A DNA stretch of 64,000 bases from Arenibacter nanhaiticus (GTDB lineage Bacteria > Bacteroidota > Bacteroidia > Flavobacteriales > Flavobacteriaceae), in assembly GCF_900141935.1 (NCBI RefSeq), contig NZ_FQYX01000014.1:1-64000 (forward strand). The letters are read 5' to 3'. Below are positions 1 to 64,000 of the stretch, one piece after another. The translations under genes were made by a program, and so were the position numbers. The notes below the pieces were generated by a model that ran no database searches, was not told where the DNA came from, and saw only the letters and a program-made list of their open reading frames with translations. Position 1 is the stretch's first letter. Each line of letters begins with the position of its first letter.

Positions 1-1
1 G

Positions 2-292
<291 letters not shown>

Positions 293-335
293 TAAGGAGT
301 GACTAATTAAATAGTAGTCTAAGTACTGAATTTCT

Positions 336-343
336 TATATTTG
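336..343 (+). promoter_or_regulatory. Bacteroidota -7 promoter element
   Basis: TATATTTG matches the TAnnTTTG -7 consensus of Bacteroidota sigma-A promoters and lies 16 bases before the ATG of the DUF6089 gene. No good TTG element is seen 19 bases upstream, so this is a partial match. Confidence 0.45.
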
Positions 344-359
344 CAAACTTTTGGAACAA

Positions 360-1049
360 ATGAGATTATTTTTTGCGGCCATTTTTGTATTCTTTTTAGG
401 GGAAGTCAATGGGCAGACATATGAAGTAGGGATATTTGCCGGTGGCGCCAATAATATTGGCGATGTGGGCAGGTCTACTTATATCTTGCCTTCTGGTCCT
501 GCTTTTGGGGGGCTTTTTAAATGGAATAAAAGTAAGCGCTATGCATGGCGGGCCAGTGTTATCTACGGTGAATTTACCGCTGACGATACCAAATCCAATA
601 ATACCGCTCGTGAATCAAGAGGTTTTGTGATAAAAAATGATGTCCTTGAAGCATCGGCGGGACTCGAATTTAATTTTGTGGACTATAACCTGCATAAGTT
701 TGGATCCGCATTTACCCCTTATCTGTATACGGGGGTTACCTATTTTAGATATGGATATATGCATTTTAGCGGTGGACAAACCCCGCAGGATGATGGGCAG
801 AAAGAAGGGGCGTTTGCGATTCCCATGACCGTTGGGGCCAAGTTGCGTCTTAACCAGTTTTTGGTCCTAGGAGCCGAAATTGGAGCCCGATATACCTTTA
901 CCGATAACCTGGATGGGAGTAACCCTGAAGGGTCTAATTATGAAGAGTTTAAATTTGGAAATATTTTTAGTGATGATTGGTATGTTTTCTCGGGGCTTAC
1001 TTTAACGTATACCTTCGGAAGAAAACCTTGTCAAGATTGCTTCCAGTAA
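360..1049 (+). CDS. DUF6089 family outer-membrane beta-barrel protein
   Basis: A 229-residue protein with an N-terminal signal peptide (MRLFFAAIFVFFLGEVNGQ) followed by alternating beta-barrel sequence and a C-terminal strand rich in aromatic residues. The motif GGANNIGDVG after the signal peptide and the position directly before uppS and bamA are typical of the DUF6089 family in Flavobacteria. I start it at the ATG at 360, not the in-frame TTG at 351, because only the ATG puts the signal peptide at the N-terminus. Its function is unknown; the neighbours suggest a role in outer-membrane biogenesis. Confidence 0.85.
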   Translation: MRLFFAAIFVFFLGEVNGQTYEVGIFAGGANNIGDVGRSTYILPSGPAFGGLFKWNKSKRYAWRASVIYGEFTADDTKSNNTARESRGFVIKNDVLEASAGLEFNFVDYNLHKFGSAFTPYLYTGVTYFRYGYMHFSGGQTPQDDGQKEGAFAIPMTVGAKLRLNQFLVLGAEIGARYTFTDNLDGSNPEGSNYEEFKFGNIFSDDWYVFSGLTLTYTFGRKPCQDCFQ

Positions 1050-1056
1050 TACATAT

Positions 1057-1797
1057 ATGAATACTATAGAAGAACTTAACATTGAAAAATTACCAGCGCA
1101 TATTGCTATAATAATGGATGGTAATGGACGATGGGCTAAACAAAAAGGCAAGCTTAGGGTTTTTGGGCATGAACAAGGCGTAAAAACAGTGCGCAGCACC
1201 GTAGAAAGTTCTGCGAAAATCGGTGTTAAGTACCTCACTTTATACACCTTTTCTACCGAAAATTGGAACCGGCCAAAGCTTGAGGTAGAAACTTTAATGC
1301 GCATTTTGGTGTCGTCCCTTAAAAAGGAACTCATTACCCTTAACAAAAACAATATTCGTTTAAATACCATTGGCGATATAGCTTCTTTGCCAAAAAAAGC
1401 CCATAAAGAACTGGTAGACGTCATGGCTAAAACTAGCCAAAATACGGGTATGACTTTAACTTTGGCGTTGAGTTACGGCGCTAGGGAAGAGCTTAAAAAC
1501 GCTGTGCAACAGATCAGTCTCAAAGTTAAAAATAATATAATTTCTCCCGAGAAAATTGACGAAACCATTATAAATAACCATCTTTACACGCATGATTTGC
1601 CCGATGTGGACCTGCTTATTCGTACCAGTGGGGAGCACAGAATAAGTAATTTTTTACTTTGGCAGATTGCATATGCCGAATTATATTTTATTGATGTATT
1701 TTGGCCCGACTTTACCGAGCAACATTTAATACTAGCCATTAAGAACTACCAGAACAGAGAACGAAGATTTGGAAAAACAAGCGAACAACTCACCTAG
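1057..1797 (+). CDS. uppS: Isoprenyl (undecaprenyl diphosphate) synthase
   Basis: A 246-residue cis-prenyltransferase that makes undecaprenyl diphosphate, the lipid carrier for peptidoglycan and O-antigen, from isopentenyl and farnesyl diphosphate. The signature MDGNGRWA is at residues 20-27, with the catalytic Asp at 21. The C-terminal RTSGEHR motif near residue 190 binds diphosphate; it is followed by SNFLLWQIAYAELYF as in the family. It starts 7 bases after DUF6089 and stops 4 bases before bamA, so the three are probably one transcript. Length is normal. Confidence 0.97.
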   Translation: MNTIEELNIEKLPAHIAIIMDGNGRWAKQKGKLRVFGHEQGVKTVRSTVESSAKIGVKYLTLYTFSTENWNRPKLEVETLMRILVSSLKKELITLNKNNIRLNTIGDIASLPKKAHKELVDVMAKTSQNTGMTLTLALSYGAREELKNAVQQISLKVKNNIISPEKIDETIINNHLYTHDLPDVDLLIRTSGEHRISNFLLWQIAYAELYFIDVFWPDFTEQHLILAIKNYQNRERRFGKTSEQLT

Positions 1798-1801
1798 AGA
1801 T

Positions 1802-4381
1802 ATGAAAAGATTCATGTCACTTCACCTTCTAACAGCATTTTTATTCTTTTTATTTACCGCCTGTATCACCGCACAGGAAACCTCGTATGAGGACGGTAAA
1901 AAGTATATCCTAGGAGGCCTGGAGGTAACCGGACTACAAAGTTATAACGAACAAACTGTAAAAACCTATACAGAACTCCGAGTAGGACAGCCTATTACGA
2001 TCCCAAGCGATCAAATTAGTGCCGTGATTAATAAGTTATGGGGGCTGGAACTTTTTACGGATATTACCTTTTATGTGACTAAAATAGAAGGAGATAATAT
2101 TTTTCTTGAACTCAATATTATTGAAAGGCCAACGCTTTCTAACGTAACGGTATACGGAGAAAAGAAAAATAAAATCAATGAAATCCTAAAAGATACCGAT
2201 CTTAAAAAAGGAAAGAAGATTACCGAGAGTTTAATTGCCAATTCTAAAAATTACCTTCAAAACAAATACAAAAAGAAGGGGTACTTGAACGTTAAGGTTA
2301 ATATTGCTACCGCCAAAGATACAGTAGGAGACAATACCCAAAGTATGGTAGTAAATATTAAAAAAGGGGAAAAGGTGAAAATCAATGATATTATTTTTGA
2401 AGGGAATGATCAGCTGTCCGACAATACCTTGGCAAAAGCCCTAAAGAAGACCAAGAAAAAGAAATTTTACCGTTTCTGGAAAAAATCCAAATACATCGAA
2501 GAAGACTATAAGGCAGACTTAGTGTCCTTGGTCGATAGATATGCCGAAAAAGGATTTAGGGATGCCCGTATAATTTCAGATACCTTTGTTAAGGTAGGCG
2601 ACGATCTCATCGACTTAAAGATAAAGGTCGAGGAAGGGAATAAATACTATTTCGGAGATATAGATTTTGTAGGGAACACGGTGTATACCGACCGTCAGTT
2701 GGGACAGGTGTTAGGTCTTAAAAAAGGAGATACCTATAATGGGGTGCTGATGCGTAAGCGTATTGCAGACGACAGCAAACCCGATGGAGAAGATTTGACC
2801 AACCTATACCAAAACAACGGGTATATGTTTTCTAGTATCAATCCGGTAGAAATTTCTGCAGAAAACGATACTATAAATTTTGAAGTAAGGATCATAGAAG
2901 GAAAGGAAACCTTTTTAGACCACATTACGGTCACGGGGAACGACAAGACAAACGACCACGTAATTTTTAGAGAGTTAAGAACAAGACCAGGTCAGCGTTA
3001 TAATAAATCTGATATTATTAGAAGTATCAGGGAATTGGGACAGTTAGGATTTTTTGATGCTGAGCAGATTGTTCCTAAAATTGAAAATCCAGATCCAAAT
3101 GCCGGTACGGTAGATATCGGGTATAGCCTTGTAGAATCTGGATCGAGCCAAATAGAACTTCAAGGAGGTTATGGCGGTGGAGGTTTCATAGGAACCCTTG
3201 GACTTTCTTTTAGCAATTTCTCTATTAAAAACTTGTTCAATGGAGAGGCATATAAGCCGGTACCTATGGGCGATGGGCAAACTTTTGCCTTGCGTTTACA
3301 AGCCAGTAGGACTTATAGAGTGTATAGCCTTAACTTTTCAGAACCATGGTTGGGAGGTAAAAAACCGGTAAGGTTTAATATGTCCTTGTCTAGAACCCAA
3401 CAGTTTTACTATAACCCATATGTAAGCCGTAAGCCAGACAAAAGCAAGCAGTTTTCTATTACAGGTCTTTCTGTAGGATTGGCAAAAAGAGTACAATGGC
3501 CCGATGATTTCTTTACCGTATCGCATTCGCTAGGGTATCAGTTGTACGATTTCCAAGATTACAATATCGGCTTGTTTAATTTTGGGAACGGGAAATCTAA
3601 TTCCCTTGCCTATACCTTTGGGCTATCTAGAAATGCTACAGGAGGTGGACGTATCTTCCCTAGAAGTGGGTCTAACTTTGAGCTGACGGCAAAATTTACA
3701 CCTCCTTATTCGTTGTTTAACGGAAAGGACTATAAAAAATTAAATGCCGATTTTGATCAAGCAATTGAAGATCGCGATTCTGAAGAAGTAGAGCGTATAG
3801 ATCAGGAGCGGTTTAAATGGTTAGAATTCTATAAAGTAAACTTTAAAGGAGATTGGTATACTACCCTGATCGATAAGTTGGTGTTGAGGACCAATGCTGA
3901 ATTTGGATTCTTGGGAAGCTATGACCAAGAGGTAGGGAAAGTTCCTTTTGAGCGTTTTTATGTCGGTGGTGATGGTTTAGGAACCTATACCATGGACGGG
4001 AGAGATGTGGTTCAGTTAAGAGGATATGAAAACCAGTCATTGACACCTTATAGCGTAGACCGTATGACAGGCGGACAATCGCAGGACGGTGGAGTAGTGT
4101 ACAATAAGTTCTCGTTAGAATTAAGATACCCATTAACTCTTAAGCCTTCCGCTTCTATTTACGGACTGGCGTTCTTGGAGGGTGGTAATGCCTTTAACAA
4201 TTTTCACGATTTTAATCCGTTTGAGATAAAAAGATCGGCCGGAGTTGGACTGCGTATATTTATGCCTGCATTTGGATTATTGGGAATAGATTTTGGATAT
4301 GGATTCGATCAAGATTACAATCCAAACTCTGCAGGACCTAGTGGTTGGCAAACGCATTTTATCATAGGGCAACAGTTTTAA
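1802..4381 (+). CDS. bamA: Outer membrane protein assembly factor BamA
   Basis: An 859-residue Omp85 protein that folds and inserts beta-barrel proteins in the outer membrane. A signal peptide (residues 1 to about 22) precedes successive POTRA domains to about residue 430, then a 16-strand-type barrel to the end. The conserved loop-6 motif appears as QLRGYENQSL near residue 740. Two lysine-rich stretches (KKTKKKKFYRFWKKSK around residue 215) lie in the POTRA region. I choose the ATG at 1802 over an in-frame TTG at 1769, because the latter lies inside uppS and would bury the signal peptide. The skp-like ompH genes downstream act in the same pathway. Confidence 0.96.
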   Translation: MKRFMSLHLLTAFLFFLFTACITAQETSYEDGKKYILGGLEVTGLQSYNEQTVKTYTELRVGQPITIPSDQISAVINKLWGLELFTDITFYVTKIEGDNIFLELNIIERPTLSNVTVYGEKKNKINEILKDTDLKKGKKITESLIANSKNYLQNKYKKKGYLNVKVNIATAKDTVGDNTQSMVVNIKKGEKVKINDIIFEGNDQLSDNTLAKALKKTKKKKFYRFWKKSKYIEEDYKADLVSLVDRYAEKGFRDARIISDTFVKVGDDLIDLKIKVEEGNKYYFGDIDFVGNTVYTDRQLGQVLGLKKGDTYNGVLMRKRIADDSKPDGEDLTNLYQNNGYMFSSINPVEISAENDTINFEVRIIEGKETFLDHITVTGNDKTNDHVIFRELRTRPGQRYNKSDIIRSIRELGQLGFFDAEQIVPKIENPDPNAGTVDIGYSLVESGSSQIELQGGYGGGGFIGTLGLSFSNFSIKNLFNGEAYKPVPMGDGQTFALRLQASRTYRVYSLNFSEPWLGGKKPVRFNMSLSRTQQFYYNPYVSRKPDKSKQFSITGLSVGLAKRVQWPDDFFTVSHSLGYQLYDFQDYNIGLFNFGNGKSNSLAYTFGLSRNATGGGRIFPRSGSNFELTAKFTPPYSLFNGKDYKKLNADFDQAIEDRDSEEVERIDQERFKWLEFYKVNFKGDWYTTLIDKLVLRTNAEFGFLGSYDQEVGKVPFERFYVGGDGLGTYTMDGRDVVQLRGYENQSLTPYSVDRMTGGQSQDGGVVYNKFSLELRYPLTLKPSASIYGLAFLEGGNAFNNFHDFNPFEIKRSAGVGLRIFMPAFGLLGIDFGYGFDQDYNPNSAGPSGWQTHFIIGQQF

Positions 4382-4476
4382 TCCTTAATGTCTGGACATT
4401 TCAGGCTTTTACTGTTGATTCTATAATAATTGATTATTTTGGCACGATATTTTCTATGGTATAAAAAGAAAATAAA

Positions 4477-5286
4477 ATGAAAATAAAAGCACAAGTACTT
4501 GTTCTCCTAGTCGTAACTATGTATGCAACCTCCGCTTTTGGGCAGAGAGGGGTAAGGATAGGTTATGTGGATATGGAATACATACTGGAGAATGTAGAGG
4601 AATACAGGGAGGCCAATGTGCAGTTGGCGAATAAAGTGCAAAGATGGAAACTCGAAATAGAGCAGGAGAGAGCGGTCATAGACCAGATGAAGAAAGAGTT
4701 AGTGGCAGAGAAAGTGCTATTGACAGACGAGCTGATAACCGAAAGGGAAGAAGAGATTCAAATCCTAGAAAGAGAAATGTTGGAGTACCAACAAGCTAGG
4801 TTTGGTCCGGAAGGCGATTTGGTATTGCAAAAAAGAAGGTTGATACAGCCAATTCAAGATCAGGTCTTTAATGAAGTACAGCAGTTAGGTGCCAATAAAA
4901 ATTATGATTTTATTTTTGATAAATCGGCAGATGTTGTAATGTTGTATTCCGAACAAAGGCACGATTTAAGCGATCTGGTGTTAAGAGGGATTGCTAGGAC
5001 AAGAAAAATTAGTGCCCCAAATAAAAAGGACGTTCCTAAAAGTAGGCTAGATCGGTTCGAGGAAGAAGATGCTAACGAGGCGCTTCAAGAAAGACAAGAA
5101 AAGGCGCAACAGGCAGAAGATGCAAGGGCAAAAGCGGCAGAAGCGAGACGAGAAGAACAATTGAAATTGCGAGAAGACCGTAAAAAGGCCTACGAGGAAA
5201 GAAGGAAGAAGTTGCTTGAAGAGCGGGAAGCTAAAAGAAAAGAGGCGGAAGAAAAACGCAAAAAGAAAGACGGAGAGGAAGACTAA
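4477..5286 (+). CDS. OmpH/Skp-family periplasmic chaperone, long form
   Basis: A 269-residue secreted protein. A signal peptide (to about GQRG at residue 23) is followed by the OmpH-family opening RIGYVDMEYILE, a long charged coiled coil (residues 40-120) and a conserved YDFIFDKSADVVMLY segment. The last 75 residues are almost entirely Glu, Lys, Arg and Ala and likely form an extended helix. Skp-type chaperones carry unfolded outer-membrane proteins to BamA, which fits the position just after bamA. The highly charged tail makes it longer than the following paralogue (169 residues). Confidence 0.9.
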   Translation: MKIKAQVLVLLVVTMYATSAFGQRGVRIGYVDMEYILENVEEYREANVQLANKVQRWKLEIEQERAVIDQMKKELVAEKVLLTDELITEREEEIQILEREMLEYQQARFGPEGDLVLQKRRLIQPIQDQVFNEVQQLGANKNYDFIFDKSADVVMLYSEQRHDLSDLVLRGIARTRKISAPNKKDVPKSRLDRFEEEDANEALQERQEKAQQAEDARAKAAEARREEQLKLREDRKKAYEERRKKLLEEREAKRKEAEEKRKKKDGEED

Positions 5287-5381
5287 AAAAATAAGGAAAT
5301 AGAATAAGGATAACCATTTTTCAAATCAAATAACTAAATCATTAAAATCAACACGCAAAAATTAATTAATTTATTAAAATC

Positions 5382-5891
5382 ATGAAACAAATTAAGAAGA
5401 TAGCAGTAGCCCTAGTTTTGTTCGTAGCAGCTAGTAGTTTTGTAAACGCTCAAACCAAAATAGCACACATAGACGTTCAAAAATTATTGTCCGAAATGCC
5501 GGAAATGAAGGCTGCCGAAGCAGAATTGAAAAAATTACAAGAGACTTATAGAGCGGATATCGAAGGGTCTATGACCGAGCTTAGAAATAAGTACACACAA
5601 TATTCTAACGAGTCTTCTGCAAAATCCAAGGAAGAAAACGAAAAAAGAGCATTGGAATTACAAGGCTTTGAAAAAAACATTGGAGAGGCACAACAAAAAG
5701 CTCAAATGGATCTGCAACAAAAACAAGCAGAACTAATGGGGCCTATCACTGAGAAAGCTAAAAAGGCTATCGAAGATGTTGCCGCTGCTCAAGGAATCGA
5801 TTACGTAATGGATGCTACTCAAGGTAGTGGTCTTATCGTTGCAAAGGGTAAGGATATTTTGCCTGCGGTAAAAAAACAATTAGGTTTCTAA
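5382..5891 (+). CDS. OmpH/Skp-family periplasmic chaperone, short form
   Basis: A 169-residue protein with a signal peptide ending near VNAQ and the Skp-type start TKIAHIDVQKLLSEMPE. A central coiled coil (residues 45-125) would form the tentacle-like arms. The C-terminal IDYVMDATQGSGLIVAKGKDI is the family's conserved strand region. It is a paralogue of the preceding gene and is followed by a strong terminator, which closes the envelope block. Confidence 0.93.
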   Translation: MKQIKKIAVALVLFVAASSFVNAQTKIAHIDVQKLLSEMPEMKAAEAELKKLQETYRADIEGSMTELRNKYTQYSNESSAKSKEENEKRALELQGFEKNIGEAQQKAQMDLQQKQAELMGPITEKAKKAIEDVAAAQGIDYVMDATQGSGLIVAKGKDILPAVKKQLGF

Positions 5892-5913
5892 TCTAAGCGC
5901 TTAAATATTTAAG

Positions 5914-5942
5914 AAAAGCCATACGTTTGTATGGCTTTTTTT
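5914..5942 (+). terminator. Rho-independent terminator after the bamA-ompH block
   Basis: AAAAGCCATAC (5914-5924) and GTATGGCTTTT (5929-5939) form an 11-bp perfect stem with a 4-base loop and a T run. Confidence 0.9.
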
Positions 5943-6056
5943 ATGTCTTGTATTTTAGTGAAAATATTTATCCGCTTCCTTAAAAGTGTTTTTTTTTTGC
6001 GGGGATTTACTAAAATTAATTAGCTAACTTTAAATCCTACTTTAGATATTTTTAGC

Positions 6057-6848
6057 ATGAGTGATCGTCCCATTGGTATATTTGATTCGGGTATAGGAGG
6101 AACCTCTATTTGGAGGGAAATTAACAGGCTGCTGCCTAAGGAATCGACCATTTATTTGGCCGACAGTAAGAATGCTCCTTACGGAGAAAAGACCCAGGCC
6201 CAAATTTTGGAGCTGAGTATCAAGAATGTCGAATTCCTCATTAACAAGGGGTGTAAAATTATTGTGGTGGCCTGTAATACGGCCACGACAAACGCTATAA
6301 AAGAACTTAGGGCAAGCTACACTATACCGCTTATCGGGATAGAGCCGGCCATAAAGCCAGCGGCATTGCACACTAAGAGCAAAACGGTCGGGGTTTTGGC
6401 CACCAAAGGGACTCTTTCCAGCGCTTTGTTTAACAGTACCTCAGAATTGCATGCCAACGGTATAAAAGTCTTGGAGCAAGAGGGTACGGGCTTGGTAGCC
6501 CTTATCGAAGAAGGCAAGTTGTATTCGGATCAGACCAAGGAATTGCTGCAGCGGTATCTGAAACCGATGCTTAAAGAAGGTATAGATCAGTTGGTGCTGG
6601 GCTGTACACACTACCCGTACCTAATTCCCTTATTAAAGGATATCTTGGCGGATGAAGTAGAAATTATCGATTCCGGTGATGGTGTCGCGCGGAGAACCCT
6701 GGCTGTTCTGGAGCAACATCAGCTAAAGGTCGGTGCTTCTAAAACTACAGTAGAACACCAATTCTATACCAATGTAAATCCAGAGGTGCTCAAGACCTTC
6801 CTAAGCGATGTAAACGGATGCTATAGGGTAGATTATTTGGACTTTTAA
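6057..6848 (+). CDS. murI: Glutamate racemase
   Basis: A 263-residue cofactor-independent racemase that supplies D-glutamate for peptidoglycan. FDSGIGG (residues 9-15) holds the catalytic Asp10 and Ser11. The two catalytic cysteines are in VACNTATTNA (Cys73) and VLGCTHYPYL (near residue 183). Its usual flavobacterial place is downstream of ompH; here a terminator separates the two, so it likely has its own promoter. Confidence 0.97.
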   Translation: MSDRPIGIFDSGIGGTSIWREINRLLPKESTIYLADSKNAPYGEKTQAQILELSIKNVEFLINKGCKIIVVACNTATTNAIKELRASYTIPLIGIEPAIKPAALHTKSKTVGVLATKGTLSSALFNSTSELHANGIKVLEQEGTGLVALIEEGKLYSDQTKELLQRYLKPMLKEGIDQLVLGCTHYPYLIPLLKDILADEVEIIDSGDGVARRTLAVLEQHQLKVGASKTTVEHQFYTNVNPEVLKTFLSDVNGCYRVDYLDF

Positions 6849-7209
6849 AATAATAAGGGCACAATGAAGGTCGCGCTGTACCTAGCTTTTAGGCCCATAT
6901 CATGCTTATGGATTGTAATATCGGCTCTATTTCAAAAGGAATGAGGCGTCCTATTTTACTTGGACTATTTCCAAATCCTTATCGTCAATAGTTTTATTAT
7001 TAGGGCGTTCCCTCCTTCGTCGGTCGGGCCCTTGGCTATATCCCTTGCCCTGCTGCGGGGATGCCGCCGCGGTCCCTAACGCAAAAATAAATCAGGCCAT
7101 GGGCGGATAGAAGGGCTATTGAACAAAGAATTTTTGGGTAGCAAAAACTGGCATGTCAACAAGTGAATGTGCTGTCTTCACTCCTTAAAACCTACAAGTA
7201 TAAATTCGG
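6849..7209. other. Intergenic region between convergent murI and folA
   Basis: A 361-base non-coding gap. It holds a REP-like element at 7001-7082, described separately. No open frame with coding character and no clear T-run terminator was found in the rest. Confidence 0.6.
7001..7082. repeat. REP-like intergenic element, GC-rich core
   Basis: The element starts TAGGGCGTTC, has CGGTCGGGC just inside, and ends CCCTAACGC. It is much more GC-rich than the flanks. The core contains ATCCC (7040-7044) opposite GGGAT (7058-7062) around a CCCTGCTGCG loop. The element at 49693-49797 on the other strand has the same two ends. I know similar elements as frequent intergenic repeats in Flavobacteriaceae; whether a Y1 transposase (RAYT) mobilises them is inference. 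Confidence 0.7.
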
Positions 7210-7704
7210 TTAGACCCTTTCGTAGGTTAAATAGCTAAAATCGTATTGATGGCGATCGTCCTTTGGATGGTATTCTTCTGCTAAGAGCTTCCATTCAGAA
7301 GTATTGATTTCAGGAAAATGGGCGTCCGCTTCAAAGGATGCATGTACCCTAGTAAGTTCTATATTTGTTGCGTGTTTTAAGGCCAAGTGATAAATTTCAC
7401 CGCCTCCGATTATAAATGCCAATGCTTCTTCTTTTACCAATTGTAAAGCCTCTTCCAAAGAATGTACTACCGTGCAATGGTCATAAGTTACAGCGTAGTT
7501 TTTATCTCTGGTGATAATGATATGGTGCCTATTGGGCAATGGTTTAGGGAAGCTTTCAAAGGTCTTTCGCCCCATAATGATCTTGTGGCCAGAAGTGATG
7601 TTTTTAAAACGTTTAAAATCGTCCGGTAAATGCCAAAGAAGATCATTGTTTAATCCTAAAGCGTTGTTCTCGGCAGCTGCTGCAATCATGGTTAAGGTCT
7701 GCAC
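7210..7704 (-). CDS. folA: Dihydrofolate reductase
   Basis: A 164-residue enzyme reducing dihydrofolate to tetrahydrofolate with NADPH. IAAAAENNALGLNNDLLWHLPDDFKRFK includes the substrate-binding Asp of PDDFKRFK; IMGRKTFESFPKPLPNR and FIIGGGEIYHLAL are the NADPH-binding parts. The start is a GTG at 7704 that shares one base with the TAG stop of the upstream 2TM gene (TAGTG), so translation is probably coupled. The next ATG (residue 6) would remove most of the first beta strand. ThyA, which produces dihydrofolate, is encoded 4.4 kb away. Confidence 0.95.
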   Translation of the reverse strand: MQTLTMIAAAAENNALGLNNDLLWHLPDDFKRFKNITSGHKIIMGRKTFESFPKPLPNRHHIIITRDKNYAVTYDHCTVVHSLEEALQLVKEEALAFIIGGGEIYHLALKHATNIELTRVHASFEADAHFPEINTSEWKLLAEEYHPKDDRHQYDFSYLTYERV

Positions 7705-8090
7705 TATTCTTTTTTTTTATTGATCATGGAATCCGGAAACTCGGTTTCTATTTCCTTTTGCATTGCTGCAATCCGTTCTTGCTGTTTTAAAACTAATTTT
7801 TCGCGTTGGCGACGTTCCCAATGTTGGTCCATAAATTTATGGGTCACAAACACGTTAAAGACATGTAAGGCAATGATAAAAGTCCATAAGGTAACGACCC
7901 AGATATACCAATCGTACTGAATACCATATTTTAATATTTTGTTGATTACGACAAGAAAAATACTGCCGATCAAATAAATAACAAAGTGATTGTACAGGCG
8001 TTTTTTCTGCAACATCCTAGCCTGGGCATATTCCAATTGCTCATGCTGCTCAATAGCTATTTTAGAATTTATTTTGTTTTTGAGGAACAT
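7704..8090 (-). CDS. 2TM domain-containing membrane protein
   Basis: A 128-residue protein with two transmembrane helices (about residues 36-54 and 62-84) inside charged ends. The pattern LYNHFVIYLIGSIFLVVIN ... WYIWVVTLWTFIIALHVFNVF ... WERRQ is the 2TM domain found mostly in Bacteroidota. Its function is unknown. It overlaps folA by one base and is its likely co-transcribed upstream partner. Confidence 0.85.
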   Translation of the reverse strand: MFLKNKINSKIAIEQHEQLEYAQARMLQKKRLYNHFVIYLIGSIFLVVINKILKYGIQYDWYIWVVTLWTFIIALHVFNVFVTHKFMDQHWERRQREKLVLKQQERIAAMQKEIETEFPDSMINKKKE

Positions 8091-8149
8091 CCTTATATGT
8101 ATCTTTATGGCAAAGATATCATAAAATAAAAATTCTTATCACTAAGGAT

Positions 8150-9232
8150 ATGCAAAAGATTATAAAACAATTTCCGGTCTTAGGCCAAAATATTTATGCC
8201 GATACCGCCGCTTCTGGATTGCTCTATGATGGATTATTGGATTGGAGGCAAGAACACGACTTCGATTTTTTAATCGGAGGCAGTAAAATGAGAAAGACAT
8301 CCCATGAGTTGCTTTGCCAGACTAAAGACACCCTCGGTACCTTTTTTGGGTGTAAGGCAGAGAATGTAGCCTTGGTGCCCAATTTTTCCATAGGCTTAAA
8401 TTTGCTGTTGGAGGGCTTGCCTAAAACGGCGAATGTATTGTTGTTGGAAGATGACTACCCTTCGCTTAATTGGCCATTTGAAAGTAGATTGGATAAAGTT
8501 TCTTTTGTGAAAATTAACGAAGATCTCGAAGAACGGATTCTTGCAAAAATAAAATCGGATCATATTAACGTGTTGGCCCTTAGTTTAGTACAATGGTTAA
8601 ATGGCGTTAAGATTGATTTAGGATTTTTAAAAACTCTAAAAAATGATTTTCCCGACTTGTTGATTATCGCCGATGGGACGCAGTTCTGTGGTACCCAACA
8701 CTTTAACTTCGATACATCGGGGATCGATGTCCTGGGAGCTAGTGGTTATAAATGGCTGTTGGGAGGCTATGGCAATGGATTTATGATGTTCAAAGAAGAG
8801 GTTGGCGCTAAATTTTCATGTAAATCTACCGGGTTTAATTCGGTAAACCATGACTTTGAGCACAAGGGCCAAAGGAGTTTTGCCAAACAATTTGAACCAG
8901 GACATTTGGATACTTTTAGTTTTGGAAGTTTAAAATATTCCTTAGAGTTTCTTACCGGTATTGGGCTAGATAAGACGTACGGGCAGATAGAAAAACTTGC
9001 ACTACAGGCTAAGGAAGCGTTTTCAGAAGCCGGCTTGCTAGAGGAGGCGGTTATAAAAAGAAAAGGGCATAGTAGTATTTTTAATATCAAGGATTCGGGA
9101 AAATTATGGGACAAATTGCGTAATAATGAGGTGGTTTGTTCACAACGCGGCGATGGGATTAGGTTGAGTTTTCATTTTTATAACACCGAAAAGGAGATTG
9201 AAAACATTGTAAGAATTATAAAATCTAAATAG
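8150..9232 (+). CDS. Class V aminotransferase-fold PLP enzyme
   Basis: A 360-residue fold-type I PLP enzyme of the NifS/kynureninase/isopenicillin-epimerase-like group. DGTQ (Asp175) should contact the pyridine nitrogen and Lys201 in GASGYKWLLGGYGNG should form the Schiff base. There is no signal peptide. It lacks an obvious NifS-type active-site Cys loop, so a cysteine desulfurase role is not supported. It is divergent from the 2TM-folA pair and lies about 500 bases from the ergothioneine pair egtD-egtB. A C-S lyase role (EgtE-like) is possible but unproven. The substrate is unknown. Confidence 0.8.
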   Translation: MQKIIKQFPVLGQNIYADTAASGLLYDGLLDWRQEHDFDFLIGGSKMRKTSHELLCQTKDTLGTFFGCKAENVALVPNFSIGLNLLLEGLPKTANVLLLEDDYPSLNWPFESRLDKVSFVKINEDLEERILAKIKSDHINVLALSLVQWLNGVKIDLGFLKTLKNDFPDLLIIADGTQFCGTQHFNFDTSGIDVLGASGYKWLLGGYGNGFMMFKEEVGAKFSCKSTGFNSVNHDFEHKGQRSFAKQFEPGHLDTFSFGSLKYSLEFLTGIGLDKTYGQIEKLALQAKEAFSEAGLLEEAVIKRKGHSSIFNIKDSGKLWDKLRNNEVVCSQRGDGIRLSFHFYNTEKEIENIVRIIKSK

Positions 9233-9345
9233 GGAGTTTTGCCTACATCTAAATATAGAGGTGCTTAAATGATATTATCCGTTAATTATGTGTTAATTTT
9301 TATGATTTTCACAAAAGTCATATGATTCATTGGCAATGAGGGGTT

Positions 9346-9353
9346 TAAATTTG
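9346..9353 (+). promoter_or_regulatory. Bacteroidota -7 promoter element
   Basis: TAAATTTG matches TAnnTTTG and lies 31 bases before the ATG of the glycogen-binding-fold gene. No well-spaced -33 TTG is seen. Confidence 0.45.
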
Positions 9354-9384
9354 TATTTTTAGGGTCTATTAAAAACTATGGATT

Positions 9385-9681
9385 ATGGCAATTACAAAAC
9401 AATATTTAAAGAGCAAACCAATTTGTAAGGTAACGTTTACAGTTCCGGGAGAGGGAGTGAAAGAGGTTGCCGTAGTTGGTGATTTCAATAATTGGAGTGC
9501 TACGGGAAGTGCCTTGAAAAAATTGAAAAACGGAACTTTTAAAGGCACCTTTAATTTGCCAAAGGAAAAAACATATGAATTCAAATATTTAGTAGATGGT
9601 AATTTTGTCAATGAAGCAGAGGCAGACCGTTTACAGTGGAACGATTATGCCGGTACTGAAAATTCGGTGTTGGAATTATAA
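9385..9681 (+). CDS. Isoamylase early-set (CBM48/AMPK-like) domain protein
   Basis: A 98-residue cytoplasmic protein made of a single immunoglobulin-like glycogen-binding fold. The signature VAVVGDFNNWSATGSALKKL, with FKYLVDGNFVNEAEADR further on, is that of the early-set domain of glycogen branching enzymes and AMPK beta subunits. No catalytic domain is attached. Such stand-alone domains are common in Flavobacteria; binding to an alpha-glucan or a partner enzyme is inferred. It is followed by a strong terminator and is likely monocistronic. Confidence 0.88.
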   Translation: MAITKQYLKSKPICKVTFTVPGEGVKEVAVVGDFNNWSATGSALKKLKNGTFKGTFNLPKEKTYEFKYLVDGNFVNEAEADRLQWNDYAGTENSVLEL

Positions 9682-9688
9682 GAACGCT

Positions 9689-9738
9689 AATTTGCTGTTA
9701 TTGGAATAAAATAACAATAACAGCAAATTGGTCTTTTT
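9689..9738. terminator. Terminator between convergent genes
   Basis: AATTTGCTGTTATT (9689-9702) and AATAACAGCAAATT (9716-9729) are a perfect 14-bp inverted repeat, followed by a T run at 9732-9738. It ends the early-set gene; with no equally good T run on the other strand, termination of egtD there is less certain. Confidence 0.85.
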
Positions 9739-9776
9739 TTCTTCTTAAAGTAAAAAGGAGAGAGAGAGGTATAGAC

Positions 9777-10748
9777 CTATTTTTTTATTAGTAGATAATT
9801 TTGAAAGTAGTCTTGCTTGTCTCCAAATTTGGATACTATTTTTAATCCGGCTTCTTCCGACAGTTGTTGAATCATCTCATGGTCGTATTTTTGGGAGATT
9901 TCTGTATGTATGGTTTCCCATGCTTTAAAATGAACCTTTAAGTTTATCGCTGCTATGGTCACCTGCTGTGGCTTTTGGGAGACCAAATAGCTCTTTGCGG
10001 TTCCTGACTCGGGGTCATATGCCTCCCAGTGCATAAAACTTTCGACATTAAAATTGCCTTGTAATTCAGTGTTGATGCGTTTTAAGATATTCTTGTTAAA
10101 GGACGCTGTAATACCGCTAGTGTCGCTATACGCATTTAAGATAAGTTGTGGGTCTTTTTTTAGATCACAACCAAGGAATAAGATATCGTTTTTATGCATC
10201 AAACGCTTTATTTTTTTTAAAAAGCTAATGGCTTGGGATATTAGCATGTTACCAATGTTAGATCCTAAAAAAAGAATGATGTTTTTATTGTTTTTGCTGA
10301 AGGCTACCGTTTCAAGCGCATCAATATAACTTCCGCATTTTGGGGCAACATGGATATTAGGAAAATCCTCGGCCAAGGAGGATTCTAGTTGTTTTAGTGC
10401 ATTTTCGCTCAGATCTATAGGTAGGTATTTAAAGTTGGCATTGATGCTGTTTAAATGTGCTAGTAGTATCTTTGTTTTCTTTGCATCGCCCGCACCAAGC
10501 TCTATTAGGTTGAAGGCAGGGGTGTTCTCTGCAAAAAGAGTGCAGATTTCTTCCTTGTTTTCCTGTAAAATACTGAATTCTGAATTGGTTAAATAGTATT
10601 CAGGAAGGTTCATTATTGCCTGAAAAATCTTGTCCCCATTGGCATCGTAAAGATATTTGGAAGAGAGGTGCTTTGGAAAATCGCTAAGACCCTTATAAAC
10701 ATCTTGTTTAAAAGGAGTGTCCAAATAAGGTTTTGGGTTGTTTTCCAT
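9777..10748 (-). CDS. egtD: L-histidine N(alpha)-methyltransferase
   Basis: A 323-residue SAM-dependent enzyme that trimethylates histidine to hercynine, the first step of ergothioneine synthesis. The SAM-binding loop is NLIELGAGDAKKT (residues 80-92). The N-terminal SSKYLYDANGDKIFQAIMNLPEYY is the EgtD family signature. EgtB lies 16 bases upstream on the same strand, so the two form an operon. The enzyme is separate from the sulfoxide synthase, which argues for ergothioneine and against the ovothiol OvoA fusion. Confidence 0.93.
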   Translation of the reverse strand: MENNPKPYLDTPFKQDVYKGLSDFPKHLSSKYLYDANGDKIFQAIMNLPEYYLTNSEFSILQENKEEICTLFAENTPAFNLIELGAGDAKKTKILLAHLNSINANFKYLPIDLSENALKQLESSLAEDFPNIHVAPKCGSYIDALETVAFSKNNKNIILFLGSNIGNMLISQAISFLKKIKRLMHKNDILFLGCDLKKDPQLILNAYSDTSGITASFNKNILKRINTELQGNFNVESFMHWEAYDPESGTAKSYLVSQKPQQVTIAAINLKVHFKAWETIHTEISQKYDHEMIQQLSEEAGLKIVSKFGDKQDYFQNYLLIKK

Positions 10749-10764
10749 AAGAATTTAGTAAGGG

Positions 10765-11925
10765 TTATTTGGCCAAGCGTATACCTGTAAATTGCCATCT
10801 CGCCGAAGGGCCAAAAAAATTCCGGTAAGTGGCTCTGGCATGTTTTGGAGGAGTTGCGATAGAGCTCCCTCTTAAAACTTTTTGGTTGACCATAAACTTA
10901 CCATTGTATTCTCCCAAGGCACCGACGGCTTTTTTGTAATGAGGGTACGGTAAATAGGCGCTTTCAGTCCATTCCCATCGATGGCCCCATTCAAATTGTT
11001 TTTCTGCTACTTCCCATTCAAATTCAGTCGGTAAACGGCATTCTTTCCATTGGGCGTAGGCGTAGGCTTCGTAATAGGAAATATGGGTTACGTAGGCCTT
11101 GGAAGCTAATGGTTGTAATCCGTTTAAGGTGTATTGGTACCATTGATGATCGATATAATGCCAGTAAAGCGGCGCTTTTAATTGGTTTTGGGTCAGCCAA
11201 TCCCATCCATCGGCATGCCAAAATCGAAAATCCTGATACCCGCCAGCATCCATAAACTGTAAATAGTCACCGTTGGTTACTAGAAGATTGGAGATTTGAT
11301 AGGGATTTAGATATACCTTGTGTTTTCCGAGTTCGTTATCATAACAGAAGGAGTCCGATTGATGGCCAATAGTATAAACGCCTTCTGAAACAGAAAGCCA
11401 TTGATGGCTAATTTGGCACGGGCTGTTTTCCGAATAATTAGCCGAATAAATGGGGAGTAGCGGATTGTTGCCTAGAATAAACTTTATATCTGTTAACAAC
11501 AATTCTTGATGCTGCTTTTCGTGGTGGATGCCTATTTCTACCAAATCATATAATTCTTTTGAAGAAGATTTTTCCAATAGAGTGGTCATTTGCTCGGTTA
11601 CGTAGGTCCTGTATTCGATTACTTTTTTTACGGTAGGCCTAGAGAGGTTTCCTCGATCGGTTCGGAGGACTCTTTTACCAAGGGTTTCGTAATAACTATT
11701 AAAAACAAATGAAAAATCAGGGTCAAAAACCTGATAATCGGGCGAATATTTTGCAAGGATAAACTCCTCAAAAAACCATGTAGTATGGCCTAAATGCCAC
11801 TTTGGAGGAGAAACGTCACTAATTGGTTGTACAACATAATCCTCTACCGCCAAAGGGCGGCAAAGGCTTTCGGTGTGTTTTCTGGTATCTAGGAAGAAAT
11901 CCAATATTTCAGCGACAACAACCAT
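10765..11925 (-). CDS. egtB: Ergothioneine biosynthesis sulfoxide synthase EgtB
   Basis: A 386-residue non-haem iron enzyme that joins hercynine to a cysteine thiol donor with oxygen. The N-terminal DinB-like domain has WHLGHTTWFFEE (residues 43-54) and the iron-binding H-x3-H-x-E motif HEKQHQE (residues 135-141). The C-terminal half is a formylglycine-generating-enzyme-like domain ending RNFFGPSARWQFTGIRLAK. No egtA or egtC gene is present nearby, so the donor may be cysteine itself, as in cyanobacterial types; this is inference. EgtD follows in the same operon. Confidence 0.92.
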   Translation of the reverse strand: MVVVAEILDFFLDTRKHTESLCRPLAVEDYVVQPISDVSPPKWHLGHTTWFFEEFILAKYSPDYQVFDPDFSFVFNSYYETLGKRVLRTDRGNLSRPTVKKVIEYRTYVTEQMTTLLEKSSSKELYDLVEIGIHHEKQHQELLLTDIKFILGNNPLLPIYSANYSENSPCQISHQWLSVSEGVYTIGHQSDSFCYDNELGKHKVYLNPYQISNLLVTNGDYLQFMDAGGYQDFRFWHADGWDWLTQNQLKAPLYWHYIDHQWYQYTLNGLQPLASKAYVTHISYYEAYAYAQWKECRLPTEFEWEVAEKQFEWGHRWEWTESAYLPYPHYKKAVGALGEYNGKFMVNQKVLRGSSIATPPKHARATYRNFFGPSARWQFTGIRLAK

Positions 11926-11927
11926 GC

Positions 11928-11961
11928 TATATTTTTTATGCTATACAAGATAAAAAATATA
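11928..11961 (-). promoter_or_regulatory. AT-rich 12-bp inverted repeat before egtB
   Basis: TATATTTTTTAT (11928-11939) and ATAAAAAATATA (11950-11961) are perfect inverted repeats 10 bases apart, starting 3 bases upstream of the egtB ATG. This could be an operator or an mRNA hairpin at the start of the transcript. Confidence 0.5.
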
Positions 11962-12053
11962 ATGCACACTTTTAGAATCCTATGCTGTAAGTATTGGACG
12001 CTTAAGGGAGTTTGGTAAGTATGTGCCTATAAAATAAATAGGTCAAAGATCAA

Positions 12054-12878
12054 TTATATGGCTACTGCTCCCTTGATATGTGGGTATGGTTCGTAGTCTT
12101 CTAGGGTAAAATCTTCAAACTTAAAGTCGAATATATCTTTAACGTCGGGGTTTAGGATCATTTTAGGCAATGCTTTTGGAGTTCTGCTCAGTTGCAGTGC
12201 TACTTGGTCAAAATGGTTGTTATAAATGTGGGCATCACCGAAGGTATGAATAAACTCTCCTGGTTTGTATCCGCATACCTGCGCTATCATTAATGTAAAT
12301 AGGGCGTAGGAGGCAATATTAAAAGGAACTCCAAGGAAAATGTCGGCACTGCGCTGATATAGCTGACATGACAACTTGCCGTCGGCTACATAAAACTGAA
12401 AAAAGGCATGGCATGGGGGTAAGGCCGCCTTGCCGTTCGCTACATTTTCCGAAAAAGAAAGAGAGGTATCGGGCAGTACACTCGGATTCCATGCAGAAAC
12501 CAACATCCTTCTACTGTTTGGATTCGTTTTAAGGGTTTCTATTACTTCTTTTATTTGATCTACTTCATCATTGTTCCAATTGCGCCATTGGTGGCCATAA
12601 ACGGGGCCTAATTCACCTTGTTCATCGGCCCATTCGTTCCAGATACGTACACCGTTTTCCTGTAAATAACCAATATTGGTGTCTCCTTTTAAAAACCAAA
12701 GCAATTCGTGAACAATAGATTTTAAATGTAGTTTTTTGGTAGTAACCATGGGAAAACCATCGGCTAGATTAAATCGCATTTGGTAGCCAAAAACACTTTT
12801 GGTACCCGTACCAGTTCTATCGCCTTTCTGAACTCCGTTTTCTAATACGTGCTTTAATAAATCGTGGTATTGCTTCAT
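12054..12878 (-). CDS. thyA: Thymidylate synthase
   Basis: A 274-residue enzyme making dTMP from dUMP with methylenetetrahydrofolate. The catalytic cysteine is Cys156 in [25 protein letters not shown] binds phosphate, [20 protein letters not shown] forms the dUMP site, and the C-terminus ends IKGAVAI as usual. A TATCTTTG -7 element on this strand (12952-12959) lies about 75 bases upstream. Its partner folA is in the same direction 4.4 kb downstream, separated here by the egt genes and others. Confidence 0.97.
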
Positions 12879-13052
12879 GGTATTCTACTGCTAAGGATTG
12901 CTACAAAATAAAGGTAATATACGGCTTCAGTTTAGAGGCTCAAAATAAAGGCAAAGATAAAAAGCTCTTTTTACTTAAAGTGAGTTTGCTGTTAAAATTC
13001 CCTAAAATTTAACGGGATGGCTTAAAGGAAAGCAAGAAGGCTTATTATGGGC

Positions 13053-14510
13053 TTATCCTAAGATCATTCCAGCTATGGCAGCCGAGAGAAGCGAGGCTAA
13101 CGTACCGCCAAGAACAGCCTTCATTCCAAATTCTGACAAAGTCTTGCGTTGTCCGGGGGCCAAGGAGCCAATTCCTCCAATTTGGATGCCAATAGAGGCA
13201 AAATTGGCAAAGCCACAAAGCATATAGGTGGCCATGATTACCGATTTGTTATAGGTGAAATGAGTGGCACTGGCCATATTTTTTAATTCTGCTAATTGAA
13301 TGTAGCCTATAAACTCACTGGCGGCCAATTTAATTCCCAAAAGTTGTCCCATTAGCATCACATCAACCGAATCCACTCCAATAAGCCACATAAGGGGAGC
13401 AAATAGGGTGCCTAGTATGGCTTCCAAAGAAAAGGAGTTATAAGGGGTGTTGGTCGCTATCCAAGGATTTAAAGAGGTAATATCGCCGGTCCAATTCAAT
13501 ATGCCGTTGAGCATGGCAATAAAAGCTACGAAAACCAAAAGCATGGCCCCCACGTTTACAGCAAGTTTTAATCCTTCAGTAGTTCCGTTAGAAATGGCGT
13601 CTAATATATTAGCTCCTATTTTCTCGGTGGAAACCTGGACATCGGTATTTATTTTTTCGGTCTGCGGATATAGGATTTTTGATATTACAATAGCTCCAGG
13701 AGCGGCCATTACCGAAGCAGCCAAAAGGTGCTTGGCAAATTGGAGGCGCAGCACTTCATCGTCTCCACCTAAGAATCCAATATAAGCGGCCAGAACAGCA
13801 CCCGCAACCGTCGCCATGCCCCCGATCATGACCAATAATATTTCGGACTTGCTCATTTTCTCTAAATAAGCTTTGATCAGTAGGGGGGCCTCTGTTTGTC
13901 CTAAGAAGATATTCCCGGCAACACTTAAGCTTTCTGCTCCTGAAATACCGAGAGATCTGGATAATAACCACGCTAAGGCCTTGACTACTTTTTGGATAAT
14001 CCCCAAATAAAATAATAAGGAGGTTAAGGCCGAAAAGAATATAATGGTAGGAAGTACTTGAAAGGCAAAAATAAAACCGAAAGTATCCATGTCTACAACC
14101 AATCCTTCGAATAAAAATTTACTTCCTGCTCTGGTGAAATCTAATACGCTGACAAAAAGTTTTCCGCCAAATTCAAATATTTTGGAGACAAAACTCAAAT
14201 CAAACCGGTAGCCAAAGGCATTAAAGCCAATTTGGTTGCCAATTAAGATACATATGGCCAATAGCAGCTGAATGAAAACACCAATACTGACAGTTCTCCA
14301 ATTAATTGCTTTTTTATTGGCACTAAAGAGGTAGGAGATAAATAACAATGTGGCCATGCCTAGAATCCCTCTTCCGATACTGTAAAAAGAAACCCCCTGA
14401 TTGGGGACTATTTCGGAAGAACTGCTGAGGGGGGTAGCGCTAATGTCTTGAGCAACGGATGGGAAAGCAATCAAAAATAAAACTAAAAGGATCCAAAGCT
14501 TATTTCTCAT
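13053..14510 (-). CDS. NupC-type Na+/nucleoside cotransporter
   Basis: A 485-residue concentrative nucleoside transporter with about ten membrane helices. A cleavable-looking signal peptide (MRNKLWILLVLFLIAFPSVAQ) precedes the core, which is a flavobacterial feature of this family. The motifs GNIFLGQTEAPLLIKAYLEKMSKSE and MATYMLCGFANFASIGIQIGG are the nucleoside and sodium binding regions. It would import nucleosides for salvage, consistent with the nearby thyA. It starts 24 bases after the bifunctional nuclease gene ends, so both are likely co-transcribed. Confidence 0.93.
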   Translation of the reverse strand: MRNKLWILLVLFLIAFPSVAQDISATPLSSSSEIVPNQGVSFYSIGRGILGMATLLFISYLFSANKKAINWRTVSIGVFIQLLLAICILIGNQIGFNAFGYRFDLSFVSKIFEFGGKLFVSVLDFTRAGSKFLFEGLVVDMDTFGFIFAFQVLPTIIFFSALTSLLFYLGIIQKVVKALAWLLSRSLGISGAESLSVAGNIFLGQTEAPLLIKAYLEKMSKSEILLVMIGGMATVAGAVLAAYIGFLGGDDEVLRLQFAKHLLAASVMAAPGAIVISKILYPQTEKINTDVQVSTEKIGANILDAISNGTTEGLKLAVNVGAMLLVFVAFIAMLNGILNWTGDITSLNPWIATNTPYNSFSLEAILGTLFAPLMWLIGVDSVDVMLMGQLLGIKLAASEFIGYIQLAELKNMASATHFTYNKSVIMATYMLCGFANFASIGIQIGGIGSLAPGQRKTLSEFGMKAVLGGTLASLLSAAIAGMILG

Positions 14511-14534
14511 CCAGTAAATCTTAAAATGAAGGGG

Positions 14535-15164
14535 TTATTTGCGTTTAGAAATTTCGTCCCTAAGTTTAGCTGCTTTTTCGTAGTCTTCGCTGGCAACAGC
14601 CTTATCCAATTCGGTATGAAGCTCATCTAAGCTCAGCTCTTGGTAGCTTTCTGAGCTCTGGGAAGTAATTTCTACAGTTTCTCCTTCTTGCAATATTTCG
14701 TTTACCATAATACTGTCATCGGAATCTTCTTTTTCCTTTTCTTTGGAAGAGAATTTAAGGAATATTCCGGCTTTGTCCAATATAGTTCTATACGTAAATA
14801 TAGGGGCGTTAAATCTTAGGGCCAAGGCGATCGCATCGCTGGTTCTGGCATCTATGATTTCTTCAATATTATCGCGTTCACAAATAATACTGGAGTAAAA
14901 AACACCATCGACTAATTTATGGATAATTACCTGCTTGACAGAAATGTCGAATCGCTCGGCAAAATTTTTAAAAAGATCATGGGTAAGGGGTCGAGGGGGC
15001 TTGATTTCCTTTTCCAAGGCAATTGCAATCGATTGGGCTTCGAAAGCTCCAATTACGATCGGCAATTTTCGATCCCCATCAACTTCATTCAATATGAGGG
15101 CATATGCGCCATTTTGCGTTTGGCTATAGGATATCCCTTTTATTTTTAATCTAACTAAACTCAT
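14535..15164 (-). CDS. Bifunctional nuclease (DUF151) with C-terminal UVR motif
   Basis: A 209-residue protein. Residues 1-135 are the DUF151 bifunctional nuclease domain, with GAFEAQSIAIALE and DARTSDAIALALRFNAPIF. An acidic linker follows, then a UvrB/UvrC-type motif (ELHTELDKAVASEDYEKAAKLRDEI) at the C-terminus. UVR motifs mediate protein-protein contacts in UvrB, UvrC, ClpC and others; its partner here is unknown. It is transcribed ahead of the nucleoside permease. Confidence 0.88.
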   Translation of the reverse strand: MSLVRLKIKGISYSQTQNGAYALILNEVDGDRKLPIVIGAFEAQSIAIALEKEIKPPRPLTHDLFKNFAERFDISVKQVIIHKLVDGVFYSSIICERDNIEEIIDARTSDAIALALRFNAPIFTYRTILDKAGIFLKFSSKEKEKEDSDDSIMVNEILQEGETVEITSQSSESYQELSLDELHTELDKAVASEDYEKAAKLRDEISKRK

Positions 15165-15175
15165 AGTAAATAACT

Positions 15176-15224
15176 AAAAAAGGCTGTTCAAAGCACTCGA
15201 AGGACCAAGTTGTTTTGAACAGCC
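15176..15224 (-). terminator. Rho-independent terminator of the etfBA operon
   Basis: On the minus strand, GGCTGTTCAAA and TTTGAACAGCC (plus-strand arms 15214-15224 and 15182-15192) form an 11-bp stem followed by six T residues, directly downstream of etfA. Confidence 0.9.
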
Positions 15225-15248
15225 CTTAGGGGCACAATTTAACAAAAA

Positions 15249-16217
15249 TTAAGCGGTTTGAGCCTTAAATTCCTTTAATTTTTCGATTAGTTGTGGGACC
15301 ACTTCAAAAGCATCGCCTACAATACCGTAGTCGGCCGCTTTAAAAAATGGGGCTTCAGGATCAGAATTGATGACGACTTTTACCTTGGATGCACTGACCC
15401 CGGCTAGGTGTTGAATGGCGCCAGAGATGCCTATGGCGATATAAAGGTTGCTGGCTACAGGTTTTCCAGTTTGTCCTACGTGTTCGCCATGCGGTCTCCA
15501 TCCTAGGTCCGATACAGGTTTGGAACAAGCGGTGGCGGCACCTAAAACATCGGCTAATTCCTCTATCATTCCCCAGTTCTCAGGGCCCTTAAGTCCTCTT
15601 CCTCCAGAAACTACAATATCTGCGTCGGCTATAGTAGCTTTTCCAACAACCTTGTCTATCTCGACAGATTTGGTGCTAAAGGAATTCTCTGGAATATTGG
15701 CTTCAAAACTCTCTACACTACTTTCAGTTTTATTTTCGTGGCTTCCGAAAGCATTGTTAGAAACGCCAATGATTTTTATATCAGCGCTCAGCTGGGTCTC
15801 GGCAAAACCTTTATTGCTAAATACTGTTCTTTTAACGGTAAAGGGAGCAGTACTTGTTGGTGCCGAAACTACATTAGGTACATAGGATGCTTGCAATTTG
15901 GCCGTTAATATAGGTGCTAAAAATTTAGTGTCCGCACTAGAGCTTAGGATGATTACTTTGGCACCTTCCTTTTCTGCTGCTTGTGCAATGGCAATAGCAA
16001 AAGCCTTGGCGTTAAAGGTTTTTAAATTGTCATCGGTGATATTTAATACCTTAGAAATACCATTGTTACCTAGGCTTTCGGCATTGGTGGCATTAATAGA
16101 AATTGCCGTGGCATGAGTGCCGAGTTGTTGGGCTACTTCATAGGCATAAGAAGCGACTTCTTGTGCATTCTTTTTAAACTTTCCGTTTTCGGATTCTGTA
16201 TATACTAAAACTGACAT
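15249..16217 (-). CDS. etfA: Electron transfer flavoprotein alpha subunit
   Basis: A 322-residue subunit that carries the catalytic FAD and passes electrons from acyl-CoA dehydrogenases to the quinone pool through ETF-quinone oxidoreductase. The C-terminal FAD signature LYIAIGISGAIQHLAG and GRGLKGPENWGMIEELADVLGAA are clear. It follows etfB after a 115-base gap on the same strand and ends in a strong terminator. Confidence 0.97.
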   Translation of the reverse strand: MSVLVYTESENGKFKKNAQEVASYAYEVAQQLGTHATAISINATNAESLGNNGISKVLNITDDNLKTFNAKAFAIAIAQAAEKEGAKVIILSSSADTKFLAPILTAKLQASYVPNVVSAPTSTAPFTVKRTVFSNKGFAETQLSADIKIIGVSNNAFGSHENKTESSVESFEANIPENSFSTKSVEIDKVVGKATIADADIVVSGGRGLKGPENWGMIEELADVLGAATACSKPVSDLGWRPHGEHVGQTGKPVASNLYIAIGISGAIQHLAGVSASKVKVVINSDPEAPFFKAADYGIVGDAFEVVPQLIEKLKEFKAQTA

Positions 16218-16332
16218 ATTAATATTCTTTTTTTATTTCCGAAATTTCATTCGGAAAATGGTTGGCGAAATTGCTGAAATAAAAGGGGATATCTAAATAT
16301 ACCCGCCGCTATCATAAAAATTAGGATTCAGC

Positions 16333-17079
16333 TTATATAACTTTTGCTTCGTTGTGTAGTAAATTGATTAGCTCGTCAATATTGTCCGCATCTATTAGTT
16401 TTACCTGACCTTTGGCTGCTGGCTTTTCAAATTTAACGTCCTTAGTGGTATCAGTAGCTGATACCGGCTCTACAACATTCAATTTCTTCTGGCGAGCCAT
16501 CATAATACCTCTCATGTTAGGGATTTTTAAATCGCTTTCGGCAACCAGTCCTTTTTGACTTCCGATAACAAGGGGTAAGCTAGTATTTAATTTTTCCTTT
16601 CCACCATCAATTTCCCTAATAGCGGTAGCAGTGTTGCCATCAATTTCTAAGGATATACAATTATTGACAAAATTAAAATCTAATAAGGTTGCCAATATTC
16701 CTGGAACCATCCCGCCGTTGTAGTCTATAGACTCCCTTCCGGCAATAATAAGATCGTAATCGCCTGCTTTTGCCACAGCTGCTATTTGCTGGGCAACAAA
16801 AAATCCGTCCGTTGGTTCGGCATTAACCCTTATTGCTTCATCGGCACCAATAGCCAAAGCCTTTCTGATCGTTGGTTCGGTAGTAGCTCCGCCAACAGTT
16901 ATAACGTGAATAGTGGCACCTTGTTTTTCTTTAAACCACATGGCTCTGGTAAGGCCGAATTCGTCATTTGGGTTGATAACGTATTGGACACCATTGGTAT
17001 CAAACTTAGTATCATCGTCTGTAAAATTAATTTTAGAAGTAGTATCTGGAACATTACTTATGCACACCAATAATTTCAT
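16333..17079 (-). CDS. etfB: Electron transfer flavoprotein beta subunit
   Basis: A 248-residue partner of EtfA that binds AMP. Family blocks: KLLVCISNVPDTTSKINF at the N-terminus, YVINPNDEFGLTRAMWFKEK, and LIIAGRESIDYNGGMVPGILA. It is the first gene of the etfBA pair and is divergent from pdhB; the 183-base gap between them holds both promoters. Confidence 0.97.
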   Translation of the reverse strand: MKLLVCISNVPDTTSKINFTDDDTKFDTNGVQYVINPNDEFGLTRAMWFKEKQGATIHVITVGGATTEPTIRKALAIGADEAIRVNAEPTDGFFVAQQIAAVAKAGDYDLIIAGRESIDYNGGMVPGILATLLDFNFVNNCISLEIDGNTATAIREIDGGKEKLNTSLPLVIGSQKGLVAESDLKIPNMRGIMMARQKKLNVVEPVSATDTTKDVKFEKPAAKGQVKLIDADNIDELINLLHNEAKVI

Positions 17080-17214
17080 ATGATTATATTTTTATACCAT
17101 TTAGTTACAAAGGACGGTAATATAATCAATAAAATCATAATTTATTATGCGTGCATAATAATTTTTTTGATCTTTTTTTAATTCTTTCCTCCTTAGTTTT
17201 GATTTATAATTTCC

Positions 17215-17222
17215 TATTTTTG
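17215..17222 (+). promoter_or_regulatory. Bacteroidota -7 promoter element for pdhB
   Basis: TATTTTTG matches TAnnTTTG, 40 bases before the pdhB ATG. The nearest TTG (17199-17201) is only 13 bases upstream, so the -33 element is poor. Confidence 0.45.
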
Positions 17223-17262
17223 CTTCGCTTTTAGAATTTTAATAAAAAGAATTCCATATACA

Positions 17263-18243
17263 ATGAAAACAATACAGTTTAGGGAAGCTATACAAGAGGC
17301 AATGTCCGAGGAGATGCGCAGAGATGAGTCCATTTATTTAATGGGTGAGGAAGTTGCCGAATATAATGGAGCGTATAAAGCTTCGAAGGGAATGTTGGAC
17401 GAATTTGGTCCTGAAAGGGTTATTGATACCCCCATATCCGAATTAGGTTTTGCTGGGGTAGGTGTAGGTTCTGCAATGACTGGGAATAGGCCTATTATAG
17501 AATTTATGACCTTCAATTTTGCATTGGTAGGAATAGATCAGATTATCAATAATGCTGCAAAGATCAGGCAAATGTCTGGTGGGCAATTCAATTGTCCAAT
17601 TGTTTTCCGTGGCCCTACAGGTTCTGCCGGTCAGTTAGCAGCTACTCACTCACAGGCGTTCGAAAGTTGGTATGCCAATTGCCCAGGTCTTAAAGTAGTG
17701 GTGCCTTCTAACCCGAGAGATGCCAAAGGATTGTTGAAGGCAGCTATCCGAGATAACGATCCAGTTATTTTTATGGAGTCTGAACAAATGTATGGTGACA
17801 AGGGTGAAGTTCCAGAAGGAGATTATACCATTCCATTAGGAGTAGCAGATATCAGAAGAGAAGGTTCAGATGTTACCATTGTTTCTTTTGGAAAGATTAT
17901 AAAAGAAGCAGATAAGGCAGCAGTAGAATTAGCAAAGGAAGATATCAGTGTTGAAATCATCGATTTGCGTACTGTAAAACCTTTAGATTATGAAACGGTA
18001 TTAAAATCTGTTAAGAAAACCAATAGATTGGTAATTTTGGAAGAAGCTTGGCCTTTTGGTAATGTTTCAACAGAGATAACCTACCATATACAAGCAAATG
18101 CATTCGATTATTTAGATGCTCCAATAGTTAGAATTAACACAGCAGATACACCAGCTCCTTATTCTCCAGTATTATTGGAAGAGTGGTTGCCAAACCACGA
18201 GGATGTGATTAAAGCTGTAAAGAAAGTATTATATAAAAAATAG
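17263..18243 (+). CDS. pdhB: Pyruvate dehydrogenase E1 component, beta subunit
   Basis: A 326-residue transketolase-like subunit of the thiamine-diphosphate E1 of the pyruvate dehydrogenase complex. Family blocks: MGEEVAEYNGAYKASKGM, DTPISELGFAGVGVGSAM, and FRGPTGSAGQLAATHSQAFE. The C-terminal half is the usual transketolase C domain (ILEEAWPFGNVSTEI). The alpha subunit is not in the window. No lipoyl or E2 gene is adjacent. Confidence 0.95.
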   Translation: MKTIQFREAIQEAMSEEMRRDESIYLMGEEVAEYNGAYKASKGMLDEFGPERVIDTPISELGFAGVGVGSAMTGNRPIIEFMTFNFALVGIDQIINNAAKIRQMSGGQFNCPIVFRGPTGSAGQLAATHSQAFESWYANCPGLKVVVPSNPRDAKGLLKAAIRDNDPVIFMESEQMYGDKGEVPEGDYTIPLGVADIRREGSDVTIVSFGKIIKEADKAAVELAKEDISVEIIDLRTVKPLDYETVLKSVKKTNRLVILEEAWPFGNVSTEITYHIQANAFDYLDAPIVRINTADTPAPYSPVLLEEWLPNHEDVIKAVKKVLYKK

Positions 18244-18409
18244 CTGTTTTATTAAAGCCATTAGTATAGCTTCGTTAATCATTGGTTAGCGAAGCTTTTA
18301 TGTTCCTGATAAATAGTTTAACAATTGCGTTTCAAAATATATAATAATCCTTTGTACTTTGTTGGTTTTCAATTGGTTACAGGGTGTTGAAACGTTATTT
18401 GATCACATA

Positions 18410-20905
18410 ATGAATAGAGCTTTATTCGTCATATTTCTTGTTGTTGCCCAATTTTCGATGGCTCAGACTAAGGTAGGGGGTATTGTTACGGATGAGGCGG
18501 GTGAACCCGTGCCTTTTGCTAATATTTTATTAAAAAATTCGACCCAAGGAACCATTACCAACGATAATGGAAGGTTTTATATAGAATCTGATGATTCTTA
18601 TAACACTCTTGTAGTTTCCTTTATAGGCTATGAAACCCAAGAAATAGCCCTTGTTTCCAAAGTAACCCTTGATATAAAAGTGGTCTTGCCCGAGGCTAGT
18701 GAACAATTAAATGAGGTGGTACTTTATTCTGGTAAAACAAGCAAAAAAAATAATCCCGCAATAGATATCCTAAAAAAGATATGGGCCAAAAAACGTAGTA
18801 ATGGCACTCGTATGTTTAAACAATACGGGTATGATAAATACGAAAAAATAGAATTTGATCTAAATACAATAGATAGTGCTCTTATAAAAAGTAAGGTCTT
18901 TAAAGGGTTGGAATTTATATTTCAAGATCTGGATACTTCCAGGATTACCGGAAAAACGTATTTGCCTATATTTTTAAATGAAACTTTTTCCAAGGTTTAT
19001 GGAGATAATGAACTGGCTACGGAAAAGGAAGAAGTGCTCGGGAGTAAAAATTCGGGGTTCAATAATAATCAGGCCATAATAGCGTTTATAGAAGATTTGT
19101 ATTCCGATTACGATATCTATAATAACTACTTAAAATTTTTCGATAAAAGCTTTACCAGTCCCTTATCCAAAACAGGGGTAGATACTTATAATTATGTCTT
19201 ACGAGACAGCGCCTTTATTGGCGACAAATGGTGTTATAATATAGTGTATTACCCCCGTAGAAAGAACGAATTGACCTTTAAGGGCGATTTCTGGGTAAAT
19301 GACACTACCTATGCAGTTAAAAATATAAATTTGGCGGTAACTAAAAGTGCCAATATCAACTGGGTAAAGGAGATTTATATAGAACAGGAATTTGATGTTG
19401 TAAATGATTCTGTATTTCTGTTGACCCGAGATTATATGTTGTCCGACTTTAGTTTTAACAAAAAAGAAAATTCTAGAGGCGTCTACGGTAAGAGAACAAC
19501 CGTATATAATGACTATAAGTTTAACGAAGTAAGACCAAAAGAGTTTTATAAAACGAAATCGGACCCCTTTAATGTTAAGGTTTTAAATAGAGAGGACGAG
19601 TTTTGGGAGATGAATCGTTTGGAGTCGTTAAACAGCGATGAAAAGGGGATTTACAAACTTTTGGATACTTTAAAGACGGTGCCAAAATTTAAGACCTATT
19701 ATAATTTTGTCAGTATTTTGGGATCTGGTTTTGTAGAAATTGACAAATGGAATATAGATGTTGGTAGCGTTTACAGTGTATTTGGATATAACGAAGCCGA
19801 AGGGATCCGGGGTAGGCTAGGAGCTAGGACCTATTTTGGGCAAAATGATCCCTGGCGTCTAGAAGGGTATATCGCCTATGGATTTGGCGATGATAAGTTT
19901 AAATATGGGATTTCGGGAAAATGGTTGATCGATAAGGAGACAAGATTTATTATTTCCGGTGGGACCAGACGGGATATAGAACAGCTAGGAATAAGTCTAT
20001 CGGCTACCAATGATGTGTTGGGCAGGAGTGTGGCTTCTTCCTCTGTGTTTACCGTTGGATCTAATGATAGGCTAACCAACATTAATTTAAGTACCTTTAA
20101 TTTGGAAATGGAGCCTTGGAGGAACTTAAGGATTAACATAGGAGGATCTTTAAGAAGTCTTAGTTCGGCACTGCCAGATGCCTTTAGCTTAGATTATATC
20201 GATGCATCTTCTCCGACAGGGGTGTCTTCGGAAGTCACCCAATTTGATCTGAATACTACTTTAATATATACGCCAGGAAAAAGAACCATTGGCAATGGGG
20301 TAGAACGCAGAAGTATAAATGAAGATTACAGTACCTTGGTGTTGTCCTATACCAATGGGCTGAAACAGTTTTTTGACAGTGATTTCGATTATGAAAAAAT
20401 ACAGTTCAGTTATACCCAACCATGGCAAATTGGAGGCTATGGAAGGTTGTTAAGTACAGTAGAAACAGGGAAGACCTTTGGCGAGGTTCCCTTGGCATTG
20501 CTGAGTCCGGTGCCAGGAAACCAGACCTTGTTCTCTATGTACAATACTTTTTCGAATTTGGATTTTTATGAGTTTGTAACCGATACCTATGCCGCCGTTC
20601 ATTTGGAGCACAATTTTAATGGAAGGCTCCTTTCTAGGATTCCGGTTATTGGCAAATGGAACCTAAGAGAGATTGTTGGCCTAAGAGGTGTGTGGGGCGA
20701 TATTTCTGAGAAAAATATGCAACTAAGTGCGCCGACCGGAATGCAGCTGTTGGCACCGAACGATAAAGTTTATTGGGAGTATGCAGTAGGTGTGGGCAAT
20801 ATTTTTAAGTTCCTAAGGATCGATTTTAATTTTAGGGGCAATTACCTAGATCTACCAAATGCACGGCCTTTTGGCGTGACAGGATCCTTTGGGTTTTATT
20901 TTTAA
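18410..20905 (+). CDS. DUF5686 outer-membrane protein with carboxypeptidase-like domain
   Basis: An 831-residue secreted protein. A signal peptide (MNRALFVIFLVVAQFSMAQ) is followed by a carboxypeptidase-regulatory-like domain (VGGIVTDEAGEPVPFANILL, residues 22-105), then the DUF5686 region with a predicted outer-membrane beta-barrel to the C-terminus (ending TGSFGFYF). The plug-like first domain recalls TonB-dependent receptors, but no TonB box is obvious and the barrel is smaller. Function unknown. I take the ATG at 18410; upstream in-frame starts would bury the signal peptide. Confidence 0.85.
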   Translation: MNRALFVIFLVVAQFSMAQTKVGGIVTDEAGEPVPFANILLKNSTQGTITNDNGRFYIESDDSYNTLVVSFIGYETQEIALVSKVTLDIKVVLPEASEQLNEVVLYSGKTSKKNNPAIDILKKIWAKKRSNGTRMFKQYGYDKYEKIEFDLNTIDSALIKSKVFKGLEFIFQDLDTSRITGKTYLPIFLNETFSKVYGDNELATEKEEVLGSKNSGFNNNQAIIAFIEDLYSDYDIYNNYLKFFDKSFTSPLSKTGVDTYNYVLRDSAFIGDKWCYNIVYYPRRKNELTFKGDFWVNDTTYAVKNINLAVTKSANINWVKEIYIEQEFDVVNDSVFLLTRDYMLSDFSFNKKENSRGVYGKRTTVYNDYKFNEVRPKEFYKTKSDPFNVKVLNREDEFWEMNRLESLNSDEKGIYKLLDTLKTVPKFKTYYNFVSILGSGFVEIDKWNIDVGSVYSVFGYNEAEGIRGRLGARTYFGQNDPWRLEGYIAYGFGDDKFKYGISGKWLIDKETRFIISGGTRRDIEQLGISLSATNDVLGRSVASSSVFTVGSNDRLTNINLSTFNLEMEPWRNLRINIGGSLRSLSSALPDAFSLDYIDASSPTGVSSEVTQFDLNTTLIYTPGKRTIGNGVERRSINEDYSTLVLSYTNGLKQFFDSDFDYEKIQFSYTQPWQIGGYGRLLSTVETGKTFGEVPLALLSPVPGNQTLFSMYNTFSNLDFYEFVTDTYAAVHLEHNFNGRLLSRIPVIGKWNLREIVGLRGVWGDISEKNMQLSAPTGMQLLAPNDKVYWEYAVGVGNIFKFLRIDFNFRGNYLDLPNARPFGVTGSFGFYF

Positions 20906-20972
20906 GAAGTAGTGTAATAGTGTAGTAAATATTTGTAGCGTTAAGAATTATATAAAGAATAAACATAAGAAT

Positions 20973-21500
20973 ATGAGTAGTCAAGAAATAACGTCTTTTG
21001 ACGTTTTGATAGAAATTCCAAAAGGAAGCAGAAACAAGTATGAATATGATTTTGAGCTAAAAAGAATCCGTTATGACAGGATGATTTTTTCCTCTATGAT
21101 GTACCCTGCAGATTATGGGTTTGTACCAGAAACCTTAGCGTTGGACGGCGATCCATTAGACGTTTTGGTGTTGGTTACTGAACCTACTTTCCCTGGGTGT
21201 GTTATGGAAGTAAAGCCTATCGGTGTTTTTCATATGACCGATGAGAAGGGACCCGATGAAAAAGTGATTTGTGTACCTGTTTCCGATCCAGTTTGGAATA
21301 GGATCAATGACTTAACAGAATTAAATCCACACTTAATCAAAGAAATCGAACATTTCTTTAAGGTTTATAAGGATTTGGAAAAGAAAAAAGTTGACGTTGG
21401 TGGATGGGGAAATATTGATGAAGCCAAGGAAATAGTAGCAAAATGCATACAGAGATTTGAAGAAAGTGATGTGCCCACCAAGGACGTTACAATCAGATAA
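20973..21500 (+). CDS. ppa: Family I soluble inorganic pyrophosphatase
   Basis: A 175-residue Mg-dependent enzyme splitting pyrophosphate in the cytoplasm. The metal-binding signature DGDPLDVLVLV and the block YPADYGFVPETLA are present, as is ENPHLIKEIEHFFKVYKDLE-like sequence in the C-terminal half. A membrane pyrophosphatase follows 111 bases later, after a terminator, so the two are separately transcribed despite acting on the same substrate. Confidence 0.96.
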   Translation: MSSQEITSFDVLIEIPKGSRNKYEYDFELKRIRYDRMIFSSMMYPADYGFVPETLALDGDPLDVLVLVTEPTFPGCVMEVKPIGVFHMTDEKGPDEKVICVPVSDPVWNRINDLTELNPHLIKEIEHFFKVYKDLEKKKVDVGGWGNIDEAKEIVAKCIQRFEESDVPTKDVTIR

Positions 21501-21519
21501 GACATCGTAAATACAATAT

Positions 21520-21557
21520 AAAAAAAGCAATATCATCCCAATGGTATTGCTTTTTTT
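21520..21557 (+). terminator. Rho-independent terminator after ppa
   Basis: AAAAAAAGCAATA (21520-21532) and TATTGCTTTTTTT (21545-21557) form a 13-bp perfect stem with a T-rich tail. Confidence 0.9.
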
Positions 21558-21611
21558 ATTCTCGTATATTTTCTTACTTTTAAGCCTAACCAATATTAAA
21601 TAATCAAACCA

Positions 21612-24029
21612 ATGGATTCAATAATTATGTATGTGCCTATTATTATGGCATTAATAGGCTTGGCTTTTATGGCCGTAAAGCGGTCTTGGGTATTAAATCA
21701 AAATGCAGGCGATGGAAAAATGAAGGAGATTTCCGACTACATCTATGAAGGTGCCTTGGCCTTCTTAAAAGCAGAATATAAATTATTGACATTCTTCGTG
21801 ATTGCTGCTTCCATAGCTCTAGCGGCAGTGTCTTTTATTGTTCCTACTACTCATATCCTTATTGTGGTGGCCTTTGTTTTTGGCGCATTTTTCTCTGCCT
21901 TAGCGGGAAATATGGGAATGAAAATCGCGACTAAAACTAATGTAAGGACTACTCAGGCAGCACGCACAAGTTTGCCACAAGCCTTAAAAGTGTCCTTCGG
22001 CGGAGGAACTGTTATGGGATTGGGCGTAGCTGGTTTAGCGGTATTGGGGCTGACTTCTTTTTTTATTCTTTTATTTCAATATTTTATGAACGGTACATGG
22101 ACTTCTACAGAAGACATGACCATTGTTTTAGAAACATTGGCTGGTTTTTCTTTAGGGGCAGAATCTATTGCCCTTTTCGCTAGGGTAGGGGGTGGAATTT
22201 ATACGAAGGCTGCCGATGTGGGCGCAGACCTTGTAGGGAAAGTAGAAGCCGGTATCCCGGAGGACGATCCTCGTAACCCTGCTACTATTGCCGATAATGT
22301 TGGAGACAACGTTGGAGATGTAGCCGGGATGGGAGCCGATTTGTTCGGTTCTTATGTAGCGACTGTATTGGCCGCCATGGTATTGGGGAATTATGTGATT
22401 AAAGATATGGGGGGTGCCCTTGATGATAATTTTGGGGGAATAGGTCCTATTTTATTGCCTATGGCTATTGCTGGTTTTGGAATTCTATTTTCAATAATCG
22501 GAACCATGTTGGTGAAAATAAAAAGTAATGACGCCAAAGAAAAGCAAGTACAAGGCGCTTTAAATGTTGGGAATTGGGTGTCTATTGGGCTTACCCTTAT
22601 TTCTTGTTTTGTCTTGGTGAAATATTTATTGCCAGAAACCATGCAGATGGAATTCTTTGGGGAAGGATTAAAAGATATTTCTTCCATGAGGGTGTTTTAT
22701 GCTACCGTCATTGGTTTAACGGTGGGGGGTGTTATTTCTTCCATTACGGAGTATTATACTGGCTTGGGAACTAAACCTGTTTTGGCAATTGTTCAAAAAT
22801 CTAGTACCGGAGCAGGAACCAACGTGATCGCCGGTTTGGCAACAGGGATGATCTCCACTTTTCCAACGGTTTTAATTTTTGCTGCAGCTATTTGGTCCTC
22901 TTATGCCTTGGCAGGTTTTTATGGCGTGGCATTAGCAGCCTCGGCAATGATGGCTACTACAGCCATGCAACTTGCTATAGATGCCTTTGGTCCTATCGCT
23001 GATAATGCCGGGGGGATTGCCGAAATGAGTGAGCAAGATCCTATAGTGCGAGAGCGTACCGATATTTTAGACTCTGTTGGGAATACGACGGCAGCTACAG
23101 GAAAGGGCTTCGCAATTGCTTCGGCAGCCTTAACCTCTTTGGCTTTGTTTGCAGCCTATGTGACCTTTACCGGTATAGATGGTATAAACATCTTTAAAGC
23201 TCCTGTATTGGCCATGCTTTTTGTGGGAGGGATGGTCCCGGTGGTGTTCTCTGCCCTTGCTATGAATTCCGTGGGGAAAGCTGCGATGGATATGGTATAC
23301 GAAGTGCGGAGGCAGTTTAAAGAAATTCCGGGAATTATGGAAGGTACGGCAAAACCGGATTATGCCAAATGTGTGGATATTTCTACGAAAGCGGCCTTGC
23401 GCGAGATGATGTTGCCTGGGGTGTTGACCATTGGTTTTCCTATTGCCATTGTTTTGTTAGGGAAATTGGTCTACAATGAAGACAATCAGTTGATTGCCGA
23501 AATGCTGGGCGGATATATGGCCGGAGTGACCGTATCTGGGGTCTTATGGGCAATTTTTCAAAACAATGCCGGGGGAGCTTGGGACAATGCTAAAAAATCT
23601 TTTGAGGCAGGCGTCGAAATTAATGGGGAAATGACCTATAAAGGATCCGATGCACATAAGGCTGCTATAACTGGGGATACTGTGGGCGACCCCTTTAAGG
23701 ATACCTCGGGGCCTTCGATGAATATTTTGATAAAACTTACTTGTTTGATAGGCTTGGTGATAGCGCCTATTTTAGGTGGGCATGCCATTCCTCAGAAAGG
23801 GGACAAAAAAGAGGTTAAGGTAGAAATGAAAGTGCAGAACAGTGAAAAGGCCGAAGCAATAGTGACGTATACCATAGTGGTTGATGGTGTAAAAAAGTCT
23901 CATGAAAAGGTTTTTGAGGGTACCAAGGCCGAAGTAAAGGCGCAATTGGATGCCTTTGAGAAAAACACCTTGAATTCAGCAAACGAAAACCAGAAAATAG
24001 TAATCGAAAAAATAGATATTAACAAGTAA
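21612..24029 (+). CDS. hppA: K+-dependent membrane-bound ion-pumping pyrophosphatase
   Basis: An 805-residue, roughly 16-helix enzyme that couples pyrophosphate hydrolysis to proton (or sodium) export. The catalytic loop [22 protein letters not shown] and the following [23 protein letters not shown] are intact. Ala494 and Gly497 in [10 protein letters not shown] mark the K+-dependent class. The gate position that is Glu246 in the Thermotoga Na+ pump is Gly246 here (ADLFGSY), while a Glu is found at 184 in helix 5 ([10 protein letters not shown], usually GASS). A hydrophilic tail of about 65 residues (after GHAIPQKGD) extends beyond the last helix. Confidence 0.95.
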
Positions 24030-24101
24030 ATTTATTTTTAACCGGAATTAAACAGTTTGAGCAGGTATTGTTGCAGTTGCTGTTTTTTGGTATTATATTT
24101 A

Positions 24102-24135
24102 AAAACCTCGTTTTATTTAACGGGGTTTTATTTTT
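24102..24135 (+). terminator. Terminator after hppA
   Basis: AAAACCTCGTT (24102-24112) pairs with AACGGGGTTTT (24119-24129) with one wobble, followed by ATTTTT. Confidence 0.8.
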
Positions 24136-24136
24136 G
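24129..24136 (+). promoter_or_regulatory. Bacteroidota -7 promoter element overlapping the hppA terminator tail
   Basis: TATTTTTG matches TAnnTTTG, 20 bases before the next ATG. No clear TTG lies 19 bases upstream. Confidence 0.4.
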
Positions 24137-24155
24137 TATCGATTAGTTTTTTAGG

Positions 24156-25424
24156 ATGAATTATGAAGATTTAACCACATTGGGTATAGCCTTCGGTATT
24201 GGATTGTTGGTGGGAATGCAGCGACAAAAATCTAATAGCGAAATGGCAGGGGTGCGTACCTTTACCTTGATAGCGATATTAGGGGTGCTCGGTGGTTTCT
24301 TATCCCGTGACTACGATAATCCGTTTATATTGCCAGTTTTAGGACTGGGCATTACTGCTCTTTTGGTGGTTGCCAATATTATTAAGGTAAAGGCAATTTC
24401 CCGGGCCGACGTGGGGCAGACAACAGAAGTGGCAGCTTTATTGATGTTTGCAATTGGGGCCTATTTGGTGATGGGCGATAGGATATTGGGAACCATTATT
24501 GGCGGTGCAATGGCGGTACTTTTATATGTTAAAGAACGCTTGCATGCCCTTATCGATAATTTGAAAGAAAAGGATCTAGAAGCTATAATGACCTTTGCCG
24601 GGATTTCTTTGGTCATTTTACCGTTACTGCCCAATAGAAATTTTGGGCCCTACGAGGTTTTAAACCCCAGGAATATTTGGTTAATGGTTACCTTAATTGT
24701 AGGGTTGAGTGTATTGGGGTATTTTATTTACAAAATTGTCGGTAAAAAATTAGGGGTCATTTCCAATGGTATATTGGGTGGATTGATAAGCAGTACCGCG
24801 ACAACGGTCAGTTATGCCCAAAGAACCTCCAATGCTGTTGCTATAAGTAAGCTGTCGGCCTTTGTAATCACCACGGCATCGACCATAGCCTTGGCAAGAG
24901 TGATGGTTGAGGTAGGGGTGGTGATTCCCGAAAGGTTAGCAGAAGTGTTGTTGCCGTTATTGGTTCAATTTTTCGTAATGGCCTTTATTTGTGTTGGATT
25001 GTTTTATAGGATTCAAAAGGACGAGTCGGACGATGAAATGCCAGAACCCGATAATCCCGCCCAATTGAAAAGTGCCTTGATTTTTGGCTTGCTTTACGGG
25101 GTAATTTTATTGGCCGTGGCTTTTACAAAAGCAGAATTTGGCAATGACGCCCTGTATTTGGTAGCTATACTCAGCGGTCTTACAGATGTAGATGCCATTA
25201 CCCTTTCTTTGTCCCAAATAATAAAGAACAACACTTTAAATCCGACTACTGGATGGAAGTTGATACTGTTAGCTTCCTTGTCCAATTTAGTTTTTAAGGG
25301 TGTTTTAGTGGCTGTTTTAGGACCTAAAGAGCTCACGAAATGGGTGGCATTGTCCTTTGGGATAGCTGTAATATTAGGTGTATGTATAATTGGCTTTTGG
25401 CCAGAATCCTGGAATTTTAAATAG
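24156..25424 (+). CDS. MgtC/SapB-like, DUF4010 membrane protein
   Basis: A 422-residue membrane protein with about 12 helices. The N-terminal 140 residues match the MgtC/SapB fold (LGIAFGIGLLVGMQRQKS, AGVRTFTLIAILGVLGG); the rest is the DUF4010 region (GGLISSTATTVSYAQR, LSGLTDVDAITLSLSQI). Function of this two-part family is not established; MgtC itself modulates ATP synthase or Mg homeostasis, which should not be assumed here. The next gene begins at the base directly after its stop. Confidence 0.85.
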   Translation: MNYEDLTTLGIAFGIGLLVGMQRQKSNSEMAGVRTFTLIAILGVLGGFLSRDYDNPFILPVLGLGITALLVVANIIKVKAISRADVGQTTEVAALLMFAIGAYLVMGDRILGTIIGGAMAVLLYVKERLHALIDNLKEKDLEAIMTFAGISLVILPLLPNRNFGPYEVLNPRNIWLMVTLIVGLSVLGYFIYKIVGKKLGVISNGILGGLISSTATTVSYAQRTSNAVAISKLSAFVITTASTIALARVMVEVGVVIPERLAEVLLPLLVQFFVMAFICVGLFYRIQKDESDDEMPEPDNPAQLKSALIFGLLYGVILLAVAFTKAEFGNDALYLVAILSGLTDVDAITLSLSQIIKNNTLNPTTGWKLILLASLSNLVFKGVLVAVLGPKELTKWVALSFGIAVILGVCIIGFWPESWNFK

Positions 25425-26432
25425 ATGTGGTTTTTAAAAAAGGCAGATCCCTTACAGTTAATCGGTTTTCAGACCTATGGTACAGATACTCATCTCTATA
25501 TTAAAGGAAGGGCCTTGGAGGATGAAAATATAGACTTGTCGGAAAAAAGTGTTTTGGGATTGCTGGTGAATACATGGAAACGTTTTGAGACCGATGTAGT
25601 TGGGAATAGTAAATTAATTCTTAAGCTTCCTGACGGGAAGGAACACAGCTTTAAAACGAATCGGGAAGGGTATTTTTATTTATATCTCACTGGTTCTAAT
25701 TTGCGGGCGATGTGCAATAAAGAAGGGTGGCTTTCTTATGAGCTCTCCTTTGCCGATACCACAGTAAAAAGAAAAATAATTCAGGAAAATCGTTTTCCCG
25801 GAGAAATGTTGATACCTGCGGTCGAAGCCGATTTTGGGATTATCAGTGATATTGACGATACAATCTTGCACACCGGAGTGGTTTCTCTATTAAAATGGCG
25901 GGTAATTTATAATACCTTTTTAAAAACTCCAGAAAATAGGATACCTCTTAAAGGGGCTTCGGATTTTTACCATTTGTTGCATAGGGGATGCGGGGGCAAT
26001 AATGCAAATCCTATTTTCTATGTCAGTAACAGTCCTTGGAACTTATATCGTTATTTGGAGTTTTTTTTAAAGAACAATAATTTTCCACGGGGGCCTATAT
26101 TGCTGCGAAGTTTCAGGGCTTTGTTTAAAAAAGCTGCCTCCTGGGAGCTTTCTCATAAATATCATGAAATTCAAAATATATTAAAAACATTCCCTCAGCT
26201 ATCTATTATACTGATAGGGGATGCAGGGGAGAGCGATGCTGATATTTACCGGGAAATAGCCCGTAAATACCCCAAGAGAATATTGGCGATTTACCTGCAT
26301 AGTGTAAAGCATAGGAAAAAAATGGATCGTATAAGAAATCTGTACAAAGACTTTAAGGCCTGCCCTGTCTTACTTGTAGAGAACAGCGATCAGGCCATTG
26401 AACATGCCAGAAAAAATGGCTTTATAAAATGA
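25425..26432 (+). CDS. App1-like phosphatidate phosphatase (DUF2183)
   Basis: A 335-residue protein whose catalytic half begins with FGIISDIDDTILHTGV, the DxDxT motif of HAD-type phosphatidate phosphatases such as yeast App1 (Asp142 and Asp144). Later blocks FYVSNSPWNLYRYLEFFL and IILIGDAGESDADIYREIA are also family hallmarks. The N-terminal 125 residues form a beta-rich domain. No signal peptide, so it is probably cytoplasmic. It starts directly after the DUF4010 stop, implying co-translation. Confidence 0.88.
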   Translation: MWFLKKADPLQLIGFQTYGTDTHLYIKGRALEDENIDLSEKSVLGLLVNTWKRFETDVVGNSKLILKLPDGKEHSFKTNREGYFYLYLTGSNLRAMCNKEGWLSYELSFADTTVKRKIIQENRFPGEMLIPAVEADFGIISDIDDTILHTGVVSLLKWRVIYNTFLKTPENRIPLKGASDFYHLLHRGCGGNNANPIFYVSNSPWNLYRYLEFFLKNNNFPRGPILLRSFRALFKKAASWELSHKYHEIQNILKTFPQLSIILIGDAGESDADIYREIARKYPKRILAIYLHSVKHRKKMDRIRNLYKDFKACPVLLVENSDQAIEHARKNGFIK

Positions 26433-26438
26433 TAAAAT

Positions 26439-27053
26439 TTAAAATAAACCGTTTATTTCTGCATCAATTTTATTGATCACCAATCCCAGGTCTTCCGGGG
26501 AATCAACGAAATTAAGTTTGTCGACATCAATCACCAATAGGTTCCCTTTGTTATAGCTCTGTATCCAGGCCTCATACCGTTCATTTAGCCTGCTTAAGTA
26601 GTCTATAGAAATAGAATTCTCGTAATCTCGGCCTCTCTTATGTATTTGGTCTACAAGATTAGGGATGGAGCTTCTTAGGTAAATCAACAAATCAGGAGGC
26701 TGTACCAGTGATTCCATCAGTTCAAAAAGACCCGAATAATTTTCAAAATCTCTATTGGTCATTAATCCCATGGCGTGTAAATTGGGAGCAAAAATATGGG
26801 CATCCTCATAAATGGTCCTATCCTGGATGACGTTTTTACCGCTTTTCCTTATCTGTAATATTTGCTTGTACCGACTGTTTAAAAAATAAATCTGAAGGTT
26901 AAAACTCCATCTTTCCATCTGATTGTAAAAATCATCCAAATATGGGTTGTCTACAACATCTTCGAAATGAGCCTCCCATTGGTAGTGCTTGGCCAGTAAT
27001 GCGGTTAGTGTTGTCTTTCCGGCCCCGATATTTCCAGCTACTGCAATATGCAT
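26439..27053 (-). CDS. Deoxynucleoside kinase
   Basis: A 204-residue P-loop kinase of the deoxyadenosine/deoxyguanosine kinase family. Walker A is GNIGAGKTT at residues 7-15; QDRTIYEDAHIFA is the DRS-like motif with the catalytic Glu; LIYLRSSIPNLVDQIHKRGRDYE forms the lid with conserved arginines. It would phosphorylate salvaged deoxynucleosides. I start at the ATG at 27053, since the upstream in-frame extension adds a hydrophobic stretch absent from the family. It converges on the App1-like gene with only 6 bases between. Confidence 0.93.
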   Translation of the reverse strand: MHIAVAGNIGAGKTTLTALLAKHYQWEAHFEDVVDNPYLDDFYNQMERWSFNLQIYFLNSRYKQILQIRKSGKNVIQDRTIYEDAHIFAPNLHAMGLMTNRDFENYSGLFELMESLVQPPDLLIYLRSSIPNLVDQIHKRGRDYENSISIDYLSRLNERYEAWIQSYNKGNLLVIDVDKLNFVDSPEDLGLVINKIDAEINGLF

Positions 27054-27251
27054 AGATAATATAATTATAATTAATGTCCATACCCTACTGATAGGGTGGT
27101 ACAATATACAAGATATCATTGATTAAGTTAAAATCTTTATCGCTTTATCGGACAAAAAATAGCGAGCAAATAGAAAACCAGTATTTTTAGGCTGTAGGTT
27201 TAAACCATATGTTCGTATGACAGTCATAGTATTAATATAAAATGTAAAAAT

Positions 27252-28082
27252 ATGATTCGGTTTCTTTTTTTAGTAGTAGCCTTAATGTTAAGTCCCATAA
27301 GGAGTTATTCCCAAGATTTTCAGGGAGAAGTGACTTATTTTAGTAGAACGGCAGTCGATTTGGATCTAAGTGATCGTGAAATGCCAGAAGAACGCAAAAA
27401 GCAAATCATGCAACGTGTCAAAGAAGCCAATGAGCGCTCCTATGTGTTGACCTTCGATAGGAATGCGTCCATTTATAAAGAAGAAACTACAAATAGGCCT
27501 GGAAACACACGGGGTAGAACGAGGCTTGGGATACGGGGCAATTCCGGTGGGGATTATTATAAAAATATTCTTGCCGAAAATTATACGCAGCAAAAAGATC
27601 TTATGGGGAAGGCTTTTATTGTTGAAGACACCTTGGAGAAGTTGGATTGGAAACTTGTCAACGAAACTAAAAAAATAGGTAATTATACCGTTTCTAAAGC
27701 AATAGCAACAAAAATAGTGAAGCGTCCTAATAGAAGATTTTTTAGACGTGGTAGTGACAATGAAGCCGAAACCGAACAGTCGCTATTTACAGAAAAAGAA
27801 ATAGAAGTAGAGGCCTGGTATACCTTGGAAATTCCTATAAACCAAGGGCCGGGTGAATATTGGGGGCTTCCAGGACTTATTTTGGAAATTAATGATGATA
27901 CTACAAATCTTCAATGCATTAAATTAGTCCTAAATCCGAAAGAAAAAAAGGAAATCGTTGCGCCAGACAAAGGAAAAAAAATGAGCAAGGATCAATACGA
28001 GAAGATCTATCAAAAGAAAATGGAGGAAATGAGGCAAAATTTTCGTGGCCGTAATGGCAATGGTGGTGGGAGAAGGCTTTAG
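27252..28082 (+). CDS. GLPGLI family protein
   Basis: A 276-residue secreted protein with a signal peptide (to about SYSQ, residue 23) and the family motif EYWGLPGLILEIND, which names the GLPGLI family of Bacteroidota. Residues upstream (EVEAWYTLEIPINQGPG) are also typical. The C-terminus is Arg/Gly-rich (NFRGRNGNGGGRRL). Function unknown. It stands alone between a divergent kinase and the metK leader. Confidence 0.9.
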   Translation: MIRFLFLVVALMLSPIRSYSQDFQGEVTYFSRTAVDLDLSDREMPEERKKQIMQRVKEANERSYVLTFDRNASIYKEETTNRPGNTRGRTRLGIRGNSGGDYYKNILAENYTQQKDLMGKAFIVEDTLEKLDWKLVNETKKIGNYTVSKAIATKIVKRPNRRFFRRGSDNEAETEQSLFTEKEIEVEAWYTLEIPINQGPGEYWGLPGLILEINDDTTNLQCIKLVLNPKEKKEIVAPDKGKKMSKDQYEKIYQKKMEEMRQNFRGRNGNGGGRRL

Positions 28083-28366
28083 TGTAAAATATTGAGGCTT
28101 AAAAAGCCTTGTAATTACGAAGTGTAACCCTTTTTAAGGATTGATGAAAGTGCTAAGTGTATTTTTTTTAAAACCTTAGGTGTTTTGCCGTCTGTCTAAT
28201 GAAAACTTTGAAAGGTTTTCAGGATGGATTATTGGAAAAGTAGGTTGTAAAAACATAGTGCTTAGAAAAGAGAGGCAGGATGTAATTAGAAAGGCCATGC
28301 TTGTAAAGGATTGATTCAATAGTCGTGGGTATTTTTTAGGAGAATAAAAATAGTTGTTAAACCTTT
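28083..28366. other. Non-coding region between GLPGLI gene and metK promoter
   Basis: About 280 bases with no convincing gene. A short stem AGGCTT/AAGCCT (28095-28109) without a T run is the only structure I see; it may be a weak end signal for the GLPGLI transcript. Confidence 0.5.
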
Positions 28367-28396
28367 TTTGAAAGCTCAAGATTTCTTGTACTTTTG
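28367..28396 (+). promoter_or_regulatory. metK promoter
   Basis: TTTG (28367-28370), 18 bases, then TACTTTTG (28389-28396): one of the best matches in the window to the Bacteroidota TTTG-N18/19-TAnnTTTG promoter. Transcription would begin near 28403, immediately before the riboswitch. Confidence 0.75.
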
Positions 28397-28407
28397 TCTG
28401 CGAATTT

Positions 28408-28512
28408 AAAGAGGAAGGATTTGACTGATTGCAACCTCAAGGCTGAATTTGTTTTTGTGACTGTTATGGGAACGGAAATAGGTTCGGCATACTAAAAATG
28501 CTAAAGCAGTTT
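28408..28512 (+). ncRNA. SAM-II-like riboswitch before metK
   Basis: The stretch GAGG (28411-28414), then GGATTTGACTGATTGCAA, then CCTC (28435-28438) matches stem P1 and loop 1 of SAM-II (SAM_alpha), whose hallmark is GATTTGAC(C/T)GATTGCA. After a 50-base insert, AAAAATGCTAAAGCAGT (28494-28510) matches the 3' pseudoknot strand with its GCTAAA core. CAGT (28507-28510) pairs with ACTG (28424-28427) in loop 1. It sits just after a strong promoter and 95 bases before metK, the SAM synthase gene, so feedback by SAM is expected. Confidence 0.78.
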
Positions 28513-28606
28513 ATGTTGTCTCTACATCGGAATCTCAGCATCCACTCTTCTTTAGTGTACAGGTCAAATTCTTATTCGTAAAACTAAAGTAAGTAAGAAA
28601 GAGATT

Positions 28607-29860
28607 ATGGCATATTTATTTACCTCAGAATCGGTTAGTGAGGGACACCCAGATAAAATAGCAGATCAAATTAGCGATGCCTTATTAGATAACTTTTTGG
28701 CATTTGATCCTGATAGCAAAGTAGCATGTGAAACATTAGTAACCACAGGGCAAGTAGTCTTGGCCGGGGAAGTAAAAAGTCACACCTACTTAGATGTCCA
28801 GCAAATAGCTAGGGACGTAATTAACAGAATTGGGTATACCAATGGAGAATATAAATTTAGTGGCGATTCTTGTGGGGTTATATCGTTAATACACGAACAA
28901 TCGCAGGAAATCAACCAAGGTGTAGATCGTGGTGCTAAGGAAGAGCAAGGGGCAGGAGATCAGGGGATGATGTTTGGTTATGCTACTAAGGAGACCGAAA
29001 ACTATATGCCCTTGGCATTGGATATTTCCCATAAAATTTTACAGGTATTGGCAGATTTGAGACGCGAAGGGAAGGCAATATCCTATTTACGCCCAGATGC
29101 CAAGGCTCAGGTAACTATAGAGTATTCTGACGACAATATACCACAGCGTATAGACACTATAGTAGTGTCTACCCAGCATGATGAGTTTGGAGAAGATGAG
29201 GTGATGTTAGCGAAAATTAAGGAGGATATCTTATCCATCCTTATACCAAGAGTAAAAGAACAATTACCGGCAAACATTCAGTTATTGTTTAACGACAGTA
29301 TTACCTATCATATTAACCCAACCGGGAAGTTTGTAATTGGTGGTCCTCATGGGGATACCGGTTTAACCGGAAGAAAGATCATCGTAGATACCTACGGGGG
29401 TAAAGGTGCCCATGGTGGTGGTGCTTTCAGTGGAAAGGATCCGAGCAAGGTAGATCGTAGTGCGGCGTACGCAGCAAGACATGCCGCCAAGAATTTGGTA
29501 GCCGCAGGGGTAGCCGATGAAATATTGGTACAGGTAAGTTATGCTATTGGAGTGGTAGAGCCAACTTCTATATTTGTAGATACTTATGGTACTTCTAAGG
29601 TTGCTCTTAGCGATGGGGCCATTGCGGAAAAAGTCGCAGAATTGTTCGATATGCGTCCTTTTGCCATTGAAGAACGATTAAAATTAAGGAATCCAATTTA
29701 TTTGGAATCTGCCGCTTATGGTCATATGGGGAAAGAACCTAAAACGGTCACTAAGGTTTTTGAATCGCCTTATAACGGCAGAATAGAAAAGGAAGTGGAA
29801 TTGTTTACTTGGGAAAAACTAGATGCCTTGGATCAAGTGAAAAATGCATTTAATTTATAA
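28607..29860 (+). CDS. metK: S-adenosylmethionine synthase
   Basis: A 417-residue enzyme making SAM from methionine and ATP. Signatures: [20 protein letters not shown] at the N-terminus, the hexapeptide region [12 protein letters not shown], and [19 protein letters not shown], which holds phosphate-binding residues. Length is slightly above the usual 380-400. It is the start of a methionine/sulfur region and is preceded by a SAM-II-like riboswitch about 200 bases into its leader. Confidence 0.97.
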
Positions 29861-29899
29861 ATTATAGGCAAAAAATAGGAAATTCAATTTTTCCGTCCC

Positions 29900-29907
29900 T
29901 ATATTTG
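29900..29907 (+). promoter_or_regulatory. Bacteroidota -7 promoter element for metY leader
   Basis: TATATTTG matches TAnnTTTG and lies about 30 bases before the SAM-I riboswitch. Confidence 0.5.
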
Positions 29908-29935
29908 TAATCACAAAGTTCAAACACTTATTGAA

Positions 29936-30078
29936 TTGTTATCAAGAAAGGTGGAGGGAATAGACCCTTTGAAACCTTAGCAACCCTTTGCCCCAATATG
30001 CAATGAAGGTGCTAAATTCTATTCGAAAAGGAGATCATCATTGGTGAACTCTAAATATTTTTTCGGAATAGATAACGA
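29936..30078 (+). ncRNA. SAM-I (S-box) riboswitch before metY
   Basis: P1 is GTTATC (29938-29943) with GATAAC (30071-30076). Inside, ATCAAGAAAGGTGGAGGGA and GAAACCTTAGCAACCC, then GAAGGTGCTAAATTC, are the conserved S-box core. It lies 130 bases upstream of metY; I see no clear T-run terminator, so the expression platform may act on translation. Confidence 0.93.
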
Positions 30079-30207
30079 TCAAATTACTTTCCGTAATTTT
30101 CACTTTCTTTTTAGCTTTTTGATTTTATGATAGTGCGCAGTGCGCAATTGTCTGTTTGGAATTTTTAACTTATATATTTTAATAATTTAAAAAAAAACAA
30201 TAAAATC

Positions 30208-31503
30208 ATGAGTACTCAAAAATTTGCAACCAACGCTTTACATGCCGGTCACGACACTAATTTAACCGGTGGTACAAGAGCAGTGCCTATTTATCAAAAT
30301 ACGGCTTATGTTTTTAATGATACCGACCATGCGGCCAGCCTTTTTAATTTATCGCAACCTGGTTATATCTATACTAGGCTAAACAACCCTACCAACGATG
30401 TTTTAGAACAGCGTTTAGCTGCTTTAGAAGGTGGGATCGGTAGTGTCGTTACTGCTTCTGGTACTGCGGCCATATCTACCGCTTTATTGGTGTTGTTAAA
30501 GGCAGGTGACCATATTGTAGCTTCTAGCAGTTTGTATGGAGGAACCTATAATTTATTGGCAGTAACATTACCTAGAGTAGGAATTACTACCACCTTTGTA
30601 GATCCGTCCGATGCTGCAAACTTTACCGATGCCATCCAAGAAAATACTAGGGCTATTTTTGTAGAATCCCTTGGGAATCCAAAATTGGATGTATTGGACC
30701 TTAAGGCTATTTCTGAAGAGGCAAAAAAAGCAAAATTACCGTTTATTGTAGATAACACTGTAGCTACCACAGCCTTATTAAAGCCTATAGAGCACGGGGC
30801 AAACATAGTAATACACTCCTTGACAAAATATGTTAATGGTAATGGAACCGCTATGGGCGGTGTTATTATTGATGCCGGTACTTTTGATTGGAGCAGTGGT
30901 AAATTCCCTGAATTTACGGAGCCATCTCCAGGATACCACGGTTTAGTTTACCATGATGCATTGGGGGCAGCAGCCTTTATTGCTAAGGTAAGAATAGAAG
31001 GACTTAGAGATCTTGGGGCAGCATTGAGTCCGTTTAATGCTTTTCAGATTATTCAAGGTCTAGAGACCTTGGAACTCCGTATAAAAAAACACAGTGAGAA
31101 CGCCTTAAACCTTGCTCAATGGTTAGAAAGCAGAGAAGAGGTTGAATGGGTTAATTACCCTGGACTAGCTTCGAGCCCATATAATGAGTTGGCAAAACAA
31201 TATTTGCCAAAAGGACAAAGTGGTATCGTTACTTTTGGTGTAAAAGGAGGATATGAATCTGCAAAAAAAGTAGTAGATCAAACAAAGCTGTTCTCTTTAT
31301 TGGCCAATATAGGGGATTCTAAGTCACTAATAATCCACCCAGCTAGTACAACACATCAACAATTGGATGAAAATGCGCAGAAAACTACCGGTGTGAGTCC
31401 AGATTTAATTCGATTATGTGTTGGTTTGGAGGATATAGCAGATATTAAAGCCGATTTAGAGCAAGCGTTTACAGCCATCGACAAATCGGTTTTAACAAAA
31501 TAA
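30208..31503 (+). CDS. metY: O-acetylhomoserine sulfhydrylase
   Basis: A 431-residue PLP enzyme of the Cys/Met metabolism family that makes homocysteine from O-acetylhomoserine and sulfide. The N-terminal KFATNALHAGHDTNLTGGTRAVPIYQ-type block, split here as read, and SLTKYVNGNGTAMGGVIID with the PLP lysine are typical of MetY. The SAM-I riboswitch upstream and the MetX-containing fusion downstream place it in methionine synthesis. A second, shorter paralogue (metZ-like) lies 3.6 kb downstream. Confidence 0.93.
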   Translation: MSTQKFATNALHAGHDTNLTGGTRAVPIYQNTAYVFNDTDHAASLFNLSQPGYIYTRLNNPTNDVLEQRLAALEGGIGSVVTASGTAAISTALLVLLKAGDHIVASSSLYGGTYNLLAVTLPRVGITTTFVDPSDAANFTDAIQENTRAIFVESLGNPKLDVLDLKAISEEAKKAKLPFIVDNTVATTALLKPIEHGANIVIHSLTKYVNGNGTAMGGVIIDAGTFDWSSGKFPEFTEPSPGYHGLVYHDALGAAAFIAKVRIEGLRDLGAALSPFNAFQIIQGLETLELRIKKHSENALNLAQWLESREEVEWVNYPGLASSPYNELAKQYLPKGQSGIVTFGVKGGYESAKKVVDQTKLFSLLANIGDSKSLIIHPASTTHQQLDENAQKTTGVSPDLIRLCVGLEDIADIKADLEQAFTAIDKSVLTK

Positions 31504-31509
31504 TCACTC

Positions 31510-31599
31510 AGCCAGTGGTTGGGAATCAACCCGGCTAATGTGAATAATACTTGGGAGTGCCTATTGAAGCAATTCTTATCTGAGGTACTCCCTGTTTTT
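31510..31599 (+). terminator. Tandem hairpins between metY and the MetX-thrA fusion
   Basis: First hairpin: AGCC/GGCT and GGTTG/CAACC (31510-31536). Second: GGGAGT (31553-31558) pairs with ACTCCC (31587-31592), with CCT/AGG inside, then TGTTTTT. The second looks like a rho-independent terminator or attenuator. Confidence 0.65.
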
Positions 31600-31650
31600 A
31601 TCAAAACACCAATATTTAGAATTACAAATATTTATACGCACACACAATCC

Positions 31651-34600
31651 ATGCTACAACAACTTACCCTTAGCAATTACGTTACTATTAGCGGCTTTTC
31701 CTTAGATATTACTTTGTCTTATGAGGTCTTCGGACGTCCTTTACATTCAGCGCCAATTATAATGGTTAATCATGCCCTGACTGGGAATTCGACCGTTGCC
31801 GGAGATAAGGGGTGGTGGACTACCTTAATAGGGGAAGGCAAATGTATAGATACCAATAAATATACTATTCTTTGTTTTAATATACCCGGAAACGGTTATG
31901 ACGGATTTGTTATAGAAGAATATAAGGAGTTTGTGGCTAAGGATATTGCGAAAATATTTCTTTTAGGGCTAGAGACCTTAAAAATAACCAAACTTTATTG
32001 CCTTATTGGAGGTTCTTTGGGAGGAGGAATAGCTTGGGAAATGGCAGCCATAAATCCATCGCTTACCCAGCATCTTATCCCTGTGGCTTCCGATTGGAAG
32101 TCTACCGATTGGCTGATAGCGAATTGTCAAATCCAAGAGCAGTTTTTAGTCAATTCCAAAAAGCCGGTACACGACGCCCGTATGCACGCTATGTTGTGTT
32201 ATAGGACTCCGGAATCTTTTAAGGAACGTTTTAAAAGAAGTACCAATGAGGAACTAAAGGTTTTTAACGTAGAAAGCTGGCTTACTCATCATGGAGAAAA
32301 ACTTCAGCAACGTTTTCAGTTATCGGCTTATAAGCTGATGAATCAATTGTTAAAAACCATCGACATTACTCGGGATGGAGAAGAGGCTTTTATCAACCTT
32401 CAAAATAGTAAAACAAATATACATATTATAGGGGTAGACTCTGATTTGTTCTTTACAGCTCAAGAAAATAAGGATACTTTTAAAAAATTAGCGCAGGCCA
32501 ATAGCAACGTTACCTATGGGGAAATAAACTCTCTACACGGACACGATGCCTTTTTATTAGAGTTTAACCAAATGGAAGCGCTGCTTAAAGGGGTATTTGA
32601 ACGCAATGGAAAAGCTAAAAAGATCAAAGTTTTAAAATTTGGAGGAAAATCTTTGGCAAATGGCGAAGGATTGGACACTGTGCTACAAATTGTAGGTGAT
32701 AAGATTAGCGAAGGAGGACATTTGGCGGTGGTGCTTTCGGCACGGAATAAGGCTACCGATGAATTGGAATCCTTATTGGAAAAGGCAGCTAAGGGAAAAG
32801 ATTATCACAAAGGTTTTGAAGATTTTAAAAAATATCAACAATACAATATTGAAAACGTAGATCTTTCGCAAGAGTTTAATGCTTTGTTAAGGTTGTTCGA
32901 AGGGGTTGCCCTTCTAGGAGATTACAGCTTAAAAATTAAAGATCAGGTGTTGGCCTATGGCGAACTTTTGTCTGCAAAAACAGTGACTGCTCTTTTAGTA
33001 TCGAGAGGGGTTAAGGCTAAGTTTATTGACTCTCGAGAGCTTATAAAAACAGATGCCAATTTTGGAGATGCCAAGGTATTGGAAGCTATTTCCAAAGAGA
33101 ATGTTACTCGGGAATTTGCTAGCTTGGGGGCATATGATGTTGTAGTGACTACCGGTTTTATATCATCTACACTAGCGAATGAAACCACTACCCTGGGTAG
33201 AAATGGGAGTAATTATTCTGCCGCCTTGTTAGCCAATTACTTGAATGCCGAAGAGCTGCAGAACTATACGCATGTAGACGGTATTTTTACGGCGAATCCC
33301 GATTTGGTTTCAGATGCAAAAAGAATTTCGGAACTATCCTATAGCGAAGCCAATGAATTGGCCAATTTTGGCGCCAATATTTTACATGCCAAAACGATTA
33401 TTCCTTTGATAGAAAAGAATATTCCGCTTAGGATCCTAAATACTTTTAACGGGGACAATGAAGGCACATTAATCAGTGCCAAAACTAGTAAGGAGGGTAT
33501 AAAATCGCTCTCGGTTATCGAAAATATGGCCTTGATTAATTTAGAAGGTCGCGGTTTATTGGGGAAAGTAGGGGTCGATGCTCGTATTTTTAGAGCTTTG
33601 GGGAATAATAATATTAGTGTTAGTATTATTTCTCAGGGGTCTTCGGAAAGAGGAATCGGATTGGTAGTAGATGCTAAAAATGCGGCCTTGGCGAAATCGT
33701 GCTTGCAAGAAGAATTTCAAACCGATTTTCAACTTCAGGATATCAATAATATCACTGTTGTCGATCAGGTATCCGTGGTTTCCATTGTAGGACAAGATCT
33801 TAGTACTTTTCACAAGCCGTATAATGCCTTGATAAAAAATCAGATAGTACCACTTTTGTTCAACAATACCATTTCGGGTAAAAACGTGAGCTTGGTACTG
33901 AAGAAAACGGATTTAACCAAGGCGCTAAACGTAATGCATGGCCAAATTTTCGGTATCAGCAAAAAGGTAAATATCGCCATATTTGGACATGGGACCGTAG
34001 GAGGCACCTTGATTGACCAAATTCTAAAATCGAATACAACCATAGAGAAACGCAAGGGGGTTCATCTGAATGTTTTTGCTGTAGCCAATTCTAAAGAGGT
34101 GTTGTTGGAAAAGAACGGTATATCTGAAAATTGGAAGTCAGACTTGGGAACAAAGGCCGTTCCTTATACCTTGAAGGATATTTTTGCCTATGCAAAAGCC
34201 AATCATTTAGAAAACCTTATCGCTGTAGATAATACGGCCAATAAGGGTTTTGTAGCCCATTATATCGAATTTGTAGAAAACGGTTTCGATTTAGTATCAT
34301 CCAATAAAATTGCCAACACCCTCGATTTTGATTATTACCAAGATCTAAGAGAGGTGCTGGCTAAAAACCAGAAACAATACTTGTACGAAACCAATGTGGG
34401 AGCAGGATTGCCATTGATAGATACAATTAAGTTGTTGCATTTATCGGGAGAGAACATTACTAGGATAAAGGGAGTGTTCTCTGGATCCTTGAGCTATATA
34501 TTTAATACCTTTTCGGAAAAAGAAGCCCTGTTCTCTGAAATCTTAAAGGAGGCGATGGAAAAAGGATTTACAGAACCAGATCCTCGCGAGGATCTTTCAG

Positions 34601-35037
34601 GGAACGATGTGGGCAGAAAACTATTGATTTTAGCTAGGGAACTCGATTTGCGAAATGAATTTTCCGACATCAATATTGAAAACCTTATTCCCGAGGCATT
34701 ACAGGGAGGTGGTGTAAAAGAGTTCTTAGCTCATTTAAATATCTTGGACGAAAAGTTCAGTGCTATAAAGAAGGCGCAAAAACCAGATCATGTGCTTAGG
34801 TACATAGGAGACCTGTCCGGGGACCTTCAAAGAGAAAAAGGAAATCTAGACGTACAATTGGTATCGGTACCAAAAGAGAGTGCTCTTGGACAAATAAAAG
34901 GATCTGATTCTATTATTGAAATTTATACGGAGTCTTACGGAGAGCATCCTTTGGTAATACAAGGGGCAGGTGCCGGGGCTGCCGTAACGGCAAGAGGTGT
35001 TTTTGGAGATATTCTGAGGATCGCAGAGAAAGGTTAA
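31651..35037 (+). CDS. thrA: MetX-like acetyltransferase / aspartate kinase / homoserine dehydrogenase fusion
   Basis: A 1128-residue three-part protein. Residues 1-320 are an alpha/beta hydrolase of the homoserine O-acetyltransferase type with the nucleophile motif GGSLGG (Ser122), Asp263 or Asp265 and His298, so the triad looks intact. Residues 325-770 are aspartate kinase (LKFGGKSLANGEG, TTLGRNGSNYSAALLANYL) with ACT domains. Residues 772-1128 are homoserine dehydrogenase (NIAIFGHGTVGGTLIDQIL, GVFSGSLSYIFNTF). One polypeptide would thus cover aspartate to O-acetylhomoserine apart from the semialdehyde dehydrogenase step. I use the ATG at 31651; an in-frame upstream extension overlaps the hairpins and has no family sequence. 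Confidence 0.92.
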   Translation: MLQQLTLSNYVTISGFSLDITLSYEVFGRPLHSAPIIMVNHALTGNSTVAGDKGWWTTLIGEGKCIDTNKYTILCFNIPGNGYDGFVIEEYKEFVAKDIAKIFLLGLETLKITKLYCLIGGSLGGGIAWEMAAINPSLTQHLIPVASDWKSTDWLIANCQIQEQFLVNSKKPVHDARMHAMLCYRTPESFKERFKRSTNEELKVFNVESWLTHHGEKLQQRFQLSAYKLMNQLLKTIDITRDGEEAFINLQNSKTNIHIIGVDSDLFFTAQENKDTFKKLAQANSNVTYGEINSLHGHDAFLLEFNQMEALLKGVFERNGKAKKIKVLKFGGKSLANGEGLDTVLQIVGDKISEGGHLAVVLSARNKATDELESLLEKAAKGKDYHKGFEDFKKYQQYNIENVDLSQEFNALLRLFEGVALLGDYSLKIKDQVLAYGELLSAKTVTALLVSRGVKAKFIDSRELIKTDANFGDAKVLEAISKENVTREFASLGAYDVVVTTGFISSTLANETTTLGRNGSNYSAALLANYLNAEELQNYTHVDGIFTANPDLVSDAKRISELSYSEANELANFGANILHAKTIIPLIEKNIPLRILNTFNGDNEGTLISAKTSKEGIKSLSVIENMALINLEGRGLLGKVGVDARIFRALGNNNISVSIISQGSSERGIGLVVDAKNAALAKSCLQEEFQTDFQLQDINNITVVDQVSVVSIVGQDLSTFHKPYNALIKNQIVPLLFNNTISGKNVSLVLKKTDLTKALNVMHGQIFGISKKVNIAIFGHGTVGGTLIDQILKSNTTIEKRKGVHLNVFAVANSKEVLLEKNGISENWKSDLGTKAVPYTLKDIFAYAKANHLENLIAVDNTANKGFVAHYIEFVENGFDLVSSNKIANTLDFDYYQDLREVLAKNQKQYLYETNVGAGLPLIDTIKLLHLSGENITRIKGVFSGSLSYIFNTFSEKEALFSEILKEAMEKGFTEPDPREDLSGNDVGRKLLILARELDLRNEFSDINIENLIPEALQGGGVKEFLAHLNILDEKFSAIKKAQKPDHVLRYIGDLSGDLQREKGNLDVQLVSVPKESALGQIKGSDSIIEIYTESYGEHPLVIQGAGAGAAVTARGVFGDILRIAEKG

Positions 35038-35059
35038 TTAACTGCCTAATTAATTGAAG

Positions 35060-35086
35060 TGGTGCTCCTTGGGGCACCATGGATTT
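35060..35086 (+). terminator. Terminator-like hairpin after the thrA fusion
   Basis: TGGTGCTC (35060-35067) pairs with GGGCACCA (35072-35079), with one wobble at the loop end, followed by TGGATTTTT. It lies 30 bases before the metZ start and might reduce read-through. Confidence 0.6.
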
Positions 35087-35109
35087 TTAATAAGTAGAAA
35101 TAGACAAAA

Positions 35110-36291
35110 ATGAGTGAAATGAAAAAAAGATATGAGTTCGAAACAGAAGCAATACGTACTCAAATAGAGCGTACCAAATTCTTAGAACATTCGGCTCCAA
35201 TATATATGACTTCTAGTTTTGTGTTTGAAGATGCGGAAGATATGCGGGCTTCATTTGCAGAAGAGAAAGATCGTAATGTATACTCTAGATATAGTAATCC
35301 AAATTCTTCCGAATTTATAGACAAGGTCTGCAAAATGGAAGGAGCCGAGGCTGGATTTGCATTTTCTTCGGGGATGGCGGCGGTGTTTTCGACCTTTGCT
35401 GCATTATTAAATAGTGGAGATCATGTAATTTCTGCGCGAAGTATTTTTGGATCTACCCATACTTTACTGACTCAATTTCTGCCCAAATGGAATATTTCAA
35501 CCTCTTATTTTGAGATCGATGCCTTGGATGAAATTGACGCCATGGTTACCCCGAACACCAAAGTGCTTTATGCAGAAACACCTACCAATCCCGGAGTTGA
35601 TGTGTTAGACCTTGAAGCCTTGGGAGCCATAGCCAAAAAGCACAACCTATTATTGATCATTGATAATTGTTTTGCTTCACCTTACTTGCAACAACCAATA
35701 AAATTTGGCGCCGATTTGGTCATCCATTCTGGAACCAAGCTTATGGACGGCCAGGGGAGGGTCTTGGCCGGAATTACCGTGGGGAATGCCGAATTGATAG
35801 ATAAAGTGTACCGGTTTTCCAGAATTACTGGTCCAGCATTATCGCCTTTTAATGCCTGGATATTATCTAAAAGTTTGGAAACCCTTGCCCTTCGTGTTGA
35901 CAAACATTGTGATAATGCATTGAAATTAGCCGAATTCTTAGAATCCCATCCAAAGGTAAACTGGGTGAAATACCCATTCTTAAAATCACACCCCCAATAT
36001 GAGGTGGCTAAAAAACAAATGAAAGCAGGTGGTTGTGTCATAGCTTTTGAAGTAAAGGGAGGGATAGAAGCAGGAGAAAAATTCTTTAATGCTATAAAAC
36101 TACTTTCCTTGTCGGCCAATTTGGGCGATTCTAGAAGTATCGTAACGCATCCGGCCTCTACAACGCATAGCAAACTGTCTCAAGAAGACAGGCTAGCCGT
36201 GGGTATTACTGGCGGTACCGTACGAGTTTCTGTAGGTTTGGAACATATAAATGACATTATACAGGATATAGAACAGGCCCTGGCTCATTAG
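35110..36291 (+). CDS. metZ: O-acetyl/O-succinylhomoserine sulfhydrylase-like PLP enzyme
   Basis: A 393-residue member of the Cys/Met metabolism PLP family. Blocks: ETEAIRTQIERTKFLEHSAPIYMTSSFVFED at the N-terminus (quoted in part), VYSRYSNPN, LVIHSGTKLMDGQGRVLAG with the PLP lysine, and SIVTHPASTTHSKLSQEDR. The sequence fits the MetZ sulfhydrylase branch, though cystathionine gamma-synthase activity cannot be excluded. It would use the O-acetylhomoserine made by the fusion just upstream. Confidence 0.85.
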   Translation: MSEMKKRYEFETEAIRTQIERTKFLEHSAPIYMTSSFVFEDAEDMRASFAEEKDRNVYSRYSNPNSSEFIDKVCKMEGAEAGFAFSSGMAAVFSTFAALLNSGDHVISARSIFGSTHTLLTQFLPKWNISTSYFEIDALDEIDAMVTPNTKVLYAETPTNPGVDVLDLEALGAIAKKHNLLLIIDNCFASPYLQQPIKFGADLVIHSGTKLMDGQGRVLAGITVGNAELIDKVYRFSRITGPALSPFNAWILSKSLETLALRVDKHCDNALKLAEFLESHPKVNWVKYPFLKSHPQYEVAKKQMKAGGCVIAFEVKGGIEAGEKFFNAIKLLSLSANLGDSRSIVTHPASTTHSKLSQEDRLAVGITGGTVRVSVGLEHINDIIQDIEQALAH

Positions 36292-36361
36292 GGCTTGTCA
36301 TATACAATATTATTGACCTACTTATTTTGAAGAAGGTATAGGTCAAGGCCAATAATAGGAA

Positions 36362-36416
36362 TCGGAAATTATCGCAGTAAATTTGGTATTCGAATTTAAA
36401 TGGCGATAATTTCCGA
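36362..36416 (+). promoter_or_regulatory. 14-bp inverted repeat upstream of the Rrf2 regulator
   Basis: TCGGAAATTATCGC (36362-36375) and GCGATAATTTCCGA (36403-36416) are perfect inverted repeats 27 bases apart, ending 7 bases before a TATCTTCG -7-like element (36424-36431). The ATG at 36436 is only 4 bases beyond that element. It may be an operator for self-regulation. Confidence 0.6.
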
Positions 36417-36435
36417 ATTTCCTTATCTTCGTGCC

Positions 36436-36846
36436 ATGCTTTCAAAAAAGACTAAATACGGATTAAAAGCACTGACCTTTTTGGCAACACAAAAGGATCA
36501 ACAGCCTGTGCAGATTTCTGAAATCGCCAAACAGGAGAATATTTCTCAAAAGTTTTTGGAAAGTATCCTATTAACCTTACGTAAATCGGGCGTTTTGGGT
36601 TCCAAAAAAGGAAAAGGAGGGGGGTACTACCTCATAAAAGATCCCGCCGATATTTCCATGACTACGGTAATGCGTGTTTTAGAAGGTCCCATCGCTATGG
36701 TGCCCTGTGTCAGTCTCAATTTTTATGAAAAATGTAGTGATTGCCCCAGTGAAGAGAGTTGTTCCGTACATAAATTAATGCTACAGGTACGCGATAGTAC
36801 TTTGGAGGTTTTTAGGAATACAACCTTGGCCGACTTAGTTCCGTAA
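36436..36846 (+). CDS. Rrf2-family transcriptional regulator
   Basis: A 136-residue winged-helix regulator. Residues 1-82 carry the Rrf2 helix-turn-helix (LSKKTKYGLKALTFLA, FLESILLTLRKSGVLGSKKGKGGGYYL). Cys91, Cys100, Cys103 and Cys109 (PCVSLNFYEKC, then DCPSEESC) sit where IscR and NsrR hold their Fe-S cluster. The protein could sense an iron-sulfur cluster, or resemble the cysteine regulator CymR. It precedes the sulfate assimilation genes, whose promoters carry matching dyads, so it is their likely regulator. The start at 36436 matches the family N-terminus. Confidence 0.92.
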   Translation: MLSKKTKYGLKALTFLATQKDQQPVQISEIAKQENISQKFLESILLTLRKSGVLGSKKGKGGGYYLIKDPADISMTTVMRVLEGPIAMVPCVSLNFYEKCSDCPSEESCSVHKLMLQVRDSTLEVFRNTTLADLVP

Positions 36847-36950
36847 TCTGTTTATATCCTTCATAATATCATCTGATTAGCTTCCGGAACCTGATAAAAG
36901 TCTTAAAAACTTGTTTAGGATTTATTAAATATTTACCTCAATTTTTATTA

Positions 36951-36973
36951 ATCTACTAAAACTATAGGGTAAT
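36951..36973 (+). promoter_or_regulatory. Putative Rrf2 operator, site 1
   Basis: CTAC-N7-ATAGGGTAAT within ATCTACTAAAACTATAGGGT. It lies about 45 bases upstream of the -7 element of the cys operon and shares its sequence with site 2. Confidence 0.6.
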
Positions 36974-37018
36974 CGGGAAATTAATTGACTTTTAGTGTGG
37001 TCGATTGAAAAAATTAGT

Positions 37019-37026
37019 TACTTTTG
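37019..37026 (+). promoter_or_regulatory. -7 promoter element of the cys operon
   Basis: TACTTTTG matches TAnnTTTG and lies between operator sites 1 and 2. Transcription would start about 37033, within site 2. Confidence 0.6.
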
Positions 37027-37028
37027 CT

Positions 37029-37053
37029 TACTCTATTAAACCGATAGGGTAAT
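37029..37053 (+). promoter_or_regulatory. Putative Rrf2 operator, site 2
   Basis: ACTCTAT-TAAACCG-ATAGGGTAAT is a dyad (arms ACTCTAT and ATAGGGT, one mismatch). It overlaps the expected transcription start, as expected for repression. Confidence 0.65.
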
Positions 37054-37071
37054 AAGTAAAACGTTTTTTAA

Positions 37072-37335
37072 ATGATTGCTGAACAATTCATCAACAAAAA
37101 TAATACTGGTACAAAAAGCTATAAAGCTGACAGGCATTCTGAAAACCCCAAAAGGAGTATCGTAAAATCTATAAGTTGGAGGTTTATAGGTACTTTGGAT
37201 ACCATCGTTATCTCTTGGGTGGTGACAGGTACCTTAAGTGTTGCATTTTCAATTGGGGCAGTAGAGTTGTTTACAAAAATGATTCTTTATTTTTTCCATG
37301 AAAGAATATGGGATAGGATTAGTTGGGGAAAGTAG
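37072..37335 (+). CDS. DUF2061 membrane protein
   Basis: An 87-residue protein with a hydrophilic N-terminal 25 residues and the DUF2061 core: SIVKSISWRFIGTLDTIVIS, a second helix around residues 45-66, and FFHERIWDRISWG at the C-terminus. Two membrane helices are expected. Function is unknown, but the family is often found in flavobacterial sulfate assimilation operons, where it is suspected to act with the sulfur genes. It is the first gene of the operon and ends 35 bases before the cysH start I use. Confidence 0.88.
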   Translation: MIAEQFINKNNTGTKSYKADRHSENPKRSIVKSISWRFIGTLDTIVISWVVTGTLSVAFSIGAVELFTKMILYFFHERIWDRISWGK

Positions 37336-37370
37336 AAGGGATAATTAAAAAAATTAAAGCATCGGAACAA

Positions 37371-37994
37371 ATGGGATTTACAGAAGATCAAATTAAGAAG
37401 TTAAACATACATTTTAAGGGTATTCCGCCAGAGGAGATTATTTCTTGGGCGATTCAAAATGCCAAAAGACCTGTGGTTACGACAAATTTTAGACCCTATG
37501 AGGTGGCTATTTTATATGCCGTTACCCACGTAGATGTAAGTGTTCCGGTGGTTTGGTGCGATACAGGTTACAATACACCAAATACTTATAAACATGCCGA
37601 GGAATTAATCTCTAGCTTGCAGTTGAATATTAAATTATACGTTCCAAAACAAACTACGGCTCATAGAGATGCTGTTATGGGGATCCCTACTATCGATGAT
37701 CCACGTCATAAAGTGTTTACGGAGCAGGTGAAGTTAGAGCCATTTAAAAGAGCTATGGAAGAGCATAAACCAGATGTTTGGTTTACCAATCTTCGTCAGG
37801 GGCAGACAGCTTTACGGGATTCTTTGGATATATTAAGCCTCTCTAAGGACGGGGTGTTAAAAGTAAGTCCGTTTTATCACTATAGCGATACCCAATTAGA
37901 TGCCTATTTAAAGGATCGGGATTTACCTAATGAGCATAAGTATTTTGATCCTACCAAAGTTTTGGAGAATAGGGAATGTGGCTTGCATACCTAA
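37371..37994 (+). CDS. cysH: Phosphoadenylyl/adenylyl sulfate reductase
   Basis: A 207-residue enzyme reducing activated sulfate to sulfite. The core has VVWCDTGYNTPNTYKHAEEL and the C-terminal catalytic ECGLH. Only these two cysteines are visible: the paired CC motifs that hold the [4Fe-4S] cluster of bacterial APS reductases are absent. Cluster-free forms usually use PAPS, yet no APS kinase gene (cysC) is in the operon. I choose the ATG at 37371 (MGFTEDQIKKLN); an in-frame TTG at 37323 overlaps the DUF2061 gene. Confidence 0.92.
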   Translation: MGFTEDQIKKLNIHFKGIPPEEIISWAIQNAKRPVVTTNFRPYEVAILYAVTHVDVSVPVVWCDTGYNTPNTYKHAEELISSLQLNIKLYVPKQTTAHRDAVMGIPTIDDPRHKVFTEQVKLEPFKRAMEEHKPDVWFTNLRQGQTALRDSLDILSLSKDGVLKVSPFYHYSDTQLDAYLKDRDLPNEHKYFDPTKVLENRECGLHT

Positions 37995-38006
37995 TAATAA
38001 CTAATC

Positions 38007-38023
38007 ATTTCCGGTTCGGAAAT
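38007..38023 (+). promoter_or_regulatory. Short hairpin between cysH and cysD
   Basis: ATTTCCG-GTT-CGGAAAT is a perfect 7-bp stem with a 3-base loop and no T run. It may stabilise the cysH end of the mRNA. The half-site TTTCCG also occurs in the inverted repeat before the Rrf2 gene. Confidence 0.4.
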
Positions 38024-38045
38024 CGTATCATAAAAAGACAATATA

Positions 38046-38993
38046 TTGGAAACAGTAACAGAAGAAACACAGACAAAAGCAGCAATTTCCAACCCATCTG
38101 TTTTGGAAATTAATGCTCTAGAAAGCGAGGCTATTTACATCTTTAGAGAAGTAGTGGCACAGTTTGAAAATCCCGTTCTTTTATTTTCAGGAGGAAAAGA
38201 TTCCATTACTTTGGTTCGTTTGGCTCAAAAGGCATTCTTTCCTGCTAAGATTCCTTTTCCTTTAATGCATATCGATACCGGACATAATTTCCCGGAAACG
38301 ATCGCTTTTAGGGATAAATTGGTAAAAGAGTTGGGGGTAGAGCTAATTGTTCGTAACGTTCAGGATTCTATCAATGAAGGAAAGGTTGTAGAGGAGACTG
38401 GTAAATATGCCAGTAGAAATATGTTGCAAACGACTACACTCCTAGATGCTATTGAAGAATTTAAGTTTGATGCTTGTATCGGTGGAGCCCGCAGGGATGA
38501 AGAGAAGGCCAGGGCCAAAGAACGTATCTTTTCGGTAAGGGACGATTTTGGCCAGTGGGACGAAAAAAATCAACGTCCAGAATTATTCGATTTGCTGAAT
38601 GGGGAAATAGAATTGGGACAAAATGTCAGGGTCTTTCCTATTAGTAACTGGACAGAGTTGGATGTTTGGAGTTATATAGAAAAGGAACGCATAGAAATTC
38701 CGTCTATTTATTTTGCGCATCAAAGAAACATATTTGTCAGGGATGGTCTTATTTGGTCTGCCGACGATGAGGTTGTATTTAGAGCAGAAGACGAGTTGGT
38801 AGAAGAAAAAACAGTTCGATTTAGAACGGTAGGGGATATGAGTTGTACAGCAGCGGTATTGTCTACAGCAGATACTATAGAAAAAGTTGTTAGTGAAATT
38901 AGGGAGTCCAAAATTTCGGAAAGAGGAGCCCGTATTGATGATAAACGCTCCGAAGCGGCAATGGAAAAAAGAAAACAACAAGGTTACTTTTAA
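38046..38993 (+). CDS. cysD: Sulfate adenylyltransferase subunit 2
   Basis: A 315-residue PP-loop subunit that adenylylates sulfate to APS together with CysN. PP-loop LLFSGGKDSITLVRLAQKAF, then MHIDTGHNFPET and CIGGARRDEEKARAKERIFS, are all intact, and the C-terminus KRKQQGYF is typical. The only in-frame start before the conserved region is a TTG at 38046; the first internal ATG would remove the PP-loop. Use of TTG is therefore likely. Confidence 0.95.
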   Translation: METVTEETQTKAAISNPSVLEINALESEAIYIFREVVAQFENPVLLFSGGKDSITLVRLAQKAFFPAKIPFPLMHIDTGHNFPETIAFRDKLVKELGVELIVRNVQDSINEGKVVEETGKYASRNMLQTTTLLDAIEEFKFDACIGGARRDEEKARAKERIFSVRDDFGQWDEKNQRPELFDLLNGEIELGQNVRVFPISNWTELDVWSYIEKERIEIPSIYFAHQRNIFVRDGLIWSADDEVVFRAEDELVEEKTVRFRTVGDMSCTAAVLSTADTIEKVVSEIRESKISERGARIDDKRSEAAMEKRKQQGYF

Positions 38994-39070
38994 AAGCTGC
39001 GGTTGCCGGTGGTCTTAGGATTAAAACGGTGGCGAAAAACGGAATACAAATTACAGAATACAAAAAAAAC

Positions 39071-40318
39071 ATGGAAGTACTTAAAATAGCAACAGCAGGT
39101 AGTGTAGACGATGGTAAAAGTACCTTGATAGGGCGGTTGCTTTACGATACAAAATCTTTGACGGATGATAAGGTAGAAGCGATTCGAAAAAGTAGTGAAC
39201 AAAGAGGATATGATTATCTTGATTTTTCCTTTGCTACGGACGGATTGGTAGCAGAAAGAGAACAAGGTATTACTATTGATGTAGCCCACATTTATTTCTC
39301 TACCCTTAATAAAAGTTATATCATTGCCGATACTCCTGGGCATGTAGAGTACACTCGTAACATGGTTACTGGGGCTTCGACCTCACAAGTAGCTATTATC
39401 CTTATCGATGCCAGAAAGGGTGTGATAGAGCAAACCTACCGTCACTTTTTTATCAATAACTTACTAAGGGTAAAGGATATCATTGTTGCGGTGAACAAAA
39501 TGGATTTAGTAGAGTACTCCGAGGAGGTCTTTAACGAAATCAAAAGCGATTTTGAAGCCTTGAACGCGGTGAGTACCTATGCGGAGCAACAGCTTACCTA
39601 TATTCCCGTAAGTGCGCTTAAAGGAGATAATATTGTTGATAAAACAGACGCCATGCCTTGGTACAAAGGCGATACTATTTTGGGGCATTTAGAACAACTG
39701 GAAGTATCCGATGTACAGGATGGTGGACAAACTCGATTTGCCGTTCAGACTGTTATTCGTCCTAAAACAGAGGAATACCATGATTTTAGAGGATTTGCCG
39801 GGAAAATTAAAGGCGGAAAATTGACGGTTGGTGATAAGATAACTGTATTGCCTTCCCTGACACAATCTAAAGTGAAGGAAATATACTTCTTTGACAAAAC
39901 GTATCAGGAGGCCGCAGCCGGTAGTTCGGTCGTGATTACCCTAGAAGACGAAATCAATATTACCAGAGGGGATATGTTGGTGAAATCGGACGAGCTTCCT
40001 AAAATAGAAAAACAAATTGAGGCTACAGTTTGTTGGATGGATAACAAACAATTGCAACCTGGCGCAAAATATTTGATTCAGCACAATACCAATAAGGTGT
40101 TGTCTAAAATAGATGGTGTAAAACATGTCATCTCCACGCAGTATGGTAGCCATCAGGATGCTAATAATAAATTAGCCTTGAATGAAATAGGATCCGTTAG
40201 TATAAAACTTAGTAAGCCTATTTTTTATGACTCCTATCAGGATAATAAGGCAAATGGATCCTTTATACTGATCGATCCCCAAACGAATGCCACGGCTGGT
40301 GTAGGTTTTATTCATTAA
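39071..40318 (+). CDS. cysN: Sulfate adenylyltransferase subunit 1 (GTPase)
   Basis: A 415-residue GTPase whose hydrolysis of GTP drives APS formation by CysD. G1 is GSVDDGKST, G3 DTPGHVEYTRNMVTGAS, and G4 NKMDLVEY. Unlike CysNC fusions it has no C-terminal APS kinase. I start at the ATG at 39071 (MEVLKIATAGSVDDGKST), the family N-terminus; an in-frame GTG at 39029 adds 14 unrelated residues. Confidence 0.95.
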   Translation: MEVLKIATAGSVDDGKSTLIGRLLYDTKSLTDDKVEAIRKSSEQRGYDYLDFSFATDGLVAEREQGITIDVAHIYFSTLNKSYIIADTPGHVEYTRNMVTGASTSQVAIILIDARKGVIEQTYRHFFINNLLRVKDIIVAVNKMDLVEYSEEVFNEIKSDFEALNAVSTYAEQQLTYIPVSALKGDNIVDKTDAMPWYKGDTILGHLEQLEVSDVQDGGQTRFAVQTVIRPKTEEYHDFRGFAGKIKGGKLTVGDKITVLPSLTQSKVKEIYFFDKTYQEAAAGSSVVITLEDEINITRGDMLVKSDELPKIEKQIEATVCWMDNKQLQPGAKYLIQHNTNKVLSKIDGVKHVISTQYGSHQDANNKLALNEIGSVSIKLSKPIFYDSYQDNKANGSFILIDPQTNATAGVGFIH

Positions 40319-40362
40319 CAACGGAGCAGTTTCCTTAGGGGAACAAAATCCGTTTGAATTTA

Positions 40363-40387
40363 TAATCTATAAAGTCTATAGGATAAG
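40363..40387 (+). promoter_or_regulatory. Putative Rrf2 operator, site 3
   Basis: CTAT-AAAGTCT-ATAGGATAA (40367-40386) repeats the CTAY-N7-ATAGGRTAA pattern of the two sites before DUF2061-cysH. It lies 42 bases before the sulfite reductase ATG, in the 110-base gap after cysN. Confidence 0.6.
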
Positions 40388-40428
40388 CATATTAATAATA
40401 GTCTCGTACAGAATTAAAATAAAGTAAA

Positions 40429-42522
40429 ATGCAGAGTTTCAGAACAGAAATAGAAAACCCGATAGTAGAAAAGGACATCATTGCATTGGAAGCCAAAATC
40501 CGGGAATTTAAGGAAGGAAAACTCGATGAGGAAAAATTCCGTAGTCTTCGATTGGCTCGTGGTATTTATGGCCAAAGACAGCCAGGGGTTCAAATGATTC
40601 GGATTAAATTACCATATGGGAAGGTTTCTTCCAATCAGCTGAGAAGAATTACTGATGTCTCCGAAGAGTACTCTACCGGGCGTCTGCATATTACCACCAG
40701 GCAAGATATACAGATTCATTATGTGGATATTGACCGTACCCCGGAATTGTGGGCACAATTGGATAAAGATGATATTACCATTCGTGAAGCTTGCGGTAAT
40801 ACGGTCCGTAATGTAACCGCCAGTGAAACAGCTGGGATAGATGTTGATGAACCTTTTGATGTATCGCCATATGCCCATGCCTTGTTTCAATACTTTTTAA
40901 GAAATCCGGTAAGTCAGGAAATGGGAAGAAAATTTAAAGTTTCTTTTTCAGCCAGTGATAAAGATACAGGACTTTCCTATATGCACGATTTAGGTTTTAT
41001 AGCGAAGATAGAAAATGGTGTTCACGGATTTAAAGTGTTATTGGGAGGTGGTTTAGGTTCTCAGCCCAGACATGCCGATGTGTTATATTCATTTTTAGAA
41101 GCCGAAAAAATAATTCCATTAATGGAAGGTGTTGTTCGTGTTTTTGATCGTTTCGGAGAACGTAAAAGTAGAGCAAAGGCTAGGTTGAAATTCTTGTTGA
41201 AGGATATAGGTTTAGACGGATTTAAGCAATTATTGGATGAAGAGCAGTTGGCCATACCTTTTGCGACCTATCCGATTGATGTAGATGCCTATCCAAAAGT
41301 TCAGGTTGCTGAGCCTAGTGAGATACCTTCTGTCGTTATCAAGGACGAGAAAGCTTTTGAACAGTGGAAATCGACTAACTTGGTACCTCAAAAACAAGAA
41401 GGCTATGTCGCTATTGGGATTAAAGTATTGTTGGGTGATTTTTATATAGAAAAAGCGCGAGCCTTAGCAGATTTGGTAGAGGCGTATGCTGCGGGAGAGT
41501 TGAGATTATCTCTTCGTCAGAATATATTGATTCCTTATGTTAAGGAAGCATTAGTACCTTTCTTTTACCAAGAATTGGAAAAGTTAGGATTTGCCGAAGC
41601 CGGCTACAACAAGGCTTTGGATATTACAGCTTGTCCTGGAACGGATACTTGTAATTTAGGAATAGCCAGTAGTACAGGAATAGCAGAGGAACTAGAACGA
41701 GTGATCAGAGCAGAATACCCCGACTATATCAATAATCCAGATGTGGTTATTAAAATCAGTGGCTGTATGAATGCTTGTGGGCAGCACAATATGGCCCATA
41801 TTGGCTTCCAAGGGATGTCTATAAGAACCAAGGATAAATTAGTGGCGCCTGCCTTACAAGTATTATTAGGTGGCGGTAATTTTGGAAATGGAGAAGCTCG
41901 TTTTGCCGATAAGGTAATTAAAATACCGAGCAAAAGAGGACCAGAGGCCTTGCGATTAATACTTGATGATTTTGAGGCTCATGGGAAGAATCGTTCTTTT
42001 GAGGCTTATTACGAAGAAAAGGGGCAGTTATATTTTTATGATTTCCTAAAGCCTTTATCGGAAATAGACAATTTAACGGCCGATGATTTCATTGACTGGG
42101 GGAACACTGAGAAATATGAGCAAGCTATTGGAGTGGGCGAATGTGCCGGGGTAGTTATAGATTTGGTAGCGACCCTTCTGTTTGACAGTGAGGAAAAAAT
42201 AGAGACAGCGAAATTGAACTTGGAAGAAGAGAAATGGACTGCCAGCATCTATCACGCCTATTCTTCTATGGTTAATACGGCAAAAGCCTTATTGACCTCT
42301 GAAAAAACAAAGGTGAATACGCATGTGAGTATCATCAAGGATTTTGACAGCATTTTTGTGGCTTCAGGAAAGATAGCCTTAAAAGCGAGTTTTGAAGAAT
42401 TGGTGCTACAAATAAACAAGAACAAACCGTCGGAAGAGTTTGCGAAAGGGTATTTGGAAACGGCAGAAGCATTTTTAGCGACTGCACATACCTATAGGAA
42501 ATTAGAACTTTCAGAAATATAG
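40429..42522 (+). CDS. Assimilatory sulfite reductase with C-terminal HEPN domain
   Basis: A 697-residue sirohaem-[4Fe-4S] enzyme of the nitrite/sulfite reductase family. Residues 1-560 hold the two ferredoxin-like and two catalytic repeats; TACPGTDTC (C-x5-C) and SGCMNACGQHN (C-x3-C) bind the cluster and sirohaem. About 115 further residues (from roughly 580) form a helical HEPN-like domain (SIYHAYSSMVNTAKALLTSE, AEAFLATAHTYRKLEL). Context (cysDNH, cobA) supports sulfite as substrate. The role of the HEPN part is unknown. Electrons probably come from ferredoxin through the reductase encoded downstream. Confidence 0.9.
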   Translation: MQSFRTEIENPIVEKDIIALEAKIREFKEGKLDEEKFRSLRLARGIYGQRQPGVQMIRIKLPYGKVSSNQLRRITDVSEEYSTGRLHITTRQDIQIHYVDIDRTPELWAQLDKDDITIREACGNTVRNVTASETAGIDVDEPFDVSPYAHALFQYFLRNPVSQEMGRKFKVSFSASDKDTGLSYMHDLGFIAKIENGVHGFKVLLGGGLGSQPRHADVLYSFLEAEKIIPLMEGVVRVFDRFGERKSRAKARLKFLLKDIGLDGFKQLLDEEQLAIPFATYPIDVDAYPKVQVAEPSEIPSVVIKDEKAFEQWKSTNLVPQKQEGYVAIGIKVLLGDFYIEKARALADLVEAYAAGELRLSLRQNILIPYVKEALVPFFYQELEKLGFAEAGYNKALDITACPGTDTCNLGIASSTGIAEELERVIRAEYPDYINNPDVVIKISGCMNACGQHNMAHIGFQGMSIRTKDKLVAPALQVLLGGGNFGNGEARFADKVIKIPSKRGPEALRLILDDFEAHGKNRSFEAYYEEKGQLYFYDFLKPLSEIDNLTADDFIDWGNTEKYEQAIGVGECAGVVIDLVATLLFDSEEKIETAKLNLEEEKWTASIYHAYSSMVNTAKALLTSEKTKVNTHVSIIKDFDSIFVASGKIALKASFEELVLQINKNKPSEEFAKGYLETAEAFLATAHTYRKLELSEI

Positions 42523-42526
42523 AAAG

Positions 42527-43342
42527 ATGGAGAAGAGCAGTACCAATACCCAAAACAATCCTATATCGCCAAAGGCGCGGCTAACCGTAGTGGGAGCCGG
42601 GCCTGGGGATGTGGAACTGATAACGATAAAGGCCGTTAAGGCTTTAGAGGCAGCAGATGTTGTCTTGTACGATGCCTTGGTAGATGTTGCCTTGTTGAAC
42701 TACGCACCTCGGGCCGAAAAGATATTTGTTGGTAAAAGAAAGGGGTGTTATGCCTACCAACAAACACAAATCAATGAGCTGATCGTTAGTAGAGGCAAAT
42801 CGCACGGGCATGTGGTTCGGTTAAAAGGAGGAGACCCCTTTGTTTTTGGCCGAGGAGCCGAAGAAATGGAATATGCGGCGAGCCATGGTTTAGAAGTTGC
42901 CTTAGTCCCTGGAATATCGTCTTCGGTTGCAGTACCTGCATCACAGAATATTCCGGTAACCAAAAGAGGGGCAGCGGAAAGTTTTTGGGTAATTACCGGT
43001 ACTACAAAGGATCATCAATTATCTTCTGATGTTGCCTTGGCAGCGAAATCCAATGCCACGGTAGTGATTTTAATGGGAATGAGTAAGCTTCCAGAAATAG
43101 TAGCCCTGTTCAATAAGGAGGGAAAAGCCAATACTCCTATAGCCATTATTCAAAATGGAACACGTGAAGACGAAAAATTAGGGATTGGGACTATTGCCAA
43201 TATTACAGAAATAGTTGCGCAACAGCAATTGAGCAATCCGGCGATCATTATTATTGGGGAAGTGGTAAAACACCGCGAAACCGTATTGAATTATACAAAC
43301 ACGATTCAACAACATAACATAAACAAAGAATCCTTGGTCTAA
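42527..43342 (+). CDS. cobA: Uroporphyrinogen-III C-methyltransferase
   Basis: A 271-residue SAM-dependent enzyme converting uroporphyrinogen III to precorrin-2, the sirohaem precursor. VVGAGPGDVELITIKAVKAL, VVRLKGGDPFVFGRGAEE and VPGISSSVAVPA are hallmark motifs. It lies 4 bases after the sulfite reductase, which needs sirohaem. The dehydrogenase/ferrochelatase (CysG N-terminal or Met8-like) that must follow is neither fused nor adjacent here. Confidence 0.95.
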   Translation: MEKSSTNTQNNPISPKARLTVVGAGPGDVELITIKAVKALEAADVVLYDALVDVALLNYAPRAEKIFVGKRKGCYAYQQTQINELIVSRGKSHGHVVRLKGGDPFVFGRGAEEMEYAASHGLEVALVPGISSSVAVPASQNIPVTKRGAAESFWVITGTTKDHQLSSDVALAAKSNATVVILMGMSKLPEIVALFNKEGKANTPIAIIQNGTREDEKLGIGTIANITEIVAQQQLSNPAIIIIGEVVKHRETVLNYTNTIQQHNINKESLV

Positions 43343-43383
43343 ATGGGGTTTTAAAATATTCATAGAGAATAAAATAAAGTAGC

Positions 43384-44448
43384 ATGATAAAGACAGATAT
43401 ACTAATTATTGGCGCGGGGCCAACCGGATTGTTTACCGTTTTTGAAGCGGGTTTATTAAAATTGAAAACGCATTTAATCGATGCCTTGCCACAACCTGGT
43501 GGTCAATGTTCTGAAATCTATCCAAAAAAACCAATATATGATATTCCGGCCTTTCCCGAAATTCTCGCCGGGGATTTGGTTAAAAATTTAATGCAACAAA
43601 TTCAGCCTTTCGAACCTGGTTTTACCTTGGGAGAAAGAGCAGAAACCTTGGAAACCTTAGAAGATGGTTCTTTTATAGTCACCACCAACAAAGGTACAAA
43701 GCACCACGCTCCAGTAGTGGTAATTGCTGGCGGATTGGGATCTTTTGAGCCTAGGAAACCTTTAATTCCGAATATTCAGAGTTTTGAAGATAAGGGAGTG
43801 GCATATATTATAAAAGATCCGGAAGTATACCGCGACAAAAAAGTAGTAATTTCTGGAGGAGGTGACTCTGCCTTAGATTGGGCGATTTTTCTTTCCGATG
43901 TAGCTGCTGAAGTTTCTTTGGTACATAGAAGAAACGAATTTAGAGGAGCGTTGGATTCTGTTGAAAAGGCCGCTGCACTGGCCAAGGAAGGGAAAATAAA
44001 ATTGTTTACCGAAGCCGAAGTAGTAAAGATTTTTGGTGACGAACAATTAGAAGCAGTGATTGTAAAACACAACGATGCTGCCAAGGGAGAAACCTATGTA
44101 GAGGCCGATAATTTTATTCCTTTGTTTGGACTTTCGCCTAAATTAGGGCCTATTGGCAATTGGGGATTGGAAATAGAAAAAAATGCTATTAAAGTAGATA
44201 ACTCCTATGATTACCAGACCAATATTCCAGGGGTATATGCTATAGGCGATGTAAATACCTATCCAGGGAAACTCAAATTAATACTTTCTGGTTTCCACGA
44301 AGCGGCAGTAATGTGTCAGAGTGCCTACCAAAAGATTAATCCGGGAAAGCGCTATGTAATGAAATATACTACCGTTGGAGGTGTAGAAGGTTTTGATGGA
44401 ACTAAAAAAGAAGCTAAAAAAGAAGTAGTACAAAGTATTTTGGCCTAA
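43384..44448 (+). CDS. Thioredoxin-reductase-like ferredoxin-NADP+ reductase
   Basis: A 354-residue FAD/NADPH enzyme. IIGAGPTGLFTVFEAG is the FAD-binding motif, VVISGGGDSALDWAIFL the NADPH motif, and VYAIGDVNTYPGKLKLILSGFHEAA the C-terminal FAD motif. The CxxC pair of thioredoxin reductase is missing, as in YumC-type ferredoxin-NADP+ reductases. Its place at the end of the sulfate assimilation operon suggests it reduces the ferredoxin used by the sulfite reductase. Confidence 0.88.
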   Translation: MIKTDILIIGAGPTGLFTVFEAGLLKLKTHLIDALPQPGGQCSEIYPKKPIYDIPAFPEILAGDLVKNLMQQIQPFEPGFTLGERAETLETLEDGSFIVTTNKGTKHHAPVVVIAGGLGSFEPRKPLIPNIQSFEDKGVAYIIKDPEVYRDKKVVISGGGDSALDWAIFLSDVAAEVSLVHRRNEFRGALDSVEKAAALAKEGKIKLFTEAEVVKIFGDEQLEAVIVKHNDAAKGETYVEADNFIPLFGLSPKLGPIGNWGLEIEKNAIKVDNSYDYQTNIPGVYAIGDVNTYPGKLKLILSGFHEAAVMCQSAYQKINPGKRYVMKYTTVGGVEGFDGTKKEAKKEVVQSILA

Positions 44449-44454
44449 TTGAGA

Positions 44455-44484
44455 AATACCTAAGGGGAAGTCCCCTTAGGTATT
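44455..44484. terminator. Strong hairpin at the end of the cys operon
   Basis: AATACCTAAGGGG (44455-44467) and CCCCTTAGGTATT (44472-44484) are perfect 13-bp arms with a 4-base loop. Only CCCTTT follows, so termination is likely but not of the classic T-run kind. Confidence 0.75.
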
Positions 44485-44626
44485 CCCTTTCATATTACTT
44501 ACCTTAATTTTAAAAGTAGCTTAGATGCTACAATGCACTCTTCAAAGCGTTAAAAACCCTTCAATTTGCTTGCTTTTGCCGTTGTTGTTGCGTTACTTTG
44601 TAGCTTGTTCATTACCAAATTGTAAT
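44485..44626. other. Leader region before the metH riboswitch
   Basis: About 140 bases without an open frame of interest; it must contain the metH promoter, but I see no convincing TAnnTTTG core. Confidence 0.4.
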
Positions 44627-44781
44627 ACGTTATCAAGAAAGGCGGAGGGATTAGACCCAATGAAGCCTTAGCAACCCTTTTTTCCACGCCGATAGCGCTC
44701 GGAAGGAATGAAGAAGGTGCTACTTTCTAATCCTGTCAGGATGCCCAAAAAGGGTCTTCGTGGCACAGGAATAGATAACAA
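44627..44781 (+). ncRNA. SAM-I (S-box) riboswitch before metH
   Basis: P1 is GTTATC (44629-44634) with GATAAC (44774-44779). TATCAAGAAAGGCGGAGGGA, GAAGCCTTAGCAACCC and GAAGGTGCTA form the S-box core. A longer extra stem (CCTGTCAGG ... GGCACAGG) distinguishes it from the copy before metY. It controls the split metH operon. No T-run terminator was found in the 185 bases before the gene. Confidence 0.93.
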
Positions 44782-44965
44782 AAGAAACCAGGGGCAACCA
44801 CTTTTCCTTTACTTGATATTTATTAATTTTTAAACTACCGTTTCTCTTGGCGTGCCCTTTAGTATTCGGTGACCAGTTTTTGGGCATAGTAGTCACTTTA
44901 CCAAGTAGCCACTAGGGGCCACAAGTTTTTAGGGAGAAATGTTCCAAACTTATAAGAAAAGGAAA

Positions 44966-45979
44966 ATGAAAAATATACAGGAGATCCTAAAGGAGAGAAT
45001 TTTAATCTTGGATGGTGCCATGGGGACCATGTTACAGCGCTATAAATTTACCGAAGAAGATTTTCGGGGTGAAAGGTTTAAAGATTGGGCTCACCCTTTG
45101 CAGGGGAATAACGATTTGTTGTCCCTTACCCAACCCGAAGCCATTGCCGATATACACCGACAATATTTTGAAGCGGGAGCCGATATTGTGGAAACCAATA
45201 CCTTTTCGTCAACCACTATTGCTATGGCCGATTACCATATGGAGGAATTGGTATATGAGTTAAATTATGAATCGGCGCGTATTGCGAAGAAGGTCGCAGA
45301 CGAATTTACGGCCAAGGAGCCTCATAAACCCCGTTTTGTAGCAGGTAGTATAGGACCTACGAACAAAACCGCTAGTATGTCTCCCGATGTAAACGATCCG
45401 GGATACCGCGCTATTTCTTTCGATGAGTTGCGCGAGGCCTATAAGCAACAAATAGAAGCATTATTGGATGGGGGGTCTGATATTTTATTGGTAGAGACCG
45501 TCTTTGATACCCTAAATGCCAAGGCAGCATTATTTGCCATAGAAGAAGTAAAGGAAGAAAGAAAAATTGATGTTCCAATTATGGTGAGCGGAACGATTAC
45601 TGATGCCTCGGGAAGAACGCTGTCTGGACAGACGGCCGAAGCTTTTTTAATATCTATTAGTCACATTCCTATTTTATCTGTCGGTTTAAATTGTGCTTTG
45701 GGCGCGAGTCAGTTAGTGCCGCATTTAGAGGTGCTCTCTGCCAAATCGGATTATGCGATTTCTGCCCATCCCAACGCAGGATTGCCAAATGCTTTTGGAG
45801 AGTACGATGAGACGCCAGAACAAATGGCGGCCCAAATAAAGGAATATGCCGAAAAACAACTGGTGAATATCGTAGGGGGATGTTGTGGGACTACTCCCGA
45901 GCATATTGCTGCTATGTTGGCCATCGTAAAGGATCACAAGCCTAGAGGTGTCAATATTTTGGAAAAAGTTGTTCTATGA
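44966..45979 (+). CDS. metH: Methionine synthase, homocysteine-binding half
   Basis: A 337-residue homocysteine S-methyltransferase domain, the N-terminal module of B12-dependent methionine synthase. [11 protein letters not shown] opens the domain; [16 protein letters not shown] and the C-terminal [15 protein letters not shown] supply the zinc-binding cysteines. The rest of MetH is encoded by a separate gene 970 bases downstream. I choose the ATG at 44966 ([17 protein letters not shown]); an in-frame ATG at 44939 after AGGGAGAA is also possible. Its stop overlaps the next gene's ATG by 4 bases. Confidence 0.92.
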
Positions 45980-46917
45980 TACCTTCCAGAAAATTTTTGG
46001 AGGAAGCAGGCAAAAGGGTAGCTCCTTTTGTACATAAAACCCTTGTCTTAACATCCTATTTTTTAAATGAGAAGTCTGGAGCCCAATTATTTTTTAAATG
46101 CGAAAATTTTCAAAAAATGGGCGCTTTTAAAATGCGTGGTGCCATTAATGCCATTCAACAATTAAGTGATGCACAAAAAAAGGCAGGCGTAGTAACGCAT
46201 TCTTCGGGCAATTTTGGGCAGGCTTTAGCCTTAGCCGCAAAAAGTTTGGCAGTACCGGCCTATATTGTAATGCCGCAAAGTGCTCCTTCTGTTAAAGTGG
46301 AAGCGGTACGCGGGTATGGTGGATTGGTCACGATTACAGCATCGAACTTGGAAGCAAGGGAAAAAGCGGCCGATAAAATCGTCCAGGAAAAGGGCGCTGT
46401 CTTATTACACCCCTCCAATGATATGGAAGTGATTTTAGGACAAGGAACAGCCGCAATGGAACTGCTTGAAGAAATCGAGGATTTGGACTATATCCTAACC
46501 CCTGTCGGCGGCGGTGGACTCCTTGCGGGGACTGCTCTGGCCGCTCATTATTTTGGGAAAAACACTAGAGTAATCGGCGGGGAGCCCTTGGCCATGGATG
46601 ATGCCTATAGGGCATTGAAAAGTGGAAAAATAGAAGCCAATGAATTTGGAGATACTATAGCGGACGGACTTAAAACGAATTTAGGAGATATAAATTTTCC
46701 GATTATTAAAACATTGGTGACCGATATCATACGAGTAGAAGAAGATGAAATTATAGCTGCGATGAGATTGATCTGGGAAAGAATGAAAATAATTATAGAA
46801 CCTTCCAGTGCAGTGGCATTTGGCGCTCTATTAAAGGAAAAAGAACGGTTTAAAAATAATAAAGTAGGCATAATACTCTCGGGAGGCAACGTAGACCTAT
46901 CTAATTTGCCCTTTTAA
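45976..46917 (+). CDS. Threonine/serine dehydratase-like PLP enzyme
   Basis: A 313-residue fold-type II PLP enzyme related to threonine dehydratase and serine racemase. [17 protein letters not shown] has the PLP lysine, [12 protein letters not shown] the substrate loop and [10 protein letters not shown] the phosphate cup. There is no ACT regulatory domain, so it resembles the short catabolic or racemase type. It overlaps the first metH gene by 4 bases (ATGA) and lies 34 bases before the second, splitting the two halves of methionine synthase. Serine catabolism to feed one-carbon units is one idea, not shown. Confidence 0.88.
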
Positions 46918-46951
46918 AAGAAGTATTACCAAAATCTTTACAGCATAAAAA

Positions 46952-49666
46952 ATGAGTACAGAAAACAATAACCGGCAAGCGGATACAAATAGATATTTAA
47001 AGCTTTCAGGATTGGAGCCCTTGGTAGTTACCCCAGAAAGTAATTTTGTAAATGTAGGAGAAAGGACTAATGTGGCAGGTTCCAAAAAATTCCTGAGGCT
47101 GATTAAGGAAGAGAAATATGAGGAGGCCTTGGACATTGCCAGAGACCAAGTAGAAGGTGGTGCGCAGGTACTTGACGTGAATATGGATGATGGGCTTTTA
47201 GATGGAGTTGAAGCCATGGTAAAGTTCTTAAACCTGATTGTAGCGGAACCAGATATAGCCAGGGTACCCATTATGATCGATAGTTCTAAATGGGAAATTA
47301 TTGAGGCGGGACTCCAGGTAGTACAAGGGAAATGTGTGGTGAACTCTATTAGCCTTAAAGAAGGCAAAGAGCAATTTGTACAGCATGCCAAAATGATCAG
47401 GCGCTATGGTGCTGCCGTGATCGTAATGGCTTTTGATGAGGTAGGACAAGCCGATGATTTTGATAGACGTTGTGAAATTTCGAAACGTTCTTATGACATT
47501 TTGGTCAATGAAGTGGGGTTTCCTGCTGAAGACATCATTTTTGATTTAAATATATTTCCTGTGGCAACAGGAATGGATGAACACAAGTTGAATGCCATCG
47601 ATTTTATTAAGGCTACGGCATGGGTAAAGGAAAACTTGCCTTATTGTAGCGTTAGTGGTGGGGTTAGTAATGTGTCCTTTAGTTTTAGGGGGAACAACCC
47701 GGTAAGGGAAGCCATGCATTCTGTTTTCCTTTATCACGCTATTAAGGCAGGAATGAATATGGGGATTGTGAACCCTAATATGTTGGAAATTTATGACGAC
47801 ATTCCCAAGGATCTTTTAGAGCATGTAGAAGATGTTATTCTTAACCGTAGGGACGATGCTACGGAACGTTTGTTAGAATTTGCAGAGAATGTCGTTGGAA
47901 AGGCAAGGGAAAACAAAGTCGATCTTTCTTGGCGCGAAGACCCCTTACAAGACAGAATAACCAGAGCCTTGGTAAAAGGTATAGACCAATATATAACAGA
48001 AGATGTTGAAGAGGCAAGGCAGAAGGCATCTAAAACCATAGAGGTTATTGAGGGGCATTTAATGATAGGGATGAACGTGGTTGGCGACTTGTTCCAAAGC
48101 GGTAAAATGTTTTTGCCCCAAGTTGTAAAATCGGCTAGGGTAATGAAAAAGGCAGTGGCGTATTTGCTCCCTTTTATAGAAGAGGAGAAATTGTTAAACC
48201 CAAATCATCAGGAAGGGAATTCTCATAACGGTAAAATTCTAATGGCTACCGTAAAAGGCGATGTACACGATATTGGAAAAAATATCGTGAGTGTGGTACT
48301 TGCCTGTAACAATTACGAAATAGTAGATTTAGGGGTCATGGTACCCCCGGAAAAAATAATTCAAGCTGCCAAGGATGAAAATGTCGATGTTATTGGCCTA
48401 AGTGGTCTTATAACCCCATCTTTGGATGAAATGGTATTTTTGGCCAAGGAAATGGAACGCCAAAACTTTAAAGTCCCCCTACTTATTGGCGGGGCAACCA
48501 CCAGTAAAGCCCATACGGCCGTGAAGATAGATCCTCAATACCAAAGTGCCGTGGTACACGTAAACGATGCCTCGCGTGCCGTTACCGTAGTAGGGGATTT
48601 GTTGCAGAAAGAAACTTCTCTAAAATATAAGGAGAGCATTAAGTTAGACTATGAAGATTTTAGGAATAAATTCTTAAATAGAGGCAAGCATAAAGAGTAT
48701 TTGAATATCGCACAGGCGAGGGAAAATAAATATCAGGTAGATTGGAGCAAGGCCGAAATTATAAAGCCTAAAGAATTGGGGATTCAGATTATTGAAGAAT
48801 TTGATTTTAATAAATTGTTGCCCTTCATTGATTGGTCTCCATTTTTTAGAAGTTGGGAATTACACGGTAAGTATCCAGATATCTTAGAAGATGAGGTGGT
48901 GGGTACGCAAGCGACCGAGCTTTTTGCCGATGCCCAACAGATGTTGAAAATGATATTGGATAAAAATTTGTTTAAGGCCAAGGCTGTTTTTGGACTGTTT
49001 CCGGCCAATACAGTAAATGATGACGATATTGAGCTGTTGCATGAAGGGAAACCGTATATATTTAGGACACTACGCCAACAAACAAAGAAGTATGCAGGGA
49101 AACCTAATTTTGCCCTTTCCGATTTTATCGCACCGAAGGATAGTGGTCTTCAGGATTATATAGGTTGTTTTTGTGTTTCTACAGGATTTGGTGCCGACGA
49201 ACTTGCCGATACCTACCAAAAGAATTTGGACGACTACAACAGCATTATGGTGAAGGCCTTGGCCGATAGGTTTGCCGAGGCTTTTGCCGAATACCTGCAC
49301 AGGGAAGTCCGAAAGGAACATTGGGGCTATGTTCCGGAGGAGGGATTGAGCAACGAAGAATTGATCAAAGAATCCTATATAGGTATACGGCCTGCGCCAG
49401 GGTACCCGGCATGCCCTGACCATTTGGAAAAGTTGACTATTTGGGAAGTGTTGCAAGTAAAAGAAACAATAGGGGTGTCGCTTACCGATAGTTTGGCCAT
49501 GTGGCCTGCTGCTAGTGTCAGCGGTTATTATTTTGGTAGTAAGGAGGCTAGGTATTTTGGTGTTGGTAAAATTAAAGAAGACCAAGTCGAAGATTTTGCC
49601 AAACGTAAGAACATGCCGTTGGAGGAGGCTACAAAATGGTTGGCTCCGAATATAGCGGATGACTAA
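46952..49666 (+). CDS. metH: Methionine synthase, folate-, B12- and activation-domain part
   Basis: A 904-residue protein with a pterin-binding domain ([20 protein letters not shown]), the B12 modules ([20 protein letters not shown] contains DxHxx[14 protein letters not shown] follows) and the C-terminal SAM-binding reactivation domain ([14 protein letters not shown]). It lacks the homocysteine domain, which is supplied by the separate upstream gene. Together the two rebuild full MetH, transferring methyl from methyltetrahydrofolate to homocysteine. Confidence 0.95.
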
Positions 49667-49692
49667 AGAGGTGTTGATGGTGATGGAGGCTC

Positions 49693-49797
49693 GCGTTAGG
49701 GATTGAGGTTTTGTTGAAGCTCTTTACATGTTGTCCTTGCGAAAACAGCAAGGACAACATGTAAAAGCGACTACCGAAAGCCCGCCCGAACGCCCTA
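49693..49797. repeat. REP-like intergenic element, 18-bp perfect hairpin core
   Basis: Read on the minus strand it begins TAGGGCGTTCGGGCGGGC and ends CCCTAACGC, the same ends as the element at 7001-7082. The core here is a perfect 18-bp inverted repeat: TTTACATGTTGTCCTTGC (49723-49740) and GCAAGGACAACATGTAAA (49748-49765) with a 7-base loop. The ends are shared and the core is unrelated between the two copies. Confidence 0.75.
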
Positions 49798-49863
49798 AAA
49801 AAATAGAGTTTAAAAGAAATTATTAAATAGAAACCCCAGCGGTTTCGGGTTAGTTTAGTAGAA

Positions 49864-50817
49864 ATGAAAATTACGGATCACATTAAAAATGCACAGGGGA
49901 AGACCTTGTTTTCGTTTGAAATTGTACCCCCGGTAAAGGGAAAGGGGATTCAGGAACTTTATAATAATATAGATCCTTTGATGGAGTTTAAGCCGCCTTT
50001 TATCGATGTTACAACTTCTAGGGAAGAGTATATTTACATCGAAAGGGATGGGTTATTGGACAAAAAACTGACCCGTATGCGTCCGGGAACTGTGGGGATT
50101 TGTGCTTCTATTCAGCATAAATACAAGGTAGACACGGTGCCACATTTGTTATGTGGCGGTTTTACCAAGGAGGAAACCGAGTATGTGCTGGTAGATTGCC
50201 ATTACTTGGGTATTGACAATATTATGGCTTTGAGGGGCGATGCCAGAAAGGAAGAGAAATATTTTAACCCTACCCAAGGCGGGCATTCTTATGCCAAGGA
50301 TTTGGTGAAACAGATTAAAAATTTAAACGACGGGAATTATTTGCACGATACGGTGGACGCTGCCTATAGTGTCGATTTTTGTATTGGGGTGGCCGGGTAC
50401 CCTGAGAAGCATTTAGAAGCACCATCCTTGCAAACCGATCTTAAAAGGTTAAAGGAAAAGGTTGATGCCGGAGCCGATTATGTGGTTACCCAAATGTTTT
50501 TTGACAACCAACGTTTCTTTGAATTCGTAGCTGCGGCGAGGGATATGGGAATTGATATTCCGATTATTCCAGGGATAAAACCTATTGCCGTGCAAAGGCA
50601 TATGCAATTGTTGCCTCAGGTTTTTAGGATAGATTTGCCCGAAGATTTGATACAGGCAGTGGATGCTTGTAAGAATAATGCCGCGGTAAGACAGGTAGGG
50701 ATAGAATGGGCCATTCAGCAGTCCAAAGAATTAAAGGCAGCCGGGGTTCCTGTTTTGCATTACTATTCCATGGGGAAATCTGATAACATACAGGCCATTG
50801 CGAAAGCGCTTTTTTAA
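49864..50817 (+). CDS. metF: 5,10-methylenetetrahydrofolate reductase
   Basis: A 317-residue FAD enzyme that makes methyltetrahydrofolate for MetH. TLFSFEIVPPVKGKG opens the barrel, IDVTTSREE and MALRGDARKEE follow, and TQMFFDNQRFFEFV and IIPGIKPIAVQRHM are typical. It comes after metH in the usual flavobacterial order, but a REP-like element lies in the 197-base gap. A terminator follows. Confidence 0.96.
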   Translation: MKITDHIKNAQGKTLFSFEIVPPVKGKGIQELYNNIDPLMEFKPPFIDVTTSREEYIYIERDGLLDKKLTRMRPGTVGICASIQHKYKVDTVPHLLCGGFTKEETEYVLVDCHYLGIDNIMALRGDARKEEKYFNPTQGGHSYAKDLVKQIKNLNDGNYLHDTVDAAYSVDFCIGVAGYPEKHLEAPSLQTDLKRLKEKVDAGADYVVTQMFFDNQRFFEFVAAARDMGIDIPIIPGIKPIAVQRHMQLLPQVFRIDLPEDLIQAVDACKNNAAVRQVGIEWAIQQSKELKAAGVPVLHYYSMGKSDNIQAIAKALF

Positions 50818-50838
50818 GGCCTAATAGTAAAAAGATTG

Positions 50839-50868
50839 CCCCGTTACCTTTGGTATCGGGGTTTTTTT
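50839..50868 (+). terminator. Rho-independent terminator after metF
   Basis: CCCCG (50839-50843) pairs with CGGGG (50857-50861), with TACC/GGTA inside, then seven T residues. Confidence 0.88.
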
Positions 50869-51015
50869 ATGGCTTTTTATGATTTGTATAGGCACATTTT
50901 TTTTGCAAAAAGACTTAATGATGAGACTGAGGGAAAATATAGATAGTAATTTGCTTCCCTGTATTTTGGTAGGAGCCGCCGTATGAAATTCTAAAGTTCC
51001 CTTTTTAATTTTTCC

Positions 51016-51023
51016 TACATTTG
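51016..51023 (+). promoter_or_regulatory. -7 promoter element of the lipid A deacylase-like gene
   Basis: TACATTTG matches TAnnTTTG and lies just 6 bases before the ATG at 51030, so the transcript would be leaderless or nearly so. Confidence 0.5.
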
Positions 51024-51029
51024 TTTTCT

Positions 51030-52130
51030 ATGAACTTAAGGTTACTGATCGTTTACTGTTTCTGGGCGGGGTGTTGCTTTTCCCAGGGCCAAGAAGAATC
51101 TCAAAAGCAGGTGTTGGATATGAGCCATTTCTACGGCTCTATTTTATTGCACAATCCTGATATTTCGCATCTGATTACCGACCATCCGGGAGGAGTGATT
51201 TTAAGTTATAACAAAAAAACATATGGGGATAAGCTATGGCAGCAGCGTTTTAATTACCCCGATACCGGATATTCCTTGGTATACCAAAATATGAACAACA
51301 ATACCTTGGGGAAAAATATTGGGCTGTATGTACATTACAATTTTTATTTTCTAAGGCGAAACCTTCAGTTTAGGCTAGGACAGGGCATAGCGTATAATAC
51401 CAATCCCTTTGATAAGAATGAAAATTTCAGAAACAATGCCTATGGCTCTCATTTGTTGAGTTCGACCTATCTGATGTTGAATTATCAGCGGGAAAATATT
51501 TTTAATGGATGGGGCGTTAAGGCCGGGTTATCGGTCATACACTACTCTAATGCGAACGTAAGGGCCCCCAATACCTCTACCAATACTTTGGGGGCGAACA
51601 TAGGGCTGACCTATGATTTGGACGGGGGGGGGACAATTAGGTATAAAAGACATGCAGATACCCTGAAAACCAAGGGAGCTTTACGTTATAATTTGGCCTT
51701 TAGAAGTGGAATTAATGAGAGCGATGTAGTAGACTCTGGGCAATATGCCTTTTATATTTTTTCGGCCTATGCCGATAAACAGGTGGGACGTATAAGTGCG
51801 TTGCAATTGGGGGCTGATCTATTTTTCTCTAATTTTTTGAAGGAACTTATACGCTATCAGGCGGTTTCTTTTCCCGATTATGGGGTTCGGGCCGATACCG
51901 ATTATAGACGGGTGGGCGTATTTGTTGGCCATGAGTTGTTCATTAATAAGATGTCGGTAATTTCCCAATTGGGGTATTATGTTTATTATCCTTTTGATTT
52001 TGAAGGAAGGGTGTATAATAGAATGGGGATAAAGCGTTATTTTAACGATAAAATTTATGGGGCGGTTAGTCTTAAATCGCACGGAGCAAAGGCTGAGGCA
52101 GTAGAATTTGGAGTGGGGATACGATTGTAA
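51030..52130 (+). CDS. Acyloxyacyl hydrolase / PagL-like outer-membrane lipase
   Basis: A 366-residue protein with a signal peptide (to about CFSQG, residue 21) and an outer-membrane beta-barrel. VIHYSNANVRAPNTSTNTLGAN carries the PagL-type catalytic His171 and Ser173 (HYSNA). PagL removes a 3-O-acyl chain from lipid A; this flavobacterial version is longer than the classic 170-residue PagL, with about 150 extra residues at the N-terminus. I take the ATG at 51030, directly after a TAnnTTTG element. Chain specificity is unknown. Confidence 0.82.
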   Translation: MNLRLLIVYCFWAGCCFSQGQEESQKQVLDMSHFYGSILLHNPDISHLITDHPGGVILSYNKKTYGDKLWQQRFNYPDTGYSLVYQNMNNNTLGKNIGLYVHYNFYFLRRNLQFRLGQGIAYNTNPFDKNENFRNNAYGSHLLSSTYLMLNYQRENIFNGWGVKAGLSVIHYSNANVRAPNTSTNTLGANIGLTYDLDGGGTIRYKRHADTLKTKGALRYNLAFRSGINESDVVDSGQYAFYIFSAYADKQVGRISALQLGADLFFSNFLKELIRYQAVSFPDYGVRADTDYRRVGVFVGHELFINKMSVISQLGYYVYYPFDFEGRVYNRMGIKRYFNDKIYGAVSLKSHGAKAEAVEFGVGIRL

Positions 52131-52212
52131 AACCATAAAAATTAGTTATTTTAAAAGAAGGCCAAAACAGCGGTAAACAAGAAGAACTGTTCTCTTTTTA
52201 AGAAGAAAACAC

Positions 52213-52231
52213 ATTATGGGATTCCCATAAT
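52213..52231 (+). promoter_or_regulatory. 19-base palindrome upstream of the DUF2807 gene
   Basis: ATTATGGGA-T-TCCCATAAT is a perfect dyad around one central base, 22 bases before the ATG. With almost no loop it is more likely a protein-binding operator than an RNA hairpin. Confidence 0.6.
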
Positions 52232-52253
52232 ATAAAATTACAACATACGTCAC

Positions 52254-53051
52254 ATGGGTAATGTAAAAAAACTGGGAAGGAAGACAATTTGGAGGGGTTT
52301 AAAGCCAGTAGGGGGACTCTTATTATGCTTCTTAATGCTTAACTGTAATAGTGAAAATTCTATTGATTGTTTTCAAAATACGGGACCTATTGAAAAGGAA
52401 GTGGTATCTGTTGCCGATTTTACAAAAATTACGGTCTATGAAAATGTGCAATTGGTAGTGAAACAGGGTGATACCTTAAAAGTAGCCGTAGAAACGGGGA
52501 AATATTTGCGTGATGAGGTCAGTGTGACCGTAAAAGATGGGCGTTTGTTGCTACGGGACTCCAATTCCTGTAATTTTATCAGAAAGTATGGGGTCACCCG
52601 GGTATATGTTACAGCGCCCAATATCACAGAAATAAGAAGTGGTACGGGGTTAGCAGTAAAGAGTGATGGTGTATTGGCTTTTCCTAGCCTAAAATTGATT
52701 TCGGAAAGTTATGTAGAGCCGGAGGCTGGGCATACGAGTGGGGAATTTGCTATGGAGGTCGATGCACAGGAGGTTTCTATCATCTCAAATGGTATATCGT
52801 ACTATAACCTCAAAGGGAAAACCGTAAATTTTAATATTTTATTCTCTGCAGGGGATTCTCGTCTTGAAGCCGAAGCCTTACTAGCCGATAATATCACCTT
52901 TAATCATCGTGGTTCCAACGATATACGAGTAAGCCCGCAACTTTCCCTAAAAGGTATATTACGAGGAACAGGCGACCTGGTTTGTTTTACGGCTCCGCCT
53001 ATAGTAGAAGTAGAACAATTGTATAAAGGAGCATTGATCTTTAAGCCATAG
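52254..53051 (+). CDS. Head GIN domain (DUF2807) lipoprotein
   Basis: A 265-residue protein with a lipoprotein signal: a basic start, hydrophobic residues 18-29 and a lipobox with Cys31 (LMLNC). The rest is a beta-helix-like DUF2807 domain (FTKITVYENVQLVVKQGD at its start, where most family members have V-x-G or L). Such proteins are common in Bacteroidota; adhesin or chaperone roles are suggested but not shown. No second copy is adjacent. Confidence 0.82.
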   Translation: MGNVKKLGRKTIWRGLKPVGGLLLCFLMLNCNSENSIDCFQNTGPIEKEVVSVADFTKITVYENVQLVVKQGDTLKVAVETGKYLRDEVSVTVKDGRLLLRDSNSCNFIRKYGVTRVYVTAPNITEIRSGTGLAVKSDGVLAFPSLKLISESYVEPEAGHTSGEFAMEVDAQEVSIISNGISYYNLKGKTVNFNILFSAGDSRLEAEALLADNITFNHRGSNDIRVSPQLSLKGILRGTGDLVCFTAPPIVEVEQLYKGALIFKP

Positions 53052-53142
53052 GCTGCCATTGGCATAAACACACAATTCATGACAATCTTTGAACGTTTTG
53101 ATGGTTCTTATTTTGTAGGACTATTTATAATTACGCTGACTG

Positions 53143-54144
53143 ATGAGTTCTAAGGAAATACAACTTGCCGAAGAAATGCTGTTACAGTTGATTGAGGAGC
53201 AAAGGATTCCCGGATTGGCTATTACTGTACGTAAAAAGAATGCAGTATGCTATGAGAAAGGCTTTGGTTGCGCCAATTTGGAAGACGGAATTCCAATAGA
53301 TCCCCAGAAAACTATTTTTAGAATCGCAAGTGTTTCTAAGCCCATTGCCGCTAGCGCCTTGGCAGTGATGGTGAACGAAGGGCAAATAAGGCTGGATACT
53401 TCATTTTACCAGTACGTTCCTTATTTTCCACCGAAGGAATATGATTTTACGATCGGACAATTGGCGAGCCATACGGCTGGTATTCGGAGTTATAGAGGAA
53501 TGGAATACGGCTTGGACAAGCCTTTTTCTATAAAAGATGGGATTTCTGTTTTTAAAGACGATCCTTTATTGTTCAGGCCCGGAAGCAACTACCACTACAG
53601 CAGTTATGACTGGGTGCTGATTTCCTTGGCCATGGAAGAGGTTAGCGGTTTGCAATTTAAGGATTATGTAAAAGAAAAAGTGTTGGACCCCCTGGGGTTA
53701 AAAAATACTTTTGCCGAGATTTCCGGGGAAACAATGCCCTTTGCCGCTACTTTTTATTCTAAAAGGAAGTCGGGTTTTAGAAAAGCGATACCCGTCAATA
53801 ATTTTTATAAACTGGCAGGAGGAGGATATTTGTCTACTACCGCGGATATAGCCCTTTTGGGAGATTCTTATTTAAACGGAAAAATGTCCGATAATGCTGT
53901 AGTGCCTCAGTTCTTAAAATCGCAGCTAATAGAAGGCATTCCTACCTATTACGGCCTAGGCTGGGAGGTGAGTGCCGATAAGAAAGGTAGACCATACTTT
54001 GGCCATATTGGGAATGGGGTCGGTGGTTATGCTGTTTTTTATGTGTTTCCAGCACAGGAAATGGTTTTTTCTATCATGACCAACTGCACAAACCCTGGGG
54101 TCTTGGAAGAATTGAACGCGGTTATAGATATATTCTTAGAGTAG
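53143..54144 (+). CDS. Serine hydrolase of the beta-lactamase/PBP4* family
   Basis: A 333-residue class C beta-lactamase-like hydrolase. SxxK is Ser63-Lys66 (ASVSKPIAASAL); the second motif is YHYSSYDW with Tyr-Ser-Ser; the third is FGHIGNGVGGYA (HxG). No signal peptide is visible at the ATG at 53143, so the protein is probably cytoplasmic, unusual but known in this family. The substrate is unknown: peptide, ester or D-amino-acid compounds are all possible. Confidence 0.88.
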   Translation: MSSKEIQLAEEMLLQLIEEQRIPGLAITVRKKNAVCYEKGFGCANLEDGIPIDPQKTIFRIASVSKPIAASALAVMVNEGQIRLDTSFYQYVPYFPPKEYDFTIGQLASHTAGIRSYRGMEYGLDKPFSIKDGISVFKDDPLLFRPGSNYHYSSYDWVLISLAMEEVSGLQFKDYVKEKVLDPLGLKNTFAEISGETMPFAATFYSKRKSGFRKAIPVNNFYKLAGGGYLSTTADIALLGDSYLNGKMSDNAVVPQFLKSQLIEGIPTYYGLGWEVSADKKGRPYFGHIGNGVGGYAVFYVFPAQEMVFSIMTNCTNPGVLEELNAVIDIFLE

Positions 54145-54197
54145 CCTTGTTCAGTTTTTAAGGGAAAAAAAGTCAAGACTACAATATTAAAAGGAAT

Positions 54198-54317
54198 ATG
54201 ATGGACAAGTTAGGATTGGTTGTTTACCCAAAGGTATGGGGCGAGTTAAAGCCTCCGGATTGGAGTATTTCTAAAAAATCGTTCCATCGTTTTGTAGAAT
54301 TATTGGCAAACGACTAA
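54198..54317 (+). CDS. Possible small protein (39 aa)
   Basis: A short frame starting with two ATGs after AAAAGGAAT, encoding KLGLVVYPKVWGELKPPDWS and a further 18 residues. I do not recognise it. Codon use is plausible and the Shine-Dalgarno-like sequence is good for this genome, but it could equally be a gene remnant. It lies 50 bases downstream of the serine hydrolase. Confidence 0.3.
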   Translation: MMDKLGLVVYPKVWGELKPPDWSISKKSFHRFVELLAND

Positions 54318-54509
54318 GAAATGACAAATTATAATAGAGATTGCTTTGGATACAATAGTCTTTATTAAAATATAAGTGTAATTTTCTTTAAATTTAAGGA
54401 ATGATCCAAAGGTAGCGTCCATTGGAATTTTATTTTAAGGGCAGCCCATGTTTATGGCCGAGCCTTTGGCAAACAAAATTTAATTAGGAATCACTAAAAT
54501 TTAAGCAAG
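54318..54509. other. Non-coding gap before osmC
   Basis: About 190 AT-rich bases; no structure or clear promoter core recognised. Confidence 0.5.
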
Positions 54510-54929
54510 ATGAAATTTACAAGAAATGCAAATGCCAATTGGAAAGGTGGCGGAAAAGAAGGAAAAGGAACCCTAAGTACTGAAAGTTCTGTATTAGACA
54601 AGACTCCATATTCTTTCAATACACGATTTGAGGATGGGGTAGGCACCAATCCTGAGGAACTAATAGGGGCAGCTCTTTCGGGGTGTTATACAATGCAGTT
54701 GAGCTTTTTATTGGGCGAAGCTGGGTTTACACCTACGAATCTAGATACCGAGGCGAAAGTGACCTTCGAAGATGGTAGTGTAACTACCATCCATTTGGAA
54801 CTAAAAGGTAAGGTACCGGGAATAGACGACAAAAAGTTTAAGGAAGTTGCCCAAAAGGCTAAGGAAGTGTGTCCTATTTCCAAACTTCTCAAGGCTAGCA
54901 TTACTTTAACGGCTACCATAGTAACCTAA
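54510..54929 (+). CDS. OsmC-family peroxiredoxin
   Basis: A 139-residue OsmC/Ohr-type thiol peroxidase. Cys59 (SGCYTMQ) and Cys121 (VCPISKLL) are the peroxidatic and resolving cysteines. Arg39 and a Glu in GTNPEELIGAALS complete the active site. It is expected to reduce organic hydroperoxides. It stands alone, followed by a terminator, so separate stress control is likely. Confidence 0.93.
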   Translation: MKFTRNANANWKGGGKEGKGTLSTESSVLDKTPYSFNTRFEDGVGTNPEELIGAALSGCYTMQLSFLLGEAGFTPTNLDTEAKVTFEDGSVTTIHLELKGKVPGIDDKKFKEVAQKAKEVCPISKLLKASITLTATIVT

Positions 54930-54981
54930 AGGATTGTGGCTATAAAAAGTCATTTTAAATTATTGTTTACTTAGTACTAAA

Positions 54982-55027
54982 GGTGCCCTTCGGATGGACA
55001 GTTCGTTAATGGGCATCTCCTTTTTTA
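54982..55027 (+). terminator. Terminator after osmC
   Basis: GGTGCCC (54982-54988) pairs with GGGCATC (55011-55017), one wobble, followed by TCCTTTTTT. The loop is long, with a possible inner stem. Confidence 0.7.
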
Positions 55028-55295
55028 AAATATTTTTCTAAAAATATAAATTAACACTTACAGTTTAGGACAATGCCCACAGTCATCTTCCCTTACCATC
55101 AATTTCATTTTTATAGGATAATTTCCTGACATGTATTTTTTGAAATGTCCATAAGATGCTCCTTATTGCATGGGCGAGTATAAAAATTATGTAATTTAGT
55201 CGGCTGTCAAAAAAAGATATACTTTGAATGCCATTGAAACTATTTTGAGGATCTTCCTTTTGAAATAATTAATATCATTCACATTATTACTACTT
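55028..55295. other. Non-coding gap before the S15 peptidase gene
   Basis: About 270 AT-rich bases. No coding frame or strong hairpin was found; the promoter of the peptidase gene must be here but no good TAnnTTTG core was seen. Confidence 0.5.
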
Positions 55296-57155
55296 ATGAA
55301 TAAACACTTTAGATTACAATTCTTCTCAATCATGCTATTGGCGGTTATGTTCTCTGCCACGGCCCAGCAGAATACTTCACAAATCGCCGGATTAACAGGG
55401 CCGATTTTTGAACATGGGGAAGCACAGATCGTTCCCGGTTTTACGGACGAAAAAAAATGGATTAGACATGACCTATGGGTAGAAACGGCATTTGATACCG
55501 ATGGTGATGGAAAACGAGATAGGATGCATGTGGCGGTCACCAGACCTTATCAAACGGATACCGAAAAATTGAAGTTACCGGTGGTCTATGTTACCAGTCC
55601 TTATTTTGCTGGGGTTGCATCAAATATAGAGGGTTTGTTTTGGGATGTAAAACACGAATTGGGAGAAACTCCAAAACCTCGAAGCCATGTAGAGGTAGTA
55701 CGAACAGGAGAAAGGCCAATAATTTCTAATTCACATATTAAGGAATGGGTGCCAAGAGGGTATATTGTAGTGCATTCCTCTTCTCCTGGGACAGGATTGT
55801 CGCAAGGATCGCCAACCGTTGGTGGAGATAACGAGTCCTTGGCTCCAAAGGCTGTTATAGACTGGTTGTGTGGTCGTGGCAAAGGGTTTACTACGCCTTA
55901 TGGAAAAGAAAGGGTAAAAGCATATTGGTCTACCGGAAAGGTTGGAATGACGGGGACTTCGTTTAACGGAACCTTGCCATTGGCAGCAGCTACTACGGGA
56001 GTTAAGGGGTTAGAAGCCATTATTCCAATTGCGCCCAATACTTCTTATTACCACTACTACAGATCTAATGGGCTGGTGCGTTCGCCAGGGGGTTATTTGG
56101 GGGAAGATATTGATGTGTTATATGATTTTATCCATAGTGGTGACGAGTCTAAACGCCCTTATAACAATGCAACCGTTAGAGATAGCGAATTGAAGAACGG
56201 TATGGATAGGATAAGTGGGGATTACAATGATTTTTGGGCAGGAAGGGATTATTTAAACGATATGGAACCTATGAGGGCCGCTTTATTGATGTCTCATGGT
56301 TTTAACGACTGGAATGTGATGCCTGAGCATAGTTATAGAATTTATAAGGCCGCTAAAGAAAAGGGTATTCCTTCACAAATATACTACCATCAAAATGGTC
56401 ATGGTGGTCCACCACCGATGAAGATGATGAACAGATGGTTTACGCGTTATTTGCACGGTATAGAAAATGGGGTAGAGAATGATGCCAAAGCTTGGATTGT
56501 TCGTGAGAACGATCCTCAGGATACCCCTACCGCCTATGAGGATTATCCCCATCCCGAAGCATTACCTGTAGCTTTATACCTAGGGGCGGGAGCACCGGAA
56601 AAAGGAGGATTAAGTTTGCATAAAAAAGATGCTCAAGGACAAGAAACCTTGGTCGATAATTATTCGTTTTCTGGTGCCGTGCTGGCACAAGCAGAAAATA
56701 CCGATCATAGACTATTATACGTTACTCCAAGCTTGTTAGAAGATGTTCATATTTCAGGTGTGCCAAGGGTAACTATTAAACTGGCCAGTAGCAAACCAGC
56801 AGCAAATCTTTCGGTCTGGTTGGTGTCCCTGCCTTGGAACAAGGGTAGAAATACCAAAATTACCGATAACATCATCACCCGTGGATGGGCAGATCCCCAG
56901 AACCATAGTTCGCTCACCGATGGAAAACCTTTGGTTCCTGGAGAATTTTATGAAGTGAGTTTTGATTTAATGCCCGATGATCAAATTATTGCCAAAGGGC
57001 AGCAAATAGGATTGCTGATTTTTTCTAGTGATAGGGAATTTACCCTTTTGCCAAAACCGGGAACTGAATTAACGGTCGATTTGGACGGGACGAGTGTTAC
57101 GTTGCCGGTCGTAGGAGGTGCTGCAAGTTTTGAAAAGGCGATGGTACAACCATAA
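55296..57155 (+). CDS. Xaa-Pro dipeptidyl-peptidase (S15 family)
   Basis: A 619-residue secreted alpha/beta hydrolase of the PepX/CocE family. A signal peptide (to about SATAQ, residue 23) is followed by the S15 catalytic domain with nucleophile GTSFNG (about residue 221), acid SHGFNDWNVMPEHSY and His in HQNGHGGPP. A C-terminal jelly-roll (from about 460) ends the protein. It would cleave X-Pro dipeptides from peptides in the periplasm. A very long hairpin follows. Confidence 0.92.
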   Translation: MNKHFRLQFFSIMLLAVMFSATAQQNTSQIAGLTGPIFEHGEAQIVPGFTDEKKWIRHDLWVETAFDTDGDGKRDRMHVAVTRPYQTDTEKLKLPVVYVTSPYFAGVASNIEGLFWDVKHELGETPKPRSHVEVVRTGERPIISNSHIKEWVPRGYIVVHSSSPGTGLSQGSPTVGGDNESLAPKAVIDWLCGRGKGFTTPYGKERVKAYWSTGKVGMTGTSFNGTLPLAAATTGVKGLEAIIPIAPNTSYYHYYRSNGLVRSPGGYLGEDIDVLYDFIHSGDESKRPYNNATVRDSELKNGMDRISGDYNDFWAGRDYLNDMEPMRAALLMSHGFNDWNVMPEHSYRIYKAAKEKGIPSQIYYHQNGHGGPPPMKMMNRWFTRYLHGIENGVENDAKAWIVRENDPQDTPTAYEDYPHPEALPVALYLGAGAPEKGGLSLHKKDAQGQETLVDNYSFSGAVLAQAENTDHRLLYVTPSLLEDVHISGVPRVTIKLASSKPAANLSVWLVSLPWNKGRNTKITDNIITRGWADPQNHSSLTDGKPLVPGEFYEVSFDLMPDDQIIAKGQQIGLLIFSSDREFTLLPKPGTELTVDLDGTSVTLPVVGGAASFEKAMVQP

Positions 57156-57187
57156 ATCAAACAACGGAAAAGCATGCCTTTTCTGAA

Positions 57188-57247
57188 AATTTATAAAAAT
57201 AGAGCAATGAATTTCAATAGAAATTCATTGCTCTATTTTTATAAATT
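57188..57247. terminator. 28-bp perfect hairpin after the S15 peptidase gene
   Basis: Arms 57188-57215 and 57220-57247 are perfect inverted repeats of 28 bases, with loop AATA; they include ATAGAGCAATGAATTTC. The right arm contains TTTTT, so it could terminate the peptidase transcript, though it is much longer than an ordinary terminator. Confidence 0.85.
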
Positions 57248-57516
57248 ACCTTGGTTAATTACTTATTGGTTAATCTAGTTGTTCTTCTTAAAGAATACAA
57301 GGGGGCAAAATAAAAAGAGCATTAGCTATGGTATGGGAGTGATCTAAGTTGTTGTGGAGAATATTGGAAGAATGGTAAAAATGAATAGAATCAAGAGGTT
57401 TTTCCGTTCTATTAAAATAGGTTTGAAGGGCGGCAATACTCAATAATTTTAAATACATTCACGTATTCTGGCTTGGTTTAAAGCAAAGATAATACCTCAG
57501 AATATAATAATACGAT
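57248..57516. other. Non-coding gap before modA
   Basis: About 270 bases without a supported gene. A 24-codon basic frame (57374-57448) is not convincing. No molybdenum-cofactor riboswitch was recognised. Confidence 0.5.
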
Positions 57517-58278
57517 ATGAGATTAAGGATACTGATACTTGGGACACTCTTTTTTTGGCTTCTTTTTCTAGGATGTTCCCAAAAAGAATCCGACAAACTC
57601 AGAATAGCCACGGCTGCCAATATGCAATTTGCTATGAAGGCAATTGTGGAAAAATATACGCAAAAGACCGGAGTAGATTGCGAGCTTATTATCGGCTCAT
57701 CGGGCAAACTAACTTCGCAAATTGTTGGAGGTGCCCCATATGACATTTTTTTAGCGGCCAATATGAAATATCCAGAAGCCGTTTATAATAGTGGATTGGC
57801 TTTAAATGCCCCAAAAGTTTATGCTAGTGGAAAACTGGTGTTGTGGTCTATGGAGCCAAATATAGCGGTGAATATAACGAGCTTAAATAGTCCGGAAATA
57901 ACCAATATTGCTTTGGCCAATCCTAAAACAGCTCCTTATGGGGTGGCTGCAGCCGAAGTATTACAACACTATGGGCTCTTGGAAGCCTTAAGTGACAAGT
58001 TAGTTTATGGCGAAAGTATTGCCCAAACAAATCAATTCATTACCTCAAAAGCGGTACAAATAGGCTTTACATCCTTGTCTGCCGTATTGTCCCCAACAGT
58101 AAAGGACAAAGGGAGTTGGATGGCCTTAGCTCCTGAATTATACACCCCAATTCATCAAGGAGTTGTGTTGGTCAAACAGGCTAAGGATCCTAAAAAGGCA
58201 CAAGAATTTTATAACTATCTATTTTCTTCCGAGGCCAAAGAAATCTTAAAAGAATTTGGATATTTGTTATATGAATAG
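57517..58278 (+). CDS. modA: Molybdate ABC transporter substrate-binding lipoprotein
   Basis: A 253-residue type II periplasmic-binding protein. Lipobox with Cys20 (LLFLGC). IATAANMQFAMKAIVEKYTQ, IIGSSGKLTSQIVGGAPYDIFLAAN and FTSLSAV are ModA motifs; the ligand serines lie in SSGKL. It delivers molybdate or tungstate to ModBC. It heads a four-gene operon with tightly overlapping reading frames. Confidence 0.94.
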   Translation: MRLRILILGTLFFWLLFLGCSQKESDKLRIATAANMQFAMKAIVEKYTQKTGVDCELIIGSSGKLTSQIVGGAPYDIFLAANMKYPEAVYNSGLALNAPKVYASGKLVLWSMEPNIAVNITSLNSPEITNIALANPKTAPYGVAAAEVLQHYGLLEALSDKLVYGESIAQTNQFITSKAVQIGFTSLSAVLSPTVKDKGSWMALAPELYTPIHQGVVLVKQAKDPKKAQEFYNYLFSSEAKEILKEFGYLLYE

Positions 58279-58669
58279 TTTTCAGGGGGCTATTACCCAC
58301 ATCCAAACAAGCGGAAACCTCACTATGGTTATCGTAACCATAAAGGAAAATGTGTCTATAAAGGCAGTATTGATAGATACGCCTAAAACGGCACCTTATC
58401 TGGTTTTAGGGCGGGAAGTAACCCTTATGTTTAAAGAAACAGAGGTGATTTTAGCCACAAACGTTGGGGTGTTAAGTATAGATAATGACATTAATGGCCG
58501 TGTGAAGGCTATTGAAAATGGGGAGCTATTAAGCCGTATTTGCTTGTCTTCCTCAATAGGCGAAATTGTAGCTGTGATCAGTGTCGATGCGTCAAGAAAG
58601 TTAGAGCTAACCGTAGGGAAAGAAGCTACCGCAATGATAAAGTTAAACGAAGTAATACTGTCGCCATAA
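58271..58669 (+). CDS. Molbindin-like protein with two Mop domains
   Basis: A 132-residue cytoplasmic protein made of two TOBE/Mop repeats (NSFQGAITHIQTSGNLTMV and NDINGRVKAIENGELLSRI open each). Mop domains bind molybdate oxyanions at subunit interfaces for storage or sensing. It overlaps the end of modA by 8 bases and its TAA overlaps the modB ATG (TAATG). An independent Mop gene between modA and modB is less usual than a Mop domain on ModC. Confidence 0.85.
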   Translation: MNSFQGAITHIQTSGNLTMVIVTIKENVSIKAVLIDTPKTAPYLVLGREVTLMFKETEVILATNVGVLSIDNDINGRVKAIENGELLSRICLSSSIGEIVAVISVDASRKLELTVGKEATAMIKLNEVILSP

Positions 58670-59340
58670 TGGATTGGAATCCACTACTGCTCACTTTTAA
58701 ATTGGCATTGGTTACGACTGTCATATTATTGCTATTGGCAATTCCATTGGCTTATTGGCTATCTTACTCTAAGGCTAGGATAAAACCGGTTATTGAAACC
58801 TTGGTAAGTATGCCTCTGGTTTTACCGCCGACCGTAATTGGATTTTATATGCTTGTAGCCTTTAGTCCAACCAGTGCTATAGGGAGTTGGTTGCTAGAGT
58901 GGATGGGTATAAAATTACTTTTCTCCTTTAGTGGTTTGGTGGTCGGGTCCGTTGTGTATAGCTTACCCTTTATGGTGCATCCGGTACAGGCTGGTTTGGC
59001 TTCCTTGTCCCCTAGTTTAAAGGAGGCTTCTTATATGATGGGGAAATCTAAATTCACCACCTTGTTTAAGGTGTTGTTACCCAATATTAAACCTGCTCTT
59101 TTAACGGGAATAGTATTGACTTTTGCCCATACGGTAGGAGAGTTTGGGGTGGTTTTAATGATCGGAGGGAATATGCCGGGAAAAACTAAGGTGGCCTCTA
59201 TAGCTATATATGATGAGGTTGAAGCGCTGAATTATGCTGCGGCAAACAGTTATTCACTTATTTTATTTGCCGTCACCTTCAGTATACTTTTATTAGTTTA
59301 CCTCACCAATGGCGGGTATTTAAAACGATTTTTAAAATGA
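58669..59340 (+). CDS. modB: Molybdate ABC transporter permease
   Basis: A 223-residue inner-membrane permease with five to six helices. The EAA-type loop reads PSLKEASYMMGKSKFTTLFKVLLPNIKPA, quoted in part, where the ATPase docks. Start at 58669 (MDWNPLLLTFKLALVT) is the family N-terminus and shares one base with the Mop stop. Its own stop overlaps the modC ATG by 4 bases. Confidence 0.95.
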   Translation: MDWNPLLLTFKLALVTTVILLLLAIPLAYWLSYSKARIKPVIETLVSMPLVLPPTVIGFYMLVAFSPTSAIGSWLLEWMGIKLLFSFSGLVVGSVVYSLPFMVHPVQAGLASLSPSLKEASYMMGKSKFTTLFKVLLPNIKPALLTGIVLTFAHTVGEFGVVLMIGGNMPGKTKVASIAIYDEVEALNYAAANSYSLILFAVTFSILLLVYLTNGGYLKRFLK

Positions 59341-60209
59341 TAGGCCTCCATGTACGCAAAACCCTAAAAGGTAGCGGGAAAAACATAGAACTGGAACTTT
59401 CCTTGGATATAAAAAAGGGAGAATTTGTGACGCTTTACGGGGAATCCGGAGCAGGGAAAACGTCGACTTTAAGGTTGCTCAGCGGATTGCTTACTCCCGA
59501 TTTAGGCAATATAACCGTTGACGGAAGCGTGTGGTTCGATGCAGAAAAACAGATAAACCTTCCATCACAAACAAGGAAATTAGGGTATGTATTTCAAGAT
59601 TATGCTCTTTTTCCTCATATGTCGGTTCGTCAAAATTTAGAATTTGCCCTGACTAAAGAACAAGCTAGTACCATTGTTGTTGAATTGTTGGAGTTTATGG
59701 AGCTGTTAGAGCTACAAGACCGCAAACCCATGAGCTTGTCGGGTGGCCAAAAACAAAGGGTAGCCTTGGCGAGAGCCTTGGTTCAACAACCCGAAATTTT
59801 AATTTTGGACGAGCCATTATCAGCCCTAGATTATGCGATGAGGGTAAAATTACAGGCCTATATTTTAAGGATCCATAAAAAGTTTAAGCTTACGACTATT
59901 TTGGTCAGTCACGATATAGGCGAGATTGTTAGAATGTCCGATCGGGTTGTAGAATTGCAAGAAGGGAAAGTCATAAAAACAGCTGCCACGGCAGACTTTT
60001 TTGGATTAAACAAAGCTAGCGCCAAGTTTAAGTTTACCGGAGAAATAATCAGTATTCAAAAGGAAGACGTTGTTTATGTGGTAGGGGTCTTGATCGGCAA
60101 TGAGCTTGTTAAGGTAATAGCCGATCTTGCTGAGGTAAGGCAATTGGCAATTGGGGATAAGGTATATGTGGCATCAAAGGCTTTTAACCCTATACTCCAA
60201 AAAATATAG
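59337..60209 (+). CDS. modC: Molybdate ABC transporter ATP-binding protein
   Basis: A 290-residue ABC ATPase. Walker A GESGAGKTS, signature LSGGQKQRVALARAL and Walker B ILILDEPLSALD are intact. The last 70 residues (FKFTGEIISIQKEDVVYVV) form a short regulatory Mop-like domain. The operon modA-mop-modB-modC ends here, converging on gldA. Confidence 0.95.
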   Translation: MIGLHVRKTLKGSGKNIELELSLDIKKGEFVTLYGESGAGKTSTLRLLSGLLTPDLGNITVDGSVWFDAEKQINLPSQTRKLGYVFQDYALFPHMSVRQNLEFALTKEQASTIVVELLEFMELLELQDRKPMSLSGGQKQRVALARALVQQPEILILDEPLSALDYAMRVKLQAYILRIHKKFKLTTILVSHDIGEIVRMSDRVVELQEGKVIKTAATADFFGLNKASAKFKFTGEIISIQKEDVVYVVGVLIGNELVKVIADLAEVRQLAIGDKVYVASKAFNPILQKI

Positions 60210-60240
60210 TCGGTCTATAGGGGAGTGTCTTTTGTTACCT

Positions 60241-61146
60241 TTATGAATGCGAAGCTTGGGTGAGTTCGGTAAACAAACTTTCTAGGTTTTTATTTTTTCT
60301 ACTCAATTGTAGGGTCTTCAATTCGTTGTCATGGGCAAAGTCGAAAACCTCGGCTCGCATATCCTTAGTGGTGTCAAAAGTTATTTCATAGATAAATCCA
60401 CCTGTATTGATAACATTGGTAGCGTAGGGTAGTTTCTTAAGAAAAGCCTCTTCAACCCTAAAATCAAATTCAACCAGCAATACCTGTTCTTCTTCCTTCC
60501 TAAGATCCGATAGTCTTTTATCGGCTACCAGGCATCCCTTGTCAATAATGAGCACCCGATCGCATACCGCTTCTACCTCTTTCATAATATGTGTCGAAAG
60601 TAGAATGGTTTTTTCTTTCCCGATTTCGAGAATTAATTTTCTGATTTCCAGCAATTGGTTAGGATCCAATCCGGTAGTGGGTTCGTCTAAGATTAAGACT
60701 TCCGGATCGTGTAAAAGAGCAGCTGCCAAGCCTACTCTTTGACGATATCCTTTAGAAAGTTGCCCTATTTTTTTTGGGGATTCTGGTCCTAGCCCCGTTT
60801 GTTCAATTACTTTAGCAATATTCTCCTTATTGACCTTATATACCTCTGCATTGAAATTTAAGTATTCCTTTACATACATATCTAGGTATAATGGGTTGTG
60901 TTCCGCGAGGTAGCCAATACTCTTTTGCACATTCTTTTTATCCTTCGTTACATCGTATGAATTTACATAGGCCTCACCGCTATCGGCCTGGTGATAGGTC
61001 GTTAAAACCTTCATCATGGTAGATTTTCCTGCGCCGTTAGGACCTAAGAAGCCTACAATTTCACCTTTGTTAATGGTGAAGCTAACGTTATTCAGGGCTT
61101 TTGTGTTGCCAAAGGATTTACTGATGTTTTTTACGGTAATCGACAT
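60241..61146 (-). CDS. gldA: Gliding motility ABC transporter ATPase GldA
   Basis: A 301-residue ABC ATPase. Walker A GPNGAGKST, signature LSKGYRQRVGLAAAL and Walker B VLILDEPTTGLDP are intact. The N-terminal VKNISKSFGNTKALNNVSF and C-terminal QLSRKNKNLESLFTELT match GldA of Flavobacterium, which works with the membrane proteins GldF and GldG (not in the window) in gliding. A general ABC-2 export role is the alternative. The start at 61146 matches the family. Confidence 0.85.
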   Translation of the reverse strand: MSITVKNISKSFGNTKALNNVSFTINKGEIVGFLGPNGAGKSTMMKVLTTYHQADSGEAYVNSYDVTKDKKNVQKSIGYLAEHNPLYLDMYVKEYLNFNAEVYKVNKENIAKVIEQTGLGPESPKKIGQLSKGYRQRVGLAAALLHDPEVLILDEPTTGLDPNQLLEIRKLILEIGKEKTILLSTHIMKEVEAVCDRVLIIDKGCLVADKRLSDLRKEEEQVLLVEFDFRVEEAFLKKLPYATNVINTGGFIYEITFDTTKDMRAEVFDFAHDNELKTLQLSRKNKNLESLFTELTQASHS

Positions 61147-61164
61147 AGCGTAAGTTTTGATCAA

Positions 61165-61421
61165 AAATAAAGCAAAATAATGAAAGGGAGATTTGAAAGA
61201 TAGTTATTCTTAAAATAGCTGATTTACAGTCCTCTTGTAGTCATTGTAGCCATCAAATGGGAATTCTGTGAAATAAAAGGGTTCATTATTCCTAAATTTA
61301 GGCGGTACTTATAGAGGGAATTCATAAAAATCTTCCGCTGAAAATAAATATTGAAAAAAAAGATGTTTGGCGAAGCATTTTTTTAAATTTAATGATTACT
61401 TTAGCTGAACATTTACAAATA
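61165..61421. other. Divergent gap between gldA and the phe operon leader
   Basis: About 255 AT-rich bases. A TACTTTAG sequence (61397-61404), one mismatch from TAnnTTTG, lies 17 bases before the leader ATG and is the best promoter candidate. Confidence 0.4.
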
Positions 61422-61493
61422 ATGACAAAACAATATTTCTGGATCGGCTTTTATTTTAACTTCTTTTTTCAAAGAGGCATGGGACTGTTCTAG
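61422..61493 (+). CDS. pheL: Phenylalanine-rich leader peptide of the phe/tyr operon
   Basis: A 23-residue frame, starting MTKQYFWIGFYFNFFF, with eight Phe codons, two Tyr and one Trp; the run F-N-F-F-F is at residues 12-16. It ends TAG at 61491-61493, 98 bases before pheA. Phe codons this dense, followed at once by mutually exclusive hairpins and a T run, is the layout of an amino-acid attenuator. It is analogous to enterobacterial pheL, but I claim similarity of layout, not homology. Confidence 0.85.
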   Translation: MTKQYFWIGFYFNFFFQRGMGLF

Positions 61494-61551
61494 CATATTT
61501 TAAAGTATATATATAGATAAAAGTCCCGTGAAAACTGGGACTTTTTTTTTT
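61478..61551 (+). promoter_or_regulatory. Transcription attenuator before pheA
   Basis: Terminator: AAAAGTCCC (61519-61527) pairs with GGGACTTTT (61537-61545), followed by ten T. Antiterminator: CATGGGACT (61478-61486), inside the leader frame, pairs with AGTCCCGTG (61522-61530), one wobble, using the same terminator arm. An upstream stem CTTCTTT/AAAGAGG (61460-61477) covers the Phe codons. Ribosome stalling at Phe codons would favour the antiterminator and expression. Confidence 0.85.
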
Positions 61552-61591
61552 GGAATAAATTGATTGAAGTTTCCCTTTAGGAAAAAAAGAA

Positions 61592-62422
61592 ATGGCATTG
61601 AAAATAGCGATACAAGGAATAAAAGGTTCAAACCACCATCAAGTTGCAAGGGACTATTTTGGGGATGAGGTAGATTTGGTAGAATGTTCATCATTTGACC
61701 TTTTGGTAGAACATTTGTTGAATAAAACAGCAGATAAAGGAATTATGGCCATAGAGAATTCTATCGCCGGATCTATCATTCCTAATTATGCTCTGGTGTT
61801 CAGTAACAATCTTCATATAATAGGGGAACACTATTTAAATATCCATCACAATTTGATGGTATTGAAGGGGCAGACCTTAGATGATATTAAAGAAGTGCAT
61901 TCGCATCCTATGGCATTGTTGCAATGCAAGGACTTTTTTAGGAATTATAAACATATTAAATTGGTAGAGGATGTAGATACTGCAGAGACTGCCAAAAGAA
62001 TTCAAGAAGGTCGGTTAATGGGAGTAGCGGCCATAGCGCCAAAAGTTGCTGCCGAATTGTACGGACTAGAAATTATAGAGGCCAACATTCAGACCATAAA
62101 GGACAACTCTACCAGATTTATAGTGGTAAAGACCCAAAATAAAGTTTTGCCCGAATCTGCAATCAATAAGGCGTCTGTACGTTTTATTACAGATCATAAA
62201 CGAGGGAGTTTGGCAGCAATATTAAACGTGATGAGTGATTGTAATTTAAACCTTACAAAAATACAATCCCTACCAGTGATAGAAATGCCATGGAAATATT
62301 CCTTTTTTGTAGATGTTACTTTTGAGAAGTACCAGCATTTTGAAAAGGCAAAAGCTCTTTTAGAGATTATGTCAGAAGAATTTAAAGTTTTAGGAGAATA
62401 TAAAAACGCAAGAATAATATGA
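61592..62422 (+). CDS. pheA: Prephenate dehydratase
   Basis: A 276-residue monofunctional enzyme making phenylpyruvate from prephenate, without the chorismate mutase domain of the E. coli fusion. KIAIQGIKGSNHHQVARDYF opens the catalytic domain and DNSTRFIVV (TRF motif) closes it. A C-terminal ACT domain (RFITDHKRGSLAAILNVMSD, LTKIQSLP) should bind phenylalanine for feedback. It lies behind the Phe leader and overlaps the aminotransferase by 4 bases. Confidence 0.96.
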   Translation: MALKIAIQGIKGSNHHQVARDYFGDEVDLVECSSFDLLVEHLLNKTADKGIMAIENSIAGSIIPNYALVFSNNLHIIGEHYLNIHHNLMVLKGQTLDDIKEVHSHPMALLQCKDFFRNYKHIKLVEDVDTAETAKRIQEGRLMGVAAIAPKVAAELYGLEIIEANIQTIKDNSTRFIVVKTQNKVLPESAINKASVRFITDHKRGSLAAILNVMSDCNLNLTKIQSLPVIEMPWKYSFFVDVTFEKYQHFEKAKALLEIMSEEFKVLGEYKNARII

Positions 62423-63561
62423 TTGCCGCAGACAGACTAAATACCGTTGAAGAGTACTATTTCTCTAAAAAACTAAGAGAGGTAAGAGGATTAATGGCAA
62501 AAGGTAGGCCAATAATTAATATGGGTATCGGAAGTCCAGATCTGGACCCGTCCATAGAAGTACTTAATGTTGTAAAGGAAGCCCTTAATCATGACGGGGC
62601 CCACCAATATCAAAGTTATCAGGGCTTGCCTGAATTAAGAGCCTCTTTTGCCAGTTTTTATAAGGATAAATTTGACGTGGTGATTGATCCTGCAACTGAA
62701 GTTTTGCCGTTAATGGGGTCTAAGGAAGGTATTATGCATATAAGCTTGGCATTTTTAAATCCAGGTGATGAGGTGCTGATTCCGAACCCTGGATACCCAA
62801 CCTATACTTCGGTGACCAATTTAGTAGGCGCAGTTGCGAAATACTATGATTTGGTAGGAGAGCAGCAATGGTTTCCGGATTTAGAAAAATTGCAGCAGCA
62901 AGATCTTTCTAAGGTAAAAATTATGTGGACCTGTTATCCGCATATGCCAACGGGAGCTACAGCTAGCTTGGAGCAATTACAAAAGCTGGTTGCTTTTGCT
63001 AAAAAGAACGATATTTTATTAGTGAACGACAATCCTTATAGTTTTGTGTTAAATGACAGCCCCATAAGTATATTAAATATAGAGGGTGCCAAGGAGGTGG
63101 CAATGGAGCTGAACTCACTAAGCAAGACCTTTAATATGGCCGGATGGCGAGTTGGAATGATATTAGGGAATGCAGACCATATTAATGCCGTTTTAAAGGT
63201 AAAGAGCAATATGGATTCGGGAATGTTTTACGGCATCCAAAAAGGCGCAATTGCAGCTTTAAATAGTGAAGATTCTTGGTTTAAGGAATTGAATAAAATT
63301 TATGACCAAAGAAGGGAATTGATCTATGTACTTGCCGATAAGTTGAATTGTGTCTACGATAAAAATTCAGTAGGAATGTTTGTTTGGGCCAAATTGCCCC
63401 AAGGAATCCAATCGGCAGAGAAGTTTATCGACGAAGTCTTGTACGATAAAAATATCTTTATTACTCCTGGGACCATTTTTGGATCTAATGGGGAAGGGTA
63501 TATCAGGTTCTCTTTATGTGTGACAGCCGATAAAATTAATGAGGCGATAAGTAGATTTTAA
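62419..63561 (+). CDS. Class I/II aminotransferase of the phe/tyr operon
   Basis: A 380-residue fold-type I PLP enzyme. NMGIGSPDLDPS, HQYQSYQGLPELRASF, NPGYPTYTSV and SLSKTFNMAGWRVGM (PLP lysine) are intact. Between pheA and a prephenate dehydrogenase, it most likely transaminates phenylpyruvate and hydroxyphenylpyruvate to Phe and Tyr; an aspartate or prephenate aminotransferase is the alternative. Confidence 0.88.
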   Translation: MIAADRLNTVEEYYFSKKLREVRGLMAKGRPIINMGIGSPDLDPSIEVLNVVKEALNHDGAHQYQSYQGLPELRASFASFYKDKFDVVIDPATEVLPLMGSKEGIMHISLAFLNPGDEVLIPNPGYPTYTSVTNLVGAVAKYYDLVGEQQWFPDLEKLQQQDLSKVKIMWTCYPHMPTGATASLEQLQKLVAFAKKNDILLVNDNPYSFVLNDSPISILNIEGAKEVAMELNSLSKTFNMAGWRVGMILGNADHINAVLKVKSNMDSGMFYGIQKGAIAALNSEDSWFKELNKIYDQRRELIYVLADKLNCVYDKNSVGMFVWAKLPQGIQSAEKFIDEVLYDKNIFITPGTIFGSNGEGYIRFSLCVTADKINEAISRF

Positions 63562-63681
63562 ACAGCCTTGGAGGACGATAAACGAAGGCTGTCTTTGTAA
63601 AACTGAAATATAGAATATAGGGGCCGAAGAAAAGCGACCATAAAGTGATTGTTATTCTTTACCCTTAAAGCTAAAAGAAAT

Positions 63682-64000
63682 ATGAATTTATTTGTAATCG
63701 GAATTGGGCTCATTGGGGGGTCTATGGCAAAAGATGTGAAACGTCTGCGTCCCAACACCAAAATTTTTGGAATAGATGCCAATGAGGCTCATTTGGAAGA
63801 GGCGCTGTCCTTATCCTTGATCGATGAGAAATCAGATTATAGCGAGCTTCATAAGGCCGATATGGTAATGGTCAGTATTCCGGTAGATGTAATGGTACAG
63901 GAATTACCTAAAATACTAGATGCGGTAAACGAAGATGCCGTGGTAATCGATGCAGGATCTACCAAGGCCTTAATATGTAGTGTTTTGGAAGGTCATCCCA
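63682..64000 (+). CDS. tyrA: Prephenate dehydrogenase, N-terminal part (cut by window end)
   Basis: The first 106 residues of an NAD(P)-dependent dehydrogenase. MNLFVIGIGLIGGSMAKDVK is the Rossmann motif, and DMVMVSIPVDVMVQELPKIL with AVVIDAGSTKALI are TyrA hallmarks. It starts 120 bases after the aminotransferase. It would make hydroxyphenylpyruvate, completing the Tyr branch of the operon. Confidence 0.88.
   Translation, partial: MNLFVIGIGLIGGSMAKDVKRLRPNTKIFGIDANEAHLEEALSLSLIDEKSDYSELHKADMVMVSIPVDVMVQELPKILDAVNEDAVVIDAGSTKALICSVLEGHP

Follow-up and report, generated by a model that had tools for sequence, protein, structure and literature searches.

Does the 427-nt intergenic region between a divergent ABC-transporter gene and pheA carry an attenuator of aromatic amino-acid synthesis and, if so, which amino acids would it sense? 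This was addressed in a stretch of 64,000 nt from Arenibacter nanhaiticus (henceforth called the window) by analysing the leader itself, its counterparts in near and distant relatives, and the predicted folding of the RNA with ribosomes placed at defined codons. The element is best read, at a probability of roughly 90%, as a ribosome-mediated transcription attenuator of a pheA-aminotransferase-tyrA-aroF operon that would respond to the charging of both tRNA-Phe and tRNA-Tyr, and, as its layout recurs in many related bacteria, it very probably senses starvation for Phe/Tyr. Such an element would provide a concrete and conserved rule for how aromatic amino-acid synthesis is controlled in a phylum where few described attenuators were found; it would also be a ready reporter for transcription-translation coupling in Bacteroidota, a question that attenuators answer directly.

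Leader frame, terminator and antiterminator at pheA

The leader frame (Table 1) contains seven Phe codons (starting at 61437, 61449, 61455, 61461, 61464, 61467 and 61488), two Tyr codons and one Trp codon among its 23 codons, and its stop codon lies at 61491. The initial annotation had reported a 23-codon frame with eight Phe codons; the frame was recovered, and the number of Phe codons was corrected to seven. When the 427-nt region was dinucleotide-shuffled 2000 times, the observed nine aromatic residues in 14 were matched twice. At codon 13 the window has Asn, unlike the Tyr of most relatives. Upstream of the frame, a candidate −7 promoter box was located, for which the flavobacterial consensus given in the available text of PMC9723704 is TAnnTTTG. 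A TTAGC/TTAGT-like element at a similar distance was seen by eye in most of 20 inspected upstream stretches (of the 80 near relatives described below); an automatic scan of the relatives for −7/−33 promoter motifs returned scattered positions. The leader is predicted to be transcribed and translated, and the downstream genes to share one transcript. The aminotransferase gene and pheA overlap by 4 nt, and PheA has a C-terminal ACT-like stretch with an ACT score below the Pfam cut-off. In Arenibacter sp. 6A1 (L001; PheA 97% identical), tyrA is followed by aroF, a name used here for the DAHP synthase/chorismate mutase gene (PF00793 + PF01817).

Table 1. Coordinates of the leader elements, genes and riboswitch matches in the window
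Feature	Position	Strand	Remark
Candidate −7 promoter box	61397..61404	+	TACTTTAG, 17 nt 5' of leader ATG
Leader peptide frame	61422..61493	+	23 codons, reads MTKQYFWIGFYFNFFFQRGMGLF followed by the stop
Putative regulatory codons FYFNFFF	61449..61469	+	Relatives mostly FYFYFFF
Hairpin over last Phe codons (part of region 1)	61460..61477	+	
Antiterminator strand (region 2)	61478..61486	+	CATGGGACT, within the reading frame
Terminator left arm (region 3)	61519..61528	+	61522-61528 common to antiterminator
Terminator right arm (region 4) and T-run	61536..61551	+	
pheA, prephenate dehydratase	61592..62422	+	PF00800, E 2.9e-57
Class I/II aminotransferase	62419..63561	+	PF00155, E 8.2e-63
tyrA, prephenate dehydrogenase	63682..64000, cut by window end	+	PF02153
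SAM-II and two SAM riboswitches	28405-28514, 29936-30040, 44627-44781		

Between the leader and the first structural gene lies an intrinsic terminator, whose hairpin (61519-61545) has ten pairs including G-U and runs into ten T (61542-61551), leaving a gap of 40 nt to pheA. Part of its left arm can pair instead with the antiterminator strand, CATGGGACT (61478-61486) with AGTCCCGTG (61522-61530), over nine pairs. Taken by itself, the window terminator does not exceed chance expectation (shuffles would give 1.6, and one was found), and the leader folds better than its shuffles with a z-score of −2.14, 5 of 200 being equally good; the decisive support for the attenuator is conservation, not these chance statistics of the window.

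Near relatives were represented by the best 80 of 289 pheA loci from named genomes, most of them in genera of the Flavobacteriaceae (Arenibacter, Maribacter, Allomuricauda/Flagellimonas, Zobellia, Muriicola and others). A leader frame with clustered aromatic codons was present in all 79 loci with enough upstream sequence, the locus left out of this count (L046) having 155 bases upstream, a stretch that does hold the terminator; the terminator was found by script in 80/80 rows. The frame follows the approximate consensus MTxxYFWNGFYFYFFFKRGxGLL/F. Among the 71 distinct 23-codon frames, Phe occupies codons 10, 12, 14, 15 and 16 in at least 69 each, Tyr is found at codon 13 in 67 and at codon 11 in 59, and the Trp of codon 7 is retained in 59. 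Phe codons 6, 10 and 12 wobble between TTT and TTC, codons 14-16 are nearly fixed, and substitutions in the core are mostly F/Y exchanges. Of the 64 single-base codon alternatives, 20 are synonymous, and of the 11 within the core 5 are; against the 19% expected, this is a moderate enrichment. The aromatic content is specific to the frame, with on average 9.8 of 12 codons compared to 2.9 and 3.8 in the other two frames (80 near loci). One near relative (L066, 4862-4985) has a shorter leader frame than its relatives, with the stop codon within the antiterminator strand, which may reflect either genuine variation or an assembly error.

Pairing was scored after aligning the window with 79 loci (alignment A1; 78 distinct rows, the ends of L036 and L023 set by hand). 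The antiterminator is paired in 91.6% of cells, with six of nine pairs doubly changed, compared to 23-52% when the partner strand was slid; column shuffling (500 rounds) reached the paired percentage twice, the count of doubly changed pairs likewise twice and that of pair types 51 times, contrasts that relatedness of the rows can inflate. For the terminator, 92.9% of cells are paired (21-66% in slid controls) and six of ten pairs are doubly changed, none of 500 column shuffles reaching either value and 10 reaching the number of pair types, with the same reservation as to relatedness. Since the left arm is common to both structures, the changes run through three strands at once. Over the last Phe codons, the hairpin pairs in 97.8% of cells with zero double changes, and the codons alone could account for this pairing. 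The outer 1:2 stem is paired in 78.8% of cells (42-50% slid) and covaries weakly, its number of doubly changed pairs being equalled by 98 of 500 shuffles. Much of what the initial annotation had proposed is thus borne out: the terminator with ten T after the frame is present and kept in relatives, its left arm does have an alternative partner inside the leader, and frame and alternative pairing are both conserved, which had been named there as the check to be made. The 1:2 stem that it had drawn over the Phe codons is paired almost throughout, but is weakly supported because its pairs show no double changes.

Reach across Bacteroidota and linkage to aroF

A covariance model of the leader gave 33 matches in 395 Bacteroidota genomes in a search that scores few candidates per genome and misses much. 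Thirty of the loci were examined, of which 26 (the window's included) lie directly 5' of pheA and four have no pheA nearby; the matches at pheA reach down to about 42% PheA identity. Direct inspection of pheA loci served better. A distant set of 73 pheA loci (59 + 14) was not drawn at random but picked for family spread; of the 198 genomes considered, 172 had a PF00800 match and could supply loci. An aromatic leader was defined as a run of 14 residues in one frame of which at least 7 are aromatic, with a stop within 70 nt, and linkage to aroF as a gene with at least 44% identity to the aroF of L001, downstream and on the same strand; both the 7-of-14 rule and the 44% cut-off were chosen after a first look at the loci. 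Under these definitions, an aromatic leader precedes pheA in 42/42 aroF-linked and 1/31 unlinked loci, a contrast that is partly one of ancestry, since the linked loci are mostly from the window's class (19 from its family, 20 from elsewhere in the class, 3 from other classes) and the unlinked ones mostly from outside it (6 inside, 25 outside).

The association extends to the other parts of the element. A terminator was found by script in 39 of the 42 linked loci, and the remaining three (L190, L191, L194) have a hairpin with a bulge or mismatch, as judged by eye. An antiterminator duplex of −8 kcal/mol or better was obtained in 38/42; in L193 the terminator is present and the duplex is weak. 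As background, 118 aromatic windows were counted in the remaining sequence of the first 59 loci (0.80 Mb, both strands); two of them had a terminator, and in both the duplex was weak.

In three genomes of one genus (G076, G194, G111), pheA-aminotransferase-tyrA lacks the leader, and aroF lies about 2.4-2.5 kb upstream of pheA on the same strand. Directly before that aroF, a leader (..YFTFFYFYFRS..) with a terminator was found in all three; the second aroF copy of G111 has no leader. It looks as if the element goes with the head of the cluster.

Two further arrangements were observed. In L190 (G072), L185 (G166) and L186 (G037), two aromatic-rich frames stand in series about 150-340 nt 5' of pheA; the scan recovered both terminators in L186, the first in L185 and neither in L190, where hairpins with bulges were seen by eye. 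These serial leaders look like doubled attenuators. In L243 (G012) and L245 (G095), both from the window's order, aromatic-rich frames (..YYWYC, ..FYWYC) lie about 150-300 nt upstream of aroF with no scanned terminator, and are perhaps a different control.

Spacing and folding of the proposed switch

In the proposed mechanism, a ribosome supplied with both charged tRNAs would pass the aromatic codons and reach the stop codon, where it would cover 61478-61486; the left arm of the terminator would thereby be left free, the terminator would form and RNA polymerase would stop in the T-run. If charged tRNA-Phe or tRNA-Tyr were short, the ribosome would stall on codons 10-16 with its front edge ending about where 61478 begins, and the exposed antiterminator strand would capture the left arm once it is made, so that the terminator would be forestalled and the operon transcribed. 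That stalling occurs, that folding of the antiterminator outruns the polymerase and that Tyr is sensed besides Phe is what we infer from the sequence.

The spacing between codons and antiterminator was measured in 30 distant loci (29 aroF-linked, 1 unlinked), with the search for the strand confined to 3 to 45 nt past the last aromatic codon. The antiterminator starts 8.7 ± 2.1 nt (3 to 14) past that codon, and the distance from the codon to the end of the stop codon varies between 9 and 42 nt; when the regions were dinucleotide-shuffled, the start of the best duplex fell at 19.6 ± 10.6 nt. The energy of the antiterminator was reached by less than 5% of shuffles in 26 of the 30 loci and by more in 4, compared to 19 and 11 in an earlier, cruder test (ungapped, run over the whole leader-to-terminator stretch, with two leaders mis-chosen). 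A ribosome with a codon in its A site would be expected to cover about 10 nt beyond that codon, the front of its footprint being taken as some 15 nt downstream of the first P-site base. Given a spacing of 8.7 nt, the antiterminator strand hence begins at the edge that a stalled ribosome would have, and the fixed spacing is the one expected if stalling takes place.

Folding was then predicted for nascent RNA (before the right arm is made) and for the full RNA. In the window, a ribosome on codon 10, 12 or 14 makes the antiterminator the optimal fold, in the full RNA as well, and P(terminator) is 0.18 at full-RNA equilibrium in the stalled state; on codon 16, the antiterminator forms first and then loses to the finished terminator (equilibrium P 0.90), and with a ribosome at the stop the terminator forms (P 1.0). 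In nascent RNA, a ribosome on the third-last aromatic codon leads to capture of the left arm in 80/80 near loci (window included) and 30/30 distant loci, and a ribosome on the last aromatic codon in 80/80 and 29/30; a ribosome at the stop leaves it captured in 9/80 and 0/30. The antiterminator strand, whose pairing excludes the terminator, accordingly lies outside the footprint of the stalled ribosome and inside that of a ribosome at the stop, but the equilibrium on the full RNA disagrees in most loci: with a stalled ribosome, the terminator still wins in 65/80 near and 25/30 distant loci. The switch would therefore have to be kinetic, and these counts speak against a purely thermodynamic switch. 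In the window without any ribosome, nascent RNA folds into the antiterminator (P 1.0) and the finished RNA into the terminator (0.93), so a kinetic switch might then read through an untranslated leader.

A broader proposal, for which we see the chances as evenly balanced, is that a joint Phe and Tyr attenuator is an old and widespread control of pheA-aroF in much of the Bacteroidota, which would move with the head of the cluster and be doubled in some lineages, and whose fixed spacing between codons and antiterminator would reflect coupling of ribosome and RNA polymerase in bacteria said to lack Shine-Dalgarno starts.

Alternative readings, known attenuators and other leaders

The initial annotation had called the element a Phe attenuator, which holds in substance; it did not mention the Tyr codons, which are nearly as conserved as those for Phe. 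That the same attenuator senses Phe only, with Tyr and Trp codons arising through easy exchange among aromatic codons, would fit the position of pheA as first cluster gene in the window and the linked loci as well as the 7 to 2 ratio of Phe to Tyr codons in the window. We consider it unlikely, though worth keeping in mind, as Tyr is retained at codons 13 and 11 in the near frames, and at least two Tyr codons occur in each of the 30 distant leaders (totals 109 Tyr and 146 Phe) and in 79 of 80 near leaders, the remaining one having a single Tyr. Since 109 of 110 leaders thus have two or more Tyr codons, the element is read as a Phe/Tyr attenuator; Trp is absent from 20 of the 30 distant leader cores. 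The inclusion of tyrA and aroF in the cluster likewise goes against sensing of Phe alone, and a cluster of pheA, tyrA and aroF is what dual sensing would suit. A tie between Tyr codons and the presence of tyrA was not upheld: pheA-aroF clusters without a detected tyrA keep Tyr.

Readings without an attenuator of transcription fare worse. A hairpin close to the start codon might chiefly affect translation of pheA, as many Allomuricauda/Flagellimonas T-runs end 2-5 nt before the gene; with a gap of 40 nt in the window and of up to 99 nt elsewhere, and with hairpin and T-run kept regardless, this is very unlikely. The strongly hydrophobic core, well conserved in near relatives, would also be compatible with a functional small membrane peptide followed by an ordinary terminator. 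This is a highly improbable account of a peptide whose residues outside the core vary across the phylum (..SKSRD, ..CRD, ..SRVVFAKA) without loss of pairing with the terminator arm, and whose conserved C-terminal residues track the antiterminator strand. Least probable is that the strongly U-rich stretch is not read as codons but bound by a protein, by Rho or by a small RNA, since a single frame holds the aromatic content, stops occur in another frame in 61/80 near and 23/30 distant loci, and the spacing that stays fixed is the one between the last aromatic codon and the antiterminator.

The enterobacterial attenuators of pheL-pheA and pheM-pheST (Rfam RF01859) have a Phe-rich leader and a terminator with a mutually exclusive antiterminator. 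The leader described here resembles pheL-pheA in its Phe-rich frame and in the exclusive structures before pheA, and differs from it in the conserved Tyr codons, the antiterminator strand within the frame and the presence of tyrA and aroF in the cluster. Regulatory codons for several operon products in one leader are known from thr and ilvGMEDA; these leaders share that principle with the one described here, but serve the threonine and branched-chain pathways and have no aromatic run. Earlier surveys of attenuators have been published by Lyubetsky, Seliverstov and colleagues. Against Rfam 15, the window scored 22 bits with RF01859 Phe_leader (gathering 55, E 2.1), which is below the cut-off. 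RF01692 Bacteroid-trp, like the pheA leader a leader-peptide attenuator of Bacteroidota but with Trp codons before trpE, had no match at pheA at the gathering threshold, nor at E-values up to 10 in 60000-64000. Other cis-regulators (T-box, riboswitch) had no gathering-level match at pheA, and none of six distant pheA leaders had a match at the cut-off.

Leader peptides in this phylum have been noted before. Bacteroid-trp is listed in PMC2864571, and short frames reminiscent of leader peptides are described for Bacteroides in the available text of PMC7366714. For F. psychrophilum, the corresponding text of PMC9723704 reports strong clues for leader-peptide attenuation before amino-acid operons and structured 5' elements at pheA and hisG that are present in other Flavobacteriaceae genera, the pheA element being without an Rfam match; that text gives no peptide, pairing, spacing or reach beyond the family for it. 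The accessible part of PMC4833913 contained no mention of pheA, and neither among the open-access papers listed nor in the available text of these four was a description of a Phe/Tyr leader, its spacing, reach or doubling seen. The attenuator kind is already known; what appears particular here is the combination of Phe/Tyr codons with an antiterminator strand inside the frame.

Comparable leaders precede other amino-acid genes in the window's genome: a Trp-rich frame before trpE (MKNRISNTWWWTNLRQTS; L084/L198) and a His-rich frame before hisG (MKNKNTHHHHFHTGDQAR; L082), both with a terminator, and an Ile/Val-rich frame before ilvD (MQINNNIINVVIIIPEMG; L087) whose terminator ends about 340 nt before the gene. 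Within the window's family, a His leader with terminator was found in 20 of 21 hisG loci (the window's genome included), and Trp clusters in 24 of 24 trpE loci, 22 of them with a terminator. The trpE leader of the window's genome matches RF01692 with 62.4 bits (cut-off 49); by the duplex method used for the pheA leaders, antiterminators of the Trp leaders are weak. For a Thr leader, no scanned terminator was found between the homoserine dehydrogenase gene of C78 and the gene preceding it. That a single genome carries leaders for Phe/Tyr, His, Trp and Ile/Val alike suggests that these bacteria use attenuation as a general strategy.

Elsewhere in the window, more than 16 kb from pheA, the Rfam gathering matches were one SAM-II and two SAM (S-box) riboswitches. 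A single frame of 1128 codons (31651-35037) combines an alpha/beta hydrolase fold, presumably a homoserine acetyltransferase, with amino-acid kinase, ACT and homoserine dehydrogenase domains, and is probably a fusion of homoserine acetyltransferase with aspartokinase/homoserine dehydrogenase.
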